Origin: Treponema ruminis | Lineage (GTDB): Bacteria; Spirochaetota; Spirochaetia; Treponematales; Treponemataceae | Direction: 5' to 3' | DNA length: 64,000 nt | Assembly: GCA_017161305.1 (NCBI GenBank) | Contig: CP031518.1 | Location: forward strand, 124,001 to 188,000 | Shown: piece by piece, positions 1 to 64,000 of the stretch | Position numbering within the stretch: position 1 is the stretch's first letter | Layout: the number at the start of each line of letters is the position of its first letter | Made by a program: the position numbers and the translations under genes | Notes under the pieces: model-generated | Seen by the model: the letters and a program-made list of their open reading frames with translations, nothing else | The model's database searches: none | Told to the model about the DNA's origin: nothing

Positions 1-1212
1 AAGCCGGACATCCTGCTTCTGGACGAACCTACAAACCACCTCGATGCAGAGACAGTCGCTTGGCTCGAACGCCACCTCAAGGACTATCCGGGCACAATCA
101 TCGCTATCACTCACGACCGCTACTTCCTCGACAATGTAGCCGGTTGGATTTTGGAAATGGACCGCGGTGAAGGCTATCCTTTCAAAGGAAATTACTCAGA
201 ATGGCTTGAGGCAAAGGAAAAACGCCTTGCTCTCGAAGAAAAACAGGCTTCAACCCGCCGCCGCGAAATGCAGGAAGAGTTGGAGTGGATTCACGCCGGA
301 GCAAAAGGCCGTCAGGCAAAGCACAAGGAACACATCACAAAATACGAAGCCCTGCTTGCAGAAGAATCAAAGCGCGTTCAGCTTAAGGACACACAGATTT
401 CAATTCCGGCCGGTCCTCGTCTTGGAAGTGTCGTAATCGATGCAGAAAAGCTCACAAAATCATTCGATGACAAGCTTCTCTTTGAAAACCTCGACTTCCA
501 TATTCCGGCAGGAAGCGTTGTCGGAATCGTTGGTCCTAACGGTGCTGGTAAAACTACACTCTTCAAGATGATTGCAAGTGCCGCAGGTCAGGAAATCGAA
601 CTCCCAGACGGCAAGATGGGCAAGGAGCTTCCTGATTCTGGTTCAATCAAAGTGGGCGACACTGTTAAGCTCGTCTACGTTGACCAGATGCGTTCAAAGC
701 TCGACCCGAACAAGACAATCTACGAAATGCTTTCAGGTGGAAGCGACCTCGTTAAGCTCGGTGCAGTTGACGAAAAAGGCCGCGCCCTCAACGGTGCAGT
801 CCGTGAAATCAACGCACACGCATACTGCTCTTGGTTCAACTTCAACTCAGCAGAACAGAACAAAAAAATCAGCGTTCTTTCCGGTGGTGAAAAGAACCGC
901 CTCAATATGGGTATGATGTTCAAGGAAGCAGGAAACGTCCTCATGCTCGACGAACCTACAAACGATTTGGATATCACGACAACCCGTTCCCTCGAAGAAG
1001 CCATCAACAGCTTTGCGGGTGTAGTTCTCGTAATCAGCCATGACCGCTACTTCCTCGACCGAATCTGCACTCACATCCTGGCTTTCGAAAACAACTCGGA
1101 AGTTCACTTCGTAGAAGGAAGCTGGAGCGATTACGTCGAATGGCGCAAAAACGTCCTCGGAATCGACGACGACGTTCCTCATAAGACAGTTTATCGTAAG
1201 CTTACAAGATAA
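1..1212 (+). CDS. ettA: ABC-F translation factor EttA, 5' part outside window
   Basis: Energy-dependent translational throttle A is a soluble ABC-F ATPase that binds the ribosomal E site and gates elongation. The frame is open from base 1, so the gene starts upstream; about 403 codons are present. They begin in the Walker B of the first ATPase domain (LLLDEPTNHLD), continue through the charged helical linker with the RQAKHKEHITKYE stretch typical of EttA, and include a full second ATPase domain: Walker A GPNGAGKTT, signature LSGGEKNRL, Walker B LMLDEPTNDLD and switch His (VISHDRYFLDR). There are no membrane segments, so it is not a transporter. A hairpin terminator follows the stop at once. 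Other ABC-F proteins (Uup, antibiotic-resistance types) are less likely, because the linker and the long insertion after the second Walker A match EttA. Confidence 0.93.
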   Translation, partial: KPDILLLDEPTNHLDAETVAWLERHLKDYPGTIIAITHDRYFLDNVAGWILEMDRGEGYPFKGNYSEWLEAKEKRLALEEKQASTRRREMQEELEWIHAGAKGRQAKHKEHITKYEALLAEESKRVQLKDTQISIPAGPRLGSVVIDAEKLTKSFDDKLLFENLDFHIPAGSVVGIVGPNGAGKTTLFKMIASAAGQEIELPDGKMGKELPDSGSIKVGDTVKLVYVDQMRSKLDPNKTIYEMLSGGSDLVKLGAVDEKGRALNGAVREINAHAYCSWFNFNSAEQNKKISVLSGGEKNRLNMGMMFKEAGNVLMLDEPTNDLDITTTRSLEEAINSFAGVVLVISHDRYFLDRICTHILAFENNSEVHFVEGSWSDYVEWRKNVLGIDDDVPHKTVYRKLTR

Positions 1213-1252
1213 AAAAAATCCCGCCTGTTCTTGAAGCAGACGGGATTTTTTA
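1213..1252. terminator. Intrinsic terminator, likely bidirectional
   Basis: An A-run, a stem ATCCCGCCTG / CAGACGGGAT with one mismatch, and a T-run lie directly after the ettA stop. The converging membrane-protein gene ends just beyond, so it may serve both strands. Confidence 0.85.
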
Positions 1253-1268
1253 TGTTCAAATCAGATGA

Positions 1269-1766
1269 TTATTTTGCCTGGCTTGGGTGCTGGATGTGAG
1301 CTGCGCCCAAAATTGAGCCGACAGCTGCTGTGATGAGGCCTGCCAAAACCAGATATCCGCCGACACTTGTGTAACCGAAGATTGGTGTGACCGGGCTTGT
1401 GTAGAATTTTGTGTAAGCGCCGAACATGTCTGTGAGGGCCGGTGCGATTGAAATGACTGATGCGATTTCAAAAGCGAGGGCAAGCAAAGTTACGATGATG
1501 TCGCCGACGATTGTCTTTGTGCAGAAGAACAATGCGATTCCTGCGATTGAGCAAAGCCATGTGATTACGATGAAAGTTGAGTTGTAAGCAGATGGTGCTT
1601 TGTTGAAGTAAGAAGCTGCTCCAAAAACGTTCTTTAATACAGTTCCTGATTCATCTTTGAGGAAAAATGTTGGAATCATAAATCCGATAAAGGTGAGAAC
1701 CATTCCTGCGAGGAAAATTACTCGGTCGAGAGAGCGTTCTTTTTTAAGTGTTTCGAAATATTTCAT
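1269..1766 (-). CDS. Small four-helix membrane protein, function unknown
   Basis: A 165-residue protein not recognised as a named family. It has a basic amphipathic N-terminus followed by four hydrophobic segments (about residues 16-36, 65-83, 86-108 and 133-155), so it is probably an inner-membrane protein with both ends in the cytoplasm. There is no signal peptidase site and no obvious catalytic motif. A strong Shine-Dalgarno (AGGAGG, 8-9 nt before ATG) fixes the start and suggests good translation. It is a single-gene unit: the upstream neighbour is divergent and the downstream one convergent. The AT-rich 1767-1849 stretch holds its promoter and that of the malic enzyme gene. Confidence 0.8.
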   Translation of the reverse strand: MKYFETLKKERSLDRVIFLAGMVLTFIGFMIPTFFLKDESGTVLKNVFGAASYFNKAPSAYNSTFIVITWLCSIAGIALFFCTKTIVGDIIVTLLALAFEIASVISIAPALTDMFGAYTKFYTSPVTPIFGYTSVGGYLVLAGLITAAVGSILGAAHIQHPSQAK

Positions 1767-1849
1767 TTTTTATAAGGCCTCCTGTAAAAACTGTACCTAT
1801 ATTATAATTATATACGATTCTAGCAGTTTATTAATCACAATTTTTGTAC

Positions 1850-1862
1850 TATAATGACCAAC
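1850..1862 (+). promoter_or_regulatory. -10 box abutting malic enzyme start (leaderless)
   Basis: TATAAT at 1850-1855 is followed by 7 nt and then ATG at 1863. A transcript starting 6-8 nt after the box would begin at or next to the start codon. No Shine-Dalgarno is visible. Confidence 0.6.
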
Positions 1863-3041
1863 ATGAGTACAATTTACGAAAAAGCACTTGAAAAACATGT
1901 AGAATGGAAGGGCAAAATTTCAACTGAATTGAAAATGCCTTTGGAAAATCGTGATGACCTTTCTGTAGCTTACACTCCTGGAGTTGCAGAACCTTGCCGC
2001 CAGATTCATAAAAATCCTGATGATGCGTATAAATACACATGGAAAGGTAATACTATTGCCGTAGTTAGTGATGGAACCGCTGTTCTTGGCTTGGGCGACA
2101 TCGGTCCTGCAGGCGGCCTGCCTGTAATGGAAGGAAAATGTGTCCTTTTCAAGAAGTTCGGCGGAGTTGATGCCGTTCCTCTCTGTATCGACACAAAAGA
2201 CCCACAGGAAATCATCAAATTCTGCAAGCAGATTGCACCGACTTTTGGCGGAATCAACCTTGAGGATATTTCGGCTCCACGCTGTGTAGAAATCGAACGC
2301 GCTTTGATTCGTGACTTGGACATTCCGGTCTTCCATGATGACCAGCACGGAACTGCAATCGTAGTAACTGCCGCTGTAATCAACTCACTCAAACTCACTG
2401 GCAAAAAGGCCGAGGACTGCAAGGTAGTTGTTTCAGGCGTAGGCGCTGCCGGTTCTTCAATCATGCGTATGCTCTACAACCTCGGAATCAGAAAAATCTA
2501 CGGTTTCGGAAGCAAAGGCATCATCCTCAAGGAAGACTACGACAAATATGACTTCCTCAAAAAAGAAATCACAGAATTCACAAACCCAGAGAATAAACGT
2601 TACACACTCGCAGAGGCAATGAAGGGTGCTGATATTTTCGTCGGCGTTTCTGTTCCAGGCGTTGTCACAGAAGAAATGGTCAAATCAATGGCTCCAAAAT
2701 CAATCGTTCTTCCAATGGCAAATCCTGAGCCGGAAATCACTTACGAAAAGGCAAAGGCTGCCGGCGCATACATCGTCGGAACTGGCCGAAGCGACTATCC
2801 TAACCAGATTAACAACGTTCTTGCTTTCCCGGGACTTTTCCGCGGCGCACTCGACTGCCGTTCACGAAAAATCACCGAGGAAATGAAGATTGCGGCTGCC
2901 CGTGGTTTGGCTTCACTCATCAGCGACGAAGAACTTGCTCCTGAGCTTGTAATTCCAAGTGCATTTGACGAGCGTGTTGCTCCAACTGTTGCAAAAGCAG
3001 TTGCAGAAGAAGCCCGCAAAGCAGGCCTTGCAAGAATTTAA
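1863..3041 (+). CDS. Malic enzyme (short bacterial type)
   Basis: Oxidative decarboxylation of malate to pyruvate with NAD(P)+, in the cytoplasm; it supplies pyruvate and reducing power. The 392-residue product has the malic enzyme N-terminal domain (AYTPGVAEPC with the catalytic Tyr; the GTAVLGLGDIG / GGLPVMEGK loop), metal ligands in the ED.SAPRC / FHDDQHGTA region, and a Rossmann NAD domain (VVSGVGAAGSS, then ANPEPEI). It lacks the phosphotransacetylase-like tail of MaeB-type enzymes. I chose ATG 1863 because the earlier in-frame ATG (1854) overlaps a TATAAT -10 box and because homologues begin with Tyr-Glu-Lys within the first few residues. Arginase follows 15 bp downstream on the same strand, so the two may be co-transcribed. 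Cofactor preference cannot be read reliably. Confidence 0.93.
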   Translation: MSTIYEKALEKHVEWKGKISTELKMPLENRDDLSVAYTPGVAEPCRQIHKNPDDAYKYTWKGNTIAVVSDGTAVLGLGDIGPAGGLPVMEGKCVLFKKFGGVDAVPLCIDTKDPQEIIKFCKQIAPTFGGINLEDISAPRCVEIERALIRDLDIPVFHDDQHGTAIVVTAAVINSLKLTGKKAEDCKVVVSGVGAAGSSIMRMLYNLGIRKIYGFGSKGIILKEDYDKYDFLKKEITEFTNPENKRYTLAEAMKGADIFVGVSVPGVVTEEMVKSMAPKSIVLPMANPEPEITYEKAKAAGAYIVGTGRSDYPNQINNVLAFPGLFRGALDCRSRKITEEMKIAAARGLASLISDEELAPELVIPSAFDERVAPTVAKAVAEEARKAGLARI

Positions 3042-3056
3042 AAGGTTTTTGGGAAG

Positions 3057-3965
3057 ATGAACATTCGTATTCTTGAAATGCCATTGGATTATGGTGCAAG
3101 CCGTCACGGTGCGGATATGGGCCCTTCAGCTATCCGACTCGCAGGAGTCAAGGAACGCATTGAAGGCCTTGGTCACAAAGCCGTCCAGTGTTTCTCACCG
3201 ATTCAGATTAACCCCCAGGAATTCGAGACTGTGGGCAATCCAAAGGCAAAATATCTTGCTCCGATTGTGCGTGCGAATACTCAGCTTGCCGAAGAGGTCG
3301 AAAAGACTGCTTCTTGCGGGGATTTCCCTCTTATTCTTGGCGGCGACCATTCGATAGCTCTCGGCTCGATTGCAGGTCTTTCTGCCGCTTACAAAAAGAA
3401 GGGGCTCAAGCTCGGCGTTCTTTACGTTGACGCTCACGGCGATTTTAACACGGATGAAACTAGCCCTAGCGGAAACATTCACGGTGAGTGTATGTCTGCA
3501 AGCTGCGGTTACGGCCTTCCTGAGCTTACTAATTTGTATTTTGACGGACAGAAAGTTGATCCGCGTAACGTCTGCTATGTCGGCTTGCGAAGCGTTGATG
3601 AAGGCGAGCGCGAGCTTATGAAACAGGCTGGAGTCAAAGCCTACACGATGACCGACATTGACCGCCAGGGCTTTAACGAAGTCATGCGGCATGTACTCAG
3701 ATTTTTCAAGCAGAAGGTTGATGTAGTTCACGTAAGTTTTGACATGGACTGTCTTGATCCGATGTACGCACCGGGAACAGGCTATCAGCTTCCGGCCGGC
3801 ATGACAAACCGCGAGGCCCTTCTTTTAATGGAAGAAATGTGCGATCTCGGTATGGTACGCTCTGCCGAAATCGTGGAAGTGAACCCGGTTCTCGATGTTC
3901 GCAATCAGACAGCTGCCTTTGCGGTAGACTTAATCGCGCGACTTTTGGGCGAAAAGATTTATTAG
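3057..3965 (+). CDS. rocF: Arginase (ureohydrolase family)
   Basis: Hydrolyses L-arginine to ornithine and urea at a binuclear manganese site. The 302-residue length is normal. Metal ligands are all present: GGDHS near residue 99, the D-x-H-x-D motif DAHGDFN near 127, and the D-x-D in SFDMDCLDP near 230. The loop TSPSGNIHG after the D-x-H-x-D motif is the arginase form rather than agmatinase or formiminoglutamase. A GGGAAG Shine-Dalgarno lies just before ATG. It sits 15 bp after the malic enzyme gene and is followed by a REP-like repeat, which probably ends the unit. Formiminoglutamase is the main alternative. Confidence 0.88.
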   Translation: MNIRILEMPLDYGASRHGADMGPSAIRLAGVKERIEGLGHKAVQCFSPIQINPQEFETVGNPKAKYLAPIVRANTQLAEEVEKTASCGDFPLILGGDHSIALGSIAGLSAAYKKKGLKLGVLYVDAHGDFNTDETSPSGNIHGECMSASCGYGLPELTNLYFDGQKVDPRNVCYVGLRSVDEGERELMKQAGVKAYTMTDIDRQGFNEVMRHVLRFFKQKVDVVHVSFDMDCLDPMYAPGTGYQLPAGMTNREALLLMEEMCDLGMVRSAEIVEVNPVLDVRNQTAAFAVDLIARLLGEKIY

Positions 3966-3967
3966 GG

Positions 3968-4052
3968 GCGCAATCAATTTCCTGCCGCTGTTCCGTGGTT
4001 CGCTAACGCTCATTGCCTTTGGCAACGCTTCGCGCCACTCCATAGCGGGCGC
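3968..4052. repeat. REP-like intergenic repeat, family A
   Basis: A GC-rich palindromic segment between convergent genes. Its core (CTGCCGCTGTTCCGTGG, then GCGCCACTCCATA) matches in reverse complement the repeat at 45039-45107, which lies inside a lipoprotein gene. The shared blocks are TATGGAG, GGCG, GCGAAGC, GAGCG and CGGAACA-CGGCAG. Confidence 0.6.
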
Positions 4053-4058
4053 CGCATT

Positions 4059-6248
4059 TTATGGTAATACACACAATCCTTTGCCTCGGAATTCAGTTTC
4101 CGGGGCATTTTTTTTGGCTGTGTAAAATTCACCCATGTAGAACCAGCCGATTTTGCCGTTTGCAAGCGGGACTTTTTCTCCGCCGAGCCAGAAGATTTTA
4201 GCTTTGTCTTCGGGGAGAGGCTTTTTGAAAATTTCGTCTCGTTTTGCTTCGTATTTTTCGATTATTTTTTCAATAAAATCTTTGGGAACTGTCGGGCGGG
4301 CAACCTGGAAGTCGAACCATTTCTGGACAGGTTTTTCCAGGTCTTCGCCGTGCATCCACTGGTTGAGGGAATAGTCGAGGAAAGCTCCGTATTTCTGGGA
4401 TTTTTTCTCTCCCTCAAAGTGAAGGCCGTTTTTGGCGAAAAGAGGGGCGTTCTGTTTTTCCTGGGGATCGATTGGCTTTAAATCCGGGATTTTGCCTTCA
4501 GTCCATTCCTTGTAAACGCGCGAGTGACGTGTGAGGACGAACTTGTGCCAGAAGCATGAATCCAAAAGTCCGTTTGCGTAGAACTGGCGCAGGGTTTCCA
4601 TAGAGTTGATTAAATCCTGCTCCTTTTCCCACCAGTAGCCGTAAATCATGTAGGCGTGGACGAGGATTCCGGCTTCCTTAAAGGCACAGCAGGCTCCGAC
4701 GATTGACTCCAGATCCGTGCCCTTGTGGATTGCGTTAAGTCCGTTGCCTGTTGCAGATTCAAGTCCGGCTGAAACTCCGATTAAGCCGCCGTAAGCCAGA
4801 AAGTCTGCCACATCGCGGGTAAATGATTTTTCAAAGCGGACGTTTCCCCACCAGGTAATCGGCGAGCCGTGGGCGATGTTTTCGCGGGCAAAGGCAATCA
4901 TGAGGGCCGGGGGCATTGCTTCGTCAACAAAGTGAATTCCGTAAACGCCCTTTTCCCTGCACTGGGCGAGGAGTCCTTGATATAACTTACTAACGTTAGT
5001 TGGACAATATCCTTTGACATAATCCAGAGTAACATCGCAGAAAGCACATTTGTGCCAGTAGCAGCCGTGGGCCATGTAAGCCTTAATCCAGCTGCCGTCC
5101 GACCAGAGCCGGTGCATTGGATTCGTGTCGTCAATCAGCCGCGGGTACTGGGAAAAATCAATGTCCGAAAAATCCGGAATCAAAGAAGATGTAATTTCCT
5201 TTTCATAAGCTAACGACTGTTCGTAAGTGTCAGAACCTTCCCCAAGCGGCGGAATCACGCAAACCGAGCCGGAATCATTAACAAACTGCCTGAGCTTGAA
5301 AATGGGTTCACTTGCCCCTGACAAAGAGTCAATTCCTAATTGCTCAATTCTCATTGCCAATTCTTTGTAAGAAGCATAGCCCCGGTCATAGCAAATGGCA
5401 TCGCAATATTTAACTAACGAAGGTTCGTTTGTCTCGCGCAATTCTGTATTAACAAATCCGCCGCCAAAGCAGACATAAACCGAGTCCCCGAATTGTTTCT
5501 TAAAGAATCGTCCGGTAGCCAGTGCCGCCGCAAAAGTCCCCGCAAAGGGAATTGAAATGAGGACGAGGCTTTCCCCCTCAGCAATTTCTAGCTTCCTCAA
5601 AAGAGACTCATAAAACTCCTTTAGAATCGGGCTGTCCGCGCCTTTCTCAACTTCCGCAAAACTTGACTCGCTTACCGTCAGACTTTCCGCATAGCGCACC
5701 AGAGAAAAATTCCTGTCAAAAGCAATCGTGATAAAATCCGCAAGATCCGCCAGGGCAAAACTTGCAAGCGAGCGGGCATCGTCCGTGGTCAAATCGTGGC
5801 CCAGATTCGCAAGATAATTTTCCATTCGGTTTCCGCGCGGAACATGGGCGCCAAAAACAAAGCGGTGGGCATTTTCATAGCCCGAAGAAATATTGTCGCG
5901 CGAGCCCGGCCGCAAAATCGCCGTGATAAAATCAATCCATTCAATCCACAAATCTTTCTGGGCAAGATAGCGCCGGAGATTGAATGCCGTCGCCTCGTCA
6001 CCTGACTTTTCGGCCTGGTCTGCCAGCTTGAGGGCATTTTTTTCGCAGAGGGAAAAAAGTTTTGTAAGGCCTGAGCGTGAAAAAATCTCGTAGTAAAGGG
6101 CAAGGCTCAAATCGAGCCATTTTGTTTCGTGACCGAGAGATTTGAAAAATGCGGAGAGATAGGCACCGCTGGGATAAGCCGTGTTGAGCTGCACGATTGG
6201 CGGCTGGATAATCAAAACATTTGTTTTGGCTGTTTTTTCCTGAGACAT
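4059..6248 (-). CDS. B12-binding-like radical SAM protein, unknown substrate
   Basis: A 729-residue protein. The N-terminus (VLIIQPPIVQLNTAYPSGAY, then a GHET turn) resembles a cobalamin-binding Rossmann fold, but I do not see the DxHxxG cobalamin motif. The radical SAM domain begins near residue 390 with the cluster motif GCYWHKCAFC: Cys396, Cys401 and Cys404, a C-x4-C-x2-C spacing instead of the usual C-x3-C-x2-C. Downstream are VDEAMPP, ITWWGNVRFE and the glycine-rich VSAGLES segment, all typical of the TIM barrel. The start carries an AGGA Shine-Dalgarno overlapping the end of the oxidoreductase gene 9 bp upstream, so the two form an operon. Substrate and product cannot be inferred. It lies in a GC-richer, well-kept frame with no sign of decay. 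Confidence 0.82.
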   Translation of the reverse strand: MSQEKTAKTNVLIIQPPIVQLNTAYPSGAYLSAFFKSLGHETKWLDLSLALYYEIFSRSGLTKLFSLCEKNALKLADQAEKSGDEATAFNLRRYLAQKDLWIEWIDFITAILRPGSRDNISSGYENAHRFVFGAHVPRGNRMENYLANLGHDLTTDDARSLASFALADLADFITIAFDRNFSLVRYAESLTVSESSFAEVEKGADSPILKEFYESLLRKLEIAEGESLVLISIPFAGTFAAALATGRFFKKQFGDSVYVCFGGGFVNTELRETNEPSLVKYCDAICYDRGYASYKELAMRIEQLGIDSLSGASEPIFKLRQFVNDSGSVCVIPPLGEGSDTYEQSLAYEKEITSSLIPDFSDIDFSQYPRLIDDTNPMHRLWSDGSWIKAYMAHGCYWHKCAFCDVTLDYVKGYCPTNVSKLYQGLLAQCREKGVYGIHFVDEAMPPALMIAFARENIAHGSPITWWGNVRFEKSFTRDVADFLAYGGLIGVSAGLESATGNGLNAIHKGTDLESIVGACCAFKEAGILVHAYMIYGYWWEKEQDLINSMETLRQFYANGLLDSCFWHKFVLTRHSRVYKEWTEGKIPDLKPIDPQEKQNAPLFAKNGLHFEGEKKSQKYGAFLDYSLNQWMHGEDLEKPVQKWFDFQVARPTVPKDFIEKIIEKYEAKRDEIFKKPLPEDKAKIFWLGGEKVPLANGKIGWFYMGEFYTAKKNAPETEFRGKGLCVLP

Positions 6249-6257
6249 TCTTTTTTC

Positions 6258-7304
6258 CTAAAACTTTGCCTTAATTTCTTCGAGAACTTTTAAATCTGAA
6301 ATCGCATCTTCAAGCGGAGAGACAAGCTCAGAATTTCCGTCGAGAAAATCCACCGCGTTTTGAATCATTCCGCTGAAATAACCTGTCTTTTTGGGCAGCT
6401 TGATCTTTTGCCTGGTGAGCGAGTAAAAGCCTGTGTAGAGTTTGGATTCTTCGCGAAGGTAAAGCTCGGCAAATCCGTTTCCAACGCAGATTTTTCCAAG
6501 AGTGCCGAGGATTTCAATTCTGAACTCAAAGAACTTGCTTCGGCCGCTCATTTTGAAGGTGACTTCCGGGATTGTGCCAAACTGACTAACGACCGATTGG
6601 TAGTGAGCAGAGAAATTTCGCACAATGCCTTTTTCATCCTTATGAACGCCGGAAACAAGTGGATTTGATAATGATGCTTTCAGCAAAAACTGCAGGATGT
6701 CGACCAGATGGGTTCCGTCGTGCAGGAGCGAATAAGTTCCGTCCTTTTCAAATTCCTCACCGTAAATACGCAGACCGGAATCCAGTTCTCCTGTTACAGA
6801 CTGAATGTCTCCGATTTTATCAATTAAACTTACGACCGATAGATAGTCTTTTGCAAATCTTCGTTCATGATTTACCATTACAGGAACGCCGCATTCCTCA
6901 GCCTTTGCACGGATTTTTTCGGCTTCCTCGGAATTGAGGGCGACCGGCTTTTCCAGAATCACCAGCCTGGGTTTATATTCAATTGCCTTTATGCATTCTT
7001 CGAGGTGATTATCTTCATTAACTGCAACCGTGATGATGTCGAGGCAGGTCACATTTTCGTAAAGTTCCTGGCTGGTCGGAAAAACCAGGGTAAAGTCATT
7101 TTTGCCGTTATGCTTTCGGACATATTTCCGCCACTTTTCAAGATTTTCTTCGTTGGAGTCGGCGGCTGCAATCAGCTTGATTCGCTTGTTATTGAGAAGT
7201 GCCATGGTATGACTGGCAGGCTGTTCGCGCTTTTTGTCAAAGCCAAGCGAAAATCCAATCCGCCCGGTGCCAACAATCGCGGCATAATAATGCTTTTTTT
7301 CCAT
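6258..7304 (-). CDS. Gfo/Idh/MocA-family oxidoreductase
   Basis: A 348-residue NAD(P)-dependent dehydrogenase, probably acting on a sugar, cyclitol or nucleotide sugar in the cytoplasm. The N-terminal Rossmann fold reads YYAAIVGTGRIGFSLG, and the family's EKP motif is present as ILEKPVALN near residue 130, followed by the second-domain H-E-R-R segment (VMVNHERRF). Longer starts up to 7394 are in frame, but ATG 7304 fits the family length and has TATAAT 6 nt before it (7311-7316), so a leaderless start is likely. It is the first gene of a two-gene unit with the radical SAM protein. Substrate unknown. Confidence 0.85.
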   Translation of the reverse strand: MEKKHYYAAIVGTGRIGFSLGFDKKREQPASHTMALLNNKRIKLIAAADSNEENLEKWRKYVRKHNGKNDFTLVFPTSQELYENVTCLDIITVAVNEDNHLEECIKAIEYKPRLVILEKPVALNSEEAEKIRAKAEECGVPVMVNHERRFAKDYLSVVSLIDKIGDIQSVTGELDSGLRIYGEEFEKDGTYSLLHDGTHLVDILQFLLKASLSNPLVSGVHKDEKGIVRNFSAHYQSVVSQFGTIPEVTFKMSGRSKFFEFRIEILGTLGKICVGNGFAELYLREESKLYTGFYSLTRQKIKLPKKTGYFSGMIQNAVDFLDGNSELVSPLEDAISDLKVLEEIKAKF

Positions 7305-7310
7305 AAAATT

Positions 7311-7316
7311 ATTATA
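7311..7316 (-). promoter_or_regulatory. -10 box of the oxidoreductase/radical SAM unit (leaderless)
   Basis: TATAAT on the minus strand, 6 nt from ATG 7304, with no Shine-Dalgarno. The divergent mrp gene uses a normal AGAGGT ribosome site instead. Confidence 0.6.
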
Positions 7317-7407
7317 AGAAAGCATTTCGTTTTGTGCTAGTTTATTATTGTCTTCCACTTCAAATTTTATTATCTTAATAACGAGTAATCTCAAAGAGGT
7401 ATTTTAA

Positions 7408-8229
7408 ATGGCAGAAGAATGTACCCACAACTGTTCGACATGTGGTTCAAATTGTAAATCAAAAGACTTGCGCGCCACTCTCCGCGAAGGAAGCTGCGTT
7501 AAAAAAGTAATAGGCGTTGTATCTGGAAAAGGTGGCGTTGGAAAATCCCTCGTAACAGCCCTGCTTGCCTCAAAAATGCGAAAGGCGGGCTTTAAAACAG
7601 CCGTTCTCGATGCCGACATCACCGGTCCCTCAATCCCGACAAGTTTCGGTGTTTCTGACCAAAAGGCAACCGGCGACAAGACAGGCACGATTTATCCTGT
7701 AAAAACTGAAACTGGAATCCAGCTCATGAGCATGAATTTCCTTCTCGAAAAGGAAACGGACCCGGTTTTGTGGCGTGGTCCGGTAATCGCTGGTGCAGTA
7801 AAGCAGTTCTGGACTGATGTTGAATGGCGTGACGTAGACTTTATGTTCGTCGATATGCCTCCGGGAACAGGCGACGTTCCTCTTACGGTTTTCCAGTCTC
7901 TCCCGGTTGACGGAATTGTGGTCGTGTCGTCACCCCAGCAGCTTGTCCGCGTGATTGTCGAAAAGGCAGTTAAAATGGCAAACATGATGAAGGTGCCGAT
8001 TGTAGGTCTCGTCGAAAACATGAGCTATGTAAAATGCCCTCACTGTAACGAGGAAATCAAAGTCTTCGGTGAAAGCAACATCAACGGAATCGCAAAAGAT
8101 TACGGAATCCCGGTTCTGGCCCGAATACCGATGAGCGAGGACATTTCCAAGGCAATCGACGAAGGCGACGTAGAGCGATTGGACGCCGATTTCCTCGATG
8201 CCGCAGTTGATTTGATAAAAGCAATATAA
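7408..8229 (+). CDS. Mrp/NBP35-type Fe-S carrier ATPase
   Basis: A P-loop ATPase that carries and delivers Fe-S clusters in the cytoplasm (ApbC/Mrp/Nbp35 group). The 273-residue product has a deviant Walker A SGKGGVGKS at residues 39-47, the MPPGTGD motif near 150-156, and a C-terminal CPHC (Cys210, Cys213) that bridges the cluster in the dimer. The N-terminus also carries four cysteines (Cys5, Cys9, Cys12, Cys16), like the N-terminal cluster of Nbp35 proteins but spaced differently; plain Mrp proteins lack these. The start is supported by AGAGGT 8 nt before ATG. It is divergent from the oxidoreductase unit and followed by a REP-like repeat. Confidence 0.9.
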   Translation: MAEECTHNCSTCGSNCKSKDLRATLREGSCVKKVIGVVSGKGGVGKSLVTALLASKMRKAGFKTAVLDADITGPSIPTSFGVSDQKATGDKTGTIYPVKTETGIQLMSMNFLLEKETDPVLWRGPVIAGAVKQFWTDVEWRDVDFMFVDMPPGTGDVPLTVFQSLPVDGIVVVSSPQQLVRVIVEKAVKMANMMKVPIVGLVENMSYVKCPHCNEEIKVFGESNINGIAKDYGIPVLARIPMSEDISKAIDEGDVERLDADFLDAAVDLIKAI

Positions 8230-8232
8230 ATA

Positions 8233-8306
8233 AAGGGGGAAAGCCTTCCCCCTAGCGCCCACTTCGTTGGTCGCTACCCCCATCTGCGGGAAAGCCCGCA
8301 ACGCCC
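8233..8306. repeat. REP-like intergenic repeat, family B
   Basis: A GGGGGAAAGCC-TTCCCC hairpin is followed by a 26-bp block (8255-8280, CGCCCACTTCGTTGGTCGCT at its core) that recurs exactly in reverse complement at 30557-30582. It ends with a TGCGGGAAAGCCCGCA hairpin at 8284-8299. Confidence 0.7.
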
Positions 8307-8320
8307 TATCTGGATAATCT

Positions 8321-9298
8321 ATGAAACTTCTTCTTGCGCCGATGGATGCAATTACGCATCAGGCTTTCAGGAATCTTGTTGAACGCTTCGGCGGCTGCGA
8401 CGAGTATTTCAACGAAATGATAAACGCCTCATCCCTGCTGAATAACGGTCCCTGGGAAAAATTTTATCTTTTGGAAGGGCCGGATTCTCAGAGGCTTGTC
8501 TGGCAGCTGACCGATAAAAACGGCGAGAAAATGGCTCAGGCGGCTGGTCTTCTGGCTGAGCGCGGTGGAATCGGCGTTGATTTGAACATGGGCTGCTCGG
8601 CTCCCCAGATTGCAAACACCGGCGCCGGAATTGCCTGGATGACAAAGCCGGTTTCTGAAACTCAGGCAATGGTTCACGGCGTAAAGTCTGCGCTTGAAAA
8701 TGCTGCAAAGGACGGCCGGCCTGCAAAAAGGCTTTCGGTAAAGCTGCGACTTGGAGATCAGGATTTTACCCTCGAAAAATTCTTTGAGTTTACTGACATG
8801 CTCGTTGGCGAGGGAGTTCAGATGCTCACCCTTCATCCGCGAACTAAAAAGGAAAAATACCGCGAGCGTGCCCGCTGGAACTTCGTCGAGGAACTTGCCC
8901 TGCGATACCCGGAAATCCCGGTCAACCTTAATGGCGATGTAAAGGATGTAGCAAGTTTTGAGGAAGCAAAAAAAGCCGCCCCACATGCTGCCGGAATTAT
9001 GATTGCCCGCGCCGCCGTCCAGAAACCCTGGATTTTCGCTCAGCTTTCCGGTCGTTCCTGCGAGCCGATTGACTGCGAGCAGCTTGCCCTTGATTTCATC
9101 AGCGGCGTGGAAGAGTGCCAGCCTCCCGAATTCTGGAAGACCCGCCTTCAGAGATTCTTTGCATATTACTGCCTCAATTTCAGCTTCGGTCACTATTTCC
9201 AGACCCAGATGATAAACGCAAAAGACAACGAAGATGCCCGCGCCCGCTTAAAAGAATATTTTACAAAGTGCCCGGATGACAAAACTTTAAAAATATGA
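8321..9298 (+). CDS. tRNA-dihydrouridine synthase (Dus family)
   Basis: An FMN and NAD(P)H enzyme that reduces uridines in tRNA to dihydrouridine. The 325-residue product opens with LLAPMDAITHQAFR, the FMN-binding start of the TIM barrel. The catalytic cysteine is Cys92 in DLNMGCSAP, and phosphate-binding segments are LTLHPRTKKEKY near 165 and VNLNGDV near 205. The C-terminal helical tRNA-binding domain is present. No Shine-Dalgarno precedes ATG; only a repeat and GATAAT two bases from the start are seen, so the transcription start is unclear. Which Dus subgroup and which tRNA position it modifies cannot be read. Confidence 0.88.
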   Translation: MKLLLAPMDAITHQAFRNLVERFGGCDEYFNEMINASSLLNNGPWEKFYLLEGPDSQRLVWQLTDKNGEKMAQAAGLLAERGGIGVDLNMGCSAPQIANTGAGIAWMTKPVSETQAMVHGVKSALENAAKDGRPAKRLSVKLRLGDQDFTLEKFFEFTDMLVGEGVQMLTLHPRTKKEKYRERARWNFVEELALRYPEIPVNLNGDVKDVASFEEAKKAAPHAAGIMIARAAVQKPWIFAQLSGRSCEPIDCEQLALDFISGVEECQPPEFWKTRLQRFFAYYCLNFSFGHYFQTQMINAKDNEDARARLKEYFTKCPDDKTLKI

Positions 9299-9327
9299 TA
9301 GTAATGCTATCAAAGTCTTTTATCCTC

Positions 9328-9355
9328 TTGCTTTATTTTAAAATTGTGTTAAAAT
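9328..9355 (+). promoter_or_regulatory. Promoter of LolA-like gene
   Basis: TTGCTT (9328-9333), 16 bp, TAAAAT (9350-9355), about 50 nt before the start codon. Confidence 0.5.
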
Positions 9356-9404
9356 ACTTAAAATAAACTGAGAGGATTCAAAAGTAGCCAAAAAGGAGCA
9401 CAAA

Positions 9405-10229
9405 ATGAAAATTAAAGTATTTGTTATTATTTCACTTTTGCTTGCATCATTCGGTCTTTCTGCACAGACTGCGCAAGAAATCGCTAAAGTTTTTTGTGAT
9501 TTGGACAGGGTTCCTGATTACAACTATTCAACCATCATTCTCGAAAATATCGAAAAAGACGGTAAAAGAGAGACCATCGAATTGTGGCAGTATGGCAGTG
9601 GTGTTGATAATGGACTCAAAAATGTAGCATTTGATTTTAAAGCTCCTGCAAGTGTAAAGGGTATGAGGGTTCTCCAGTTGGAAAAGCTCAAAAAAGCCGA
9701 CGACCGCTGGGTTTACATGCCAAAACTCCGCCAGTCACGCCGAATTCCAATGACAGAGCGCACAAAGTCATTCGGCGGCACAGAGCTCACTTACAACGAC
9801 ATGACAATCCGTAACGAGGACGAAGATAAAAATGAAATCGTTGAGAACGAAGCTAAAATCACTGTTAACGGTAATTCGTATTTATGCTGGAAAATGAAGT
9901 CAACTCCATATAAAAAGAGCGAAGTTGAATATTCTTACCGCATGTCATGGTTTGACAAAAAGACATACATCCCTGTCCGAATCGAATACTATGATTCAAA
10001 AAACAACATGATTAAGCTTTATGAATGTCTCAAAGTTGAGATGGTTAAGGGTGCGACAGGCATTGAATATCCTCTGCGCCGTTCAAATATCATCACCAAC
10101 CTTGTTACAGGGCGAAAGACAATCGCGACTGTTAAAGATTTCGTATTCGATGAGCCGATTTCTGACGCATATTTTGCCCAGCACTGGCTCACAACCGGTA
10201 AAGCACCAAAAATCAAAGGCAAGAAATAA
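9405..10229 (+). CDS. Exported LolA-fold protein (TP0789-like)
   Basis: A 274-residue secreted protein of the outer-membrane lipoprotein-sorting (LolA-like) group. A Sec signal peptide (residues 1-20, SFGLSAQ cleavage region) leads into a beta-rich domain with the features of the group: DLDRVPDYNY, MRVLQLEKLKKADDRWVYMP, RRIPMTERTKSFGGTELTYN, and a C-terminal TGRKTIATVKD strand. These proteins act in the periplasm and are thought to bind lipid; the exact cargo is unknown. An AAGGAG Shine-Dalgarno lies 7 nt before ATG, and a clear promoter precedes it. It appears monocistronic, because the next gene has its own promoter. Confidence 0.8.
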   Translation: MKIKVFVIISLLLASFGLSAQTAQEIAKVFCDLDRVPDYNYSTIILENIEKDGKRETIELWQYGSGVDNGLKNVAFDFKAPASVKGMRVLQLEKLKKADDRWVYMPKLRQSRRIPMTERTKSFGGTELTYNDMTIRNEDEDKNEIVENEAKITVNGNSYLCWKMKSTPYKKSEVEYSYRMSWFDKKTYIPVRIEYYDSKNNMIKLYECLKVEMVKGATGIEYPLRRSNIITNLVTGRKTIATVKDFVFDEPISDAYFAQHWLTTGKAPKIKGKK

Positions 10230-10258
10230 AATTAATATTGAAGAAAACTTAAAAAAAC

Positions 10259-10287
10259 TTGCAAATAAATTTTATTTGGTATAGAAT
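10259..10287 (+). promoter_or_regulatory. Promoter of CBM48 gene
   Basis: TTGCAA (10259-10264), 17 bp, TAGAAT (10282-10287); the spacing is optimal for the housekeeping sigma factor. Confidence 0.6.
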
Positions 10288-10319
10288 AGTTTATCGATTA
10301 AAAAACAAGGGGCTTTATC

Positions 10320-10628
10320 ATGGCTTTGAAGAAATCTTATTCAAAAGACAAAAAAACTTGTAACGTAACATTCTCAGTGTCTCCAGAAGCCGCACAGGGT
10401 GCAAAAACAGTAACGATTGCTGGAGATTTCAATAGCTGGAGCAGCACAGAAACTCCTCTCAAAAAAGGTAAGGACGGTTCTTTCTCTGTTAAACTTTCTC
10501 TTGAAGCTGGCAAAGAATATCAGTTCCGCTACCTTCTCGATGGTTCTCGCTGGGAGAACGACTGGGCCGCTGATAAATACATTCCGGCTCCATTCAGCTC
10601 AACAGACAACTCAGTAGTTATCTGTTAA
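10320..10628 (+). CDS. Small stand-alone CBM48 (isoamylase N-domain-like) protein
   Basis: A 102-residue protein made almost entirely of one early-set domain as found in glycogen branching enzymes, isoamylase and AMPK beta: KTVTIAGDFNSWSSTETPLKK, then GSFSVKLSLEAGKEYQFRYLLDG and the closing NSVVIC strand. In the family such domains bind alpha-glucans; the GDFNSW and YLLDG stretches hold the usual aromatic and loop positions. There is no catalytic domain, signal peptide or lipid anchor, so it is probably a cytoplasmic glycogen- or glucan-binding protein. AGGGG lies 7 nt before ATG. A perfect inverted-repeat terminator follows. Confidence 0.85.
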   Translation: MALKKSYSKDKKTCNVTFSVSPEAAQGAKTVTIAGDFNSWSSTETPLKKGKDGSFSVKLSLEAGKEYQFRYLLDGSRWENDWAADKYIPAPFSSTDNSVVIC

Positions 10629-10653
10629 TCGATTTATAAGACAGGTAACTCAA

Positions 10654-10757
10654 AAATAAAAAAGCGGTCGGAATCGGGGTTGCGACACAAACTCGCCTGA
10701 GCTTTGCTCACTGCGATGTTTGGGGCGCGTTCCCGCTGGGAGACCGCTTTTTTATTT
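10654..10757. terminator. Large-loop inverted repeat between convergent genes
   Basis: Perfect 16-bp arms (AAATAAAAAAGCGGTC and its complement) enclose 72 nt and reach the ftsK stop codon. The A- and T-runs make it a plausible bidirectional terminator. The CTGGGAG-CCGCTTTTT end recurs near 56873. Confidence 0.7.
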
Positions 10758-13700
10758 TAAGGCACATGGATTACTTCGCGGGGTTTACTTCCGTTGGCAG
10801 GACCAACGATTCCCCGGGCTTCCATATCTTCAACCAGACGGGCTGCACGGTTGTAGCCGATTTTAAGCCGCCGCTGAATGTAGCTTGCGCTTGCTTTTCC
10901 AGCCTGAATAACAATCTGCAAAGCCTGATCGTAGAGAGGATCTTCGCCGTCGCTGAACAAGCCTGGCTCCTCTTCAATTTCCTCATCATCATCAACGAAA
11001 ATCTCGTCGTCAATGTAGTCAGGACCGCCGAATGTTTTGACGTAATCAACTACGCGCTCAACCTCGTTGTCACCGACCAGAGTTCCCTGAATTCGGGTTG
11101 GAATCGGGTTGACGGCTGAGGTGTAAAGCATGTCACCCTTGCCCAGCAGTTTTTCTGCACCGATGCTGTCGATGATAATCTGTGAATCCTGTCGGCTCGC
11201 AACCATGAATGCGATTCGGCTAGGAATGTTGGCCTTGATAAGACCGGTGATTACGTTTACGGAAGGTCGCTGGGTTGCAAGAACAAGGTGGATTCCGACT
11301 GCACGGCTCATTGCTGTAAGTCGGGCTACGCTTGTTTCAAGCTCTTTTCCGCTGGTTGCCATCAAGTCCGCAAACTCATCGATGATTACCACGATGTAAG
11401 GCAGTTTTTCGGTTGCGATTCTGCGTTCACGGATTCGGGTGTTGTAACTCATGATGTCACGGACGCCCATTCCATCGAGAAGGGCATAACGTCGTTCCAT
11501 TTCACAGATACAGTACTGCAAAACCTGAAGGGCTCGTTTTGGCTCGGTTACGACCGGAGTGAGCAGGTGAGGAATGTCATTGTAAAGCTTCAGCTCAACT
11601 ACTTTCGGGTCGACCATAATCAGTTTGACGTCCTGTGGCGAGCGGTTGTACAAAATAGAAAGAATAATTGAGTTTACACAGACTGATTTTCCGGCACCTG
11701 TCGCACCAGCAATCAAAAGATGCGGTGTTTTTGCGATGTCGATAATCTGTGACTGACCGGAAATATCCTTTCCGAGAATGACAGGGATTGCCATTTTCTT
11801 GTATTCAGGAAGATTCTGCTCGATAATTTCGCGGAATGATACGATTGCCCGCTCTTTGTTCGGGATTTCGATGCCCACAGCGTGGCGGCCTGGAATCGGA
11901 GCGACGATTCGCACTGATTTTGCGGCCAGGGCAAGGGCAATGTTGTCCTGAAGGTTGACGATTTTGCTGAGTTTTACGCCCGGAGCCGGGAGCAGCTCAA
12001 ACATTGTGACAACCGGACCTTTTCGGATTCCAGTGACTTCGGCTTCAATTCCGAATTCATTCAAAGTCTGCTTGAGGTTTTCGCCGGCGGCCTTTGTCTC
12101 GTCGTCAATGCGCCAGTATTCTTCGTTTTCAAATTTTTCGAGCAAGTCTGTCGGGATTGCGTACTGGCTCAGTTTTCGGAGAGGTGCCGGTTTTTCACTT
12201 TCGCCCTCGGCCTTTTCAGAAACGGCTGCCTGCTGAGCCAAAGCCAGATCCTCAGGATTTTTAACGACCGGATTTGCGGCGGCGTCAGCTTCCATTTGTG
12301 AGAAAATATCTTCTACGCCCAAAGGCTCTTCCTGGTCTTCTGCAGTTTCAAAAGGCTCATCGTCAATTTCTTCATTAACTGGTTCTTCCGGGCTTTCTGC
12401 TATGTCTTCGATGTTGATAAAGTCAGCCGGGTTTTCATCATCCTGGGGATATTCAACAATTTCCGGCTCAGAAACTTCGTCTTCTGCGAATTCTGTTTCA
12501 GGCTCGCTTGCAAGCTCAGGCTCTGTGTCCGGGAGTTCTTCAAAATCAAGCTGGGAATCAATGTCATCTTCGATTTCGACAGCCTCTTCAACATCATCGT
12601 CTTTCGGCTCTTCTGTGATTTCAGCGGCTTCCTCAACGTCATCGTCTTCGGCAAATTCTTCGAATGCACTTTCTTCTTCAGCTTCATCTTCCTGGAAAGA
12701 GACTTCCGGGACATCCTCTTCCTGAAGTGCGTCCGGGATATCCTCAAAGAAATCTTCGTCTTCCGGGTGAGACTCTTCTTCTGAAAGATTTTCAAAATCA
12801 TCTTCGCCAAAAGAAACCGGGCTTACATCGTCCATCTGGTCAAATTCGTCCTGAAAGTCCTGGGAATTTACAGGGAGTGCAGATTCTTCCTCATTGGTAA
12901 TAAATTCCGGCTCATCACTTTCGTTTGCAGTTTCTTCAATTACGGTTGGTTCGTTAAGCTCGCTTGAAGCAAGTTCATCTTCTTCATCTGCCGGGGCGAT
13001 TTCATCCTCGTCTTCGGAAATCAATTCTGCTTCTCCGCCGATTACAGGCTCGCTTTCATCGAATTCTTCGTCCGGGAGTGCCACGTCCTGGAAGTGAGAT
13101 TCCTCTTTTGGAGCAGAAAATTCTGTCTCAGAAGTAATATCTTCTTCTTCTTTTGCTGGAGGCTCTTCTTTCTGCTGGTCGAAAATGTGGTCGAATGGAG
13201 AAGGTTCTTCCGGCAGCTCTGGCTCGGCAAAATCTTCATCATCGAGAAGTTCGTCTTCCGTAACGGCTTCCGGCAGGTCTTCTGATTCTGCAAAGCCTTC
13301 GTGCTCGATAATTGTCGGCTCGTCAACCAAGGTCGCATCGTCGTCTGCTTCCTGAGCCTGGGGCTTTCCGTCGTTAATCAAATCTTTGAGGACTTCTTTC
13401 TGCTCAAGGAAAAGGCGGTCTTTTGAAAGGTCCAGCTCTTCTTCCTTGGGCGGAGTCTTCTTGTTGCGTGAGAAAAATCCCCTTCGGACAATATGCACGT
13501 CGTCATCATCGAAAGGAAGCTCTTCTTCGTCTTCAAAATAGTCATCGAGTTCGTCTTTTTCTCCTGTTTCCGGGATTACAACTTCTTCTTCCGGCTGGTT
13601 CAGGTGACTGTGGGCGAGGAATTCTTTCGTTTCGGCAGTTTCAATCAGTGAATTTTCAATTACGTCGCCCAAAATCGAAAGAAGCAGGTATTCTGCGGCA

Positions 13701-14086
13701 ATAATTAAAGAACCGATGAGCAGAGTCGAGCTTATTTTTACCAGCATTACCGTGTCGCTTTCATTTGCTATAATCATGCGGCAGATGTGTTCAACAGCAT
13801 CGAGAGTAAAGAAAGGAACAATCGAGCCAATCAGCAGGACTCCGTTCCTGAACCGCCATTTTGCGTTAAAGCATTGTATTCCGGCGACAATCAGAAAAAT
13901 CGGAATACAAATTGACGTAAAGCCGTAGACACCGGTGAACATTTTACCCAGCGCATAGAAAAGCGTGTTTCTGGCAGGGCTGATTTGTCCGAAATCAACT
14001 GCGACTAAAAGTAATGATACAGAAATTAATGCTGCGAGAACAAAAAGAAGGATGCCCGCAACAATTGAACATTTTTGGCACTTCAT
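10757..14086 (-). CDS. ftsK: DNA translocase FtsK
   Basis: A septal DNA pump that clears and resolves chromosome ends during division. The 1109-residue product has four N-terminal membrane helices (about residues 8-170), a very long acidic linker (about 175-650) rich in Glu/Asp and Pro, and then the motor: Walker A GATGAGKS near residue 795, Walker B VVIIDEFADLMA near 890-900, and the LATQRPSVNVITG segment. The C-terminal gamma winged-helix domain (from about 1045, ASYIQRRLKIGYNRAARLVE) is the part that reads KOPS-type sites. The acidic linker is longer than in many FtsKs and low in complexity. Minus-strand GATAAT lies 8 nt before ATG, with no Shine-Dalgarno, so a leaderless start is likely. 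The gene converges on the CBM48 gene. Confidence 0.96.
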   Translation of the reverse strand: MKCQKCSIVAGILLFVLAALISVSLLLVAVDFGQISPARNTLFYALGKMFTGVYGFTSICIPIFLIVAGIQCFNAKWRFRNGVLLIGSIVPFFTLDAVEHICRMIIANESDTVMLVKISSTLLIGSLIIAAEYLLLSILGDVIENSLIETAETKEFLAHSHLNQPEEEVVIPETGEKDELDDYFEDEEELPFDDDDVHIVRRGFFSRNKKTPPKEEELDLSKDRLFLEQKEVLKDLINDGKPQAQEADDDATLVDEPTIIEHEGFAESEDLPEAVTEDELLDDEDFAEPELPEEPSPFDHIFDQQKEEPPAKEEEDITSETEFSAPKEESHFQDVALPDEEFDESEPVIGGEAELISEDEDEIAPADEEDELASSELNEPTVIEETANESDEPEFITNEEESALPVNSQDFQDEFDQMDDVSPVSFGEDDFENLSEEESHPEDEDFFEDIPDALQEEDVPEVSFQEDEAEEESAFEEFAEDDDVEEAAEITEEPKDDDVEEAVEIEDDIDSQLDFEELPDTEPELASEPETEFAEDEVSEPEIVEYPQDDENPADFINIEDIAESPEEPVNEEIDDEPFETAEDQEEPLGVEDIFSQMEADAAANPVVKNPEDLALAQQAAVSEKAEGESEKPAPLRKLSQYAIPTDLLEKFENEEYWRIDDETKAAGENLKQTLNEFGIEAEVTGIRKGPVVTMFELLPAPGVKLSKIVNLQDNIALALAAKSVRIVAPIPGRHAVGIEIPNKERAIVSFREIIEQNLPEYKKMAIPVILGKDISGQSQIIDIAKTPHLLIAGATGAGKSVCVNSIILSILYNRSPQDVKLIMVDPKVVELKLYNDIPHLLTPVVTEPKRALQVLQYCICEMERRYALLDGMGVRDIMSYNTRIRERRIATEKLPYIVVIIDEFADLMATSGKELETSVARLTAMSRAVGIHLVLATQRPSVNVITGLIKANIPSRIAFMVASRQDSQIIIDSIGAEKLLGKGDMLYTSAVNPIPTRIQGTLVGDNEVERVVDYVKTFGGPDYIDDEIFVDDDEEIEEEPGLFSDGEDPLYDQALQIVIQAGKASASYIQRRLKIGYNRAARLVEDMEARGIVGPANGSKPREVIHVP

Positions 14087-14094
14087 ACTTTATG

Positions 14095-14117
14095 ATTATC
14101 GGATAATTCGCTATACT
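14095..14117. promoter_or_regulatory. Divergent pair of leaderless promoters (ftsK / FMN enzyme)
   Basis: Minus-strand GATAAT (14095-14100) is 8 nt from the ftsK ATG. Plus-strand TATACT (14112-14117) is 6 nt from the GTG at 14124. The two start codons are only 37 bp apart. Confidence 0.6.
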
Positions 14118-14123
14118 ATTTTA

Positions 14124-15047
14124 GTGAGTGAAAATAATTTTAAATGCAATTTTTGCAAAGTTTGTAACGGAAAGGGGTGTATTGGCCAGCTGCCTGGAAT
14201 GGGCGGCGTCCGCAAAAACGAAAATTTCATCCTCAACTGTTCTGCTTGGGAAAATGTACGCAACAATAATATAGAAAGAATTAAACAATTTCTTGACCTG
14301 GAGCCGGAATTCCGCATTCCTCAGATTACGATTGCTCCAATGACCGGTGCCGTTGAGAACATCGGTTTTGGTCAGGAATCTGATTTTTACGATGCGATTA
14401 TCCAGGCCATGCACAAAGTTGGCGTTGGTCTTTCGATTGGCGACGGCTATCCCGACGAAAAGCTCAAATTTGGAATTGAAGCCCTGCAGAAAATCAAAAT
14501 CGAAGCGCCACAGGCAGAAACTTCCGTCTTCATAAAGCCATATTCCAACGAGCGGATTTTTGAGCGTTTTGAATGGGCGAAGGATTGCGTAAAAATTGCC
14601 GGAGTAGACATTGATTCCTACAACATCGTCACGATGCGGAATCTTGTCAAACTCGAAAAGAAATCTGCGGCCCAGCTGATTGAAATCAAAAACCATATTA
14701 AGATTCCCTTTGCAATTAAAGGAATTTTCACTCAGGAAGACATTGAACTTGTAAAGGAAGTAAAGCCCGACATCGTCTATATTTCAAATCACGGCGGGCG
14801 GGTAGAAACCCGAAAGGGCAGCACGGCAGAATTTTTTGCCAGCCACGTTGATGAACTCAAAAATTATTGTGATGAAATCTGGGTTGACGGCGGAATCCGA
14901 AGCCCGCGCGATGTTGCCACGGCAATGGCTCTTGGTGCTGATTGCGTTCTGGTGGGCCGGCCATTTGCAAGCGCACTTTGCCACGGCGGTCCTCAGGAAC
15001 TGTGCGGCAAAGTGCTTGAATTGAGCCTGCTTAAATACGGCTTTTAG
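14124..15047 (+). CDS. FMN-dependent alpha-hydroxy-acid oxidizing enzyme with Cys-rich N-terminus
   Basis: A 307-residue member of the glycolate oxidase / lactate dehydrogenase (FMN, TIM-barrel) superfamily. The C-terminal half shows the family's FMN site: PFAIKGIFTQED (catalytic-strand Lys), VYISNHGGRVE (the His-Gly-Gly-Arg substrate site), IWVDGGIRSPRDVATAMALGA and VLVGRPFASAL. The N-terminus carries four cysteines (CNFCKVCNGKGC) before GQLPGMGG, a feature of an anaerobe-specific subgroup; it could bind a metal or an Fe-S cluster. The true substrate is unknown. The start is GTG 14124: the protein is homologous from there, and TATACT ends 6 nt upstream, which would give a leaderless transcript. 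It converges with the mutarotase gene, 2 bp apart. Confidence 0.83.
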   Translation: MSENNFKCNFCKVCNGKGCIGQLPGMGGVRKNENFILNCSAWENVRNNNIERIKQFLDLEPEFRIPQITIAPMTGAVENIGFGQESDFYDAIIQAMHKVGVGLSIGDGYPDEKLKFGIEALQKIKIEAPQAETSVFIKPYSNERIFERFEWAKDCVKIAGVDIDSYNIVTMRNLVKLEKKSAAQLIEIKNHIKIPFAIKGIFTQEDIELVKEVKPDIVYISNHGGRVETRKGSTAEFFASHVDELKNYCDEIWVDGGIRSPRDVATAMALGADCVLVGRPFASALCHGGPQELCGKVLELSLLKYGF

Positions 15048-15049
15048 TT

Positions 15050-15976
15050 TTATTTCTCAATTGTAATGCTCTGATCTGCTGTGAAGGATTTTCCAGGCTC
15101 CAGGGCAATCAATCCTGCTTTTTCTTCCCATTCGTGCTCGGTGTTCTCGGCATCAGGGAGACCGTACCAAGGTTCAATGCAGTTAAATCCGTTTCCGGCG
15201 GCTCCTTCGCTGCCTTTTCCGCCCTGCCATACCATGAGATATGGATAGCCGAAGCAGTTTACTTTGATGAGGGAACCGTCTTTTTTGTTGCGCAAGCCCA
15301 CCCAGTTTGATTTGAAGGCTGTAAAGAAGTGACCGTTTCCAAATCCCTGGTCTGTAATCGGGATGATTCCGGCTTCTTTTTCACCGTAAGGCTTGGTGCA
15401 AGGGGCAGTTCCTTCCTCATCGACGGCAAGCTGAGCCTGGTCATTTAAAAGGACTGTAGTGAGAGGCTCTCTGCGCTCAAATTCGTACTGATAGTCAGCG
15501 TTTGTAGTGCCGGCCGGGTCAGTGTTTCGCGGGCAGCAGAAAGCGGTATGGCTTCCGACAGAGAAAAGCATGGTTTTGCTGTCTGTGTTTGTGACGGTTG
15601 TTGTGAAGACAAGGCCGTTTTCCTTTAATTCATAATGAGTCTTGAGGCTGAATTTCCATGGAAATTTTCCGGCTGTTTCCGGGCTTTCAGTGAGCTCAAA
15701 AGTTGCGCTTGTTTCACTTTCTTCTATTATATTGTGTTCCAAATCGCGGCTCATTCCGTTGTTTACGAGATTGTATTCAGTGTCGCCGTAAGTGTAGAAT
15801 CCGTCTTTGATGCGGCCGACATGAGGGAACAAAACTGGCGCGTGGAATTTCCAGACGCTTTCCGGGCCTTCAAAAACATATTTTGTGCCGTCTTTTACGC
15901 TCTGGAAGGAAGTGATTTCGGCTCCATGCGTGTTGAGAACTACCTGGTAGTTAGAATTTTTAAGTGTGATTGTCAT
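15050..15976 (-). CDS. Aldose 1-epimerase-like protein (LacX/YeaD group)
   Basis: A 308-residue galactose-mutarotase-fold protein. It begins ITLKNSNYQVVLNTHGAEITSFQ, typical of LacX-type proteins, and carries LFPHVGRIKDG, a central HTAFCC segment (the conserved His region), and a C-terminal CIEPWYGLPD motif with the acidic residue expected for sugar C1 epimerization. It should act on a hexose or a phosphorylated or linked sugar in the cytoplasm; the substrate is not readable. TAAAAT lies 6 nt before the start codon on the minus strand, and no Shine-Dalgarno is present, so the start may be leaderless. A single-gene unit. Confidence 0.85.
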   Translation of the reverse strand: MTITLKNSNYQVVLNTHGAEITSFQSVKDGTKYVFEGPESVWKFHAPVLFPHVGRIKDGFYTYGDTEYNLVNNGMSRDLEHNIIEESETSATFELTESPETAGKFPWKFSLKTHYELKENGLVFTTTVTNTDSKTMLFSVGSHTAFCCPRNTDPAGTTNADYQYEFERREPLTTVLLNDQAQLAVDEEGTAPCTKPYGEKEAGIIPITDQGFGNGHFFTAFKSNWVGLRNKKDGSLIKVNCFGYPYLMVWQGGKGSEGAAGNGFNCIEPWYGLPDAENTEHEWEEKAGLIALEPGKSFTADQSITIEK

Positions 15977-16052
15977 GAAGATATTTTATCATAATCTATT
16001 ATCTTTTCGCAAATAGTGCTAGAATGAAAATAATCTAAAAGGAGAAGAAAAA

Positions 16053-16697
16053 ATGTTTAATCGAGTTCAGTATAAAAAAGACGCTCTTTCAACCTTAAAA
16101 AATAACTGGTCTGTGCCATGTCTTACGGCAATCGTTTATCTGATTCTTACAGCCCTTTCAAGCACAGGAACCGGAATCCTCAGCGCCTGTGTAAGCGGAA
16201 TCGTCTGCGTGGGAATGATTTTTACCTTTATGAAGATGATTGTTGCCCAGCACTCTGTCGTAACATCAGCAGAAGCCGCCGAAAAAATCACTTTCAGCTC
16301 TTTCCTCGAAGGAATCGAAACCCGCTGGCTGTCAGCACTTTTGGGCAGTCTCTGGAATCTCCTTTGGGTTTTCCTCTGGTCCCTTTTGTTTGTAATTCCT
16401 GGTATTGTAAAGGCTTACAGTTATTCGATGATGTTCTACGTTCTTGCTGAAAATCCGAGAATCGGTGCGATGAAGGCAATGGACATCAGCAAAGTTCTTA
16501 CTCAGGGCCACAAGGCAAATCTTTTTGTGATGGACATGAGCTTTTTGGGCTGGGCATTTTTGTGTGCGATTTCATGTGGAATCGGCTTTGTCTGGCTCAT
16601 TCCATACATGACCATGACCGAAACTTACGCTTACTACGACTTAAAGCGAATGGCCTTTGCACAGGGCAAACTTACACCGGCAGATTTCGAGGCATAA
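16053..16697 (+). CDS. DUF975-type integral membrane protein
   Basis: A 214-residue inner-membrane protein with about five to six hydrophobic segments. The layout (an N-terminal amphipathic helix starting with KKDALSTLKNNW, paired helices, the FVIPGIVKAYSYSMMFYVLAENP loop, then the GHKANLFVMDMSFLGW segment) matches the DUF975 family, whose function is unknown. An AGGAGA Shine-Dalgarno is present, and an extended -10 (TGCTAGAAT, 16016-16024) lies upstream. The sppA start codon follows one base after its stop, so the two genes form an operon, hinting at a link with membrane-protein or signal-peptide turnover. Confidence 0.8.
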   Translation: MFNRVQYKKDALSTLKNNWSVPCLTAIVYLILTALSSTGTGILSACVSGIVCVGMIFTFMKMIVAQHSVVTSAEAAEKITFSSFLEGIETRWLSALLGSLWNLLWVFLWSLLFVIPGIVKAYSYSMMFYVLAENPRIGAMKAMDISKVLTQGHKANLFVMDMSFLGWAFLCAISCGIGFVWLIPYMTMTETYAYYDLKRMAFAQGKLTPADFEA

Positions 16698-16698
16698 A

Positions 16699-17793
16699 AT
16701 GAAGCACAAGAAAGGACTTATAATTTTAATCATCATCGCGGCACTTTCCGTAATTTTTGGAGCCAGATCAATCTATTCAAAAATCACGTCAAAACCAAGT
16801 TTCTCTTTCACTTTTAAAAGCGGCTCAGATTCTGATGGCGAAGATTTCTACGACGAATTTGACGAAGACTTTGACGGCGAAGATTTGGACAGGGGTGGGG
16901 CCTTCAACAAAATCATCAGCATGGCCAAAAACAAGGATTTGGACGAGCCTGTAATCAGCACAAAAAAGCCTTACGTTTCAGTAATCTACATCAACGGCGT
17001 AATTTCAGAAGAAAATAAAACTTATAACCAGAAATGGCTGCTCAAACAGATTAAAAAAGCCAAGACTGACCCGAATAACCGCGGAATTTTGCTCAACATC
17101 AATTCTCCGGGCGGCACGGTTTACGAATCAGACGAAGCATATCTGGCCCTCATGGAATACAAAAATTCCACAAAAAGACCGGTATTTGCCTTCTTCGGAG
17201 CCCTTGCGGCAAGCGGCGGCTATTACATCGGCTGCTCGGCTGACACAATTTTCGCTAACCGCAACACGCTCACAGGTTCAATCGGCGTAATTGCTGGCGG
17301 AAGCCTCGATGCGACAGGCCTTCTCGACAAAATCGGAGTCAAAGTCACGACAATCACGGCCGGCCGAAACAAAAACATGGGCAACTACAACTCACCGCTC
17401 ACCCAGGAACAGAAAGAAATCATGCAGTCAATTGCTGATGAAGCCTACGAGCAGTTCACGGGAATCGTAGCCGACTCACGAAAAATGAGCCTTTCAGACA
17501 TAAAGGAACTGGCTGACGGCAGAGTCTACACGGCTGCCCAGGCACAGAAAAACGGCCTGATTGACCAAGTCTGCTCATTCGATGAAGCAAAGGCAAAAAT
17601 CCGGGAAATCTTGAACAAAGATAGCGAAGATAAAAAAGAAGAAAACGTCAATTTTATCGAAAGAAAATACCGTTTTGAGGAAAGCTGGATGTCGCTTCTT
17701 TCAGGAGCCGCAAGCCTTGCAAAAAATCCGGAAGCAAGCGTTTACGGACTTTTGGGCAGCAGCGCCGGCAAATGCTTGTATCTGTATCAGTAA
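16699..17793 (+). CDS. sppA: Signal peptide peptidase SppA (S49 family, short form)
   Basis: A membrane-anchored serine protease that degrades cleaved signal peptides and similar membrane fragments. The 364-residue product has one N-terminal membrane helix (residues 6-24), an acidic Asp/Glu-rich stretch (about 45-66), and one S49 protease domain, so it is the half-size form that assembles as a ring. The predicted catalytic dyad is Ser172 in the ASGGYY motif and Lys225 in GRNKNMGNYNSP; the NINSPGGTV oxyanion loop is at 133-141. The start is ATG 16699, one base after the DUF975 stop, with GAGG 6 nt upstream; longer in-frame starts inside the upstream gene are unlikely. It converges with an orphan regulator. 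Confidence 0.92.
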   Translation: MKHKKGLIILIIIAALSVIFGARSIYSKITSKPSFSFTFKSGSDSDGEDFYDEFDEDFDGEDLDRGGAFNKIISMAKNKDLDEPVISTKKPYVSVIYINGVISEENKTYNQKWLLKQIKKAKTDPNNRGILLNINSPGGTVYESDEAYLALMEYKNSTKRPVFAFFGALAASGGYYIGCSADTIFANRNTLTGSIGVIAGGSLDATGLLDKIGVKVTTITAGRNKNMGNYNSPLTQEQKEIMQSIADEAYEQFTGIVADSRKMSLSDIKELADGRVYTAAQAQKNGLIDQVCSFDEAKAKIREILNKDSEDKKEENVNFIERKYRFEESWMSLLSGAASLAKNPEASVYGLLGSSAGKCLYLYQ

Positions 17794-17818
17794 GGATTGC
17801 CGGGCTTGACCCGATAAT

Positions 17819-18472
17819 CTATAGTCCCTCGCTGGCACTTATGCCCATAAAATTGAAAAGCTGGTTTTTGTCTGTGACGGCGGCTTTGGAGTAAATGCTG
17901 GAGAGGTGATTTTCTATCGTGCGCTTGGAAAGCCCCAGTTTTTCCGCAGTGTCCATGTTGTTTGCGCCCTCCTGCATGCACTTGAGCACCTTCTTTTCGG
18001 TTTTTGTGAGGGTGGCAAGAAAGGAATTGAACTGATTGATTCCTTCTTTTAGCTCGTTCTGAATGAAAAGCCCGCCCGCCGCAACAATTTCGATAGCGTT
18101 GAGAAGGGTAGGAAGGGGCGCATTTTTGGACACAAATCCCCTTGCTCCAAAATCATCCATCGCAATATGCGCGTAACAAGCCGCATCCATTATCGTAAAG
18201 ACAAGGGGGAGAATATTTTTGCCGGAATAGCGCATGGCAGAGAGCAGGGCGGTTCCGTCGATGTTGTCCTCGCCGCCTGACTTTTTAAAAGAAAGCTCAG
18301 TTATCGCTACAATCGGCCCGTCGCCGGTCTTTGCGTGACTGATTATTTCTTCTGCGTCCATTAAGTTGCTGGCCTGACCCAGAATTTTGCAGCCCGCATT
18401 CTTGCTCAGATAGCTTGAAAGGCCCTCTAGTGCAACCTGCTGGTTGTCAAAAATGAAAATTTGACACTTCAT
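17819..18472 (-). CDS. LuxR-type response regulator with Glu at the phospho-site
   Basis: A 217-residue protein: an N-terminal receiver-like domain (1-125) and a C-terminal LuxR/NarL helix-turn-helix (about 150-205, LTKTEKKVLKCMQEG then LSKRTIENHLSSIYSK). In the receiver, the acidic pocket is reduced to one Asp (FIFDN), the phospho-acceptor position is Glu59 (AITELSF) where Asp is expected, and Thr93 and Lys116 are kept. A Glu there often mimics the phosphorylated state, so this may be a constitutively active or ligand-independent regulator. No kinase gene is adjacent. The target is unknown; the large surface lipoprotein gene starts 207 bp away in the other direction and is an obvious candidate. 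A possible weak GAGA ribosome site precedes ATG. Confidence 0.85.
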   Translation of the reverse strand: MKCQIFIFDNQQVALEGLSSYLSKNAGCKILGQASNLMDAEEIISHAKTGDGPIVAITELSFKKSGGEDNIDGTALLSAMRYSGKNILPLVFTIMDAACYAHIAMDDFGARGFVSKNAPLPTLLNAIEIVAAGGLFIQNELKEGINQFNSFLATLTKTEKKVLKCMQEGANNMDTAEKLGLSKRTIENHLSSIYSKAAVTDKNQLFNFMGISASEGL

Positions 18473-18679
18473 AGAATCTCTAAATTCTCCATTTTTATTA
18501 TTTTTCTCTTATTTTTCTTAATAAAATTTAATAAAATTCTTAAAAACCGTGCGTTATACTCATAAATTTTTCTGAAATCTATTTTAACATACCCTTTGAA
18601 TAATCGCTAGTATTGGGTTGACATATTTTTTGTCAGCCTCGTATCGGAGATTAGGACTATTTTCAAAACGGAGGTTTTT
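18473..18679. promoter_or_regulatory. Divergent intergenic region with lipoprotein promoter
   Basis: An AT-rich 207-bp gap. For the lipoprotein there is TTGACA at 18618-18623 with TATCGG 18 bp on (18642-18647), and GGAGG just before ATG 18680. TGACA and TGTCA flank an A/T spacer at the -35, a small inverted repeat that could be a regulator site. Confidence 0.45.
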
Positions 18680-21600
18680 ATGAAAAAACTTTTGCGATTA
18701 ATTTCGGTCGCAACCATGCTTCTCGCAGCTACATCTTTCATGGCTTGTAGCAGCGATGATGATGACGATTCAGGTGCACGCAGCGCTTCTGAGCATGCAC
18801 GTGGAGCTATCGTTGGTGTTGTTCTTGACAACAGGGGTGAACCTGTTGAAGGCGCAACAGTCACTCTCGGCAATAAAACTGCTTCAACAAACCGTGGCGG
18901 TGAATTCATACTTGAGAACGTTGATGTCAACGATCCAACAGTAAAAGCCGTTCAGACAACTGCTTCTACTAGCGGTACACTTGTACCGGCTACATCTACA
19001 AATGTTCCAACAACAGGCACTACTTATGCTTATACATTGACTGTAACAAAGAACGATTACATTTCTGCCCTTATTAAGGGTGTATATGTTTCTTCTGCTG
19101 AGAACATCGGTGGAATCGAGGATGCACGCCTTTCAGCTTTGAAAGATCAGTATGCAACAATCCTTAATTCTTACGCTACTGCTGTAGGCACAGGTTCTAT
19201 AGTTGCAAGTGCTACAGGCGATGGCTATGGTGCTACTATTAAGGATAACGAGGACAAATCTGCTACAATGACAACTGTTGCAAATGCCCTCAAGGAAATC
19301 CAGAAGCTTTATTCAGAACTGGGTACAACATACAGCTCAACATGGGCTGAAGGTACACTCATTCCTTTGAATGCTTCTTTGAGCGGTAAACTCAAGCTCA
19401 ATCCTTCACCAGCAACAGCTGAAGTTTTCAGCGAGACAACTTATCCAGCTCCAAAAGACACTGTTGTAACAGTTACTTATAAATCGGCTGATAGCAACGC
19501 TCCTTATACATTCGATTCTAAGACAGACGCTGAGGGTAATTTCAAATTTGAAAAACTCCCATCTGGTGTTCCTCTCTCAATTAATGTTGAGGGATTCACA
19601 GCTAAAGCTGGCGAAGTTGAGGCTTACTTCTCAACAGACGTTGGTTTGTCTACATATCGCTCAAATGCCGCAGAGCTCCTTAACAACGGAAGCTATAATG
19701 ATTCAACTGCAACATCTGCAGCAACAATCAAAATTGACGGCAATTCTTTGAATGTTGCTGGTGTTGACATTATGCTCTTCGCTCAGCTTGAGAAGATTTG
19801 GGTTAAAGAAACAAACCTCATCAAGAACAACAGCGCAGCACTTATCAGTGTTAAAACACCACTTGAATTCACATTCAACAAAGCTATCCAGCGTGTTGAC
19901 ATTGCAGGTTCTGGTTTCCAGGATGTTAAAGATGAGAACTACGTTGTAACAATCGACAGCACAGATGCTAAGAAAGTTACAATTACTCCAAAAGATGGCA
20001 TTTGGACACCAAAAGCTGCTGGAAATCAAACAACTGATGCTAAAGCTGGCGAAGTTCGACTTTCAGTTCTCGCAGCTGATGGAACTAAAGAACTCTTGAA
20101 TGACAAGTTTACAGCTTACTTTGATACAACAATCTACGTTGAAATCAGCGATTCTTCAAAGGACGATGTTGAGCTTGGTCTTACACAGCCAGTTAAACTT
20201 ACTTTCTCTAAACCAATGACAACTGCAAGCGTTGTTGCTTACGAAACTTATTCTTCAAAAAAATTGACAAACGCTTTCTCTAAGAGTTGGAATGAAGGAA
20301 AGACAGAGCTTACACTTACTCCAACAACATTCTGGGACACAGTTTCAGATGCTGACGGAAAAGTTGTATTCACTGTAAAAGGTCTTGCACAGGATTTGAC
20401 AGACGATGTTAAATACTGGAAAAACAATGTTGAAGTTGATACTACAGGAACTGAGCCGAAAAACGTTGGTCTTATCGCTTACTTCGATAACAAGATTGAC
20501 GTAACTGTTGCAAAAGTTGATGACAAATCATTTACTCTTACATTCTCTAAAGCAATCAAAGCTCTTACAAAAGATGACATTGCTACTGCTGTAACTGTAA
20601 CACATGCAACAACAAAAGCTGGTCTTGCTACTTCAACTGCTGCTGTAACTGACTTTGAAGCTAAATTCAACGATACAAACACAGTTCTTACAATCAGTGC
20701 TAAAAACAATGACTTTGCTAACACTGGATACTATCGCGTAACTCTTGGCGAAGCTGTAGTTGGTAAAACTGGTGAAACAAAATTCCGCGCTGCTGGAACA
20801 ACAAATATTCTTACAACAAAGAACTTTGACACAGACTTCACAGTAGGCCCAGAAAAATTCGCTGAAACTGCTGTTGAAATCGTAACAGAACTTCCTGCTG
20901 GTGCTGAGCAGTCACGTGCTGCATTTGTAACTGCAGAGAAATATCTTAAACTTACATTCAACAAAGCTGTAAGAAGTTCTAAACTTTTAGTTTATGACAA
21001 ATCTTCAACTTCTTACAAAGATGTAAACAACTATGTAGCTGACAAATCAGTTTACCTTGCTCTTAACAAACTTTCTGACGAGTCAGAACTCAAAGTTCAG
21101 GGTACTGTAACTGCTGTAGACGGTGCTACAAAAACATGGGAAGTTGGCAAAGAACTCGAAACAGGTTATGCTCTTTCTAAGCTTACATACAAGATGGTTT
21201 CTACAAGCCTCTATAAAGAAACTGTATCTATCGCAGCTGGACAGAACGATGCTAAAGTAGAAAAGATTCAGCCAACAGACAGCATTACATTCACATTCGA
21301 TCAGGATGTAAGCACTGCTAAATGGACAGCTGAGCTTTATGACAGCGATAAAGTAGGTTCAAATGACCTTACTCAGACTTCTTATGCTGTAACTGCAACT
21401 GCTGCTGGAAAAGTAGTAACTGTAGCTTTGACAGAAGCAAGCAAGAAACTTGACTTTGGTAAGACATACTACCTTTCACTTAAAGCAACAAAGGGTAATG
21501 ATGTTGACACAGTTGTATTGTTCAATACTGACAAAGCAACTGCTGCTGACTTTGCTAACCTTGTTTCTGATCCTACAGCTTCACTCTCTACAAAGATTCT

Positions 21601-22897
21601 TAAAAAAGCTGTTGGAGAGCACAACTACATCAAAATCGAAACTGTAGGTTACTACGTTGTTCCTGCTGGAGACAAATCTGCTACAACTAAGTTTGACGAC
21701 TTCAAGAAGTCTATCAGTAGCCCAATCGTAATTGAATTCACACAGGACATCACTGGCTTCACAGCTGTTCTTGCTAACAAAGATACATCTTCAGGTACAC
21801 CTTATTTCTACAGCTGGAAAAAGGTTGCTGACGTAGACGCATCTAAGACTTATGCTTCTACTGCTGTAGTTGATGGAAAGAAACTTACAATTACTCCAAA
21901 ATATGCATTCACAAGCGCGGCTGTAGTTGTTCCTTACGTATTCAATGCAAAGGGTGAAATTGTTGAACTCAAAGATGCTGCTGATAAAGCTCTTATCGAC
22001 AAAGACAATGCAGACAAGCAGTTCATTGCTAAAGATCTTTCTAACGATAAAGACCTTTCTGCTGCTCTTGACTCAACACCTGCTGCTACAGAAAATGCTC
22101 TTGAATTGGAACAGTTCAATGTAAATGAAACTGGTAACGGAACTTCAATCTGGTTCCAGTTCAATGCAATCCTTTCTAGTACATCTAAGGATCCAAACTA
22201 CGGAAAGTACACACTTTACAGAAAGGCTACTGATGCTACAACTGCTGCTACTAAATGGGTAAAAGTAGGAGATACAACATATCTTATTCCTGCTACTCCT
22301 ACTACTGCTCTAGGTACTGGAGAGGCTAAATTGCAGTATATCGATGTTGATGCTGCAGCTTCAGATGCTGACAAGAAAACCAACATAAAAGATGCTGTAA
22401 TCAATGACTTCCGTCTTAGAAAACGCAAGGCAGCAATTGTTACTACAACTAGTGCTAAAGAATTTGACTATGCTAAAACTTCTGTATACAGACTTGTATG
22501 TTCAATTGATAACGTAGAGATATATTCTGCTCCTGTTACTGTAGAAGACAAGTTCCTTGATCTTAAAATTACTGAAGGTGCTAATGCTTTGACTCCTTCT
22601 GGATTCACAACAGAATCTCCTGTTACAGTAAAAACATATAAGTTTACTTCACCATGTTATATTGTTGATGTTACAAAAACTGTTCAAAGAGGAACTGCTG
22701 CTACTGTTGTAGAGTCTGGCAAGCGTCTTGGACCTACAAATGCAAGCAGAGTAAAAGTAGAGCTTAATGCAGCTCGCACTGAAATCACTCTTACAATTGA
22801 TGATGAAACTACAGCTGGTACTGGTGATAAGATTATTCTTACTGCATTTGATGCTGCTGGTCAGTCAAAACAGTATATAATCGACTACAAGAACTAA
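18680..22897 (+). CDS. Giant multi-domain surface lipoprotein (1405 aa)
   Basis: A large exported lipoprotein of unknown function. The signal peptide ends at SFMAC, with lipid-bearing Cys23 followed by SSDDDDD, an acidic run that may favour export beyond the inner membrane. A carboxypeptidase regulatory-like domain follows (about 43-85, GVVLDNRGEPVEGATVTLG), with a second near 240-295. The rest is a string of SbsA-like Ig modules, each with a conserved strand: FTFNKAI, LTFSKPM, LTFSKAI, LTFNKAV, FTFDQDV. The rod-like build suits a surface scaffold or adhesin. Codon use differs from its neighbours: GCT, ACA, GTT and AAA dominate, as in highly expressed genes here. It has its own promoter and a strong terminator. 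I cannot name a ligand. Confidence 0.85.
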   Translation: MKKLLRLISVATMLLAATSFMACSSDDDDDSGARSASEHARGAIVGVVLDNRGEPVEGATVTLGNKTASTNRGGEFILENVDVNDPTVKAVQTTASTSGTLVPATSTNVPTTGTTYAYTLTVTKNDYISALIKGVYVSSAENIGGIEDARLSALKDQYATILNSYATAVGTGSIVASATGDGYGATIKDNEDKSATMTTVANALKEIQKLYSELGTTYSSTWAEGTLIPLNASLSGKLKLNPSPATAEVFSETTYPAPKDTVVTVTYKSADSNAPYTFDSKTDAEGNFKFEKLPSGVPLSINVEGFTAKAGEVEAYFSTDVGLSTYRSNAAELLNNGSYNDSTATSAATIKIDGNSLNVAGVDIMLFAQLEKIWVKETNLIKNNSAALISVKTPLEFTFNKAIQRVDIAGSGFQDVKDENYVVTIDSTDAKKVTITPKDGIWTPKAAGNQTTDAKAGEVRLSVLAADGTKELLNDKFTAYFDTTIYVEISDSSKDDVELGLTQPVKLTFSKPMTTASVVAYETYSSKKLTNAFSKSWNEGKTELTLTPTTFWDTVSDADGKVVFTVKGLAQDLTDDVKYWKNNVEVDTTGTEPKNVGLIAYFDNKIDVTVAKVDDKSFTLTFSKAIKALTKDDIATAVTVTHATTKAGLATSTAAVTDFEAKFNDTNTVLTISAKNNDFANTGYYRVTLGEAVVGKTGETKFRAAGTTNILTTKNFDTDFTVGPEKFAETAVEIVTELPAGAEQSRAAFVTAEKYLKLTFNKAVRSSKLLVYDKSSTSYKDVNNYVADKSVYLALNKLSDESELKVQGTVTAVDGATKTWEVGKELETGYALSKLTYKMVSTSLYKETVSIAAGQNDAKVEKIQPTDSITFTFDQDVSTAKWTAELYDSDKVGSNDLTQTSYAVTATAAGKVVTVALTEASKKLDFGKTYYLSLKATKGNDVDTVVLFNTDKATAADFANLVSDPTASLSTKILKKAVGEHNYIKIETVGYYVVPAGDKSATTKFDDFKKSISSPIVIEFTQDITGFTAVLANKDTSSGTPYFYSWKKVADVDASKTYASTAVVDGKKLTITPKYAFTSAAVVVPYVFNAKGEIVELKDAADKALIDKDNADKQFIAKDLSNDKDLSAALDSTPAATENALELEQFNVNETGNGTSIWFQFNAILSSTSKDPNYGKYTLYRKATDATTAATKWVKVGDTTYLIPATPTTALGTGEAKLQYIDVDAAASDADKKTNIKDAVINDFRLRKRKAAIVTTTSAKEFDYAKTSVYRLVCSIDNVEIYSAPVTVEDKFLDLKITEGANALTPSGFTTESPVTVKTYKFTSPCYIVDVTKTVQRGTAATVVESGKRLGPTNASRVKVELNAARTEITLTIDDETTAGTGDKIILTAFDAAGQSKQYIIDYKN

Positions 22898-22967
22898 GTT
22901 CTGTATCAAAACCTTATAAAAATGCCGTCTGAGCTTTTCTAAAGTTTCTTTCAGCATTATATAAGTG

Positions 22968-23003
22968 ACAGGCTGCCCAATTTCCGGGCAGCCTGTTTTT
23001 TTT
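22968..23003 (+). terminator. Intrinsic terminator of the giant lipoprotein gene
   Basis: A perfect 10-bp stem, CAGGCTGCCC / GGGCAGCCTG, with a 7-nt loop and an eight-T run. Confidence 0.9.
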
Positions 23004-23022
23004 ATATGTTGATGAGATAATG

Positions 23023-23040
23023 TATCCGTCAATTCTAGCA
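23023..23040. repeat. Short dispersed motif CCG[TC]CAATTCTAGC, copy 1
   Basis: One of three near-identical copies (also 23330-23347 and 24377-24394) that bracket a small gene and the first rpn gene. In reverse complement it reads like an extended -10 (TGCTAGAAT). Confidence 0.4.
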
Positions 23041-23089
23041 AAGTAAACAAAAGCGCCATGTAGCATTACACTTCCTCCAGAGGTGTAAA

Positions 23090-23317
23090 ATGCAACAAAC
23101 AAGAACAGATGAATTACCAGCATTTGGTAAGACATATACAGTTATTGCAGACATACCAGCGGTTAAGTTAAAAAATGCTAAAATTAACTTTTTACCAACA
23201 GAACCTAATTCTAAAATAATGAAAAAACTCGATTTTTTTAAGCAAAATATTGGAAAAGAAATATCTGTTTTGCTTGAAGAATCTGGGAAAAACAGTTTTA
23301 CGCTATCGGTAAGATAA
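23090..23317 (+). CDS. Small hypothetical protein (75 aa)
   Basis: A small protein not recognised as a family. It has a proline-containing N-terminus (DELPAFGKTYTVIADIP), a central basic segment (VKLKNAKINFLP), and a predicted C-terminal alpha/beta stretch with KKLDFFKQNIGKEISVLLEE. There is no signal peptide or membrane segment. An AGAGGTG ribosome site 5 nt before ATG supports translation, and codon use resembles AT-rich accessory genes. It lies at the edge of the rpn region between two copies of a short repeated motif and could be part of that mobile neighbourhood, such as a small toxin, antitoxin or toxin-linked factor; that is a guess. A hairpin (AATCAATCCG / CGGATTGATT) follows it. Confidence 0.5.
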   Translation: MQQTRTDELPAFGKTYTVIADIPAVKLKNAKINFLPTEPNSKIMKKLDFFKQNIGKEISVLLEESGKNSFTLSVR

Positions 23318-23325
23318 GAATAATG

Positions 23326-23370
23326 AATCAATCCGCCAATTCTAGCCATAAAAATTGACGGATTGATTTG
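23326..23370. terminator. Imperfect hairpin between convergent genes
   Basis: ATCAATCCGCCAATT pairs with AATTGACGGATTGAT (one mismatch) around an 11-nt loop. It separates the converging 75-aa gene and rpn1 and contains repeat copy 2. Confidence 0.55.
23330..23347. repeat. Short dispersed motif, copy 2
   Basis: Reads AATCCGCCAATTCTAGCC; it matches copy 1 at 13 of the last 14 shared positions. Confidence 0.4.
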
Positions 23371-23371
23371 T

Positions 23372-23620
23372 TCATTTCGTTACAGATACGGCTTCGCGGT
23401 CAAGTTCTTCTTTGAGCGCAAGCACTTGCTCCAATGGGAGGGAGACGGCTTGAGAAATTTGTTCTAATGAACCAAGGTTCATGCGGAGCAAATTCTTCGC
23501 ATTTGCGATGGAGGTTTGCTGTGTACCTCGTTTCAAGCCTCGTTTTAAACCTTCTGCAAGAGCGATTTTCCTGGCTTCTGCAGCTCTCTCTTTTCCATAT
23601 TCTTCTACGATTCTGCACAT
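23372..23620 (-). CDS. Candidate internal product of rpn1 (RpnS-like, 82 aa)
   Basis: An in-frame ATG at 23620 inside rpn1 has its own Shine-Dalgarno: AGAAGGAG (23629-23636), 8 nt upstream. Translation from it gives an 82-residue protein, MCRIVEEYGKERAAE onward, holding the four-residue repeats and the whole conserved tail but none of the nuclease core. In E. coli, separately translated C-terminal fragments of this kind (RpnS) bind and block the full-length toxin. Expression here is inferred from sequence only. The coding constraint of the surrounding frame could place a purine-rich stretch by chance, but two of the three neighbouring genes repeat the arrangement at the same distance from the C-terminus. 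Confidence 0.6.
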   Translation of the reverse strand: MCRIVEEYGKERAAEARKIALAEGLKRGLKRGTQQTSIANAKNLLRMNLGSLEQISQAVSLPLEQVLALKEELDREAVSVTK

Positions 23621-24265
23621 ATTTCTTACTCCTTCTGTTTCCTGCTTGTGGTAGCGGACTTTTTCTGCTAGCTCGCTGTAATTCATTTCATCGGCATTTG
23701 GTGTGCAAAAATCATGCATCAGTTTGCCGAGCGCATCGTTTCCTCTGTATGAGCCATTCACATAAATTATATTACACCCATCGTCAAATGGCAAATATGT
23801 GCTGGCGGTTGAAGGCAGTTCGACTGTCTTTTTGATTTTGTAGAACGGTCGCCCCAGACCATAATAGTCATTCTCGGTTATGAAAATGATATACGTTTCG
23901 GGAAGCTCAGTGAAGTCCTGTTTCTTTTTGAGACTGTGACTGTCGAGCATCGCTTGATTGTAACGAACCCGCCTTGGTGAGGCCCCTTCGTCTGCTCTTT
24001 GGACTTCCACGTTGTACACTTTGCCTTTAGTGTCTTCCGCGAGAATGTCCAGCCGAACAGAGCGGCCGAATAGATTCCGCTTTTCTTCCTGTGTCGTGAC
24101 TTTCTTAACGCGTAAGTCGTCACGGTTAAGAAGGATTCTCAGAAGAAATTCTGTGATTTCGTTGTCGCCGTCGAACACCACGGTCATAAAGTCATCGTCC
24201 ATGAGTCGCATTGCTTGTATTCGTGCGAGCATTGCCGGATCGATTGTGTCGAAAATACTTGGCAT
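23372..24265 (-). CDS. Rpn-family PD-(D/E)XK nuclease, copy 1 (full-length form)
   Basis: A 297-residue protein of the Rpn / 'PD-(D/E)XK nuclease family transposase' group. The nuclease core shows Asp73 (VRLDI) and the E-x-Q pair Glu87/Gln89 (VYNVEVQ), followed by the RYNQAMLD helix. The C-terminal part has the helix EYGKERAAEARK, two LKRG four-residue repeats, and a tail (NAKNLLRMN, then SLPLEQVLALKEEL) shared with the other two rpn genes nearby. Family members are toxic DNA nucleases, some shown to give phage defence, held in check by their own C-terminal fragment. GGAGG lies before ATG, and a promoter (TTGACT with TATAAT) sits upstream. Despite the family name there is no evidence it transposes. 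Confidence 0.85.
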   Translation of the reverse strand: MPSIFDTIDPAMLARIQAMRLMDDDFMTVVFDGDNEITEFLLRILLNRDDLRVKKVTTQEEKRNLFGRSVRLDILAEDTKGKVYNVEVQRADEGASPRRVRYNQAMLDSHSLKKKQDFTELPETYIIFITENDYYGLGRPFYKIKKTVELPSTASTYLPFDDGCNIIYVNGSYRGNDALGKLMHDFCTPNADEMNYSELAEKVRYHKQETEGVRNMCRIVEEYGKERAAEARKIALAEGLKRGLKRGTQQTSIANAKNLLRMNLGSLEQISQAVSLPLEQVLALKEELDREAVSVTK

Positions 24266-24311
24266 GGTTTTCTTTTACCTCCATGCCTTATTACTTCCAT
24301 TTTTTTTGCAT

Positions 24312-24343
24312 TTTCGGCAATGCAAATACTCAATTGTCAGAAT
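24312..24343 (-). promoter_or_regulatory. Conserved upstream block of rpn1
   Basis: Contains the TTTCGGCAATGCAA element and a CAGAAT edge, both also found upstream of rpn2 and rpn3. The rpn1 promoter (-35 TTGACT near 24372, -10 TATAAT near 24350) lies next to it. Confidence 0.5.
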
Positions 24344-24376
24344 AATTATAAAACTGGACTGTATTAGTCAATAAAA

Positions 24377-24394
24377 TATCCATTAATTCTAGCC
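24377..24394. repeat. Short dispersed motif, copy 3 (divergent)
   Basis: TATCCATTAATTCTAGCC; it shares the ATTCTAGC core with copies 1 and 2. Confidence 0.35.
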
Positions 24395-24483
24395 TTGTAG
24401 AGGTCGAGGCCTTGAAGGTAAAACAGTGCATGGGCAGCCAGAACGTCTGTCCCGGAGCAACGGATTTGAGAAAGGGAGTCTCA

Positions 24484-24520
24484 GGACAAATATCCCTCTA
24501 GAAAATTGCCCTCCTGCGCA
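24484..24520 (-). pseudogene. Relic fragment of another rpn-type gene
   Basis: The minus strand here reads GGGCAATTTTCTAGAGGG and encodes GNFLEGY before a stop. The same 18 bases occur in rpn2 at 24795-24812, where they encode GNFLEGYFKE. The rest of the 24395-24541 gap is non-coding. This looks like a remnant of a duplicated copy. Confidence 0.45.
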
Positions 24521-24540
24521 TAGCCGCAGGAGAGTTTTTT
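24513..24540. terminator. Hairpin with T-run after rpn2
   Basis: A perfect stem, CTCCTGCG / CGCAGGAG, with TTTTTT on the plus-strand side; it lies directly downstream of the rpn2 stop on the other strand. Confidence 0.6.
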
Positions 24541-24541
24541 G

Positions 24542-24775
24542 TTAATGCATAATTAAGATTTCGTTCTTGAGTGCCAGCACCTGCTCCAGAGGCAGGGAAC
24601 AACATTTTGCAATTTTCTGTGGGGATAAATCGGTTTCAATGAGAAAGTTCTTCGCGTTGGCAATGGCATTCTGTCGTTCACCATCACTGTAGCCATCCTC
24701 GTAGCCTTCGGCACGGCGGTTGCGGTCATAGTCTTCCTGATTGAATTCTGTGAGAAGGTTTCCGACAATGTTCAT
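24542..24775 (-). CDS. Candidate internal product of rpn2 (RpnS-like, 77 aa)
   Basis: An in-frame ATG at 24775 is preceded by a textbook Shine-Dalgarno, AAGGAG (24782-24787), with a 6-nt spacer, inside the rpn2 reading frame. The 77-residue product starts MNIVGNLLTEFNQEDYD and includes the YEDG/YSDG repeats and the conserved tail. It matches in position and size the candidate small product of rpn1, and the gene-within-gene antitoxin design known for E. coli Rpn proteins. Not proven; ribosome profiling or a tagged copy would settle it. Confidence 0.65.
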   Translation of the reverse strand: MNIVGNLLTEFNQEDYDRNRRAEGYEDGYSDGERQNAIANAKNFLIETDLSPQKIAKCCSLPLEQVLALKNEILIMH

Positions 24776-25522
24776 CCGCTGCTCCTTAAAGTACCCCTCT
24801 AGAAAATTGCCCTTGATGGCAAAGTCCACGGCCTCGTTGATTGCTTTCTCCGGCTCCATTCTCTTGTCGAGGTTCGCCTTTACCCGGTCAACGAAGACAC
24901 AGTAATGATACAACGACTCGCATTTTTTTTGAAGACTTTCGTTGTGATTTTTATTGATGTTGATTACAGTTGCCGTCCATTCGAACTCTTTGCTCTCATC
25001 TTTGAGCTCAAATAAATCAGAAAGCCTATATTTTACGATATCGTCTTGTTCCTGATGACCGTTGTAGAAGACAACAAACTTCGGCGAAGGGATTTTTATT
25101 CGCGCCCGGCCGAAAATGTCCAGATTCCGTTTGGCGACTTCCTTCTGGTAAAGCTGGGAGAAGTAAATCAGTCCCCTGAGTGGCATATTTGGATTTACCG
25201 TGGACTGCTGCTCGAAGAGGTGCATCTCCGAGTTTATCAGGAAGGACAGATCGTTCTTCATGGTGACGTAGATGACGTCATCAATCGTGGTAATCTCCAA
25301 TGCTGAAATGTCGGTGTAGTTTTTGTCGCTAAGGGCGTTGTAAAGCGAGAGAAGCCAGCGTTTGCTCCGGTCGTCCTTGCCGCTGTAAATCGAGCGGAAG
25401 AGAGTGTCACGAAATGTCCTTTTCGTTGCGTCAATGCCTGGTAGGGTAGCTGATTTTGTTTTTACTGCCTTCTCCTGCATTTTCGTTCGATTCTTCTTGA
25501 TTGCCTTTGTTTTCTTTTTCAT
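24542..25522 (-). CDS. Rpn-family PD-(D/E)XK nuclease, copy 2 (full-length form)
   Basis: A 326-residue Rpn-type nuclease of a different subgroup from copies 1 and 3. A Lys-rich N-terminus precedes the core, where Asp91 (NDLSFLI) and Glu104/Gln106 (LFEQQ) fit the D...E-x-Q pattern. The middle has KFVVFYNGH and the YHYCVFVDRV helix. Near the C-terminus come RAEG, YEDG and YSDG four-residue repeats, then the tail NAKNFLIETD and SLPLEQVLALKNE common to all three copies. I chose ATG 25522 because AAGGAG precedes it by 6 nt; an earlier in-frame ATG lies inside the leader hairpin. The nuclease halves of the three genes are unlike one another, yet the tails and two leaders are alike, which suggests domain exchange. 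Confidence 0.82.
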   Translation of the reverse strand: MKKKTKAIKKNRTKMQEKAVKTKSATLPGIDATKRTFRDTLFRSIYSGKDDRSKRWLLSLYNALSDKNYTDISALEITTIDDVIYVTMKNDLSFLINSEMHLFEQQSTVNPNMPLRGLIYFSQLYQKEVAKRNLDIFGRARIKIPSPKFVVFYNGHQEQDDIVKYRLSDLFELKDESKEFEWTATVININKNHNESLQKKCESLYHYCVFVDRVKANLDKRMEPEKAINEAVDFAIKGNFLEGYFKEQRMNIVGNLLTEFNQEDYDRNRRAEGYEDGYSDGERQNAIANAKNFLIETDLSPQKIAKCCSLPLEQVLALKNEILIMH

Positions 25523-25624
25523 ATGAACTCCTTTTGTATTAATATGTGTAAGCTCTTTTTCCTTACACATATTAATTGCCAAAATTTTTTCGTTTTCGGC
25601 AATGCAATTGGAAAAAAGTCAGAA
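25523..25624 (-). promoter_or_regulatory. rpn2 leader with perfect 15-bp hairpin
   Basis: Perfect arms ATTAATATGTGTAAG (25538-25552) and its complement (25562-25576) with a 9-nt loop lie just before the Shine-Dalgarno. Next comes TTGCC...GGCAA, a second imperfect hairpin, and the CAATTGCATTGCCGAAA block. Nearly all of it recurs at 28308-28407. A candidate -10 (TATAAT, 25639-25644) lies upstream. Confidence 0.7.
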
Positions 25625-25671
25625 TAATGCAAAAAAAAATTATAAAAAGGGGGCAAATTATTCAAAAACAC

Positions 25672-25717
25672 CACAGCCCGCATACACGACAAGCTATCGT
25701 ACATGCGGGCTGTTTTG
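25672..25717. terminator. Terminator after the rpn3 remnant
   Basis: CAGCCCGCAT (25674-25683) pairs with ATGCGGGCTG (25703-25712); T-rich sequence lies on both strands. Confidence 0.7.
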
Positions 25718-25755
25718 TATAAATCGAATATTCGTGTCTGGAAAATTTTCAGTTT

Positions 25756-25908
25756 TTAACTTTCTGTTTTCAATTCGTCTTTGAGGGCAAGCACCTGGTC
25801 AAGTGGCAGGGAACAACCTTGAGCAATTGTTTCTGGTGTTACTCCAAGTTTTAACAGATTCTTCGCATTGGAAATGGAAGCCTGTTGTGCACCTTTTGCA
25901 AGACCTTC
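25756..25908 (-). pseudogene. C-terminal remnant of rpn3 cut off by the IS element
   Basis: Encodes the last 50 residues of the third rpn gene (EGLAKGAQQASISNAKNLL, then LPLDQVLALKDELKTES). Joined to 28306-27473 with one copy of the 3-bp duplication removed, it restores a single frame of 987 bases (328 residues), close to the size of its siblings. It has lost its promoter and start and is unlikely to be expressed except by read-through from the IS. Confidence 0.9.
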
Positions 25909-25911
25909 GGT
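25909..25911. repeat. Target-site duplication, left copy (GGT)
   Basis: GGT adjoins the left IS end; the right copy is at 27473-27475. Removing one copy restores the rpn3 frame. Confidence 0.85.
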
Positions 25912-25973
25912 TGAATTGTACCCCTTGTCAAGGACACATAAGAAGAAGGGATTAAAAAATCCGAAGAAAATTT

Positions 25974-26918
25974 TCAAATATCAGTAGGATTTTCTTTCTT
26001 TAGAGGATAGATACCAGTAGTGAAATATTTGTAGTATTCATCTGGAGAAAGTTTAGCCAACTGCCACTGATAACGTTCTGTGTTGTAATAATCAATCCAG
26101 TCATCAATTATTTTCTTTACATCATCAAAAGTTTTACAGTCAGAAAGATTTATCTCATCTTTCATGTGACCGAAAAAACTTTCTTGAGGAGCGTTATCCC
26201 AACAGTTACCACGTCTGGACATCGACTGCCGTAGCTTTTTATCAATAAGAAGTTGAATAAAACTGCAGCTGGTATAATGGCATCCCTGGTCACTGTGTAT
26301 CAATGTTTCGGTAGTAAGAGAAATACCATGTCTGTCAACAAGAATATTAATGGTTTCAAGAACAAAGTCTACCTCAAGTGAACTGCTCAGTACATACGAA
26401 AGAACTTGCCTTGTGAAAGCATCAATGACGGTTGAAAGATAGCAGTATATTCCGTTATAGGGAATATATGTAATATCCGTCAGAAGTATTTTTCTGGGAC
26501 CGAATTTCGTAAACTCCCGGTTTACAAGATTCGGGGAAACATTGTTTGTTTTTAATGCTTTAGCCATCCTTCTATAAGGATTCGCCTTTCTAATTGGACA
26601 ATACAGGTTGTATTTGTTCATCAGACGGCGTATTTTCTTCAGGTTCATAACAACAGGTGGATTTTGATGTAGTAAATACATATGAATTCCTTTTGCCCCC
26701 TTGTCATATCCCCGATGATTATAGGCTGAAAGTATAATTTCAAAATCTTTTCGGTCTAGTTCCTCCTTCTTTTGTCGTTGCTCTTCTGACATTACCCATT
26801 TGTAATATCCGGATCTCGATACACCGGCAATTTCACATAACATTTTTACGGACAGTTTATTGTTCTTCTGTGATACAACATCATGGATAATCTCAAATTT
26901 ATTTGAAGATGTCTCCAA
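25974..26918 (-). CDS. IS3-family transposase OrfB (DDE integrase domain)
   Basis: A 314-residue OrfB with an HTH_21 segment (LCEIAGVSRSGYYKWV), then a retroviral-type integrase core: first Asp in ILLTDITYIPY, second Asp in LIHSDQGCHYTS, and Glu in NAPQESFFGHMKDE, giving a full D,D(35)E set. The C-terminal YNTERYQWQLAKLSPDEY is typical of the IS150 group. It has only a TTG at its head (26918) and no ribosome site, in keeping with expression as an OrfAB fusion by -1 frameshifting. Confidence 0.93.
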   Translation of the reverse strand: METSSNKFEIIHDVVSQKNNKLSVKMLCEIAGVSRSGYYKWVMSEEQRQKKEELDRKDFEIILSAYNHRGYDKGAKGIHMYLLHQNPPVVMNLKKIRRLMNKYNLYCPIRKANPYRRMAKALKTNNVSPNLVNREFTKFGPRKILLTDITYIPYNGIYCYLSTVIDAFTRQVLSYVLSSSLEVDFVLETINILVDRHGISLTTETLIHSDQGCHYTSCSFIQLLIDKKLRQSMSRRGNCWDNAPQESFFGHMKDEINLSDCKTFDDVKKIIDDWIDYYNTERYQWQLAKLSPDEYYKYFTTGIYPLKKENPTDI

Positions 26919-26920
26919 AA

Positions 26921-27334
26921 TTATTGCTTCTTTTTTGAGTTGTCCGCTGTAATAATTTTTTTTAAAAATTCAACTTCCTGACGTAGGTACAACAGTTCAG
27001 CTTGCATCTGTGAAATTGTTTGGGGAGAATTATCTGTTTCCGGCTTTTTTATACCAGTACGGTAATTATGGTTTTCACCTTCTGTAAAACCAGTGCCTGA
27101 CAATGCCTGATTTTTTATTTTTTGAACAATGCAGTCTATTTGTTTCTGGGTAAATAAATCTAAATCATAACCAAGGTCTTTTATGATTTTTCTTGGTGCA
27201 ATTCCGGCCTGATATCGTATCCAGAATTCTTCTTTGAACTTAATTGTAGGATAAAATTTACAATTTGAAACTTTTAGCGTATATTGATTTGATTCAAGTT
27301 TCTTTTTTTCTTCTGCGGTGAATTTCCTTTGCAT
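26921..27334 (-). CDS. IS3-family OrfA (HTH and leucine zipper)
   Basis: A 137-residue OrfA. An N-terminal helix-turn-helix region (about 25-60, EEFWIRYQAGIAPRKIIKDLG) is followed by a linker and a leucine-zipper helix (MQAELLYLRQEVEFLKKI) that pairs with OrfAB. GGAGGTG lies 5 nt before ATG, and TATAAT is near 27356, inside the IS. The last codons TCA AAA AAG AAG CAA TAA contain the slippery site that leads into orfB. Confidence 0.9.
   Translation of the reverse strand: MQRKFTAEEKKKLESNQYTLKVSNCKFYPTIKFKEEFWIRYQAGIAPRKIIKDLGYDLDLFTQKQIDCIVQKIKNQALSGTGFTEGENHNYRTGIKKPETDNSPQTISQMQAELLYLRQEVEFLKKIITADNSKKKQ
26930..26936 (-). other. -1 ribosomal frameshift site (A AAA AAG)
   Basis: A heptamer six bases before the orfA stop, in the correct phase. 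Slippage by one base continues as E-A-I-I-L-E-T-S-S into orfB with no stop. Confidence 0.85.
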
Positions 27335-27469
27335 CGCAGCACCTCCAGTGTAGATACATTATATCTTCTGGATTTTCTAAGTGTCTACTATTTGGGATTT
27401 TCCCTTTTATTTTAGTGTCTACTTTTATGGATCCCTTCTTCTAAATGTGTCTACCATTTGGGGTATATT

Positions 27470-28306
27470 TTAGGTAAGTCCTTTAGCACGTCCTTCGGCC
27501 ATTCCCTGTGCCATTCCTTGAGCCATTCCTCTTTCGACGGCTTTCCGTTCCTTTTCCAGAAAGTTCAGCCTTTGCGTGTTATAGTCGCAGATTGCCGTAT
27601 GAATGGAATTTTCGATAGCCCAGTTGATTTCATCCTGACTTACAGTTAGAAGTGATGATTTTGCATGCATAAGGCCTTCCTCGCTCTTTATGAGGCTTTC
27701 GATGTAGTCTTTCTTGCGCTCGTCACTGGCATAAGAAAGAAAGAGTCCCCATTTTTCAAGCTTTGTAAGTTTTTCGGGCGGTGTGCCGATGAGCTTGTGG
27801 ATTTTTATCAGGTCGAAGAAAATGACATTCAGTTTGCCAGCAAGCTTTTTACCGTCCGTCCTTCTCATATTGTACCACTCAAGTGGCGGAAAGTCATCAT
27901 CGCTGAAATGAAAATTCAGCACGGAAATCTGATAGGCCGGGGGCGTCTTCCAGTTGTCGCCCTTGCGGTTGGATGAACTTAAAAGTCGTGCTGCCTGAAT
28001 CTCTGCGCGTGCGGCGTAGTCGTATTCCCTGTTTCTGCACTGAATTTCAAGGTCAATCCGCTCCCCATCATCAAATTTCACGCTGACATCAAAACTCATC
28101 TGGTTTTGGTCTTTAACTTCTGATGCTGGCTCGTTAGGCATGAGTTCAAGGTCAACAATATTCCGGTTCAGAATTGTGGAGATAAAGTCTTTCAGGGCCT
28201 TGTTGGAATCTTCCGTGTCGGCGGCAAACATTGCCTTAAACGAACTGTCGCATTTTGGATCGAGCAGGGCGGTCGGCGAAGGACGAAGTGTAGTTGTATT
28301 TTTCAT
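27470..28306 (-). pseudogene. Rpn-family nuclease, copy 3, truncated by IS insertion
   Basis: The first 278 residues of a third Rpn-type gene. The core has Asp73 (MSFDVSV) and Glu87/Gln89 (IDLEIQ), at the same positions as copy 1, and the RAEIQAARL helix. Near the break are four-residue repeats MAQG MAQG MAEG RAKG, continued as LTEG LAKG in the detached piece. The IS end adds a stop right after the duplication, so a nuclease-bearing protein without the C-terminal tail could still be made; AAAGGAG before ATG 28306 is intact. An in-frame ATG at 27670 with GAGGA 7 nt upstream is a possible internal start. If the tail is the antitoxin part, loss of it should be harmful unless the nuclease is also weakened or sibling tails substitute. 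Confidence 0.88.
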
Positions 28307-28623
28307 GCGAACTCCTTTGAATTAATATGTGTAAGCTCTTTTTTCTTACACATATTAATTGCCAAAATTTTTGCAATTTCGGCAATGCAATTGGAAAAAA
28401 GTCAGAAAATTCCAAAAAAAATTGCGCTTTCTAAAATTTTGTGGGAATTTCTTAGTCTTTGATGGGCTTTTCTTCATCTTGATTAAATCCCTTTTCTCTT
28501 GTTTTTTCCTTCTTTTTTCATTATATTATTTAGTGATAAAGGAATAACCAGTTGATTTATCCAACTTGCGGACTGGGGGCTTGCCCGTATGGGCGGCTGA
28601 ATCTTGCTAAATAGGAGACGTCT
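28307..28623. promoter_or_regulatory. 317-bp gap: rpn3 leader and metK promoter/leader
   Basis: The left part (28308-28407) is the rpn3 leader: perfect 15-bp hairpin arms at 28321-28335 and 28345-28359, the TTGCC/GGCAA hairpin and the CAATTGCATTGCCGAAA block, as in rpn2. Then follows an AT-rich spacer, then the metK promoter (TTGTTT 28499-28504, 17 bp, TATATT 28522-28527) and a structured leader. No gene is seen in it. Confidence 0.7.
28534..28623 (+). promoter_or_regulatory. Structured metK 5' leader, possible switch
   Basis: About 90 nt from the likely transcription start. GCCC (28583-28586) can pair with GGGC upstream (28577-28580) or downstream (28591-28594), and CCAGT / ACTGG competes with GTTG / CAAC. 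The AGGAG ribosome site follows. Placement before metK suggests SAM-linked control, but I cannot match it to a known riboswitch class. Confidence 0.35.
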
Positions 28624-29805
28624 ATGTCTATCTTATCTAACAATCACTATCTTTTTACATCAGAATCTGTAAGCGAAGGCCATCCTGACAAACTCTGTGA
28701 TCAGGTTTCTGACGCTATTCTTGACGCATGTCTTGAAGTCGATCCTTCTTCACACGTTGCTTGCGAAACTTATGCTACGACCGGCATGGTTTTAGTCGGC
28801 GGTGAAATCACAACTCACGCAGACGTTGATTTCCAGAAAGTCGTTCGCCAGGTAGTTCGTGACATCGGTTATACTGACGAGGATTTCGGTATTTCTGCTG
28901 ATTCAATGGCTGTTTTGAACACAATTCACAATCAGTCACCTGACATCAATCAGGGTGTCGTTGGAACTGGCCTCAAAGAGTACGAAGGTCAGCAGGGTGC
29001 TGGCGACCAGGGAATCATGTTCGGCTTTGCAACAAATGAAACTCCTGAGTACATGCCGGCAACTTTGGTCTACGCACACAAAATCTTGAAGAGAGCCGCT
29101 GAGCTCCGCAAGAACGGAACAATCGCATGGCTCCGTCCGGATTCAAAATCTCAGGTTACAATCGAATACGACGAAAACCACAAGCCTGTCCGAATCGATG
29201 CAGTTGTCGTAAGCCACCAGCACAATCCTGAAGTTGATTACGACACAATCAAAAACACTATCATCGAGCAGATTATTAAGCCTGTTCTTGAGCCTACAGG
29301 TTTGCTCGACAGCGAGACAAAATACTACATCAACCCGACAGGCCGCTTCGTAGTCGGTGGTCCTCACGGAGATGCTGGTTTGACTGGCCGCAAAATCATC
29401 GTTGATACATACGGTGGTGCAGGTCGTCACGGTGGCGGTGCTTTCTCTGGAAAAGACCCTTCAAAGGTTGACCGCTCGGCTGCTTACATGGCACGCTACA
29501 TCGCTAAGAACATCGTTGCGGCTGGCCTTGCAGAAAGGGCAGAAATCCAGCTTTCTTACGCAATCGGTGTTCCGCACCCGGTTTCAATAATGGTTGAGAC
29601 TTTCGGCACAGAAAAGGTCGAGAATGCAAAAATCGTTGAGGCTGTAAAGAAAGTATTCGACTGCACACCTGCCGGAATCGAAAAGACTCTGGACTTGCGC
29701 CGCCCGATTTATCGTGCAACAAGTACATACGGTCACTTCGGCCGCGACGGCTTCTCTTGGGAAAAGACTGACAAAGTTGAAGAGCTCAAGGCTGCTGTAA
29801 AATAA
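28624..29805 (+). CDS. metK: S-adenosylmethionine synthetase
   Basis: Makes S-adenosylmethionine from methionine and ATP in the cytoplasm. The 393-residue product is full length and shows the family signatures: [21 protein letters not shown] at the N-terminus (ATP and Mg sites), [12 protein letters not shown] near 120-131, and [22 protein letters not shown] near 275-297. AGGAG lies 7 nt before ATG. Codon use is rich in favoured codons, as expected for a well-expressed enzyme. A simple terminator follows, so it is transcribed alone. The leader is discussed separately. Confidence 0.98.
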
Positions 29806-29814
29806 GTTGATTTG

Positions 29815-29846
29815 AACCTCGTCGTTATGGCGAGGTTTTTTATTTT
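29815..29846 (+). terminator. metK terminator
   Basis: AACCTCG / CGAGGTT stem with a 9-nt loop and a T-run. Confidence 0.85.
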
Positions 29847-29876
29847 TCCTACCTGTGCTAAAATGTTCTATAATAT

Positions 29877-30515
29877 ATGTCCAATCTTCTTTCACGCGAA
29901 CAGATTATTGAAGTTTTTTCTCGGTTTAAGGCTCAGAACGAAAATCCCAAGTCGGAACTTGAGTGGACTTCGCCTTTTACGCTTTTGGTGTCGGTGGTTT
30001 TGAGTGCTCAGGCTACTGATAAGAGCGTGAACATTGCGACTCGTGAACTTTACAAGGTGGCTGACACTCCGCAGAAAATCCTTGATTTGGGGGAGGATGG
30101 GCTGATTCCCTACATAAAGTCAATCGGGCTTTACAAGTCTAAGGCTAAGCATGTGATTGGTCTCTGCCAGAAACTGATTTCTGATTTTGGAGGCCAGGTT
30201 CCGCGGAGCCGCGAAGATTTGATGAGTCTTCCGGGTGTCGGGCGAAAAACTGCCAACGTTGTGCTGAATGTGGTTTGGGGTGAGCACACGATGCCGGTGG
30301 ACACGCATCTGCTTAGAATCGCGCCGAAAATCGGGCTTGCGGAGGGCGACACTCCGGAAAAGGTGGAAAAATCCCTCTTGGAGCGGGTTCCGGACGAGTT
30401 CATGGAGCACGCCCACCACTGGCTGATTTTACACGGCCGCTATGTCTGCACGGCTCGCAGCCCAAAGTGCGGAATTTGCATAATTTCCGACATTTGCTTG
30501 AACCGCGAATTGTGA
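29877..30515 (+). CDS. nth: Endonuclease III
   Basis: A DNA glycosylase/AP lyase for oxidized pyrimidines in base-excision repair. The 212-residue product has the helix-hairpin-helix LPGVGRKTANVVL with catalytic Lys124, the catalytic Asp142 in MPVDTHLLR, and the 4Fe-4S loop C-x6-C-x2-C-x5-C at Cys191, 198, 201 and 207. There is no Shine-Dalgarno. An extended -10, TGCTAAAAT (29856-29864), would place the transcript start about 6 nt before ATG, a near-leaderless arrangement. Ends before a family-B repeat. Confidence 0.96.
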   Translation: MSNLLSREQIIEVFSRFKAQNENPKSELEWTSPFTLLVSVVLSAQATDKSVNIATRELYKVADTPQKILDLGEDGLIPYIKSIGLYKSKAKHVIGLCQKLISDFGGQVPRSREDLMSLPGVGRKTANVVLNVVWGEHTMPVDTHLLRIAPKIGLAEGDTPEKVEKSLLERVPDEFMEHAHHWLILHGRYVCTARSPKCGICIISDICLNREL

Positions 30516-30531
30516 TAGAATATTGGGGATT

Positions 30532-30604
30532 TTAAGGGGCGTGCCCCTTAGGTGAAGGGGTAGCGACCAACGAAGTGGGCGCGCAGGGGAAGGCTTTCCC
30601 CTCC
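30532..30604. repeat. REP-like intergenic repeat, family B (inverted copy)
   Basis: The 26 bp at 30557-30582 are the exact reverse complement of 8255-8280, with the adjoining GGGGAAGGCTTTCCCC hairpin also kept; the outer AAGGGGCGTGCCCCTT hairpin differs. Confidence 0.7.
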
Positions 30605-30618
30605 CATAAGGAGATTTT

Positions 30619-31527
30619 ATGAACGATGTAGCAGAAGGCGCAATGAACGTTGCCAATGAAACCGTCAATCAGATGCAGAATTTCTTTCACGTCAATGAAA
30701 TCGTAAATTATGTGAAGGAGCCTGCCCACATTATAAAATTTGCAACAGGCTTGATTTCCCTTTTGATTTTCTGGGGCATTTACCGCTTGATTCGTGCTTT
30801 TGTTACTCGAGGGGTTTCAAAAAGACTTGAATCTTCTGCCGTCAAAACGGTTTCAAAATTCCTCAGCTATTCTTTTTATATTCTTATTGTGCTCTATGTC
30901 CTGGGCCTCTTCGGAATCAACCTTAGCGCAATCTGGGGAGCCATGGGTATCGCCGGTGTTGCAATCGGCTTTGCAGCCCAGACAACCGTAAGCAACTTGA
31001 TTTCGGGCGTTTTTATCCTCACCGAAAAAACCATGAAAATCGGAGACTTTATCGAAGTTGACGGAATTTCGGGCACGGTTGATAAGGTCAGCCTGCTTTC
31101 AATCTGGATTCACACTCCGGACAATCAGTTTATCCGCATCCCAAGCTCGGCAATCATCAACACCAAGCTCAAAAATTATTCCACTTACGATTACCGCCGC
31201 TATGTTTTTGACGTGAGCGTTGACTATTCAACTGATTTGGACAAGGCCGTCGAAGTTCTCAAAAGCGTTCCTGAAAAATGTGAATTCGTTATAAAGAACA
31301 ATCCTGACTACGACTCAAAGGTCCTTCTTACCGATTGCCGCGATTCTGGAATCGGAATGAACCTTATCGTCTGGTGCGAGCGTCCGAATTTCTTCGATCT
31401 CAAAACCGAAGTATGCAGGAACGTGGTCAAAGCCTTCAACGAAAACGGCATCAACATTCCGTTCAACCGCGTGGATGTTTCTGTTCTCACGGACAAAACC
31501 GTTCCGTCACTTTCTTTTAAAGCATAG
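30619..31527 (+). CDS. Small-conductance mechanosensitive channel (MscS family)
   Basis: An inner-membrane tension-gated channel that protects against hypo-osmotic shock. The 302-residue product has three membrane helices (about 35-58, 75-98, 100-130); the pore helix contains the family's Gly/Ala pattern (GAMGIAGVAIGFAAQTTVSNLISG), followed by the beta domain (IGDFIEVDGISGTVDKVSLLSI, IPSSAIINTKLKNYS) and the C-terminal alpha/beta cage. AAGGAG lies 6 nt before ATG. Its stop overlaps the MATE start (TAGTG), so the two are translationally coupled. Confidence 0.94.
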   Translation: MNDVAEGAMNVANETVNQMQNFFHVNEIVNYVKEPAHIIKFATGLISLLIFWGIYRLIRAFVTRGVSKRLESSAVKTVSKFLSYSFYILIVLYVLGLFGINLSAIWGAMGIAGVAIGFAAQTTVSNLISGVFILTEKTMKIGDFIEVDGISGTVDKVSLLSIWIHTPDNQFIRIPSSAIINTKLKNYSTYDYRRYVFDVSVDYSTDLDKAVEVLKSVPEKCEFVIKNNPDYDSKVLLTDCRDSGIGMNLIVWCERPNFFDLKTEVCRNVVKAFNENGINIPFNRVDVSVLTDKTVPSLSFKA

Positions 31528-32900
31528 TGGACAATAATTTATTTTCTAGAAAAGATTTAAGTCGTCTCATCCTGCCGCTTGTGGCTGAGCAGTTTTTGGC
31601 CATGACTATTGGTGCCTGTGATACCGTCATGGTTTCTTCCGTCGGTGAGGCGGGGGTTTCAGGCGTTTCGCTCATTGACCAGCTTACCCAGCTTTTCATC
31701 CAGCTTTTTGCGGCTTTTGCGACCGGAGGTGCCGTCGTTTCAAGCCAGTATCTGGGCCACAAATCTGATGATAAGGCTCGTTCTGCGGCCCGGCAGCTTC
31801 TCTACATGTCGCTTTTCGTAGCCCTTTTGATTATCGCACTTTGTCTTCCCCTTCGCCGTTTGATTTTGAACTGGATTTACGGTGGTGCAGGCGAGGAAGT
31901 CATGCAGAATGCCCTCGTTTATTTTGTTTGGATTTTGCTTTCTTTTCCATTCCTTGCGGTTTACAATTCCTGTGCGGCCCTTTACCGTTCGATGGGCAAC
32001 AGCAAGATTTCACTCAAAGTCAGTCTGGTCATGAACGCAACGAATATTGCCGGAAACGCTCTTTTGATTTACGGGGCGAAAATCGGTGTCGCCGGTGCGG
32101 GAATTGCAACTCTTGCCAGCCGGATGATTGCCGCCTTTGTAATGATTTATCTTCTGGCCCGTCCTTCGGCAAAAAACAGCGGTAGAATCTATCTCGAAAA
32201 ACTCTGGAAAGTCGAAATCCGCTTTGACATGATCCGAAAAATCCTCAAGGTCGCAATCCCAAGCGGAATCGAAAATTCGGTCTTCCATATCGGAAAAATC
32301 CTGGTCTATTCGTTTATGTCGGGCTTCGGTCTGGCGGCAATCGCAGCAAATGCAATCACGAACACGATTGCAAGCTTCTCGAACATTCCGGCACAGGCAA
32401 TCGGCTTGGCAAGCGTAACTGTAATCGGTCAGTGCATCGGTGCGGGCGAAAAGCAGCAGGCTAAGTCTTACGGCCGCAAGCTGATGAAAGAGGCTTACAT
32501 CGGCATGTTCACTGTGGCGACGGCGATTTTCATTCTGGCCCCTCTTCTTGTCCGGGCATTCAATCTTTCTGATGAGGCGAGAATCCTTTCAACCGGTGTA
32601 ATCCGAACCTGTATGGTGGCGAATATTTTCTTCTGGCCGATGTCTTTCACTTTGCCTAATATCCTTCGCGCTTCGGGGGATGCAAAATTCACGATGATTG
32701 TCTCAAACATCAGCATGTGGCTTTTCCGCGTTCTCTTCAGCTTCCTGATTTCAAAATATCTTCTATATAAATTCCCTGAGAATACGGCTCTTGCGCTTTA
32801 CGGAGTATGGTTCGGCATGTACATTGACTGGGTATTCCGGGGCTTGTGCTTTGGAGTGCGCTTCCATAGAAACAAGTGGCTTGATAAAAAGCTTATTTAA
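31527..32900 (+). CDS. MATE-family efflux transporter
   Basis: A 457-residue cation-coupled multidrug or metabolite exporter with about 12 membrane helices in two bundles. It opens RKDLSRLILPLVAEQFLAMTIGACDTVMVSSVGEAGVSGVS in the family style (first helix, then the VGE.aVaGvs turn), and the second half repeats with IPSGIENSVFHIGKI and ITNTIASFSNIPAQAIGLASV. It starts at a GTG overlapping the mscS stop. Substrate unknown; inner membrane. Confidence 0.93.
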   Translation: MDNNLFSRKDLSRLILPLVAEQFLAMTIGACDTVMVSSVGEAGVSGVSLIDQLTQLFIQLFAAFATGGAVVSSQYLGHKSDDKARSAARQLLYMSLFVALLIIALCLPLRRLILNWIYGGAGEEVMQNALVYFVWILLSFPFLAVYNSCAALYRSMGNSKISLKVSLVMNATNIAGNALLIYGAKIGVAGAGIATLASRMIAAFVMIYLLARPSAKNSGRIYLEKLWKVEIRFDMIRKILKVAIPSGIENSVFHIGKILVYSFMSGFGLAAIAANAITNTIASFSNIPAQAIGLASVTVIGQCIGAGEKQQAKSYGRKLMKEAYIGMFTVATAIFILAPLLVRAFNLSDEARILSTGVIRTCMVANIFFWPMSFTLPNILRASGDAKFTMIVSNISMWLFRVLFSFLISKYLLYKFPENTALALYGVWFGMYIDWVFRGLCFGVRFHRNKWLDKKLI

Positions 32901-32915
32901 ATTCTATTTCCATTG

Positions 32916-32924
32916 TGATATAAT
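32916..32924 (+). promoter_or_regulatory. Extended -10 promoter of the lipoprotein operon
   Basis: TGATATAAT, an extended -10 (TG-n-TATAAT), about 40 nt before ATG 32963, which has AAGGAG. Confidence 0.6.
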
Positions 32925-32962
32925 ATGCTCTAATTTTTAAGGTTCTATTAAGGAGTATTAAA

Positions 32963-33562
32963 ATGAAAAAAGTTGCCTTGATTCTTGCAGCTCTTGCGGC
33001 TGTTACTTTGATTTCTTGTGGTTCAACACAGGTTGACCGCTATGAAGCTGGTGCTGATGTAAAAGACCTTTCCGGCTATTGGAACGAGAACGACATCAAA
33101 ATGGTTTGTGAGGAATTGATTGCCGGCTGTACAGCTTCTCCACGCGTTTCAAAATTTGAGGCTGAAAAGGGCCGTCTTCCAGTTGCAATTGTCGGAAAAA
33201 TCGCAAACAAGAGCAGCGAGCACATCGATACTGCAATGGTAGCAAAACGCTTCCAGACAGCGATCATCAACAGCGGTGCAATGGAATTCGTTGCAGACAG
33301 TGAGCAGCGCCTTGAGCTTCGTGCCGAAAAGAATGACCAGGCAGAAAATGCTTACGAGACAGCAAAATCAATCGGAAACGAACTTGCAGCAGACTTCATG
33401 CTTCAGGGAACTGTTCTTTCACACGTTGACCAGGAAGGTCGTGAATCAGTCCGCACATATCAGGTTGACGCTCAGCTGATTGACATCGAGACAAACAAAA
33501 TCCTCTGGCAGGGTGAAAAGACAATCAGCAAATACGTTAAAAAAGCATCTAAGAAACTCTAA
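32963..33562 (+). CDS. LpoB-like penicillin-binding-protein activator lipoprotein
   Basis: A 199-residue lipoprotein with lipobox LISC (Cys19) followed by a domain of the LpoB/YcfM type: VKDLSGYWNENDIKMVCEELI, a VAIVGKIANKSSEHIDTAMV strand-helix unit, and DAQLIDIETNKILWQGEKTISK near the end. In E. coli LpoB reaches from the outer membrane to activate PBP1b; here that role is inferred. It is the first gene of a three-lipoprotein operon; its stop overlaps the next start (TAATG). Confidence 0.88.
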   Translation: MKKVALILAALAAVTLISCGSTQVDRYEAGADVKDLSGYWNENDIKMVCEELIAGCTASPRVSKFEAEKGRLPVAIVGKIANKSSEHIDTAMVAKRFQTAIINSGAMEFVADSEQRLELRAEKNDQAENAYETAKSIGNELAADFMLQGTVLSHVDQEGRESVRTYQVDAQLIDIETNKILWQGEKTISKYVKKASKKL

Positions 33563-35073
33563 TGAAAAGAATTGCCTTTCCAGGCTTTTTACTGCTTCCC
33601 CTGCTGGGTACAATAATCTCCTGCGGTTCAACGATGTCCCTTCCTCAGTATTTGGAACATCTTGATTCTGGGGAGTACAAGCCCTGCATTTCGGAGCTGG
33701 AAAAGCGAAATGCTCAGGAAAAGAATAATGACCGGATCCGCGACAATTTTGACCTCGCTATGATCCGGCATTATCAGAAAGATTATGATTCTTCTCTTTC
33801 GATTCTGAACAGCACTGACCGACTCATGGACGATGCAGTTACAGAAAGCATCACAAAGGGCTTTGCGTCTGCGGTCGCCAATGACAACGCGGCAGAATAT
33901 AAAGGCAATGCTTACGAATACATTTATATCAACGTTTTTAACGCGCTTAATTATTACAATAAAGGTGATCTTGAAGAGGCGGCTGTTGAAGTCCGTCGCC
34001 TGAATGAAAAGCAGCGGAATTATTTGAATCAATATGGCGAATGGATTAAAAATGATGACAGCCAGCTTGAAATTTCCGACACCTATAAAAAACTCCGCCT
34101 CGACTCTTCAAAAATTACCGACAATCTTCCCAAAAAGCCAAGTGAGGCAGACATTTTCCGTGATTCTGCTACGGCCCGCTATCTGAGCATTGTTTTTGCG
34201 ATGATGGATGACAGCGTGAACAACAGCTGGAACGTTTCGGCTGATTCCCGCACATTAAAGGCCCTCAATCCGGAATTCGATGTCCTTGCTGAGTCTTCAA
34301 TTTCTGACGGCATGGGGCGGCTCGACGTTCTTGCCTTTACCGGCTTGATTGGAAGGCGGGGCGAGAGGCGCCTGATTATCGGGCCTTTCCCTGGAGTTCA
34401 GTTCCCGACTGGCAGGCATTTTGTTTATATTCCTGCTTTTGATCTGGAATTCGTTTATCCTGAATTTCCGGCTCCGCAAACAATTTTGCAGCCCCAGGTT
34501 ATGCCGACTTTTGGCTGGGGACCTTCATTTACGATTTATCCGGGCAAAAATGAAATCATAAAGATGCCGGAAAATACCGTTGATTCTATCCGAATTGTTT
34601 TCGACGGCAAGAATAATTCTCAAAACGTCAGTCTTTCGCTTCTCGAGGATTTCAATTATGCAGTTAAGCAGGACGTAAATTCCAAGGCCAGGGCTTCATA
34701 TTCCAGAAGCGTAAAGAGAAGTATGGTCAAAAAATTTACGGCGGTCGCAGGAGCCACAGTCACCCTGATTCTGGCAGAGGAAGCCGTCAACAAAGAGGAA
34801 AATCTTTTTACAATTGCGGCCTATGCGACGACCTATCTGAGTGCGGCTAAGGCTGCTGACCAGATTGACAGAACCGAAACCGCTGATATCCGTCAGGTTT
34901 ACGCTCTCCCGGCCCAGGCTTATGCGGGTGGAATTGAGCTTCCGGCTGGAAAATATTCTTTCAAAGTTCAGTATTTTGCAAAAAACGGCACTCTTCTAAA
35001 GGAAGAAGCCTTTAAAGATATCGAAGTCAAAAATGGTAAAACCGTTTTAGTGGAGTCATCATGTCAAAAGTAA
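33562..35073 (+). CDS. COG3014-type lipoprotein, function unknown
   Basis: A 503-residue lipoprotein (IISC, Cys21). The N-terminal half (about 30-200) is helical with TPR-like pairs (LEHLDSGEYKPCISELEKRN, YINVFNALNYYNKGDLEEAAVEVRRLNE), and the C-terminal half is beta-rich with a hydrophobic segment around residues 393-430. The same kind of protein sits between LpoB-like and LPP20-like genes in diverse bacteria, so it is likely part of a shared envelope system. No enzymatic motif seen. Its end overlaps the next gene by 13 bp. Confidence 0.8.
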   Translation: MKRIAFPGFLLLPLLGTIISCGSTMSLPQYLEHLDSGEYKPCISELEKRNAQEKNNDRIRDNFDLAMIRHYQKDYDSSLSILNSTDRLMDDAVTESITKGFASAVANDNAAEYKGNAYEYIYINVFNALNYYNKGDLEEAAVEVRRLNEKQRNYLNQYGEWIKNDDSQLEISDTYKKLRLDSSKITDNLPKKPSEADIFRDSATARYLSIVFAMMDDSVNNSWNVSADSRTLKALNPEFDVLAESSISDGMGRLDVLAFTGLIGRRGERRLIIGPFPGVQFPTGRHFVYIPAFDLEFVYPEFPAPQTILQPQVMPTFGWGPSFTIYPGKNEIIKMPENTVDSIRIVFDGKNNSQNVSLSLLEDFNYAVKQDVNSKARASYSRSVKRSMVKKFTAVAGATVTLILAEEAVNKEENLFTIAAYATTYLSAAKAADQIDRTETADIRQVYALPAQAYAGGIELPAGKYSFKVQYFAKNGTLLKEEAFKDIEVKNGKTVLVESSCQK

Positions 35074-36167
35074 AATCTCATAGCTCAAATCTGATAAGAA
35101 AATCTTTGCTCGCATTTTTGCTTTCCCTTGCTCTGGCAGGCTGCGGTTCATCTGGAAACGCTGCCAAAGCTTCCGGCTCTGCGGGCAAATCAAAGGGAAT
35201 TCCTGACTGGGTTACAGGACCTTCTTCTGCCTATCCAAAGGCTGACTATCTGAGTTCGACAGGTTTTGCGGCTGACAAAAAAGCTGCTGAAATCGATGCC
35301 ATTAACGAGCTTGTCTCAATTTTCGGGCAGAACGTTACGTCGGCTTCGGCTTCATCAAGAAGAATGCAAAAAGCCCAGAAAGCCGGTGCCGTTGCTGAAT
35401 TCTCCGACGAATCGGCACTTGGCCAGGATATTCTTCGCGAAGTCAGTCAGAATGATGTGATTGCGGTGGAAATCCCGGAATTCTTTGAGTCAAAATCAGA
35501 GGGAAAATGGTATGCCCTGGCTGTCATGAGCCGGGAAAAGGGAACTCAGATTTATTCATCAATGATTGAAAAAAATCAAAAGGAAATCAACTCGATTCTT
35601 TCTCAGATTAAGGCCAGCAAGGAGCCTAACGACATGCTCAACTTCTCTCGTCTTGATTTTGCGGAAGAAGTTGCAAAAGTCAACGAGGGCTATTTGAAAC
35701 GCCTCACGATTTTAAATCCTCCTGCTGCCCAGAATTTTGCTTCGATAAGCACGCCGGTTCAAATCCACAAGCTTAAGATGGAAATGGCGGCAAAAATTCC
35801 GGTTTGTGTCCTTGTTGATGAAGATGCTGACGGCCGCATTGCAAAGGCTTTCCAGGAAGTCATGAGTTCTTTCGGCTTTAACACGACCCTGGGCTCAAAC
35901 GAACGATATGTAATCAGCTGCAAGAATCATTTTTCAGAATCAACAAGTTCCAACGAAAAGACAAAATTCTGTGAGTACGCTTCTGAATGTGCCTTGAACG
36001 ACACTTACTCAGGTGAAACTCTGGTTCCGCTCAGCATTACCGGCCGCGAAGGTTCGCCAACTTATCAGAATGCGGAAATCCGGGCTAAGCAGAAGATTTC
36101 TGCCAAAATCAAGGGCGACTTTGCCAAGTCTTTTGAAAAGTATCTTGGAGATTTTGCAGCTTTTTAA
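35061..36167 (+). CDS. LPP20-family lipoprotein
   Basis: A 368-residue lipoprotein; the signal ends at LAGC (Cys28). The N-terminal domain matches the LPP20 family: IPDWVTGPSSAYPKADYLSSTGFA, then DKKAAEIDAINELVSIFGQNV. A second, longer region with IPVCVLVDEDADGRIAKAFQEVMSS (about 245-270) may be a distinct alpha/beta domain. The last gene of the LpoB-like operon, translationally coupled to the previous one. Function in the group is not established. Confidence 0.83.
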   Translation: MSKVKSHSSNLIRKSLLAFLLSLALAGCGSSGNAAKASGSAGKSKGIPDWVTGPSSAYPKADYLSSTGFAADKKAAEIDAINELVSIFGQNVTSASASSRRMQKAQKAGAVAEFSDESALGQDILREVSQNDVIAVEIPEFFESKSEGKWYALAVMSREKGTQIYSSMIEKNQKEINSILSQIKASKEPNDMLNFSRLDFAEEVAKVNEGYLKRLTILNPPAAQNFASISTPVQIHKLKMEMAAKIPVCVLVDEDADGRIAKAFQEVMSSFGFNTTLGSNERYVISCKNHFSESTSSNEKTKFCEYASECALNDTYSGETLVPLSITGREGSPTYQNAEIRAKQKISAKIKGDFAKSFEKYLGDFAAF

Positions 36168-36232
36168 GGGAATTTTTTGAAATTTTATAAAGAATAATTT
36201 AAAATATTTTTGCGTGTTTTTAATTTATACTT

Positions 36233-36238
36233 TATAAT
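36233..36238 (+). promoter_or_regulatory. -10 box of nnr (leaderless)
   Basis: TATAAT, 9 nt from ATG 36248; no Shine-Dalgarno. Confidence 0.55.
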
Positions 36239-36247
36239 AAATTTATC

Positions 36248-37729
36248 ATGCAAAAATTATATCTCGATACAAAAAAGCTGGACGCTTCTTGTCGGGCTTC
36301 TTACGGTCTCTCCGAAGAAATAATGATGGAAAATGCGGCCATGGCTCTTGAAACAGCCATCCGCCACCCATATCCATTGAGCGGAGACAGGCGTCAACCG
36401 CAAAAAATCCTCATCCTCTGTGGCGGCGGCAATAACGGTGCCGACGGTTACACATTGTCGCGCAAACTGCGTTTTGATTACGACGTAAGCATCATTCAAT
36501 TTACGGCTCCAGAATCGCCTCTCTGCAAGATTCAGGCTGAGCGTGCTGAAAAGTGCGGAGTCCGCTTTGTCAAGCGCGAAGATTTGTCTTTCTATGATTT
36601 AAGATTCACAGACATTATTGTTGATTGTATTTTTGGCAGCGGTTTCCATGGCGAATTTGATGAAAAAACCCGGGCTGCCCTCAATGACATGAATTTGTGC
36701 GAGTGTTTTAAAATTGCATGTGATGTTCCTTCCGGTCTTCGTGAGGACGGAACTGTTGCTGAAGGTGCCTTTATCGCTGATTTAACGATAACGATGGGTG
36801 CCCTCAAAACTTGTCTTTACAGTGATTGTGCCAAAGATATTGTCGGAACTGTCCAGTGCGCTGATCTTGGAGTCAACCGACGTCTTTATGAAAACTCAAA
36901 CAACTCAAATCTTGTAAAGGGAATGCTGCTTGAAGCCTCTGATTTGATTCTTCCGCACCGAAAAATCTGCAATGTGAACAAGGGTTCTTTCGGTCATGTT
37001 GCGATTGCTTCTGGAGAAAAGCAGGGGGCTGCCGCAATTGCAGGTTCTGCCGCAATCCGTTTTGGAGCAGGGCTTGTCACTCTGGTTCACAAGCACACTT
37101 CCAAAAAAGGACTTGATATTTTCCCTGAGCTCATGGTTTCTTCACAAATCCCGGAAAAGACTAATGCCCTTGCCTTTGGAATGGGGCTTGGCTTTGAGGA
37201 AGCTGCCTGCCAGGAATATTTTGACTATCTTCTTTCTCATTCAAACATCAAGTGCGTTATCGATGCCGACGCCTGCTACGCTCCTGGCCTTAAAGCCTTC
37301 CTTGAAAAAAAGGAAAAGGGCGTTGTCCTCACTCCGCATCCAAAGGAATTCCAGGCTATCCTTAAAAACTGCGACCTGGGCGATTATACAATCGAAGAAT
37401 GTATTTTAAACCGCATGGAGCTGAGTGAAAAGTTCTGCCGCAAATTCCCCAAAAAGACTCTGGTGCTTAAGGGTGCCAACACAATCATCGCGCATTTTGA
37501 CGGCAACAAGCACAAGATGTTCGTAAATCCTTTCGGGCGGCCATGTCTTGCAAAAGCAGGAAGCGGAGACGTCTTAAGTGGAATGATTGCGGCCCTGCTT
37601 GCCCAGCACCAAAAGACACTTGATGCCGCAATCACGGCTTCTCTGGCTCATTCTCTGGCATCAAGCAAAATCAAGTGCGATTTTGCAATGACGCCATACG
37701 ATTTGATGCAGGCTCTGGCTGAGTTGTAA
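36248..37729 (+). CDS. nnr: Bifunctional NAD(P)H-hydrate epimerase/dehydratase
   Basis: Repairs hydrated NAD(P)H. The 493-residue fusion has an N-terminal YjeF epimerase domain (1-210: MENAAMALE, ILCGGGNNGADGYTLSRKL, VDCIFGSGFHGEF, DVPSGLREDG) and a C-terminal ribokinase-like ADP/ATP-dependent dehydratase domain (about 225-490: GSFGHVAIASG, VIDADAC, LTPHPKEF, VLKGANTII, KAGSGDVLSGMIAALLAQ with the catalytic Asp in GSGDVLSG). The start is set by homology and a -10 box 9 nt upstream. Converges with the pseudouridine synthase gene, 3 bp apart. Confidence 0.95.
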   Translation: MQKLYLDTKKLDASCRASYGLSEEIMMENAAMALETAIRHPYPLSGDRRQPQKILILCGGGNNGADGYTLSRKLRFDYDVSIIQFTAPESPLCKIQAERAEKCGVRFVKREDLSFYDLRFTDIIVDCIFGSGFHGEFDEKTRAALNDMNLCECFKIACDVPSGLREDGTVAEGAFIADLTITMGALKTCLYSDCAKDIVGTVQCADLGVNRRLYENSNNSNLVKGMLLEASDLILPHRKICNVNKGSFGHVAIASGEKQGAAAIAGSAAIRFGAGLVTLVHKHTSKKGLDIFPELMVSSQIPEKTNALAFGMGLGFEEAACQEYFDYLLSHSNIKCVIDADACYAPGLKAFLEKKEKGVVLTPHPKEFQAILKNCDLGDYTIEECILNRMELSEKFCRKFPKKTLVLKGANTIIAHFDGNKHKMFVNPFGRPCLAKAGSGDVLSGMIAALLAQHQKTLDAAITASLAHSLASSKIKCDFAMTPYDLMQALAEL

Positions 37730-37732
37730 GTC

Positions 37733-38566
37733 TTATCGCCGCTTGCCTAGTTCAATAAAATTCATGTGAGCTTTATCCTTTGCGCTCAGTCTTTTCTGGC
37801 CGAGTGTAAAGGATTTTTGATTTTTAGGACCGCCTCGTCTTGCTGAATTCCAGCTTGGCTCGGCCGGGTGCAGGTCGCCTTTTTCGACATAGGCCTTCCA
37901 TTCTGCAGGCTCAGGCACTTCAAAGCGCATTTTCTGATTTGTAAAGGGGTGGGTGAATTCCAGGGTGCGGGCGTGCAGGCAGAGCCGGCCAAAATTGTCG
38001 GTCTTTGCCCGGTAATTCTTGTCGCCAGCGAGTGGATAGCCCTTTGAAGCGAGGTGGGCGCGAATCTGGTTCTTTTTGCCTGTGTCCAGTGAAAGCTCAA
38101 AAAGAGTGTGGCTTTTGCCGCGAAGGATTGTCGTGAAGTGGGTGCGGGCAGGAACCGTTTTGGTTTCTTTTTTGGGAACGTAACCCACGTTGTAGGCATT
38201 GAAAGCCAGATTGTCGTCGATTAAGCCGGAAAGAGGAAGAAATTTGTGGGGATTGCGGGGATTTTCTGCAAGGGCCCGATAAAGCCGCTCGCTCACCATC
38301 TGATGCCAGGAGTCCATAATCTTTTTTTGTGCGCTTTCCGTGAGGGCGAACATCATTACGCCGCTAGTTTCCCGGTCCAGGCGGTGTACGGCAAAAGGCT
38401 TGCGTTTGGGCGAGTAGGTGCCCTTTTTGCGCATGATTTCTTCGAGAATTCCGAGTGCGGATTTGCCTTTGCCTTGACTTGGAACGCTTAATAGACCTGT
38501 CGGTTTGTTGATTACGCAGATATATTCGTCTTCAAAAAGAATGTCGATTTTTTCATGATTCTTCAT
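37733..38566 (-). CDS. RluA-family pseudouridine synthase
   Basis: Converts uridine to pseudouridine in rRNA or tRNA. The 277-residue product has the family motif HRLDRETSGVMMFA with the catalytic Asp near residue 68, YVPKKETKTVPARTHF, the KKNQIRAHLASKGYPLAGDKNY segment, and the C-terminal FEVPEPAEW. There is no S4 domain. I start it at ATG 38566 rather than 38590, because minus-strand TATCAT lies 7 nt before it and overlaps the longer version. A Lys/Arg-rich C-terminal tail may help RNA binding. Target not readable. Confidence 0.92.
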   Translation of the reverse strand: MKNHEKIDILFEDEYICVINKPTGLLSVPSQGKGKSALGILEEIMRKKGTYSPKRKPFAVHRLDRETSGVMMFALTESAQKKIMDSWHQMVSERLYRALAENPRNPHKFLPLSGLIDDNLAFNAYNVGYVPKKETKTVPARTHFTTILRGKSHTLFELSLDTGKKNQIRAHLASKGYPLAGDKNYRAKTDNFGRLCLHARTLEFTHPFTNQKMRFEVPEPAEWKAYVEKGDLHPAEPSWNSARRGGPKNQKSFTLGQKRLSAKDKAHMNFIELGKRR

Positions 38567-38573
38567 GGATAAA

Positions 38574-38606
38574 ATGATAGCGAAAAGCAATAAAATTTGA
38601 TACTAT
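38574..38606. promoter_or_regulatory. Divergent leaderless promoters (pseudouridine synthase / cyclase)
   Basis: Minus-strand TATCAT (38574-38579) lies 7 nt from ATG 38566. Plus-strand TACTAT (38601-38606) lies 6 nt from GTG 38613. Neither gene has a Shine-Dalgarno. Confidence 0.6.
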
Positions 38607-38612
38607 CTTTCC

Positions 38613-40979
38613 GTGACTATTGGAACTATTTTAAGAAATAAGAATTTTAAGACTCGCTTTGTTGAATACGTAAGTTATTTCCTGCCGGCTGCAGTGCTGC
38701 TCCTGCTTTTTTTTACCCCAATCAGTATTTCGTCATTAAATCTTTATGAAAAGGACGAAGCTCTCTCTCAAGTCTGCGAGATTCTTACATACAGGCTGCC
38801 CTTTGATACAAATTTGAACCTGGAATTCGGTTTTGTCAGGATTTTGCTCTGGCTTGTTTATTTCCTTCCATGTTCGGTGCTTTTTTCGATAACGGCCTTT
38901 ATCCTCAAAAAAAAGTGTGCAGTCAATCTTGCCAAGCTTAACTATGCCTTCATTCTTGCAGGTTTTTCAATTTATCTTTTCTGCATGGCTGTCTGCCTGA
39001 TTGTAAACGCGAACTGCTTTGCCTGGTTCCTCTCGGTTCCCTTCCATATCTATTTTACTTCTTTGTGTGCGATTCTGGCTCATTTTTATTATTCTTTCTA
39101 TGGAATTGTCTGCCTGAGAAAGTCAAATCCTGAATACGAAGAATTTGTCAAAATGCGAGAGGAAGATGCTGAAAAATCTCCGGAAATTCAGGCGTCAACC
39201 TTGTTTACCATCGCGGGAATTTCTGCCCTGCATAAGCATTTTAAGCACCGGGTAAAGCGCCTTTCAGTTAAAACCAAATTCACTTTTGTCATCACGGGCT
39301 TAATCATCGTCATTTTGCTGGCCTTCATGCTTTTGATTTTGAACACTTACAAGAAGATGTTTATCGAGGCCGTAAGTGATGTAGGCCGGGCTCAGGCTGA
39401 GCAGACGGCGGCGGTTTATGATTCAGCGGATGGCCGCAACGACAAGATTTCTGCCTTTTTTGAGGAACTTCGCGTATCGAATGACTATGCCGAGACTCCT
39501 TTTGAGCGAATTGACATCATCGTAACCTATGACAAGGAGCCGGTGGTTTATCTTGAAACCTGGGAACCAAATACGGAGCTTCCGAATTTCAATACTTTCG
39601 CCTATACCACAGGAAAGCCGAAGACGATCGATGAGGAAGAAAAGTCCCTCACAAGCGAGCAGGCTGTTGATTACCTCAAGCGTTACAAGAGCGAGGCCTA
39701 CAAAAAGGATTACGTTTACAGCAAGACAAATAAAACCTGTAAATACATTTATCCGGTCACATTCTCCCGAAAAGCCGGCAAAAAACTCACTGGATTTGCA
39801 ATCGTTACTTACAAGCAGCAGGTTTTGATGCGTCAGTATTTCAGGACCAAGGTCTTTGTCTTCACTCTGATTTCAATTTTCCTCTATCTTTCTGTGATTT
39901 TCTCGATTTTGCTGGCGGATTTCATTTTCAACCCCTTGCTCTTCCTGCGTAAAAACGTCAAAAAGACTTCGCGGGCAATCGAAAAGATTCTGGGCGGCAC
40001 GGCTAAAAATGCCTCAAACACGCTCAAATTCTACGACACAATCAAGACAAAGGACGAAATCAAGGACCTGTCGCTGGAAATCGGTGAAATGGTCGGCCTG
40101 ATTAAGGGGATCATGCCATACGTTTCATTCTCGACCCTGCAGCACGCTGAAAAAGTGAGCGACAGTGACGGCAAAAAGAGCAACAGCACCACTTCCCGCG
40201 ATTTGTGCTTCCTCTTTACGGATATCCGGGGATTTACTTCGCTCTGCGAGGGAATGCCTCCAAAGAAAGTTGTTGAAATCCTTAACCGCTACCTCGAAAT
40301 TGAGACTCAGATTATCCTGGACAACAACGGCGACATCGATAAATTCGTCGGCGATGAAATGATGGCCTTCTTCTCCGGCCCCCGCAAGGAAATTAATGCC
40401 TGCAAGGCGGCTATGGAAATCAGGGCGGCAATGCGTGAGCAGCAGCAGATTTCAATGGAAGACGGCACGACCTACGTTTCAATCGGAATCGGAATCAACT
40501 CGGGCAAAGTCACTTTCGGTCCGGTCGGTTCACGCGCGCGAAAGGATTTCACTTCAATCGGTGATGCGGTAAATCTCGCAGCCCGGCTTGAGGGAGCCAA
40601 CAAGGCTTACGGCTCAAAATCAATCATCACTGAGACCGTTTATCAGAAACTCCGTGACATGTTCATCTGCCGTGAGCTGGACTTCATTACGGTCAAGGGA
40701 AAAACCGAGCCAGTCCGAATCTACGAAATTTTGCAGCAGAAGACTCAGGCGACAAAGGCCAATTCAGCGAATAAACTTCTTGAAATAAAGGAACTCTTTG
40801 AGACCGGCTTGAAATTCTACCGCGAGCAGGAATGGGAAAAGAGCGAGGGCTGTTTCTCGGAATGTGCCCTCAAATACAATGACATGCCGTCTGTAGTCTT
40901 CCTGGACAGAATCCGGCACTTTAAGGTAAATCCGCCGCCAAAAGACTGGGACGGTGTATTTAAAATGGTAGTAAAATAA
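38613..40979 (+). CDS. Membrane-bound class III adenylate/guanylate cyclase
   Basis: Makes a cyclic nucleotide, most likely cAMP. The 788-residue product has four N-terminal membrane helices (about 20-170), a fifth at 222-244, an extracytoplasmic sensor region (about 245-410), a sixth helix at 412-438, a HAMP-like stretch (about 440-500), and a cyclase domain (about 525-700). Metal ligands are Asp537 (FTDIRGF) and Asp581 (VGDEMMAF); Lys577 and Thr647 occupy the base-selecting positions, which favours ATP; Asn654 and Arg658 (DAVNLAARLE) are the transition-state pair. The C-terminal tail (about 715-788) is helical. GTG start with a -10 box 6 nt upstream. Three envelope genes follow on the same strand, the first after 12 bp. 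Confidence 0.93.
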   Translation: MTIGTILRNKNFKTRFVEYVSYFLPAAVLLLLFFTPISISSLNLYEKDEALSQVCEILTYRLPFDTNLNLEFGFVRILLWLVYFLPCSVLFSITAFILKKKCAVNLAKLNYAFILAGFSIYLFCMAVCLIVNANCFAWFLSVPFHIYFTSLCAILAHFYYSFYGIVCLRKSNPEYEEFVKMREEDAEKSPEIQASTLFTIAGISALHKHFKHRVKRLSVKTKFTFVITGLIIVILLAFMLLILNTYKKMFIEAVSDVGRAQAEQTAAVYDSADGRNDKISAFFEELRVSNDYAETPFERIDIIVTYDKEPVVYLETWEPNTELPNFNTFAYTTGKPKTIDEEEKSLTSEQAVDYLKRYKSEAYKKDYVYSKTNKTCKYIYPVTFSRKAGKKLTGFAIVTYKQQVLMRQYFRTKVFVFTLISIFLYLSVIFSILLADFIFNPLLFLRKNVKKTSRAIEKILGGTAKNASNTLKFYDTIKTKDEIKDLSLEIGEMVGLIKGIMPYVSFSTLQHAEKVSDSDGKKSNSTTSRDLCFLFTDIRGFTSLCEGMPPKKVVEILNRYLEIETQIILDNNGDIDKFVGDEMMAFFSGPRKEINACKAAMEIRAAMREQQQISMEDGTTYVSIGIGINSGKVTFGPVGSRARKDFTSIGDAVNLAARLEGANKAYGSKSIITETVYQKLRDMFICRELDFITVKGKTEPVRIYEILQQKTQATKANSANKLLEIKELFETGLKFYREQEWEKSEGCFSECALKYNDMPSVVFLDRIRHFKVNPPPKDWDGVFKMVVK

Positions 40980-40991
40980 GGGAAAGAAAAT

Positions 40992-41420
40992 ATGAATCTA
41001 TCTGCTGAAATTGAATTCAAAGTTGATTTTAACGACTGCGATCCCATGCGGATTGTCTGGCATGGAAATTACATAAATTATTTTGAGCGAGCCCGCTGCG
41101 CCCTTCTCGACAAAATCGGCTACAACTACATCGATATGGAAAATTCCGGCTACAGTTTCCCGGTCACGGAAGTCAAGGCCAAGTACATGAAATCCCTGCG
41201 CTTTGGAGATGTCTGCCGGGCAAAGGCCACCCTTATCGAATACGAAAACATGATTAAAATCGAATTCGAGCTTTACAACGCAAAAAGCGGCGAGCTGACC
41301 ACAAAGGGCATGGTAAGCCAGATGTGCGTTGAAATGGCAAGCGGAAAGACTCAGTTTTTCTGCCCCAAATGCTTTACCGAGAAAGTCGAGCATTTCCTTT
41401 CAAATGGGGGATTTGATTAA
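40992..41420 (+). CDS. Acyl-CoA thioesterase (YbgC/4HBT hotdog fold)
   Basis: A 142-residue hotdog-fold thioesterase. It has the YbgC/FadM signature VDFNDCDPMRIVWHGNYINYFERAR, with the active-site Asp in place and the His-Gly-Asn-Tyr helix start. It should hydrolyse acyl-CoA or acyl-carrier thioesters in the cytoplasm. It lies 12 bp after the cyclase gene and overlaps the LolA-like gene (TAATG), so it belongs to a thioesterase-LolA-MMPL unit. Such trios occur in loci for export of unusual lipids or polyenes. Confidence 0.9.
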   Translation: MNLSAEIEFKVDFNDCDPMRIVWHGNYINYFERARCALLDKIGYNYIDMENSGYSFPVTEVKAKYMKSLRFGDVCRAKATLIEYENMIKIEFELYNAKSGELTTKGMVSQMCVEMASGKTQFFCPKCFTEKVEHFLSNGGFD

Positions 41421-42055
41421 TGAAGAAGTTCCTGTCGCTTTCTTTGATTTCCTTCCTTCTTCCGGCCCTTCTTTTTGCTCAGCCGGCTGATTCTCAAAAA
41501 GATGAAGAAGAATTTGCCCGGGTTTGTCAGGAGATTTCTTCCAAAAAAATCACGAAAGGCGATTTCCGCCAGTTAAAATTCATCCACCGGCTCAAGCGCG
41601 AGATGGTTTCAAATGGAATTTTCGTGATTTCAGCGGACGACGGCATTCTCTGGCAGACTCAGAAGCCTTATTTTTCGACTATGGCCATGACAAAGTCCGC
41701 TATCATTCAGACTAACGCAAAGGGCAAAAAATCAGTGATTTCGGCAGAGTCAAATGCGACTTTCGACCAGTTTTCAAAGGTTCTTTCGTCGGTTTTTACG
41801 GGAAATGCCGGAGTTCTCACGGAAAATTTTGAAGTCGAGTTTATCGGGAGCACGGACAACTGGAGCATCAACCTGATTCCAAAAAATTCTTCGGTAAAAA
41901 AGGTCGTTGAGGAAATTGAAATGGTCGGAAAAATTTCAATCGATTTGATGACGATTCATGAGCCGAACGGAGATTATATCCGCTACGAATTTCTGACTCA
42001 TATTTACCCGGATTCATTGACTGAGGAAGAAAAAGCCCTGTTCGGTAAAAACTAG
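41420..42055 (+). CDS. LolA-like periplasmic lipid/lipoprotein carrier
   Basis: A 211-residue exported protein with a Sec signal (1-20, LLFAQ) and a LolA-type single domain: KGDFRQLKFIHRLKREMVSNGIFVISADDGILWQTQKPY is the usual opening pair of strands, with Trp and Pro in the expected places. Its gene overlaps the thioesterase stop and stands 8 bp before the MMPL exporter. In this setting it probably passes a lipid delivered by the exporter to the outer membrane, rather than acting as general LolA. A second LolA-fold protein is encoded at 9405. Confidence 0.85.
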   Translation: MKKFLSLSLISFLLPALLFAQPADSQKDEEEFARVCQEISSKKITKGDFRQLKFIHRLKREMVSNGIFVISADDGILWQTQKPYFSTMAMTKSAIIQTNAKGKKSVISAESNATFDQFSKVLSSVFTGNAGVLTENFEVEFIGSTDNWSINLIPKNSSVKKVVEEIEMVGKISIDLMTIHEPNGDYIRYEFLTHIYPDSLTEEEKALFGKN

Positions 42056-42063
42056 CAGATAAT

Positions 42064-44400
42064 ATGAAAAAAAACTTTCTTTTTGCCTGGATTTCCTTCC
42101 ATGCCCTGATTTTTCTCTCTTTTTTGATTTCGCTTGTCCTGTCACCCAAATTCAATTTTGCCACCAGCCTTTTTGACATTCTGCCACCTTCTTCCGGCCT
42201 GCGTGAAGTTCAGGAGGCGGACACAAAACTTGCGGCTAAGACCGGCCGGACAGTGACGATTCTGGTCAGGGGTCATTCTTTTGACCTTGCAAAAGATGCG
42301 GCTGAGAAATTTTACTTTTCCTATGCGGACGATAAGGGGCAGGTTCAGGCTGATTATTTTGATTCCCTTTCGCTTTTTGTAGATTCTTCTTCAATTGCGC
42401 AAATTACGGCCTGGCTGCACGAAAACCGCTTTGTCCTTCTTGATGACGAGACCCGCGCTCTTTTGGAAAATGGCGGGGCAGAAGAGCTTGCCGATGAAGC
42501 CCTTGCTTCTGTTTACGGGGCCTTTAATTTTTCCGACCTGTCTTATCTTGAGGAAGATCCTTTTTTGCTGAGCGAGAGGACTTTAAGGCATTTTCTTGAG
42601 GGCGGGGCCCTTTCTGCCAGCGGCATGGCCCTGCGCGACGACGTGCTTGCGGCTGAAAAGGACGGCCTTTTTTATGTTCTGATTCGAGGAAGGATTTCTG
42701 AAAAGGGGGCTTCCCTGACCGGCAAAAAAAGCGCCGTCAAAAGCATTTACGAAAGGGCGGATTTTTTGCAGAAGAATTACAGCGGCGAGGGAAAGAAGGT
42801 CGATTTTGTTTTTTCCGGCGTGCCTTTCCACAGCTACGAGAACGCAAGTTCTGCCCAAAAGCAGATTTCACTGATTTCGACTGTCGCCCTTATCCTGATT
42901 TTTTTCCTCTTCCTGCTGATTTTCCGCTCCCTTCTTCCGGCCTTTGTTTCGGCTCTGGCCGTGGCTTTTTCATGCGGCGTGGGACTGATTTCGGTTCTGC
43001 TCTTTTTCCGGGGAATCCACATACTGACTTTTGTTTTCGGAACGACCCTGATCGGAACTTGTCTTGATTATTCGATTCATTTTTTTGTGAACTGGAAGGG
43101 TAATCCTGCCTGTGATTCGGGCGAGGCGGTCCGCAAAGATATTTTCCGGGGCGTGACCCTGGGCTTTGCTTCCACGGAGATTTGTTTTCTTGCCCTCTTT
43201 TTTGCGCCATTCCCGCTTTTAAAGCAGGTGAGCGCCTTTTTGTTTACAGGCCTGGCAAGTTCATGGCTTTCTGTCGTTGCTCTTTATCCAATGCTGAAAA
43301 TGCCGGAGAAAAAGAATTTCCTTACGCTTGCTGCCAGAACGAAAAAGCTGAGGCTCCTTCCTCTTTTGCTTGTGATTTTCTCGCTGGCCGTCATTTTCTT
43401 TAACCGCCAGTCTCTTAAGATTGAGAATAACATCCAGGAACTTTATTCGATGTCGCCAGAAATGCTTGAGAACGAAATTACCTCGGCCAAAATCCTGAAT
43501 ACCGGGACAAGCGGCTGGTATTTTATCCTCAAGGCTGATTCTCAGGAAGAACTTTTGCAGAAAAACGAGGAACTCTGCGCCTTTTTGGACCAGCAGATAA
43601 AGTCTTCCAAATTAAAGAATTATCTTTCTGTAGCCCAGTTTATTCCCTCGCAAAAAAGGCAGAAGGAAAATTATGAGGCGGCGGAAAATCTTCTGCCTCT
43701 GGCTGGGGCTCAGTACGAGGCTCTGGGATTTGACGGCATTAATTATGAAGAAAATTACCGGGCAAGGGAAAATCAGTTTCTACTGCCCTCGGACTCAAAT
43801 CTTCCGCTCGTGATTCAGGATGCGGTTTCAAATCTCTGGATTGGCCAGCTTGACGGTAAATTTTATTCCTGCGCCATGCCCCTTCATGTAAAGCCTGAGG
43901 AAGAGGGCTTTTTCCGGGAATATTCTGCCAGCCACGATGGGATTTTCTTTGTGAACAAGGTCAGGGATATTTCGGCCCAGCTCGACATTCTTTCAAAATC
44001 CATGCTCAAAATGCTTGGCCTTGCCTTTGTCCTTGTGATTGTCATTCTTGCTTTCTTTTATAAGCCCAAACTTCTTTTGAAAATTGCGGCCCTTCCGCTT
44101 TTAGTGACTATGGTGACGACGGCCCTGCTGATTTTCGCGAAAATTCACATCAGTTTCTTTCCGATTACGGCCCTTGTGCTTGTGTTCGGGCTGGGACTGG
44201 ATTACATAATTTACGCAGTTGAGGGAAGCGGACAAAAATCCAGCCTCAATACTTTTGCCATCCTGCTTTCATTCGTAACGACGGCTCTTTCTTTTGGCGC
44301 CCTTGCACTCTCAAATTTTCCGCCGGTCCATACTCTGGGACTGACGGTTTTTGTGGGATTGACGACTGCCGTGCTCGGGGCCTTTTGCCTTGAAGACTAA
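42064..44400 (+). CDS. MMPL/RND-type exporter (COG4258-like)
   Basis: A 778-residue inner-membrane exporter with 12 predicted helices in the RND pattern: one N-terminal helix, a large periplasmic loop (about 35-265), five helices (about 270-425), a second helix and loop (about 430-645), then five more. The YSIHFFVNWKG and LGLDYIIYAVEG segments are the usual charged positions in TM4 and TM10. Such proteins export lipids or hydrophobic molecules by proton motive force. The gene ends the thioesterase-LolA-MMPL unit and overlaps by 4 bp the end of the converging lipoprotein gene. Confidence 0.88.
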   Translation: MKKNFLFAWISFHALIFLSFLISLVLSPKFNFATSLFDILPPSSGLREVQEADTKLAAKTGRTVTILVRGHSFDLAKDAAEKFYFSYADDKGQVQADYFDSLSLFVDSSSIAQITAWLHENRFVLLDDETRALLENGGAEELADEALASVYGAFNFSDLSYLEEDPFLLSERTLRHFLEGGALSASGMALRDDVLAAEKDGLFYVLIRGRISEKGASLTGKKSAVKSIYERADFLQKNYSGEGKKVDFVFSGVPFHSYENASSAQKQISLISTVALILIFFLFLLIFRSLLPAFVSALAVAFSCGVGLISVLLFFRGIHILTFVFGTTLIGTCLDYSIHFFVNWKGNPACDSGEAVRKDIFRGVTLGFASTEICFLALFFAPFPLLKQVSAFLFTGLASSWLSVVALYPMLKMPEKKNFLTLAARTKKLRLLPLLLVIFSLAVIFFNRQSLKIENNIQELYSMSPEMLENEITSAKILNTGTSGWYFILKADSQEELLQKNEELCAFLDQQIKSSKLKNYLSVAQFIPSQKRQKENYEAAENLLPLAGAQYEALGFDGINYEENYRARENQFLLPSDSNLPLVIQDAVSNLWIGQLDGKFYSCAMPLHVKPEEEGFFREYSASHDGIFFVNKVRDISAQLDILSKSMLKMLGLAFVLVIVILAFFYKPKLLLKIAALPLLVTMVTTALLIFAKIHISFFPITALVLVFGLGLDYIIYAVEGSGQKSSLNTFAILLSFVTTALSFGALALSNFPPVHTLGLTVFVGLTTAVLGAFCLED

Positions 44401-45140
44401 AAGCTGACTGTCCAGGATTTTTCCTGGCTGGTGCAGAGAAGTTCGCCCAGTGAGAGGGTTTCCCTGACACTTTTTTTGCCGTCCGGGGAAGAAAGGGCGA
44501 TTGTAAGCTTGCCGTTGATTATTTCGTCGGCAAAAGACGGGCCGTACATTGATGCGAGCAGGTCTCGGTATTCGCTCACAGACATTTTTTCGCCAATCAG
44601 GGCCGGAACCATCATTAAATCCAGATAGGATTTTGCATCTTCGGAAAGAAGGCTGTAAAAGGCCGTGATTTGCTTGGGGCCCAGAGTGAGAGTGAGGGAA
44701 TTCGAGCTTTTTGTGATTAATTTGCTGCTTGAAAGCGGGTGGCTCGAAAGATTCGGGAGAGTGCCGCTTGTCGCAATTTCAGTGGGACTTGGAAGAGTCG
44801 CGCTTGTATTTGTTGCTCCGGCAGATTTTAACACCAGAAGAACGTCGTCCTTATTGAAAAGGGGGGAGTTGGGGTCGGCACCGGTTGCAGCCTGTAAGGT
44901 TTTGGCGGTGGCGGCAGAAAATCCTGTTGAAAAGAAAATTACCGCTTCGTCGGCCTTGCCAGCCTTGACGGAGATTTGAGGAAGGCATGATGTGAAAATC
45001 AGCGGGAAAAGTATTGCTGAGAGGATAATCCATGCCCCGTTATGGAGCCGTGGCGAAGCCAGTGCGGAGCACCGAGCGAGAGCGAGCGGCGGAACAACGG
45101 CAGCGAGAAAATCCTGGCCCAAAAAATTTTTAATCTTCAT
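44397..45140 (-). CDS. Lipoprotein with a REP-like repeat inside its signal peptide
   Basis: A 247-residue protein of unknown function. The hydrophobic core AWIILSAILFPLIFTSC with lipid Cys52 is a good lipobox, but it is preceded by about 35 residues (from FLGQDFLAAVVPPLALARC to SPRLHNG) instead of a short basic N-terminus. Those residues are encoded by a repeat at 45039-45107 that matches an intergenic repeat elsewhere, so the repeat was probably inserted in frame. The rest is Ser/Thr-rich (about 110-160), then a helical domain (ITAFYSLLSEDAKSYLDLMM). An ATAGG site before ATG is weak. It starts 6 bp after the NlpC/P60 gene and is likely co-transcribed. Whether it is still exported is open. 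Confidence 0.65.
   Translation of the reverse strand: MKIKNFLGQDFLAAVVPPLALARCSALASPRLHNGAWIILSAILFPLIFTSCLPQISVKAGKADEAVIFFSTGFSAATAKTLQAATGADPNSPLFNKDDVLLVLKSAGATNTSATLPSPTEIATSGTLPNLSSHPLSSSKLITKSSNSLTLTLGPKQITAFYSLLSEDAKSYLDLMMVPALIGEKMSVSEYRDLLASMYGPSFADEIINGKLTIALSSPDGKKSVRETLSLGELLCTSQEKSWTVSF
45039..45107. repeat. REP-like repeat, family A, within a coding region
   Basis: The TATGGAG, GTGGCGAAGC, GAGCG and CGGAACAACGGCAG blocks match the reverse complement of 3980-4046. It lies in the signal-peptide part of the lipoprotein gene. Confidence 0.6.
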
Positions 45141-45146
45141 ATTAAC

Positions 45147-46292
45147 CTATAAAACACTGTTGAGCGGAAGGGTTACCCGAATTCCACTTGCGAGGACCAG
45201 GCCGGTCGTGAGGCTTTTTGAGAAAGACATTGCCGCTCCGTCCGTGTCGTTGAAGACAGTATAATGGATATCCTGGACAAATGAAACAAAAGTTTTTCCG
45301 ACCTGGAAGCTTGGAGTGCTGAAAGCGGCGCCGATAATTCCCGGGAAAAATGAATTTTTGATTTCGTAATCTGAATTGCCCGGAAGATGGGGTTTGCCGG
45401 CTTGAATTACGGGGCCTGCAAAAACACGAACGAATTCATTCATGGTCAGGGAGAAAACAAGAGGAATCTGCACGTTGTCCGTTCCGGCGTCGTAGCGGAT
45501 GTAAGCTCCCAAGCCCGGCTGCAAGGTTTTTCCTGCATAGCGGGCGTGAATCATGGTGTCAAAGCCACGGCAGTTGAGGCGGAAATAATCCGGTGTGACC
45601 ATGCTCCAGTCGAGTGAAAGGGATGCGTCCAGAATCAAAGACTGAAGGAAGGAATTGCTGCTGCCCGCAACCTGATTTGAGTAAGAGACAGTCCTGCTTT
45701 TTGAAGGGCTGGAAGATGCGGATGATGATGAAGCGGCTCCGGAATTTTCTGCTGATGAAGAAGATTTTCTTGAATCGACCAGCAGTTCTGAATTTGAGGC
45801 CGGAAGATAGCGGCGTGTGCAAAAATAGTGGGACTTCCAGTAGGCTTCCTTGAGTGAGGAAATGATTACGCCTGTGTTGGGGCCGTCGCTTGCCGCGTGG
45901 ATGAACTGGCTTGAACCGATGTAAAGTCCGACGTGCGAAATCTGACCGCTGGCAGTCGTCTTGAAGAATACCAGGTCTCCTGCCTCGCGCTCGCTTGCGC
46001 TTACTTCGCTGCAGAAATTGTAGATGGCTTTTGTGGTGCGGGGGAGCTGGACTCCGATTGATTCGCGTGAAACAGTGAAAATCAAGCCGGAACAGTCGAA
46101 TGAATTGGGACCGATTCCACCGGATGCGTATGGTTTTCCGATAAATTGCTTTGAATAATCGACCAGCTTTTGTCTTGTGATTGCGGCTTCGCCAGGGCTC
46201 ATTTTGATTTCATTTTGCGCGCACAGTTGTGGAACAATCAGTACAAAAAGAAAAAATGCAAATGTGTAAAAAACGGCTTTTCGTGTGCTCAT
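45147..46292 (-). CDS. NlpC/P60 peptidoglycan endopeptidase with C-terminal beta domain
   Basis: A 381-residue exported protein. After a signal peptide (1-25, PQLCAQ) comes an NlpC/P60 domain (about 35-165) with Cys67 (FDCSGL), His120 (ISHVGLYIG) and His132 (FIHAAS), the usual catalytic triad of a gamma-D-glutamyl-meso-DAP type endopeptidase. A Ser-rich linker (about 170-195) leads to a 180-residue domain of alternating strands (ARYAGKTLQPGLGAYIRYD, FVRVFAGPVIQAGKP) ending in a hydrophobic strand, which resembles a small outer-membrane barrel. That fusion is unusual. GATAAT lies 6 nt before ATG on the minus strand; the start looks leaderless. Confidence 0.85.
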   Translation of the reverse strand: MSTRKAVFYTFAFFLFVLIVPQLCAQNEIKMSPGEAAITRQKLVDYSKQFIGKPYASGGIGPNSFDCSGLIFTVSRESIGVQLPRTTKAIYNFCSEVSASEREAGDLVFFKTTASGQISHVGLYIGSSQFIHAASDGPNTGVIISSLKEAYWKSHYFCTRRYLPASNSELLVDSRKSSSSAENSGAASSSSASSSPSKSRTVSYSNQVAGSSNSFLQSLILDASLSLDWSMVTPDYFRLNCRGFDTMIHARYAGKTLQPGLGAYIRYDAGTDNVQIPLVFSLTMNEFVRVFAGPVIQAGKPHLPGNSDYEIKNSFFPGIIGAAFSTPSFQVGKTFVSFVQDIHYTVFNDTDGAAMSFSKSLTTGLVLASGIRVTLPLNSVL

Positions 46293-46354
46293 GTATTGAT
46301 TATCGGAGGAAAAAGCATGGGCTTAAAGTGTTGGAATAAAATTACTGGCTGTTT

Positions 46355-46445
46355 CAAACCATGCTCTCGGCGGGAACATGCCAAAAAGCTCGCGGTGAAC
46401 AAGTTCAAGCGAGCTTTTGTCATAACCCCGCCTACGCATGGTTTG
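46355..46445. repeat. Nested perfect inverted repeat (hairpin) after uxaB
   Basis: Outer arms CAAACCATGC / GCATGGTTTG enclose GGCGGG / CCCGCC-type and AAAAGCTCGC / GCGAGCTTTT arms around a 15-nt loop. It lies between the NlpC gene start and the uxaB stop and may act as uxaB's terminator. Confidence 0.65.
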
Positions 46446-46455
46446 GAATAGTCGG

Positions 46456-48018
46456 CTATTTTACAATTTCTGCCAATGCTTTTTTCATACCGTTTTTCTG
46501 GATGTCAGCCAAGTGGCCTGCGACTGCGGCTTCGAGGCCGGCGTATTTTGTGAGGTCTTCTTTCCAGAACTCTACGTTGCTCAAGACTTTGTTTGCCTTA
46601 ACTTTTGCGTCTTTTGTCTCTTTGTTGAGGGCTGCGAAGAATTCGAGGACTGGCAGGGTGTCGAGGTTTTCGTATTCGCCTTCATCGCGTTTTGAAATGA
46701 GGCATTTCTGACCCTTTGCGTTGTCCTTGATTTCTGTTCCGTTGTAGAAAGAAATGAGGGCTGCGATTGAGAAGCCGAGCAATTTTGGAACTGAGCCGTT
46801 CTTTTTGATTGACTGAGTTACGCTTGGCAAGCATCGTGTCCAGTATTTGGCAACTGAGTTTAAAGAAATCTCGATGAGGCGGTGCGGGTTGAATGGATTC
46901 TGGAAGCGTGTCCAGACGTCCTGTGCGTATTTTTTGAGGTCTTCCTGATCGCCGTCGATTGAAGGAACGATTTCGTTGAAGATGATGTCGTGCATGAATT
47001 TCTGAGCGTCAGCGTTTGGCTCGTTGAAGCCGCTTCCGACTTTTTCTGAGCAGACGATGTCCTGAACATAGTTGCTTCCTGCAAGGTAAGCTGCCAGAAC
47101 AGAAGATGTGTGTGCGCCGTTCAAGATGCGGACTTTGCGTGTGTGGTAGTAGTCCATGTTCTGAACCCACTTAACTGAAAGGCCTGCCTTAACGAGTGGG
47201 AGTTCATCTTCGTGCGGTTTTTTAGATTCGATAACCCAGAAGTGGAAGAGCTCTGCTGAGTCGAGGAGCTTGTCCTCGTAGCCGAGTTTTTCGCAGAGGT
47301 TTTCAGCCTGAGTTTTACCGTTTTCTTCTTTAGAAAGGAGCGGGAAATATCCCGGAACAATGCGGTCAACGAGACATGAACAGACGTCACATGCTTCGTC
47401 GAACCAGTTGATGAAGTCCGGTCCCAGCTGCCACATTTCTGCGTAGCGGAGGATGTTGATTCGGAGGTTGAGGCCTGCCTGGTCAGAAAGCTCACAAGGA
47501 ATCAAAATCATGCCTTTAGAAAGGTCGCCCTTGAAAGCCTGGAATCTCTTGTAAAGGAAGGCTGTTACTTTTGCAGGGAAGTTTTTCTGTGGCTTCTGGT
47601 CGAGTGTAACTGGAACGCCGTCGATTTCTGAGTCAAAGCGGATTCCTGCCTCTGTTGTGTTTGAAACGATGAAGCGCAAGTCCGGGCTTGAAGCCAAAGC
47701 GATGTATTCGTCATAGTTTGTGTACGGGTTGATTGAGCGGCTTACTGAGTTGATGCAGCGTGTCTCAACTGTTGGTTTGCCGTCTTTCATGCCGCGGAGG
47801 ACTGTTGTGTAAAGGTTGTCCTGCGCGTTCATTGCGTCAATCATGCCTTTTTCGAGAGGCTGAACGATTACGATGTTTCCGTTGAAGCCTGCTTTTTCGT
47901 TTGCAATATCAATCTGCCAGTCTACGAAAGCGCGCAAGAATCCGCCTTCACCGAACTGAAGAACTTTTTCCGGGCGCTGAACTGTTTTCATTACGTCTTT
48001 AATAGATTTGAGAGCCAT
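46456..48018 (-). CDS. uxaB: Tagaturonate reductase
   Basis: Reduces D-tagaturonate to D-altronate with NADH, the second step of galacturonate breakdown. The 520-residue product belongs to the mannitol dehydrogenase superfamily: KVLQFGEGGFLRAFVDWQID is the Rossmann start, with the family's NTTEAGI, IPCELSDQAG (catalytic region) and VRILNGAHTS motifs. The NGAHT motif and overall length fit UxaB rather than mannonate reductase (UxuB). GGAGG lies 8 nt before ATG. A GAAGTG-AAAAG-CACTTC inverted repeat at 48045-48061 sits just upstream. Divergent from the composite AraC regulator, which probably controls it. Confidence 0.92.
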   Translation of the reverse strand: MALKSIKDVMKTVQRPEKVLQFGEGGFLRAFVDWQIDIANEKAGFNGNIVIVQPLEKGMIDAMNAQDNLYTTVLRGMKDGKPTVETRCINSVSRSINPYTNYDEYIALASSPDLRFIVSNTTEAGIRFDSEIDGVPVTLDQKPQKNFPAKVTAFLYKRFQAFKGDLSKGMILIPCELSDQAGLNLRINILRYAEMWQLGPDFINWFDEACDVCSCLVDRIVPGYFPLLSKEENGKTQAENLCEKLGYEDKLLDSAELFHFWVIESKKPHEDELPLVKAGLSVKWVQNMDYYHTRKVRILNGAHTSSVLAAYLAGSNYVQDIVCSEKVGSGFNEPNADAQKFMHDIIFNEIVPSIDGDQEDLKKYAQDVWTRFQNPFNPHRLIEISLNSVAKYWTRCLPSVTQSIKKNGSVPKLLGFSIAALISFYNGTEIKDNAKGQKCLISKRDEGEYENLDTLPVLEFFAALNKETKDAKVKANKVLSNVEFWKEDLTKYAGLEAAVAGHLADIQKNGMKKALAEIVK

Positions 48019-48044
48019 ATTTGAACCTCCGAATGTCTCTGGGA

Positions 48045-48061
48045 GAAGTGAAAAGCACTTC
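48045..48061. promoter_or_regulatory. Possible operator in the uxaB promoter region
   Basis: A perfect 6-bp inverted repeat, GAAGTG / CACTTC with a 5-nt spacer, 27 bp before the uxaB start, in the 245-bp gap shared with the divergent regulator gene. Confidence 0.35.
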
Positions 48062-48263
48062 CATAAATTCTATAATAATTTTATAATCCCGAAACCTGAA
48101 AAATCATATAGCGATTATTGACACCTTTTTGATAAAAACCGTGGAAAAAAGCTGAAATATGAAAAATTCCGAACAATATACGGAATAGACAAATTTTGCA
48201 AAATCTCTTTGCAAAAGACATATAAAACTTGTAAAAATAGGAATGTCATTATAAAATATAAAA

Positions 48264-51200
48264 ATGCAGAATTTTCAAAATGGAAGAAGAATAGGTTTCA
48301 TCCTTTCTACTATATATAACGGTTCCGCACTCAAACTCTGGCACAAAATAGTTTCCCGTGCATCTCAGGATAAAGGTGCGTTCTTTGTATTTCCAGGCGG
48401 AAAGCTGTCTTCTGAGAAATCTAATGACTGTCTGAGAAATTCTGTCTATGAGCTGGCAAATCCCTCAAACATCGACGGCCTTGTCAGCTGGGCTTCAAGT
48501 ATCAGTGGCTCTGTCTCTTTGCAGGACGTCGAGGAATTCCACAACCGCTTCAATCAAATTCCAGTAGTTACAATCGGTCAGAAATTTCACGGCAAGCCAT
48601 GTTCTGAATTTGACGCTTATTCCGGAATGAAGGAACTTGTCCTCCATTTTATAAAGACTCACGGAGTCGAAAGGATTGCATTTTTGCGCGGTCCTCAGAC
48701 TCATACTTCTGCCGAAGACCGCTTCCGGGGCTTTAAGGATGCCCTTGCAGAGACAGGTCTTCTCAATGATGAAAATCAAAACCTCATAACTGATGCAATG
48801 AGCTGGACTGACGGCGAAAAGGCAATGGTTCAGCTTTGTGAGGAACGAAATCTTGTTCCTGGCAAGGATTTTAAGGCCATAATCGGTGCCAGCGACCTCA
48901 TGACTTTTGCGGCCGTCAATTACCTGAAAAAGCGGGGAGTCCGAATCCCAAAAGACCTGCTGGTCGGCGGTTTCAATGATACTGATGAAAGCCGGATTTC
49001 AGTTCCTTCGTTTTCAACAGTCCACATGCCTACTGCTGAGCTTGGCGTTGAGGCTTACGAAAAACTTTCCAATATTCTCAACGGAATGCTGGGCGTTTCT
49101 GATACAAAGCTTTCTGCCTATCCTGTAGTCCGTGAAAGCTGCGGCTGTAACCGTGCAAAAATCTGGAATTCAGCGGAATCAAAATACAAAATCCGAAGTG
49201 AAGCCCAGTTCCGTGAAGAAATTTTCAAAATCTTCCATATGAATCCTGAGCAGGCCAATCTTGACCCCATGCTCCGGGCTCTTTTTGACAACGACAAGCC
49301 AAAATTCTACGAGCTTTTCTCTCAGTGGATTACAAAATATTTTGAAGAGGGTGGCGAATCCCTCACTGTTTTCGCATTCCTCTCGGCCCTTCGCGGAATC
49401 ACCGACCTTTCACCGGAATATATCGAAAAGGTCATCCGTCATGTAATCGTTTCCATTCCTCGAATTCAGGAACGTGTCCTCATTCAGGAGCAGTTTGAAG
49501 CCAACAAGGTCAACATGGTGGTTTCTGCTTTAAAGAACGAGCTGCTTTCTGTTTATGACCGGCCAAAACTGATTACGGTCCTCAAAAAATATCTTGATAA
49601 AATCGGAATCCGCACTTTTGCTCTTGTCCTTCATGAGGACGAAAACTATTCAAATTACATCGGCGGCTACAATTCCACTGATGAAGCCCGCACGGAGCCT
49701 GTAAAATTCCAGCGGGGCAATCTTGTTCCGGACAAATACGCTTCTGATTTTGCCAGCGGCACTTTTATTGTCCAGCCGCTTTTTGATGACGAACATGCTT
49801 ACGGATATATCATTTGTGGTTACGCAAAATGTCACGGCATTGTATACGAAGATTTGCGTTCTTCTGTCAGCAGCGCCCTTCAGAGCATCACTTTCTTTGA
49901 AAATACAAACGAAGCCCGCAAGATTGCTGAGCAGGCTGAGTTCGCCAAAACTGAATTCTTTGCCAATGTCGGAAGTGACTTGTGTGATCCGCTCAAAAAT
50001 CTTTCGTCAAAAGTCCAGCAAATGGAAGACAATATCGAAAAAGGCGTAATCGACAAGGAAATTCTTGCCGAGCAGCTTCTTTTCCTCCGCTCGCAGATTA
50101 ATGCCCAGCTGCAAAAGACTGAAACTCTGGTTGATTTGACCCGTTCTCAGGTTGACGACCTGCCGATGAACAAAAAACTCTTCGAAATCCGTCAGGTTCT
50201 TCCGGGAAGCATCGCGGCCAATCTCAATCAGGAATATCCTCTTCTCTTTGGTGATGCAGAAAGACTCAAGCGGGCCCTGCAGACGATTTTCGACTACGCG
50301 GAGAAAATCCCCTGCATTTCAGAGAAAATCGACGGAATTCACATCGAATTCTATTCAAGCCGCTTTGACTGGCACAAGCCTGAGCTTCTTCTCGCCGAAA
50401 AAATCATTCTCCTTCAGTTTGGAGAGGTCGAAAAGTCCAACAGTTACGCAGAAGTTACCCTGCCGTGGCCAAATCTTGCGGGTCTTCCGCCGGAGAACCA
50501 CGACGTCACCAAGTCAAAGCTTTACTGCTTTACGGAAAGTCTTCCAAAGGCAAAATTCGAGCTTGATCCAAAATATCTCTTTGAGGAAGGCTATCTCGAA
50601 GCTGATTTTGACAATGCCGTCTTCTACTGGGAGCCGGACACAGCTCCTATCGATGAATGGATTAAGATTTACGGCCTGCGCAAAAAGGATTCCGTTTTCC
50701 GTGCGCCTCTGGTCTGCTACAGCCACAATCTCGTAGGCCACAATTTTACGGATATTCTCGAGCAGAAGATTCGCGCCCAGCGCTCGGCTCCTGTTCTCTT
50801 CGTAAACACAAAGCATACTCATTACGGTACCTGGGCAACTGAGTCAAATACAGTCACCGTTTCTTCAATGGACGAATTCGACGACATCCTTTCTGAAATC
50901 ACGCCGTCCCTGATTGTTTTTGAGAAGGTTGATGAAGAAAGCATCCGCCGCATCCGCCAGAATCAAAAAACTGTCCTCGTACCAATCATCGTTCTTCCTG
51001 ACACGGTTGAAACCGATGAAGAAATCGAGCTTCTCTGTTCTCATCCCCGCATCATTCTCTGTAACCGGGGAGCCGCTGAGTCTGAGCAGTTCAACGACAG
51101 AATCAAGGCTATTCTTGCCGGTGACGAAATCCTGCCGCCACACACTGGCGCACTCGTCAAAAAGGCAATTCTTTACCTCAACCGCAACGCTTCAAAGCAG

Positions 51201-51458
51201 ATTGTCCGCTGGAAGCTTGCAGATACGGTTCACGTCAGCGAAGATTATCTCACACGAATTTTCCACAAGGAAATCGGCCTTAGTTTGTGGGAATATCTTA
51301 ACCGCTACCGAATTTACATCGCAACAAAAATGCTCCTCGAAACCAACGATACAATCTACGAAATCGCAGAAAATTCAGGTTTCCAGGACCAGGCATATTT
51401 CTGTCGCGTCTTCAAAAAAATCTATGGCATACCGCCAGGAAAAATCCGCTCAAAATAA
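48264..51458 (+). CDS. Composite regulator: LacI-type sensor, degenerate kinase core, AraC domain
   Basis: A 1064-residue transcription regulator. Residues 8-295 form a LacI/PBP1 sugar-binding fold (GFILSTIYNGSALKLWHKI, GASDLMTFAAVNYLKKRGVRIPKDLLVGGFNDT). About 430-545 is GAF-like. Residues 560-630 resemble a histidine-kinase dimerization helix, but the H-box reads FANVGSDLCDPL, with no His. 635-745 keeps only traces of an ATPase domain. 840-950 resembles a receiver without the phospho-Asp. The C-terminus (about 965-1060) is an AraC helix-turn-helix pair (LADTVHVSEDYLTRIFHKEIG, IAENSGFQDQAYFCRVFKKIYG). It likely senses a sugar directly and drives the neighbouring uxaB and ABC genes. TATAAA/TAAAAT lies 6-8 nt before ATG, with no Shine-Dalgarno. 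Confidence 0.85.
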   Translation: MQNFQNGRRIGFILSTIYNGSALKLWHKIVSRASQDKGAFFVFPGGKLSSEKSNDCLRNSVYELANPSNIDGLVSWASSISGSVSLQDVEEFHNRFNQIPVVTIGQKFHGKPCSEFDAYSGMKELVLHFIKTHGVERIAFLRGPQTHTSAEDRFRGFKDALAETGLLNDENQNLITDAMSWTDGEKAMVQLCEERNLVPGKDFKAIIGASDLMTFAAVNYLKKRGVRIPKDLLVGGFNDTDESRISVPSFSTVHMPTAELGVEAYEKLSNILNGMLGVSDTKLSAYPVVRESCGCNRAKIWNSAESKYKIRSEAQFREEIFKIFHMNPEQANLDPMLRALFDNDKPKFYELFSQWITKYFEEGGESLTVFAFLSALRGITDLSPEYIEKVIRHVIVSIPRIQERVLIQEQFEANKVNMVVSALKNELLSVYDRPKLITVLKKYLDKIGIRTFALVLHEDENYSNYIGGYNSTDEARTEPVKFQRGNLVPDKYASDFASGTFIVQPLFDDEHAYGYIICGYAKCHGIVYEDLRSSVSSALQSITFFENTNEARKIAEQAEFAKTEFFANVGSDLCDPLKNLSSKVQQMEDNIEKGVIDKEILAEQLLFLRSQINAQLQKTETLVDLTRSQVDDLPMNKKLFEIRQVLPGSIAANLNQEYPLLFGDAERLKRALQTIFDYAEKIPCISEKIDGIHIEFYSSRFDWHKPELLLAEKIILLQFGEVEKSNSYAEVTLPWPNLAGLPPENHDVTKSKLYCFTESLPKAKFELDPKYLFEEGYLEADFDNAVFYWEPDTAPIDEWIKIYGLRKKDSVFRAPLVCYSHNLVGHNFTDILEQKIRAQRSAPVLFVNTKHTHYGTWATESNTVTVSSMDEFDDILSEITPSLIVFEKVDEESIRRIRQNQKTVLVPIIVLPDTVETDEEIELLCSHPRIILCNRGAAESEQFNDRIKAILAGDEILPPHTGALVKKAILYLNRNASKQIVRWKLADTVHVSEDYLTRIFHKEIGLSLWEYLNRYRIYIATKMLLETNDTIYEIAENSGFQDQAYFCRVFKKIYGIPPGKIRSK

Positions 51459-51479
51459 TAGTGGGAAACTCCAAAAACT

Positions 51480-51537
51480 TTGCATTTTAGAAGCTTCCAT
51501 AACTATAATATGTTCGGTTTTGTCCAATAAGACAAAA
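51480..51537 (+). promoter_or_regulatory. Promoter and inverted repeat before the ABC importer
   Basis: TTGCAT (51480-51485), 18 bp, TATAAT (51504-51509), then TTTTGTC-caataa-GACAAAA (51518-51537) just past the expected start, a likely operator or transcript hairpin. Confidence 0.5.
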
Positions 51538-51582
51538 GTATATTTAATTTCTAATTGACGCTTTCCGCGTTATTATTGTCTC

Positions 51583-52551
51583 ATGAGGTTAGGTATGAAC
51601 GCACACGAAACTAATGTTTTAAATGCACCGAAGAAAGATCTCTGGAAGAACATCAAGAGACACTTCTCGGTTTATGCACTTCTCGTCATTCCAGTCGTGT
51701 ACTATGCGATTATGAAGTATGGTCCGATTGTTAATGGTCCGATTGTTAATGGTCAGATTGCTTTTAAAGATTTTGAGCCAGTTGACGGAGTTTGGGGCAG
51801 TGTCTGGGTAGGATTTAAAAACTTCAGCACATTCATCCATTCGTTCTATTTTGGCGAACTTATGAGAAACACAATTCTTTACAGCTTGGCTAAGCTCTGT
51901 GTTTCAGTTCCTCTTTCTATCATCTTGTCAGTTGCCCTGTATGAATGTACGCATAATGCCCTTCGTCGTATCGTTCAGACTTTAGCTTATCTCCCACACT
52001 TCCTTTCCTGGGTTATCATGTACGGTATTCTCCTTATTTTGTTTGCGAAAGGTGACGGTCTTGTTAACCAGGTAATCGAAAGTGTCGGAGGTACATCTGT
52101 AGACTTCCTTACAAACACAAAAGTGTTCCCTGTTATGGTCGTCCTTTCTGACGCATGGAAGGAAATGGGTTGGGCCGCAATCATCTTCATCGCTGCCCTC
52201 ATGGGTATCGACCCGTCTTTGTTTGAGGCTGCTATGGTAGAAGGTGCTTCTGCCGTTCAGCGCGTATGGTACATCACCATCCCTTCAATCAAACCAGTCA
52301 TCGTTACTGTAGTCCTTCTTAAACTCGGTACAGTTCTTGATGCCGGATTTAACCAGATGTTCATGTTGTATTCTCCAGCTGTTTATTCAGTTGCTGACAT
52401 CATCGATACATGGGTTTACCGTCAGGGTCTTCTTGAATTCCAGTTCGCCCTTGCAACTGCTGTTGGTATCTTTAAAGGCGTAATCGGCATGATGCTCGTT
52501 ATGGTTTCTAACAAAGTCGTCAAGAAATTGACTGAATCTTCTCTCTTGTAA
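51583..52551 (+). CDS. Carbohydrate ABC importer permease 1 (LplB/UgpA type)
   Basis: A 322-residue inner-membrane permease with six helices and the EAA loop near residues 205-225 (GIDPSLFEAAMVEGASAVQRVWYITIPSI). The region after the first helix reads KYGPIVNGPIVNGQIAFKDF: a 15-bp tandem duplication (51721-51735 and 51736-51750) adds five residues to a segment that is normally short. A second ATG at 51595 has GAGGTTAGGT before it and is an equally good start. Permease 2 and the binding protein follow. No ATPase gene is present, so a shared MsmK/UgpC-type ATPase elsewhere is needed. Confidence 0.92.
   Translation: MRLGMNAHETNVLNAPKKDLWKNIKRHFSVYALLVIPVVYYAIMKYGPIVNGPIVNGQIAFKDFEPVDGVWGSVWVGFKNFSTFIHSFYFGELMRNTILYSLAKLCVSVPLSIILSVALYECTHNALRRIVQTLAYLPHFLSWVIMYGILLILFAKGDGLVNQVIESVGGTSVDFLTNTKVFPVMVVLSDAWKEMGWAAIIFIAALMGIDPSLFEAAMVEGASAVQRVWYITIPSIKPVIVTVVLLKLGTVLDAGFNQMFMLYSPAVYSVADIIDTWVYRQGLLEFQFALATAVGIFKGVIGMMLVMVSNKVVKKLTESSLL
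51721..51755 (+). repeat. 15-bp tandem duplication in permease 1
   Basis: GGTCCGATTGTTAAT occurs twice in a row, with a partial third unit (GGTCAGATTG), all in frame. Confidence 0.85.
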
Positions 52552-52568
52552 TTTGTTGAGGTGCTAAA

Positions 52569-53462
52569 ATGGAAAAACCAAAGACAGTAAAATTAACATC
52601 AGGCGACAGAGCTTTCTACACAGGCGTAAACTTCTTTCTTGTTTTCATCGGTGTAATCATCGCTATCCCTATCATCAGTACAATTTCATCTTCTGTAACT
52701 CCAAACGGTTACATTGGGTCGACTTTTGACAAATTCATTCTTATGCCATGGAAGTGGGACGCTTCTGCTTACAAGGCATTGCTCGGAAACAACGGATTTA
52801 CCCTTGCTTTCTGGAACTCAATCAAAATCATGCTTTTCGGTGTTGTGACATCTTTGTCGCTCACAGTTCCGATGGCTTACTGTATGTCTGTTCAAGACTT
52901 GCCAGGCCGCAAAATCTTGAACTACTTCGTTTTGATTCCATATTTGTTCAACATCGGCGTTATCCCAACGTTCCTTGTTGTTACAAACCTTCACCTTACG
53001 AACCACTTGTGTTCAATCTTCTTGCCAGGTGCAATCGGTACTTACAACTGTCTGATTATGCGCGGCTTCTTCGAGGGAATCCCAGAATCTCTTAAAGAAT
53101 CGGCTCGAATTGACGGTGCGGCAGAATGGTATGTTCTTATTTCAATCATTCTTCCATTGTCAAAACCAATCATCATGACAATCGGTTTGTACTATGCAGT
53201 TGGTTACTGGAATGACTTCATGCACGCCCTCCTTTACTTAACAGAGGCTTACTTGCAGCCACTTCCAATCCTCACTCGAAACATCCTTCTCGGTGCTTCA
53301 ATGAGCGAAACTTTGGATACTGGTACAGCTTTCGGTGCGGCTTCAATTGCATCAATCAAGGCAGCTTGTGTATTCCTTTCTGCTATTCCGATGATGCTCG
53401 CTTATCCGTTCATCCAGAAATACTTTACAAAAGGTACAATGCTTGGTTCTGTTAAGGGCTAA
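52569..53462 (+). CDS. Carbohydrate ABC importer permease 2 (LplC/YtcP type)
   Basis: A 297-residue permease with six helices and the EAA loop GIPESLKESARIDGAAEWYVLISIILPLSKP near residues 175-205. It is of the YtcP/LplC type, found with lipoprotein binding proteins for oligosaccharides such as unsaturated or methylated uronides and xylan or pectin fragments. GAGG lies 8 nt before ATG, and only 17 bp separate it from permease 1. Confidence 0.93.
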   Translation: MEKPKTVKLTSGDRAFYTGVNFFLVFIGVIIAIPIISTISSSVTPNGYIGSTFDKFILMPWKWDASAYKALLGNNGFTLAFWNSIKIMLFGVVTSLSLTVPMAYCMSVQDLPGRKILNYFVLIPYLFNIGVIPTFLVVTNLHLTNHLCSIFLPGAIGTYNCLIMRGFFEGIPESLKESARIDGAAEWYVLISIILPLSKPIIMTIGLYYAVGYWNDFMHALLYLTEAYLQPLPILTRNILLGASMSETLDTGTAFGAASIASIKAACVFLSAIPMMLAYPFIQKYFTKGTMLGSVKG

Positions 53463-53515
53463 GTTTTAATAAATCAAAATGAATTCATATGCTTTCAAAT
53501 AATAAGGAGGAAAGA

Positions 53516-55072
53516 ATGAAGAAGTTAATGAAAGGAGTTGTTGCTTCACTTGCAGCACTCGCAGCATTGGCTATGGTATCATGCGGCTCAAAAAAGAGCA
53601 GCGCAGTAGACATTGAGCTTTGGTATGGTGCAGCAGCATCAGAAGCAGGTCCAATCCCAGCTGACTGGTCTGGCTACCAGATTATTAAAGAGAAGCTCAA
53701 CATCAATCTTAAGCTTACAAACTTGCCGTCATCAGAAGCAGATCAAAACACAAAGATCAACGCTGCTGGTGCTGCAAACACATTGCCTGATATTTTCATG
53801 GTTTCAAACGAAGTTTACTCAACTCTCGTTTCAAAAAGATTGCTTGCTCCGGTTGACGCAATGTATGCAAAAATGCCAAACCGCACAGCAAAATTGTACG
53901 ATGCTGATTCACGCGCATTCACAACAATCGACGGACATTCTTATGCACTCGCTCAGCCGGGTTCAATTGTCCGCAACGAAGGTGTTCTTATCCGCAAAGA
54001 CTGGCTCGACAAACTCGGACTTTCAGTTCCAAAAACAACAGACGAATTCATGGCTGTAATGAAAGCTTTCACAGAGAAAGACCCAGACGGAAACGGCAAG
54101 AATGACACATACGGATACGGTGCATTCCTTGAAGTTTCTGCTCCAAACGAAGGTCTCGGCCGCCGTCTTGACCCAATCTTCGGTGCATTCGGCGTAGCTG
54201 GTACATGGGATCTCTCATCTGCTGCAACAGCTGGTCTTAACCTCTACAAACCAGAGTACTATGACGCAATGGTTTACACAAAACAGATGGTTGACGCTGG
54301 TGTAATGGATCCAAACTGGTTGGCTTACAAAAAAGACGACTTCCGTGCTGCTTGGAAACAGGGACGCTTTGGTATCATGCGTGAGCAGAACGCTGCTTAT
54401 GCAAACGAAGGAAACTACAAACCATTCGATAACAACTTCCCAGAAGGCGAATGGATTGTTGTTGAGCCACCTGTAGGACCAAAAGGCAAATCTTCAGCTG
54501 GTACATATTCACAGGCTTACCGCATGTATGCAGTTTCTGCAAAGGCTGCTAAAGAAGGCAAGATGGACAAAATCGCAGAGCTCCTTGAATGGATGTCTTC
54601 TGACGAAGGTTACTATCTCCTCGGTTGGGGTAAAGAAGGTGAGAACTATATCTTGAACAATGGCGTTCCAACAACAAAAGGTTTGGCTGACCCATCAAAA
54701 GGTTACACAGAGTCTGCTATGATTCCGCTCACACAGCTCCGCAACATGGTTTACTACAACGGCGACATCGAGTTGGCTTCACGCTACCCAACATGGTACT
54801 CAAAGAACGGCAAAGAGATGTCTGCTCTTAAGACTCTCCGCGAAATGCAGGCTAAAGCTTGGACAGCTTGTATCGGTCAGGACAAAATGCCAAAACCAAA
54901 CGCAGACGTAAAACGATTCTACGAGCAGGGCGTTGTTGAGTTCATGACTGGAAACCGCGCACTCAACCCAACAGAATGGCAGAAATTCCTCGACGAGTTC
55001 AACAAAATCGGCGGTAAAGAATGGAATGATGCTGGTGTTCAGCTCGCTAAAGAAAAGAACTTCATAAAATAA
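53516..55072 (+). CDS. Extracellular sugar-binding lipoprotein of the ABC importer
   Basis: A 518-residue solute-binding protein (LipO/YtcQ type). The signal peptide ends with MVSC (Cys23). The mature part has the cluster-B fold of oligosaccharide binders: IELWYGAAASEAGPIPADWSGYQIIKEKLNINLKL, then PDIFMVSNEVYSTLVSKRLLAPVD and DGHSYALAQPG. A DPDGNGKNDTYG stretch near residue 190 is a calcium-loop type motif common in this group. It starts at ATG 53516, with GGAGG 6 nt upstream; the longer frame start lacks a site. High use of favoured codons suggests strong expression. Ends with a strong terminator. Confidence 0.94.
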   Translation: MKKLMKGVVASLAALAALAMVSCGSKKSSAVDIELWYGAAASEAGPIPADWSGYQIIKEKLNINLKLTNLPSSEADQNTKINAAGAANTLPDIFMVSNEVYSTLVSKRLLAPVDAMYAKMPNRTAKLYDADSRAFTTIDGHSYALAQPGSIVRNEGVLIRKDWLDKLGLSVPKTTDEFMAVMKAFTEKDPDGNGKNDTYGYGAFLEVSAPNEGLGRRLDPIFGAFGVAGTWDLSSAATAGLNLYKPEYYDAMVYTKQMVDAGVMDPNWLAYKKDDFRAAWKQGRFGIMREQNAAYANEGNYKPFDNNFPEGEWIVVEPPVGPKGKSSAGTYSQAYRMYAVSAKAAKEGKMDKIAELLEWMSSDEGYYLLGWGKEGENYILNNGVPTTKGLADPSKGYTESAMIPLTQLRNMVYYNGDIELASRYPTWYSKNGKEMSALKTLREMQAKAWTACIGQDKMPKPNADVKRFYEQGVVEFMTGNRALNPTEWQKFLDEFNKIGGKEWNDAGVQLAKEKNFIK

Positions 55073-55094
55073 AATTAAATAGCAAAACATCTTG

Positions 55095-55122
55095 ACCTTC
55101 GGGCTTGCCCGAAGGTTTTTTT
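55095..55122. terminator. Terminator of the ABC importer operon
   Basis: A perfect 10-bp stem, ACCTTCGGGC / GCCCGAAGGT, with a 2-nt central gap and a T-run. It overlaps the end of the converging Nif11-type gene. Confidence 0.88.
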
Positions 55123-55672
55123 ATGCCTGGAGGGAAGACCAGTCAAAACAGTCCTTGCCCTCATAAACGTTTACACCGGCTTTATAGCCAATGAAAAATC
55201 CTGCTGCAGCTCCAAGACTTGCTCCAGCGATTAAGCCGGCAGAACCGCCTGCAGGGCCTCCCATAAAGAATCCGGTTACACCACCGGCCAGGGCGCCAAC
55301 TACGAGACCGGGAACCGCACCCAATAAGCCTCCGACTATTCCTGCGCCAATTTTTTTCCAGTTGAGGCCAAAAAGTCCGGCTGCTGAAACCATATCAAGT
55401 TCTTCTTCAGAAAGTTCAACCGCGCCTTCGGTCATTTCGCCTTTTGTTGCCGCTTCAAACTGACTCATAACGAAGTCCATCTGTTTAATGGCTTCTTCAA
55501 CGTCAAGCTGGGGATAAAATTTCTTGCAGTTTTCAAAGGCTTCTCTTGGTGTGCTGGCTGCGTCAAAGATGCCCTCGACCTTTTCAATGTCGAATTTTGC
55601 CGTAGCTTTTTCTATGTCTTCTGCAGAAACTCCGTTTTTTGCAAGTACGCTTTTGAATTCTTCGTTTGTCAT
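55121..55672 (-). CDS. Nif11-type leader protein with glycine-zipper core
   Basis: A 183-residue protein with the look of a Nif11-class RiPP or bacteriocin precursor. Residues 1-75 are a helical leader (MTNEEFKSVLAKNGVSAEDIEKA...), and residues 87-99 (ELSEEELDMVSAAG) match the conserved end of Nif11 leaders, where cleavage after Gly is usual. The remaining 84 residues are hydrophobic and very Gly/Ala-rich with GxxxG spacing (GAGIVGGLLGAVPGLVVGALAGG), ending in DCFDWSSLQA with a single Cys. Such a core could insert in membranes. No modifying enzyme, peptidase or exporter gene is adjacent. AAGGAGA lies 6 nt before ATG. It could instead be a glycine-zipper envelope protein, but the leader-like front argues for a secreted peptide. 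Confidence 0.7.
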   Translation of the reverse strand: MTNEEFKSVLAKNGVSAEDIEKATAKFDIEKVEGIFDAASTPREAFENCKKFYPQLDVEEAIKQMDFVMSQFEAATKGEMTEGAVELSEEELDMVSAAGLFGLNWKKIGAGIVGGLLGAVPGLVVGALAGGVTGFFMGGPAGGSAGLIAGASLGAAAGFFIGYKAGVNVYEGKDCFDWSSLQA

Positions 55673-55739
55673 AGATGTCTCCTTACTTATTTATACGAAG
55701 GAAATTCGGAAAGGGCTAAAAATATTTTGATTGAAAACT

Positions 55740-55850
55740 TGTGGATAAATGCCTGAGTTTTCCACAAAAAGTCCACAAAATGTGCAAAACTTGTGGGAAA
55801 GTGGGGAAAATTTGTTAAAAACTTTGTGGAATTCTGCTGACTTTTCCACA
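55740..55850. promoter_or_regulatory. Cluster of DnaA-box-like sequences
   Basis: One perfect box (TTATCCACA, minus strand, 55740-55748), two TTTTCCACA boxes (55758-55766 and 55842-55850), and weaker ones at 55769-55777, 55792-55800 and 55825-55833, all within 111 bp. An AT-rich stretch follows. No dnaA or dnaN gene is in the window. Confidence 0.55.
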
Positions 55851-55899
55851 ATTTGTCGACAAAAATTTTCCTTCCATATACAATTTTGCTTTTTTGAGA

Positions 55900-55905
55900 T
55901 ATAAT
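55900..55905 (+). promoter_or_regulatory. -10 box of the TrmH-family gene (leaderless)
   Basis: TATAAT, 8 nt from ATG 55914; no Shine-Dalgarno beyond a CTCCTT of the wrong sense. Confidence 0.55.
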
Positions 55906-55913
55906 AACTCCTT

Positions 55914-56699
55914 ATGAAGAATGACATTAGAAATGAACTCGCCGTATGCGGCTTTGAGGCAGTAAAAGCACTTGTTAAATGCAATCCCCAGAAAATTACG
56001 CGTTTTTATTACACACGCGACCGAATGATGGATTTTAAGGATTTGTTCAAATCTCTGGCGGAGCGAAAGGTTCCCTACAACAATATTCCTGAAGGAGAAC
56101 TTCAAAAACTCAGCGGCACGCCACATCACCAGGGCGTTGTCGCAATGATCCGTAACGAGGAAATTCCCCACCTCAACACTGAAATTACAGACGAATGGCT
56201 CCACAAGAAGGAAAGCGCGATTCTGCTTGACCGGGTAGGAAACGCAAACAACCTGGGTGCAATAGTGCGCAGCGCGGCATTTTTTGGCTTTAAGAACATC
56301 GTTATTCCGCGTGACGAGGCTCAATCTTCGATTACGACAAGTTCTTACCGCGTAGCTCAGGGCGGCATGGAATACGTCAATGTTTATTCGATTCAGTCGA
56401 TTGAAAAACTTCTAGCCTCAATGAAGGGCAAAATGATTCGCTTTGGAACGGACGTGCGGGGCAAAACTCCAATCGAAAAGATTCCGGAGCTTTGCAATGA
56501 AAAGAAAAAGCCTGCCCTGATTGTTCTGGGCAACGAAGAGCACGGAATTTCCAGAATCGTGCGCGACAACTGTGACGAGCTTGTAACGATTCCTTTCTGT
56601 GGAAATCCCGAGCAGGGGCAGGTGCAGCCGATTGAGAGCCTGAATGTGGCGCAGGCTGCAGCGATTGTTTTGTATGAATGCAGGAGATTAACTAGATAA
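55914..56699 (+). CDS. TrmH/SpoU-family RNA 2'-O-methyltransferase (RlmB-like)
   Basis: A SAM-dependent methylase with the trefoil-knot SPOUT fold, acting on rRNA or tRNA ribose. The 261-residue product has an N-terminal substrate-binding domain (CGFEAVKALVKCNPQKITRFYYT) and the three family motifs: DRVGNANNLGAIVRSAAFFG (about 110-130), LIVLGNEEHGISR (about 200), and PIESLNVAQAAAIVLYE (about 240). HHQGVVAM matches RlmB/TrmH-type proteins. The exact target is not readable. Confidence 0.9.
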   Translation: MKNDIRNELAVCGFEAVKALVKCNPQKITRFYYTRDRMMDFKDLFKSLAERKVPYNNIPEGELQKLSGTPHHQGVVAMIRNEEIPHLNTEITDEWLHKKESAILLDRVGNANNLGAIVRSAAFFGFKNIVIPRDEAQSSITTSSYRVAQGGMEYVNVYSIQSIEKLLASMKGKMIRFGTDVRGKTPIEKIPELCNEKKKPALIVLGNEEHGISRIVRDNCDELVTIPFCGNPEQGQVQPIESLNVAQAAAIVLYECRRLTR

Positions 56700-56733
56700 G
56701 TTAAATGTCGGTTTTTGAACTTGCCGGATATTG

Positions 56734-56889
56734 CAAAAAACGGCGCAAAGGAGTGAAACGGCTTACGAAAACACTCGTTTTGTGCTGCCGCGTGAGCGGC
56801 AAACGTATATAGTTACAAGCACAAAACGCGTGTAGCAGGCTAGCCTGCGGTTTCGCTAAGCCGTTATCACGACTGGGAGCCGCTTTTTG
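56734..56889. repeat. Long branched inverted repeat between convergent genes
   Basis: Arms 56753-56786 and 56818-56870 pair as AACGGCTTA...CGAAA...ACAC...CGTTTTGTGCT; the right arm carries an extra GCAGGCTAGCCTGC hairpin, and the tip holds GCCGC-gtga-GCGGC. Outer AAAAACGGC / GCCGCTTTTT ends make it terminator-like. Confidence 0.6.
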
Positions 56890-56916
56890 ATACAGCCTGT
56901 AATTTTCAAAACACGA

Positions 56917-57945
56917 CTAGCGATTCATTTCGGATTGTTTGCCGGTTGATTGATGGGCGGCGATTATTGAGCTGATTTCGTTGAAGTCGGAAAGGGGGAG
57001 GTCGCCGAAGATTGTGTTTTTGGTGGCACATGTGGCGTTTCCGAATTCTACGGCTTTTTGCGGATCGTTGTATTTGAGCAGGGCGAACAAAACGCCTGCA
57101 CAGTATGCGTCGCCACTTCCGATTCGGTCAACTACGTCGATGTCCTTGTATGGCTCTTCCGTGTAGAATTTATCTTCCTTTTTAGAATAAACCAGCGATG
57201 TGAAAGAATGAACTTTCGGGCTGATTACTTCGCGCATTGACGAAGCGATGAATTGGATGTTTGGGAAGTCCTTGCAGAATTCGCGGTGCATGTCTTGAAG
57301 GGAGCCGGTTTTCTGGAACATGCGGCGGCAGCTTTCTTCGGAGATGAAGAGGATGTCCACGAAAGGCAGAATCTGCTTGATTGTGCTGCGGGCTGTTTCT
57401 TCGTCCCAGAGGTTTGCCCGGTAGTTTACGTCAAAGGCGATTTTTGTTCCTGTCGCCTTGAATTTTTTAATCATTTCGATTGCGAGCTTTCTGGTGTTTT
57501 CGCAGAGGGCCAGGGTAATTCCAGAAGTGTAGAACATCTTTGTCTTGCCGTAAATGTCTTCCGGGATTTCTGACGGTGAAATCTTTGTGATTGAAGAGAA
57601 TTTTCGGTCGTAAACAACGGTCGGCTTTCGCGGGTAGGCTCCGTTTTCGTAATAGTAGATTCCAACGCGGGCTTCTGGCGAGTCGTCAAAAATGATGTAG
57701 TCATCGCTCACGCTTGAAGCACGGATTCGGTTTTTGATGAAAGTTCCCAGCTGATTTTTTGGCAGTCTTGTGACTACGCCTGTGCGCAAGCCCAAAAGTG
57801 AGACTCCGGAAGCAACGTTAAGTTCCGCTCCTCCCGCATGTTTTTTGAAAGAATCGCTTTTGCTGATGAGTTCATTCACTCCAGGTGAAAGACGAAGCAT
57901 GATTTCGCCAAATGTAATCAAATCAAATTCTTTGCAGTTTTCCAT
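56917..57945 (-). CDS. kdgK: 2-keto-3-deoxygluconate kinase (PfkB family)
   Basis: Phosphorylates 2-keto-3-deoxygluconate, the joint step of galacturonate and glucuronate breakdown before aldolase cleavage. The 342-residue PfkB kinase starts FDLITFGEIMLRLSPG, has the HAGGAELNVASGVSLLG motif that is typical of KDG kinases, and ends with VVDRIGSGDAYCAGVLFAL, where Asp of GSGD is the catalytic base. The usual DTTGAGD is replaced by DRIGSGD, also common in KdgK. AAGGAG lies 6 nt before ATG. It fits the nearby uxaB gene. Other PfkB sugar kinases are possible. Confidence 0.86.
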   Translation of the reverse strand: MENCKEFDLITFGEIMLRLSPGVNELISKSDSFKKHAGGAELNVASGVSLLGLRTGVVTRLPKNQLGTFIKNRIRASSVSDDYIIFDDSPEARVGIYYYENGAYPRKPTVVYDRKFSSITKISPSEIPEDIYGKTKMFYTSGITLALCENTRKLAIEMIKKFKATGTKIAFDVNYRANLWDEETARSTIKQILPFVDILFISEESCRRMFQKTGSLQDMHREFCKDFPNIQFIASSMREVISPKVHSFTSLVYSKKEDKFYTEEPYKDIDVVDRIGSGDAYCAGVLFALLKYNDPQKAVEFGNATCATKNTIFGDLPLSDFNEISSIIAAHQSTGKQSEMNR

Positions 57946-58046
57946 ATAAGTCTCCTTTTAACTCCCGATTATATTTTAGCCTCTTCAAGACCCGCAAACA
58001 ATGTAAATGATTGCCTTGAATTATTAAAAAAACGCCTTTATTTTCC

Positions 58047-58052
58047 GATAAT
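58047..58052 (+). promoter_or_regulatory. -10 box of the GerMN gene (leaderless)
   Basis: GATAAT, 6 nt from ATG 58059; no Shine-Dalgarno. Confidence 0.5.
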
Positions 58053-58058
58053 TAAGAT

Positions 58059-59084
58059 ATGAGTGAAAAGGGAAAGAAGAACAAGAAGAAAACCGGGCTT
58101 GGACTTGCCATTTGGATTCTTCTTTTTTTGATAATTTTGATTGTTTTTTTGGTCAAGCAGGAAGAAATAAAGGAAAATTTTGATAAATCGGGCGCAACTG
58201 CCTTAATCGAAAAGAAAATCGGAAAAGACATTTTTGAAGATAAAAAGGACTCTCCAAAATCCGAAGAGACAGGTGAAATCGTCATTGATTTGACGAAAAA
58301 TCTGCGTAAGACAGAGCCTGTTGCAAAGGCCGAAGAGAAAAAGGAAGAGCCCGCCAAAAAACAGGATAAAAAATCTGATAAGAAAGCAGAAGAAAAGTCC
58401 TCAAAAAAGAAGGCTGAAGCCGAAAAGTCCGTTCAGCCTGTAAAAACCGAAGAAAAAAAGACCCAGGTGACTCTGAAATCAGACGAAAAGACTGAATCAA
58501 AGCCAAAGATTGAAGAAAAAAGACCTGAAAGTCCCAAGCCTGAAAAGAAAAGCGAGCCGCAAGAAAGTAAAAGCGTGGCAAAAAGTGAAAGCCCTGCTCA
58601 AAATCAAGCACAGCAGCCCAAAGTTGAGCCCAAGCCAGAGCCAAAAGCAGCTCCCCAGCCGCCTGCAAACACTACGAAGGCCAAGATTTGTTTCGTGGCA
58701 ATAGACAGCGAAGGTCCTGTAGTTCGGAAAATCGTCAGCCGTACAGTCCACAAGGATTCCCCGATGGGCGACGCCTTGAATCAGCTGCTCCAGGGCCCAA
58801 GTTCAGGCGAGTCCAGCACAGGCTGCCGCACTCTCATTCCAGCCGGAACACGCCTGCTCAGCGCCAGCATCAAAAACGGAGTTGCGATTTTGAATTTCAG
58901 CGAGGAATTCCAGTTCAACCAGTTCGGTGCGGAAGGTTCCCTTGCCCAGCTCATGCAGGTCGTTTACACGGCCACTGAATTCAGCACGGTCAAAAGCGTT
59001 CAGATTATGATTGAAGGTCAGAAAAAAGATTATCTGACAGAGGGCGTCTGGATAGGCAGCCCCCTGAACAGAAGTTCGTTTTAA
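58059..59084 (+). CDS. Membrane-anchored GerMN-domain protein
   Basis: A 341-residue protein: a basic cytoplasmic start, one membrane helix (about 14-32), a long Lys/Glu/Pro-rich low-complexity stalk (about 50-205), and a C-terminal GerMN domain (about 210-335: CFVAIDSEGPVVRKIVSR, DALNQLLQGPSSGESSTGCRTLIPAGTRLLSASIKNGVAILNFSEEF, and the LAQLMQVVYTATEF helix). GerMN domains occur in cell-envelope and sporulation proteins and probably bind peptidoglycan or partners. The stalk would let it span part of the periplasm. Converges with the next gene; the two stops overlap by 4 bp. Confidence 0.88.
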   Translation: MSEKGKKNKKKTGLGLAIWILLFLIILIVFLVKQEEIKENFDKSGATALIEKKIGKDIFEDKKDSPKSEETGEIVIDLTKNLRKTEPVAKAEEKKEEPAKKQDKKSDKKAEEKSSKKKAEAEKSVQPVKTEEKKTQVTLKSDEKTESKPKIEEKRPESPKPEKKSEPQESKSVAKSESPAQNQAQQPKVEPKPEPKAAPQPPANTTKAKICFVAIDSEGPVVRKIVSRTVHKDSPMGDALNQLLQGPSSGESSTGCRTLIPAGTRLLSASIKNGVAILNFSEEFQFNQFGAEGSLAQLMQVVYTATEFSTVKSVQIMIEGQKKDYLTEGVWIGSPLNRSSF

Positions 59085-60139
59085 TTAAAAGATTTTACGA
59101 TTGCGTCGAAATATTTTTTGTTGCCTGTGTATGCGCCCGCAAAAACTGTGAGCGTATAGAGGCCGGCTGTTTTTGAGTCGATTTCGCGCAGGAATTTGAA
59201 GTCACAGGTGTAGCTGTCAGATTCTGCATGGTATGAAACCTGCGTAAAAAGCGTGCCGTTTTCTTTTTCTTCGATTTTCTGGCTGGTCCAGTTTGGATGA
59301 ACAAGCTCTGTGCCCAAAAGCAATCGGCGTTTGAGAACGTCAAATTGATTTTCGAGTGGCGATGAAACTTCATTTACTGTAAAGACTGCAACATTATTCA
59401 GTGTGTAGAAATTTTCAGCGGCGGAATTCCATGAAGAATCAAGCTGGGCCTTCAGCGGATTTGAATTTTCATTTGCCTTGTAGCTTACTTCGAGAGGGCG
59501 GGATTTTTTATCCTTCTTGAATTTGTGCTTTGTATCCTTGAACTTTTCGGCAAAGCCTGTGAATTTTGCAAAACTCTGGTCTTCTGAAGAAACAAGCTGA
59601 CCTGCCGTAACGATTTGAAGGACTGTCTTTTTATCGACGGTATCAATCCGTTCAACATTAAAGACTGGAACAAGCGGATCAAAATAAATCCTGACGTTTC
59701 CGCCAAACTGCTCGTAATTCTGATATTCAGACTTTTTCTCGCTGACTTCTCCGGCATTCTGACGGCGTTTTGTCATTTCGTAGAAAAAATCGTGAATGTA
59801 ATTGACCAGATCTGTGTCTTCCGGAGTGATGCTCGTTAGAATTCGCTCACCTGTAAGCTCAAGGTTTTCCATGTCCGGGTCAATTGTGAACAGAATGTGG
59901 ATATTTTTCTCCGGCTTGAATTTCGAGCCGTTTCCGCTTGCAGGAGCGTAATAACGCAATCCGTAAGTTGATTCGTCGTAGTAAACGATACCGATGTAAG
60001 ATTCGCGCTCAAAACTTTTGTCTTTGTAGTAAACATACTGGCCAGAAAAATCCGGTACATCTTGAGTTACGTGAGGCAAAGCAAAAGAAGCGAAAATTGA
60101 AAGAATGAAAATTGAAAACAAAAAGCAAATCTTTTTCAT
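59081..60139 (-). CDS. Exported protein of unknown function
   Basis: A 352-residue protein with a Sec signal peptide (1-20, ASFALP) and an otherwise beta-rich sequence. No known domain is recognised. Features are a Tyr-rich opening (VPDFSGQYVYYKDKSFERESYIGIVYYDE), IYFDPLVPVFNVERIDTVDKKTVLQIVTAGQ, a basic KKDKKSRPLEVSYKANEN stretch, and a final domain ending TLTVFAGAYTGNKKYFDAIVKSFN. Likely periplasmic. TATAAT lies 6 nt before ATG on the minus strand (60146-60151), with no Shine-Dalgarno. Converges with the GerMN gene; nothing in its neighbourhood indicates a role. Confidence 0.75.
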   Translation of the reverse strand: MKKICFLFSIFILSIFASFALPHVTQDVPDFSGQYVYYKDKSFERESYIGIVYYDESTYGLRYYAPASGNGSKFKPEKNIHILFTIDPDMENLELTGERILTSITPEDTDLVNYIHDFFYEMTKRRQNAGEVSEKKSEYQNYEQFGGNVRIYFDPLVPVFNVERIDTVDKKTVLQIVTAGQLVSSEDQSFAKFTGFAEKFKDTKHKFKKDKKSRPLEVSYKANENSNPLKAQLDSSWNSAAENFYTLNNVAVFTVNEVSSPLENQFDVLKRRLLLGTELVHPNWTSQKIEEKENGTLFTQVSYHAESDSYTCDFKFLREIDSKTAGLYTLTVFAGAYTGNKKYFDAIVKSFN

Positions 60140-60184
60140 TTTTCAATTATAGCCCTATTACCCAAAAGATTCCATAGAAAATGG

Positions 60185-60252
60185 CAAACGCATTATAAGC
60201 CAGTTTCACGACCGGAGCAATTTTTAACAGGAAACATTTTATAATGCGTTTG
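60185..60252. repeat. Perfect 14-bp inverted repeat with 40-nt loop
   Basis: Arms CAAACGCATTATAA / TTATAATGCGTTTG end just before the fructokinase stop. A likely terminator for the fructan operon, of the same large-loop style as 10654-10757. Confidence 0.65.
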
Positions 60253-60263
60253 TTTTCGGCGAG

Positions 60264-61247
60264 CTATTTTGATTCTTTGCGTTGAAAAAGTTCCACTTCG
60301 GAAAGAGCTGGCAGTGCAGGAATTGCGCCCCTTTTTGTGACGCACAATGCCGCGACTGCGTTCGCAAAACTAAGGTCAGATTCAATCCCTTCCTTTGTGA
60401 AATCAAACGGATTTTCTTTTTGTGAAAGACGGTACAAAAGGCCGCCGTTGAAGCTGTCGCCCGCTCCCGTTGTGTCTACGACAGACACTTTTTTTGCAGG
60501 AACGATTCCGTTTTCGGTGAAGTTTGGTGTTCTGGCAGCATAAAAAACGCCTTTTGAGCCAAGAGTCACAAGAACGAGACTTGCTCCTTCTGAGAGAATT
60601 TGAACCGCTCCCTCTTCGTAAGAAAGATTCTTCCCATATAATAATGCAAGTTCTTCTTCCGAGACTTTAACCATGTCCGCTTTTGAAATCATGCTTTTGA
60701 TGGTCGGGATTGCATCTTCGCGGTTTCCCCATAAAGTTTCGCGATAATTCGGGTCGTATGAAACAAATCCGCCTGCCTCTTTGACGATTCTGACGGCTTC
60801 CTCTGTTGCTGATTTTGCCGGTTCGTCAGTGAGTGAAAGCGAGCCGATATGAAGGAATTTTGTGTCCTCAAGAATTTCCTGATTCAAATCAGAGACCGAA
60901 AGTTGTGTGTCAGCGCCAGGATTTCTGCAGAATGAAAAATGCCGTTCTCCGCTCTGGTCGAGGGTGACGAATGCGAGGGTTGTGTGCTGATTTTTTGTCG
61001 TGCACATTCCTTTTGTGTTGACATTCAGCTCTTCAAGGACTGTGCGAAGGTCGTTGCCAAAAGAATCCTCGCCTGTCATCCCTATGAATGCTGATTTTCC
61101 GCCAAGCTTTGAAACTGCACAGGCACAATTTGCAGGTGCACCGCCCGGATTTTCTTCGAATATGTTTTTCCCGGCAGATGATTTTCCGGCAAAAGTGAAA
61201 TCAATAAGAATTTCTCCAAGAGCAGTTACATCAATTTTCTTTTTCAT
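60264..61247 (-). CDS. Fructokinase (PfkB family)
   Basis: Phosphorylates fructose to fructose-6-phosphate. The 327-residue product has the PfkB start VTALGEILIDFT, the substrate motif NPGGAPANCACAVSKLGG (typical of ScrK-type fructokinases), DPNYRETLWGN, and the catalytic VVDTTGAGDSFNGGLLYRL. An AAGGA site lies 6 nt before ATG, and the gene starts 9 bp after the LacI gene, so it is the last gene of the GH32-LacI-kinase unit. This context supports fructose as substrate. Confidence 0.92.
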   Translation of the reverse strand: MKKKIDVTALGEILIDFTFAGKSSAGKNIFEENPGGAPANCACAVSKLGGKSAFIGMTGEDSFGNDLRTVLEELNVNTKGMCTTKNQHTTLAFVTLDQSGERHFSFCRNPGADTQLSVSDLNQEILEDTKFLHIGSLSLTDEPAKSATEEAVRIVKEAGGFVSYDPNYRETLWGNREDAIPTIKSMISKADMVKVSEEELALLYGKNLSYEEGAVQILSEGASLVLVTLGSKGVFYAARTPNFTENGIVPAKKVSVVDTTGAGDSFNGGLLYRLSQKENPFDFTKEGIESDLSFANAVAALCVTKRGAIPALPALSEVELFQRKESK

Positions 61248-61256
61248 AAATTTTCC

Positions 61257-62312
61257 TTATCTTTCAGTAGACTCCCGATAAACGATGTTGGTCTCTATGT
61301 AAAGAGTGCGGAACGGAGAATTAGGATTTTTGATTCGTGAAAAAAGCATTTCGATTGCCGCGCATCCCATTGCCTGGCCCTTAATGTGGATTGTCGTGAG
61401 GCTTGGACTTATGATGCGGGATTCTGGCGAATCGTCGAAGCCGCACAGGAGCACATCATTCGGTACGTTTTTTCCTAGCTTTTTCAGAACCTGAATTACA
61501 TCCGTCGCAACAAAATCATTGGCACAAATCAAAACTGACGGGAAAGACTTGCAGCTTGTGAATTTTTCTTCAAGATAGGCTATATAATCGCTGTGTGAAG
61601 GATAATTCAAGCCGCGGGAATTGCCTGTAAAACACCATTCTGGATGATGTTCCATGCCAAATAATCTGATAGCACCCATAAAAGCGTCGTATCTTTCATA
61701 AAATGACATACAGTGCAAGGCTTCTCCAACAAAGCCGAAGTCTTTTTGACCCCGAGAAACCATTTCTTTGATGAATGTGTAAATGCCGCTTCTGTTTTCC
61801 ATAAGAAGAACGTCCGCAGCAAGTGGTTTTTCTTCAAAAGGAACAGAAGTGTCAATGAACAAAATCGGAATACCGAGAGAGCAAAGCATTTGACTGTATG
61901 CCATATCAAACATTTCGACACAGAAAAGGCCTGCGACTCTTTTCGCATCAAAATTCACAGGAAGACGAAGTTCTTCCCGCTCTTGAGGCATTACTCTGTA
62001 CATCGTGAAGCCGTAGCCGAGCCTTAATGCCTGAGTTTGCATTTCATCAAGCATTTTAGCCGCAAAATGTGAGCTTCCCAACACGGCTCCTGTGAGCAGC
62101 ACAAGCTCTTTTTTCTCGGATTGTACGGGGGCATTTTCTTTGGTCATGGTATTCTGGATGGCAAAGAGTTTATAGCCCATTTCCGCCGCTTTTTTGAGAA
62201 TAGTATCGCGAGTTGAATCTGCGATAACGCCTGTGCTATTTATGGCTTTTGAAACCGTGTTTCTGGAAAGCCCCAATTCATTTGCTATGTCTTGTATCGT
62301 TACTTTTGGCAT
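61257..62312 (-). CDS. LacI-family repressor of the fructan locus
   Basis: A 351-residue LacI-type regulator: an N-terminal helix-turn-helix MPKVTIQDIANELGLSRNTVSKAINSTG, a hinge, and a PBP1-like effector domain (VLICANDFVATDVIQVLKKLGKNVPNDVLLCGFDDSPES at about 245-285). I start it at ATG 62312, because families begin with MPKVTI and because a complete promoter (TTGACA 62343-62348, 17 bp, TAAATT 62320-62325) ends 7 nt before that ATG. An ACAATG-TT-CATTGT palindrome lies between the -35 and -10, so it probably represses itself. It most likely also controls the GH32 gene through matching operators, with fructose or an oligofructoside as inducer. Confidence 0.92.
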   Translation of the reverse strand: MPKVTIQDIANELGLSRNTVSKAINSTGVIADSTRDTILKKAAEMGYKLFAIQNTMTKENAPVQSEKKELVLLTGAVLGSSHFAAKMLDEMQTQALRLGYGFTMYRVMPQEREELRLPVNFDAKRVAGLFCVEMFDMAYSQMLCSLGIPILFIDTSVPFEEKPLAADVLLMENRSGIYTFIKEMVSRGQKDFGFVGEALHCMSFYERYDAFMGAIRLFGMEHHPEWCFTGNSRGLNYPSHSDYIAYLEEKFTSCKSFPSVLICANDFVATDVIQVLKKLGKNVPNDVLLCGFDDSPESRIISPSLTTIHIKGQAMGCAAIEMLFSRIKNPNSPFRTLYIETNIVYRESTER

Positions 62313-62319
62313 ACCGTCA

Positions 62320-62368
62320 AATTTAATATACAATGTTCATTGTGTCAAATGCACAATTATTATTGTGG
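62320..62368 (-). promoter_or_regulatory. LacI gene promoter with two operator-like palindromes
   Basis: -35 TTGACA and -10 TAAATT with 17-bp spacing. ACAATGTTCATTGT (62330-62343) sits in the spacer. GCACAA-N6-TTGTGG (62351-62368) lies just upstream and differs by one base from the GH32 operator core GCACAA-N6-TTGTGC. Confidence 0.65.
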
Positions 62369-63886
62369 AACTTTCATACTGATGTTTTCAAAAGTCGCAT
62401 CAGATTCAGCAGTGAACAGGGCTAAGTCTGCACCATTTATAGAATTATAAATTCGGCTGCTCAGAACTTTTGCATCGTCAATGTACAAAATTACAATTTC
62501 GTTTTCGGCAACGATGGTGACATGATGCTTTTCGCCCGGTTTGAATGTAAATTTTGTCTGTGCAATCGGATCGGAAGAAACGATATTTTCGAATCCGCCG
62601 AGTTTGTAGCCTTCATAGTGGATGCAGTTTCTTTTTGCATCAAGGGCAAGGGCATAGTAATTCTTGAATGCTTTCTTTGGGTTTCCGAAAGCGAATCCTG
62701 CAATCCCGTTGTCTCCGATTGTCACGTCACATTCCAAAAGCATTGTTGATTCCCGGTTTCCCAGGCTCACAGCAGATTTCTCACCTTTTTTTGCTGAGAG
62801 CTGGAAAGAATTGTTTCCTGAAATGACATTGCCTTCAGTTTTACCCGGAGTAAATTCTTTTTTCACAGAAAAATAATCTGCAATGCTTTCCGGCATTTTT
62901 ACTCCGAGCGAGCCGTCTTCGTGCTGAACGAGCTGGTGAATGAGCATGTTTCCTGCCCATTGATATTTTCCAGAGTCAAAATTCTCATCCTGAGATCGAC
63001 CCAGCCAGCCACAGAGGTAGCGTTTGCCCTTCAGTTCAGCTGTTTTTGCCGCATAGAAGATGAAATTTGTTCCGTCAAGCACGTTGTCCTTTGGAGCTGT
63101 AAAAGGTCCGTTCATTGTTTTTCCAACGGCATAGTAGGTCACACAGTCCCAGCTGAAAAAGAGATAGTATTTATCTCCCATTTTGAACAAATCAGGACAT
63201 TCAAGCATCCACTGTTTGTGCGGTGCGTAGAGAGGACCTTTGAAAGTCCAGTTTTTCAAATCTGTTGAGGTAAATTTTGCCACGATTCCGCCGTTTGCTT
63301 CCTCTCGTGTTGCGACCAGAAGCCAGTAGCAGTTTTCGTCATCGCTCCACAAAAGCTGAGGATCGCGGAAGTCGTTGTTTGAGTATCCTTCCGGCGCGTA
63401 GAGAACTTCATCCTTGCGTTTTTCCCAAGTGATTGCATCCCGGCTGACAGCGTGAAGAATACATTCCTTTGGTTTTCCCTGAGCGGCAAAGGCATCATTG
63501 TGTCCTGTGTAGAAACAGTGGAAAAGGCCGTCTTTTGCTTTGTAAAAAGACCCTGTTCCGATTGCGACATCCGGCTCTGTTGCGATACCTGTAGGAACTG
63601 CAAGACCTTCGTCCTCATATTTGTAGAAATTGTCGGTGGAGAATTTGTGAATAGGGTGATAAGCCTGAATGTTGTGGGTGGTTTCATAAAGATAGTACAA
63701 GTCAAGCTTTCCATTGTTTTCAATTGGCATTACGTCAGCAACGAATGCGTCATCAGGGGTAGGGTAAAGAACATGTTCCACAGTTTTGAATCCTTCTGCC
63801 TCTGCTGCTTCGTCTGTGCTCGCGCAGCTTACAAGCAATGCCAGTACACCCGCGCAGCAAGCAAAGGCGACGTTTCTTTTTTTCAT
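62360..63886 (-). CDS. GH32-family fructan hydrolase lipoprotein
   Basis: A 508-residue surface lipoprotein (signal ends LVSC, Cys21) of glycoside hydrolase family 32, cutting fructans, inulin or sucrose outside the cytoplasm. The five-blade propeller motifs are visible: a D51 nucleophile candidate in FVADVMPI, the transition-state motif FRDPQLLW (Arg174-Asp175-Pro176), and the acid/base pair Glu229-Cys230 in WMLECPDLF. The C-terminal beta-sandwich is present (about 360-508, HVTIVAENEIVILYIDDAKVLSSRIYN). The nucleophile block is not the common WMNDPNG form, so the exact subgroup is uncertain. GGAGG lies 7 nt before ATG 63886. First gene of the fructan unit. Confidence 0.88.
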   Translation of the reverse strand: MKKRNVAFACCAGVLALLVSCASTDEAAEAEGFKTVEHVLYPTPDDAFVADVMPIENNGKLDLYYLYETTHNIQAYHPIHKFSTDNFYKYEDEGLAVPTGIATEPDVAIGTGSFYKAKDGLFHCFYTGHNDAFAAQGKPKECILHAVSRDAITWEKRKDEVLYAPEGYSNNDFRDPQLLWSDDENCYWLLVATREEANGGIVAKFTSTDLKNWTFKGPLYAPHKQWMLECPDLFKMGDKYYLFFSWDCVTYYAVGKTMNGPFTAPKDNVLDGTNFIFYAAKTAELKGKRYLCGWLGRSQDENFDSGKYQWAGNMLIHQLVQHEDGSLGVKMPESIADYFSVKKEFTPGKTEGNVISGNNSFQLSAKKGEKSAVSLGNRESTMLLECDVTIGDNGIAGFAFGNPKKAFKNYYALALDAKRNCIHYEGYKLGGFENIVSSDPIAQTKFTFKPGEKHHVTIVAENEIVILYIDDAKVLSSRIYNSINGADLALFTAESDATFENISMKVPQ

Positions 63887-63904
63887 ATTTTTCCTCCTTT
63901 TTGG

Positions 63905-63932
63905 CTTATGCACAATAAGATTTGTGCATAAG
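63905..63932. promoter_or_regulatory. LacI operator of the GH32 gene
   Basis: Perfect 11-bp arms CTTATGCACAA / TTGTGCATAAG with a 6-bp spacer, placed just downstream of the -10 box: a classic repression site. Confidence 0.8.
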
Positions 63933-63943
63933 TTACATTATTG

Positions 63944-63972
63944 GTTATAAATCATGATGCAGAATATGTCAA
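63944..63972 (-). promoter_or_regulatory. Promoter of the GH32-LacI-fructokinase unit
   Basis: TTGACA (63967-63972), 17 bp, TATAAC (63944-63949) on the minus strand; transcription would start near 63937, just before the operator. Confidence 0.75.
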
Positions 63973-64000
63973 GTTTTATTGTATTTTTTATTATTCAGAC

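Follow-up and report, generated by a model that had tools for sequence, protein, structure and literature searches.

Does a nuclease gene with a ribosome-binding site in its last third make one protein or two? The question is raised by three neighbouring Rpn-type genes (g1, g2 and g3) in the window, that is, the whole 64,000-nucleotide stretch of Treponema ruminis DNA that was analysed. Judging from their sequences, all three are very probably RpnL/RpnS systems, a kind that is already known. The features on which the argument turns are as follows.

23372..24265, minus strand: g1, Rpn/PDDEXK_2 nuclease gene, RpnL-type, 297 aa (PF12784, 2e-10; TIGR01784, 8.6e-18, above cut-off)
23372..23620, minus strand: internal frame of g1, RpnS-type, 82 aa, from ATG 23620
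23629..23636, minus strand: internal Shine-Dalgarno of g1, AGAAGGAG
24542..25522, minus strand: g2, Rpn-type nuclease gene, 326 aa
24542..24775, minus strand: internal frame of g2, RpnS-type, 77 aa, from ATG 24775
24782..24787, minus strand: internal Shine-Dalgarno of g2, AAGGAG
24488..24512, minus strand: probable remnant of a decayed tail copy downstream of g2, 25 nt (92% to 24789-24813)
27470..28306, minus strand: g3, PDDEXK_2 nuclease gene, 5' part, split by an IS3 element (PF12784, 6.4e-28)
27668..27670, minus strand: internal ATG of g3, with GAGGA at 27678-27682
25756..25911, minus strand: tail piece of g3 beyond the IS3 element (TIGR01784 C-terminal match, 1.8e-4)
about 25912-27472, minus strand: IS3-family element inside the repeat zone of g3 (NF033516, 2e-79)

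The first-pass annotation had placed the internal starts exactly: AGAAGGAG lies 8 nt ahead of ATG 23620, AAGGAG 6 nt ahead of ATG 24775 and GAGGA 7 nt ahead of ATG 27670, and the first two frames run, as it claimed, for 82 and 77 residues up to the stop. The four-residue repeats ending in glycine and the tail NAKN..SLPL(E/D)QVLALK that it described were likewise found in g1, g2 and g3. As a control we took the 40 other open reading frames of the window (at least 200 aa, longest non-overlapping, ATG start), counting in-frame ATGs in the last 40% with at least 25 codons left and a 6-nt Shine-Dalgarno core 3-11 nt away; 1 of 140 ATGs qualified there, and g1 and g2 have one each. Under this strict rule g3 has no such ATG. 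Its start had been ranked the weakest of the three, which holds for its Shine-Dalgarno; yet the methionine is kept in 29/29 genus homologues examined, at a purine-rich site. The 116 residues given for its rejoined product come from the first-pass annotation's own joining of the two pieces. As it stands, g3 is no longer one gene because the IS3-family element, flanked by a 3-nt target duplication (our own reading of the sequence), parts 27470-28306 from the tail piece at 25756-25911. All three IS3 copies sit in rpn tails. Intact and decayed counterparts of the tail remnant downstream of g2 are present elsewhere in the genome.

The relatives support this layout. Among the genus homologues examined (90 rows, three families), an internal start with ribosome-site pairing is present in 29/29 for g1, 32/32 for g2 and 29/29 for g3, and the pairing persists even where the start shifts by several codons. 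Pairing was computed against an anti-Shine-Dalgarno core that we take to apply here and that was not derived from this genome's 16S. These counts could also arise if the genes were ordinary long nucleases making no separate protein, the purine-rich stretch following simply from charged residues that are conserved (K-G-V, E-E-G). Such residues do have purine-rich codons, and shuffles that retained the amino acids and permuted synonymous codons keep much of the pairing (null means of -8.65 for g1 and -8.90 for g3). In g1 the shuffles pair at -6 or better in 25.2 of the 29 rows on average, so that only the strength of the g1 pairing is unusual and the bare count is weak; the three g1 genes of this genome, taken alone, have a Shine-Dalgarno no better than the protein predicts, with no codon-level excess (64/400 shuffles). 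We nevertheless consider the by-product explanation improbable, since the mean pairing strength of the real genes was equalled in only 0 (g1), 0 (g2) and 1 (g3) of 1000 shuffles, the Shine-Dalgarno follows the start where residues have changed, the methionine is replaced by valine encoded as GTG in four g1 homologues, and there are tail-only genes in which this ATG is the sole in-frame start. For g2 the best start falls at the homologous codon in only 7/32 homologues and is TTG or GTG in 3, and its other ATGs have a slight pairing excess too (3/200 shuffles as strong). The gene-within-gene reading of the first-pass annotation is strongly supported, and the refuting condition that it had named, internal ribosome sites not conserved among homologues, did not hold.

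The bodies of the three genes fit a PD-(D/E)XK nuclease with an RpnA-type active site. The invariant D and E-x-Q resemble those of RpnA, to which they were assigned by pattern and not by alignment, and D, E and Q are conserved in 30/30, 32/32 and 30/30 sequences. The g2 protein itself has no Pfam or NCBIfam match; it is 39% identical (4e-51) to a protein that matches PF04754. In PADLOC-DB of 2023, g3 has a weak match (E 0.0019) and g1 and g2 have none. Scans of viral contigs for relatives of g1 and g2 returned 0, and a genome contig scan with g2 returned 1. For the small product, a profile of 12 tails searched against the PDB matches E. coli RpnA-S (7TH0) with an E value of 0.0016 over 38 of its 49 residues, in a search in which two non-Rpn proteins outrank it. 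A PDB search with g1 alone gave two chance-level matches, Foldseek with the g1 tail gave no match at E <= 0.001 (7TH0 was not among the 50 matches listed), and TrpR scores 6.2 in a fold comparison. An AlphaFold model of full-length g2 from its single sequence has a pLDDT of 39. A small helical protein of this kind might be an accessory subunit instead of an antitoxin, such as an HTH-like partner in oligomerisation or DNA binding through which the nuclease is activated or targeted; we regard this as unlikely, given the match of the tail profile to RpnA-S, the protein that blocks RpnA-L (PMC10327210).

If the small products are antitoxins, their specificity becomes the next question, and here the family offers natural variants. 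Near-identical g2 bodies carry two to five four-residue units and differing tails, a tail-only copy has six units, and one tail type is found on two body classes; the variation of repeats and tails on near-identical bodies and the tail type common to two body classes are new observations. Between family members the repeats differ by steps of 12 nt, and in g2 the repeats begin at about residue 21 of the small protein, just outside the expected 8-20 residues after the start. Downstream tail-only copies have the same internal start. The E. coli proteins owe their specificity to the long helix that bears the repeats: S and L need equal repeat numbers, and there is no cross-blocking by RpnA-S and RpnB-S (PMC10327210). 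The earlier suggestion that g1, g2 and g3 neutralise one another through their matching tails finds no support: the repeat-bearing helix and the repeats differ among the three, and we rejected it because in E. coli specificity does not reside in the part that matches here, the last 40 residues. Cross-protection is plausible only among near-identical g2 paralogues of equal repeat number.

Upstream of the genes lies a second shared feature, present in the window as follows.

24311..24326, minus strand: promoter element of g1, TTTGCATTGCCGAAAA
25593..25608, minus strand: promoter element of g2, one mismatch
28376..28391, minus strand: promoter element of g3, two mismatches

The element, TTTGCA-TTGCCG-N19-WATWWAW, precedes 21/22 rpn genes, and the same element lies upstream of recA, ssb, radC and a comF-like gene; other genomes of the genus likewise retain it before recA, ssb, radC, comF/comM and rpn. 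An rpn-only element was rejected, as the repeated core stands before other genes too. This distribution also bears on a reading in which the annotation as transposases is correct and the genes are mobile, the upstream element and the exchanged tails being traces of movement and not of regulation. Transposase does appear in the family names, and the leader of about 126 nt has 34 matches, at times in tandem. We give this account little credence, since recA, radC, ssb and comF-like genes have the element ahead of them both in this genome and in others, with its AT-rich box at a fixed 19-nt spacing in 28/32 sites compared, and since Zhong et al. present arguments against transposition (PMC10327210).

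Returning to a regulatory role, we considered a LexA box, a -35/-10 pair or an alternative-sigma site as the nature of the element. No LexA above cut-off was found in this genome (marker completeness 81%), 52/59 genus genomes having one; in one genome with LexA, no element within one mismatch occurs in the 2.5-kb lexA region. The DNA-uptake gene comEC was found in 6/6 genomes, with the 16-mer element absent there within one mismatch. TTGCCG-N19-WATTAAT does occur some 400-450 nt ahead of the comEC frame in 6/6; it lies within the coding frame upstream, and conservation of that frame itself may account for the match. The ComX consensus (PMC6560143) likewise has a T-rich stretch before its CGAA box, a resemblance only.

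Taken together, we put at roughly 80% the model in which each intact gene would give two proteins, a full-length RpnL and a small RpnS from the internal ribosome site. RpnL would be a PD-(D/E)XK-type DNA nuclease toxic to its own cell; RpnS, small, helical and C-terminal, would bind this same region within RpnL and hold the nuclease inactive. Whether a given S fits a given L would depend on how many four-residue units the long first helix contains, as shown in E. coli. The family is large in this genome: its bodies are duplicated and its tail ends have been swapped among members, most likely by recombination, and additional S genes probably stem from tandem duplication of the part that starts a little ahead of the internal ribosome site. 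The element common to recA, ssb, radC and the comF-like gene probably drives transcription of nearly all members, and the nucleases would therefore likely be made or released once the cell turns on DNA recombination or uptake. The sequences themselves show the anatomy, the conserved internal start, the exchange of tails and the shared element, whereas the two products, toxicity, neutralisation and induction are predicted. Going further, we tentatively propose that the Rpn arsenal of the Treponema clade belongs to a DNA-recombination or competence-like regulon (recA, ssb, radC, comF, comM), as reached independently in pneumococcus, and that these nucleases could be self-restrained weapons or tools for foreign DNA entry or a broken chromosome; if so, the same recombination would reshuffle antitoxin ends and diversify L-S specificity within one genome.

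These results carry the gene-within-gene antitoxin into treponemes and into a body branch missed by the protein-family libraries used, with a test, the conservation of the internal start, that is independent of E. coli. The mixed repeat numbers and swapped tails of one genome form a ready-made set for studying which S blocks which L, and the shared element hints at when Rpn nucleases act. Because it is common to recA, ssb, radC and comF and is matched by ComX control in pneumococcus, the question of the Rpn trigger becomes directly testable.

The closest known system is the RpnL/RpnS of E. coli (RpnA-E, RpnP2; Zhong et al., 2023, PMC10327210), which likewise has a PD-(D/E)XK body, a second start within its last third, four-residue repeats of varying number and separate downstream S genes, and whose RpnA-S resembles the treponemal tail. 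Unlike those of E. coli, the treponemal bodies belong to the PF12784 branch or to one without a Pfam match, their tail ends are swapped between body classes, and they form a large array with a recombination-gene promoter element. In Streptococcus pneumoniae, rpn is reported to be under competence control, and rpn-like genes are grouped with recA, ssbB, radC and comFC in the ComX regulon (PMC6560143); they are pseudogenes in that strain, one adjoining an IS element, the passage on them mentions no internal antitoxin, and, unlike the treponeme, pneumococcus belongs to another phylum and relies on the sigma factor ComX and a TMCGAATA box. Polymorphic toxins (PMC3482391) share the conserved front, the exchangeable C-terminal module and its stand-alone copies, whereas in the treponeme, where nothing noted in passing suggests export, the exchanged module would be the antitoxin or dimerisation end and the conserved front the nuclease.

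Three neighbouring genes of the window, together with the gene that adjoins them, are considered here:

23372..24265, minus strand: g1, Rpn-type nuclease gene, internal ATG at 23620
24542..25522, minus strand: g2, Rpn-type nuclease gene, internal ATG at 24775
27470..28306, minus strand: g3, Rpn-type nuclease gene interrupted by an IS3-family element (25912-27472), internal ATG at 27670
18680-22897: putative lipoprotein of 1405 residues, adjoining the rpn genes, whose matches to carboxypeptidase-regulatory-like domains are weak and below the cut-off

Gene layout and comparison with relatives make it by far most likely that g1, g2 and g3 are toxin-antitoxin genes of the RpnL/RpnS type, in which a full-length nuclease (RpnL, body plus tail) and a small C-terminal product from an internal ATG (RpnS) are encoded together. 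This kind of system is itself already known; what is new and testable is the exchange of tails across the array and a promoter element common to rpn and recombination genes. The genome is a single contig (C1) of 2.9 Mb with a marker completeness of 81%, and the window covers C1:124001-188000. PF12784 is matched by g1 and g3, and TIGR01784 by g1 above and g3 below the cut-off; the same searches gave no match to either family for g2. We nevertheless take g2 to be an Rpn, since it is 39% identical (4e-51) to a locus of genome G051 (L264) that hits PF04754, the YhgA-like family of E. coli Rpn proteins. The sole named g2 relative found was an uncultured Treponema contig. Around g1 there is also a short repeat, ATCCGTCAATTCTAGC, at window positions 23024-23039, 23331-23346 and 24378-24393, one copy lying in a hairpin; allowing up to 3 mismatches, the window holds 5 matches against 0.74 expected.

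The first-pass annotation had proposed an in-frame ATG with its own purine-rich site inside each gene, and these positions are exactly as it stated. Within the last 40% of 40 other window ORFs of at least 200 aa, 1 of 140 in-frame ATGs has a 6-nt Shine-Dalgarno (SD) core 3-11 nt away; by the same strict rule g1 and g2 have one such ATG each and g3 has none. Among the 146 genus genomes searched, 121 gave matches to g1, 95 to g2 and 76 to g3, and per search we analysed one locus from each of the 29 other genomes with the highest scores, the g2 set additionally taking in one named Treponema contig (29, 32 and 29 rows; for g2, L070 and L073 give two rows each, and L074 and L098 appear nearly identical at the start site). 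Conservation of the internal ribosome sites in homologues, proposed earlier as a check, was borne out: all rows show an SD-paired start codon where one is expected (within a stretch of 2 codons in g1 and of 10 in g2, and at the one exact codon in g3), and shuffles exchanging synonymous codons within each single gene equalled the mean SD strength in 0, 0 and 1 of 1000 cases, respectively, as scored with the general anti-SD core rather than one taken from this genome. For the other internal ATGs the same test gave z values of +1.1 (g1), -2.2 (g2, with 3/200 shuffles equally strong) and +1.7 (g3). The presence of pairing as such tells little for g1, because shuffled sequences reach -6 or better in a mean of 25.2 of the 29 rows (15.7 of 32 for g2). 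The three g1 genes of the own genome, taken alone, have no SD excess (64/400 shuffles as strong), and its 11 g2-type genes do (0/400). The start lies at position 0 or -1 in g1 (GTG in four rows); for g2 the best start has offset 0 in 7 rows, +3 in 5, +4 in 4 and +5 in 16 (TTG in two, GTG in one), the SD shifting along with it; the g3 Met is kept in 29/29.

The tail also occurs by itself. A tail match lies within 1200 nt downstream of 1/3 g1, 5/11 g2-type and 3/5 other genes in the own genome, and of 2/29 g1, 7/29 g2 and 0/28 g3 genes in the genus, counting full-length genes with downstream DNA present, some of the distant matches being simply the next rpn gene. Eleven matches fall within about 100 nt, six in the own genome (one decayed, one IS-cut) and five in others. 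In 10 of these 11 the tblastn 5' edge precedes the internal start by 0-52 codons; in S1970268 the match begins 2 codons past it, only because the search began after the upstream gene's stop codon, which the ATG of this copy overlaps as ATGA. Of the six copies in the own genome, four have the internal ATG as their sole in-frame start to that point, and the other two have earlier starts without a good SD, as judged by eye. Downstream of g2 in the window only a 25-nt remnant remains. Separate rpnS genes are already known in E. coli (ypaA; excerpts of PMC10327210). Stand-alone tail frames with no full-length gene directly upstream are found at C1:798231-798476, 842596-843054 and 2207692-2207940, the first two close behind the rpn leader, which would fit a deletion of the nuclease part.

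Nine g2 bodies of the own genome share 0.89-0.93 DNA identity over the stretch preceding the tail, and carry 2, 5, 2, 3, 4, 5, 5, 2 and 3 four-residue units (manual count) on tails that are 0.55-0.94 identical among themselves. At 563873, a g3-type gene carries a tail whose DNA identity to the tails of five g2-type genes is 0.89-0.94, and its body is of another class than theirs. Protein ends have therefore been swapped between different nuclease bodies. Genus-wide, mean identity is 0.57 for the body and 0.31-0.39 for the tail. By analogy with E. coli, in which S and L repeat numbers must match (excerpts of PMC10327210), the genome's S and L forms would be expected to sort into compatibility groups; with two units, the S copy at 1904334 equals its upstream gene, and the one at 566700 has six versus three. 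The IS3-family element has three own-genome matches (C1:149941-151450, 565168-566677 and 1901752-1903261), all inside rpn tails, each of a different rpn gene class and in the orientation of its host gene, two directly after the NAK/AAK position; this 3/3 placement suggests a target preference for, or tolerance of, rpn tails.

The leader upstream of g3 has 34 matches across the own genome. Allowing up to 2 mismatches, a scan for its core, TTTGCATTGCCGAAAA, gave 46 sites, and 3 for the reversed sequence used as control; allowing up to 1, it gave 27 and 0. By manual reading, these 27 sites comprise 18 rpn loci, one site within a coding region and eight upstream of other genes: recA, ssb, radC, a comF-like gene (PF00156, E 2.5e-5, just under the cut-off), a lipoprotein of the endonuclease/exonuclease/phosphatase family, and a secretin-like gene, a lipoprotein and a putative outer-membrane protein, these last three named by manual reading and with no Pfam hit. 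The element is present at 22 of 25 rpn frames examined, and at 21 of the 22 that retain the N-terminal part (exception, 1969435). In G051, where we fetched the 20 listed of 29 matches, nine sites precede rpn genes, four are without gene assignment or at contig ends, and seven precede comF-like, secretin-like, lipoprotein, EEP, comM (PF01078, 1.8e-77), recA and radC genes, names lacking a Pfam run being read from translations. A further sample covered 19 matches in 18 chosen regions of eight more genomes.

Element sites in the further sample
G038: recA, ssb, GmrSD-HNH nuclease, rpn-like gene, one unrelated
G023: recA, ssb
G090: ORF6N plus helicase, GmrSD-HNH
G084: RecQ-like helicase, two rpn, two without gene assignment
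G086: one without gene assignment
G042 (two), G098, G066: unrelated

Leaving out unassigned and unrelated matches, 28 of 32 aligned sites read TTGCCG, exactly 19 nt, then TATATAW, AATTAAT, AATAAAT or TATTAAT; the exceptions are the sites of g1 and L264 (AGTAATA), of G023 ssb (AATACTT) and of the G084 helicase (CCTTCCT). In a search that tolerated one mismatch only, the first hexamer tends to follow the species: TTTGCG at recA, ssb and rpn in G038 (TTTCCA at its GmrSD gene) and TTTTCA at recA and ssb in G023. Since 78 of 200 genus genomes have a core match, mostly 1 or 2 sites each, the exact core form is that of a small clade. TTGCCG[AG]AA lies upstream of genus rpn genes in 14 of 88 regions (some near-duplicates), downstream in 2 and inside in 0, and words of this type head the upstream 9-mer list once low-complexity words are removed. 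The GmrSD-N plus HNH nuclease stands behind the element in two genomes (L274 in G038, L278 in G090), and L274 matches PADLOC REase_II (1.9e-147).

The gene comEC is present in 6/6 genomes. The 16-mer element is absent near it within 1 mismatch, and TTGCCG-N19-WATTAAT lies about 400-450 nt before its frame in all six (own genome C1:1133449, L286; also L285 and L287-L290). This site could be an internal comEC promoter, or plain coding conservation, since it sits inside the preceding coding frame, where conservation of the protein is a possible cause. LexA was found above the cut-off in 52/59 genus genomes and not in the own genome (marker completeness 81%), in which C1:1455500-1460000 (L217) holds an S24-type repressor adjoining a DNA polymerase Y-like gene, as read from translations.

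The word competence is absent from the main text of the RpnL/RpnS paper (PMC10327210), and among the literature matches listed, none beyond that paper concerned RpnL/RpnS. An independent parallel is offered by Streptococcus pneumoniae, in which, according to excerpts of PMC6560143, genes derived from a recombination-promoting nuclease belong to the ComX late-competence regulon, which also holds recA, ssbB, radC and comFC.
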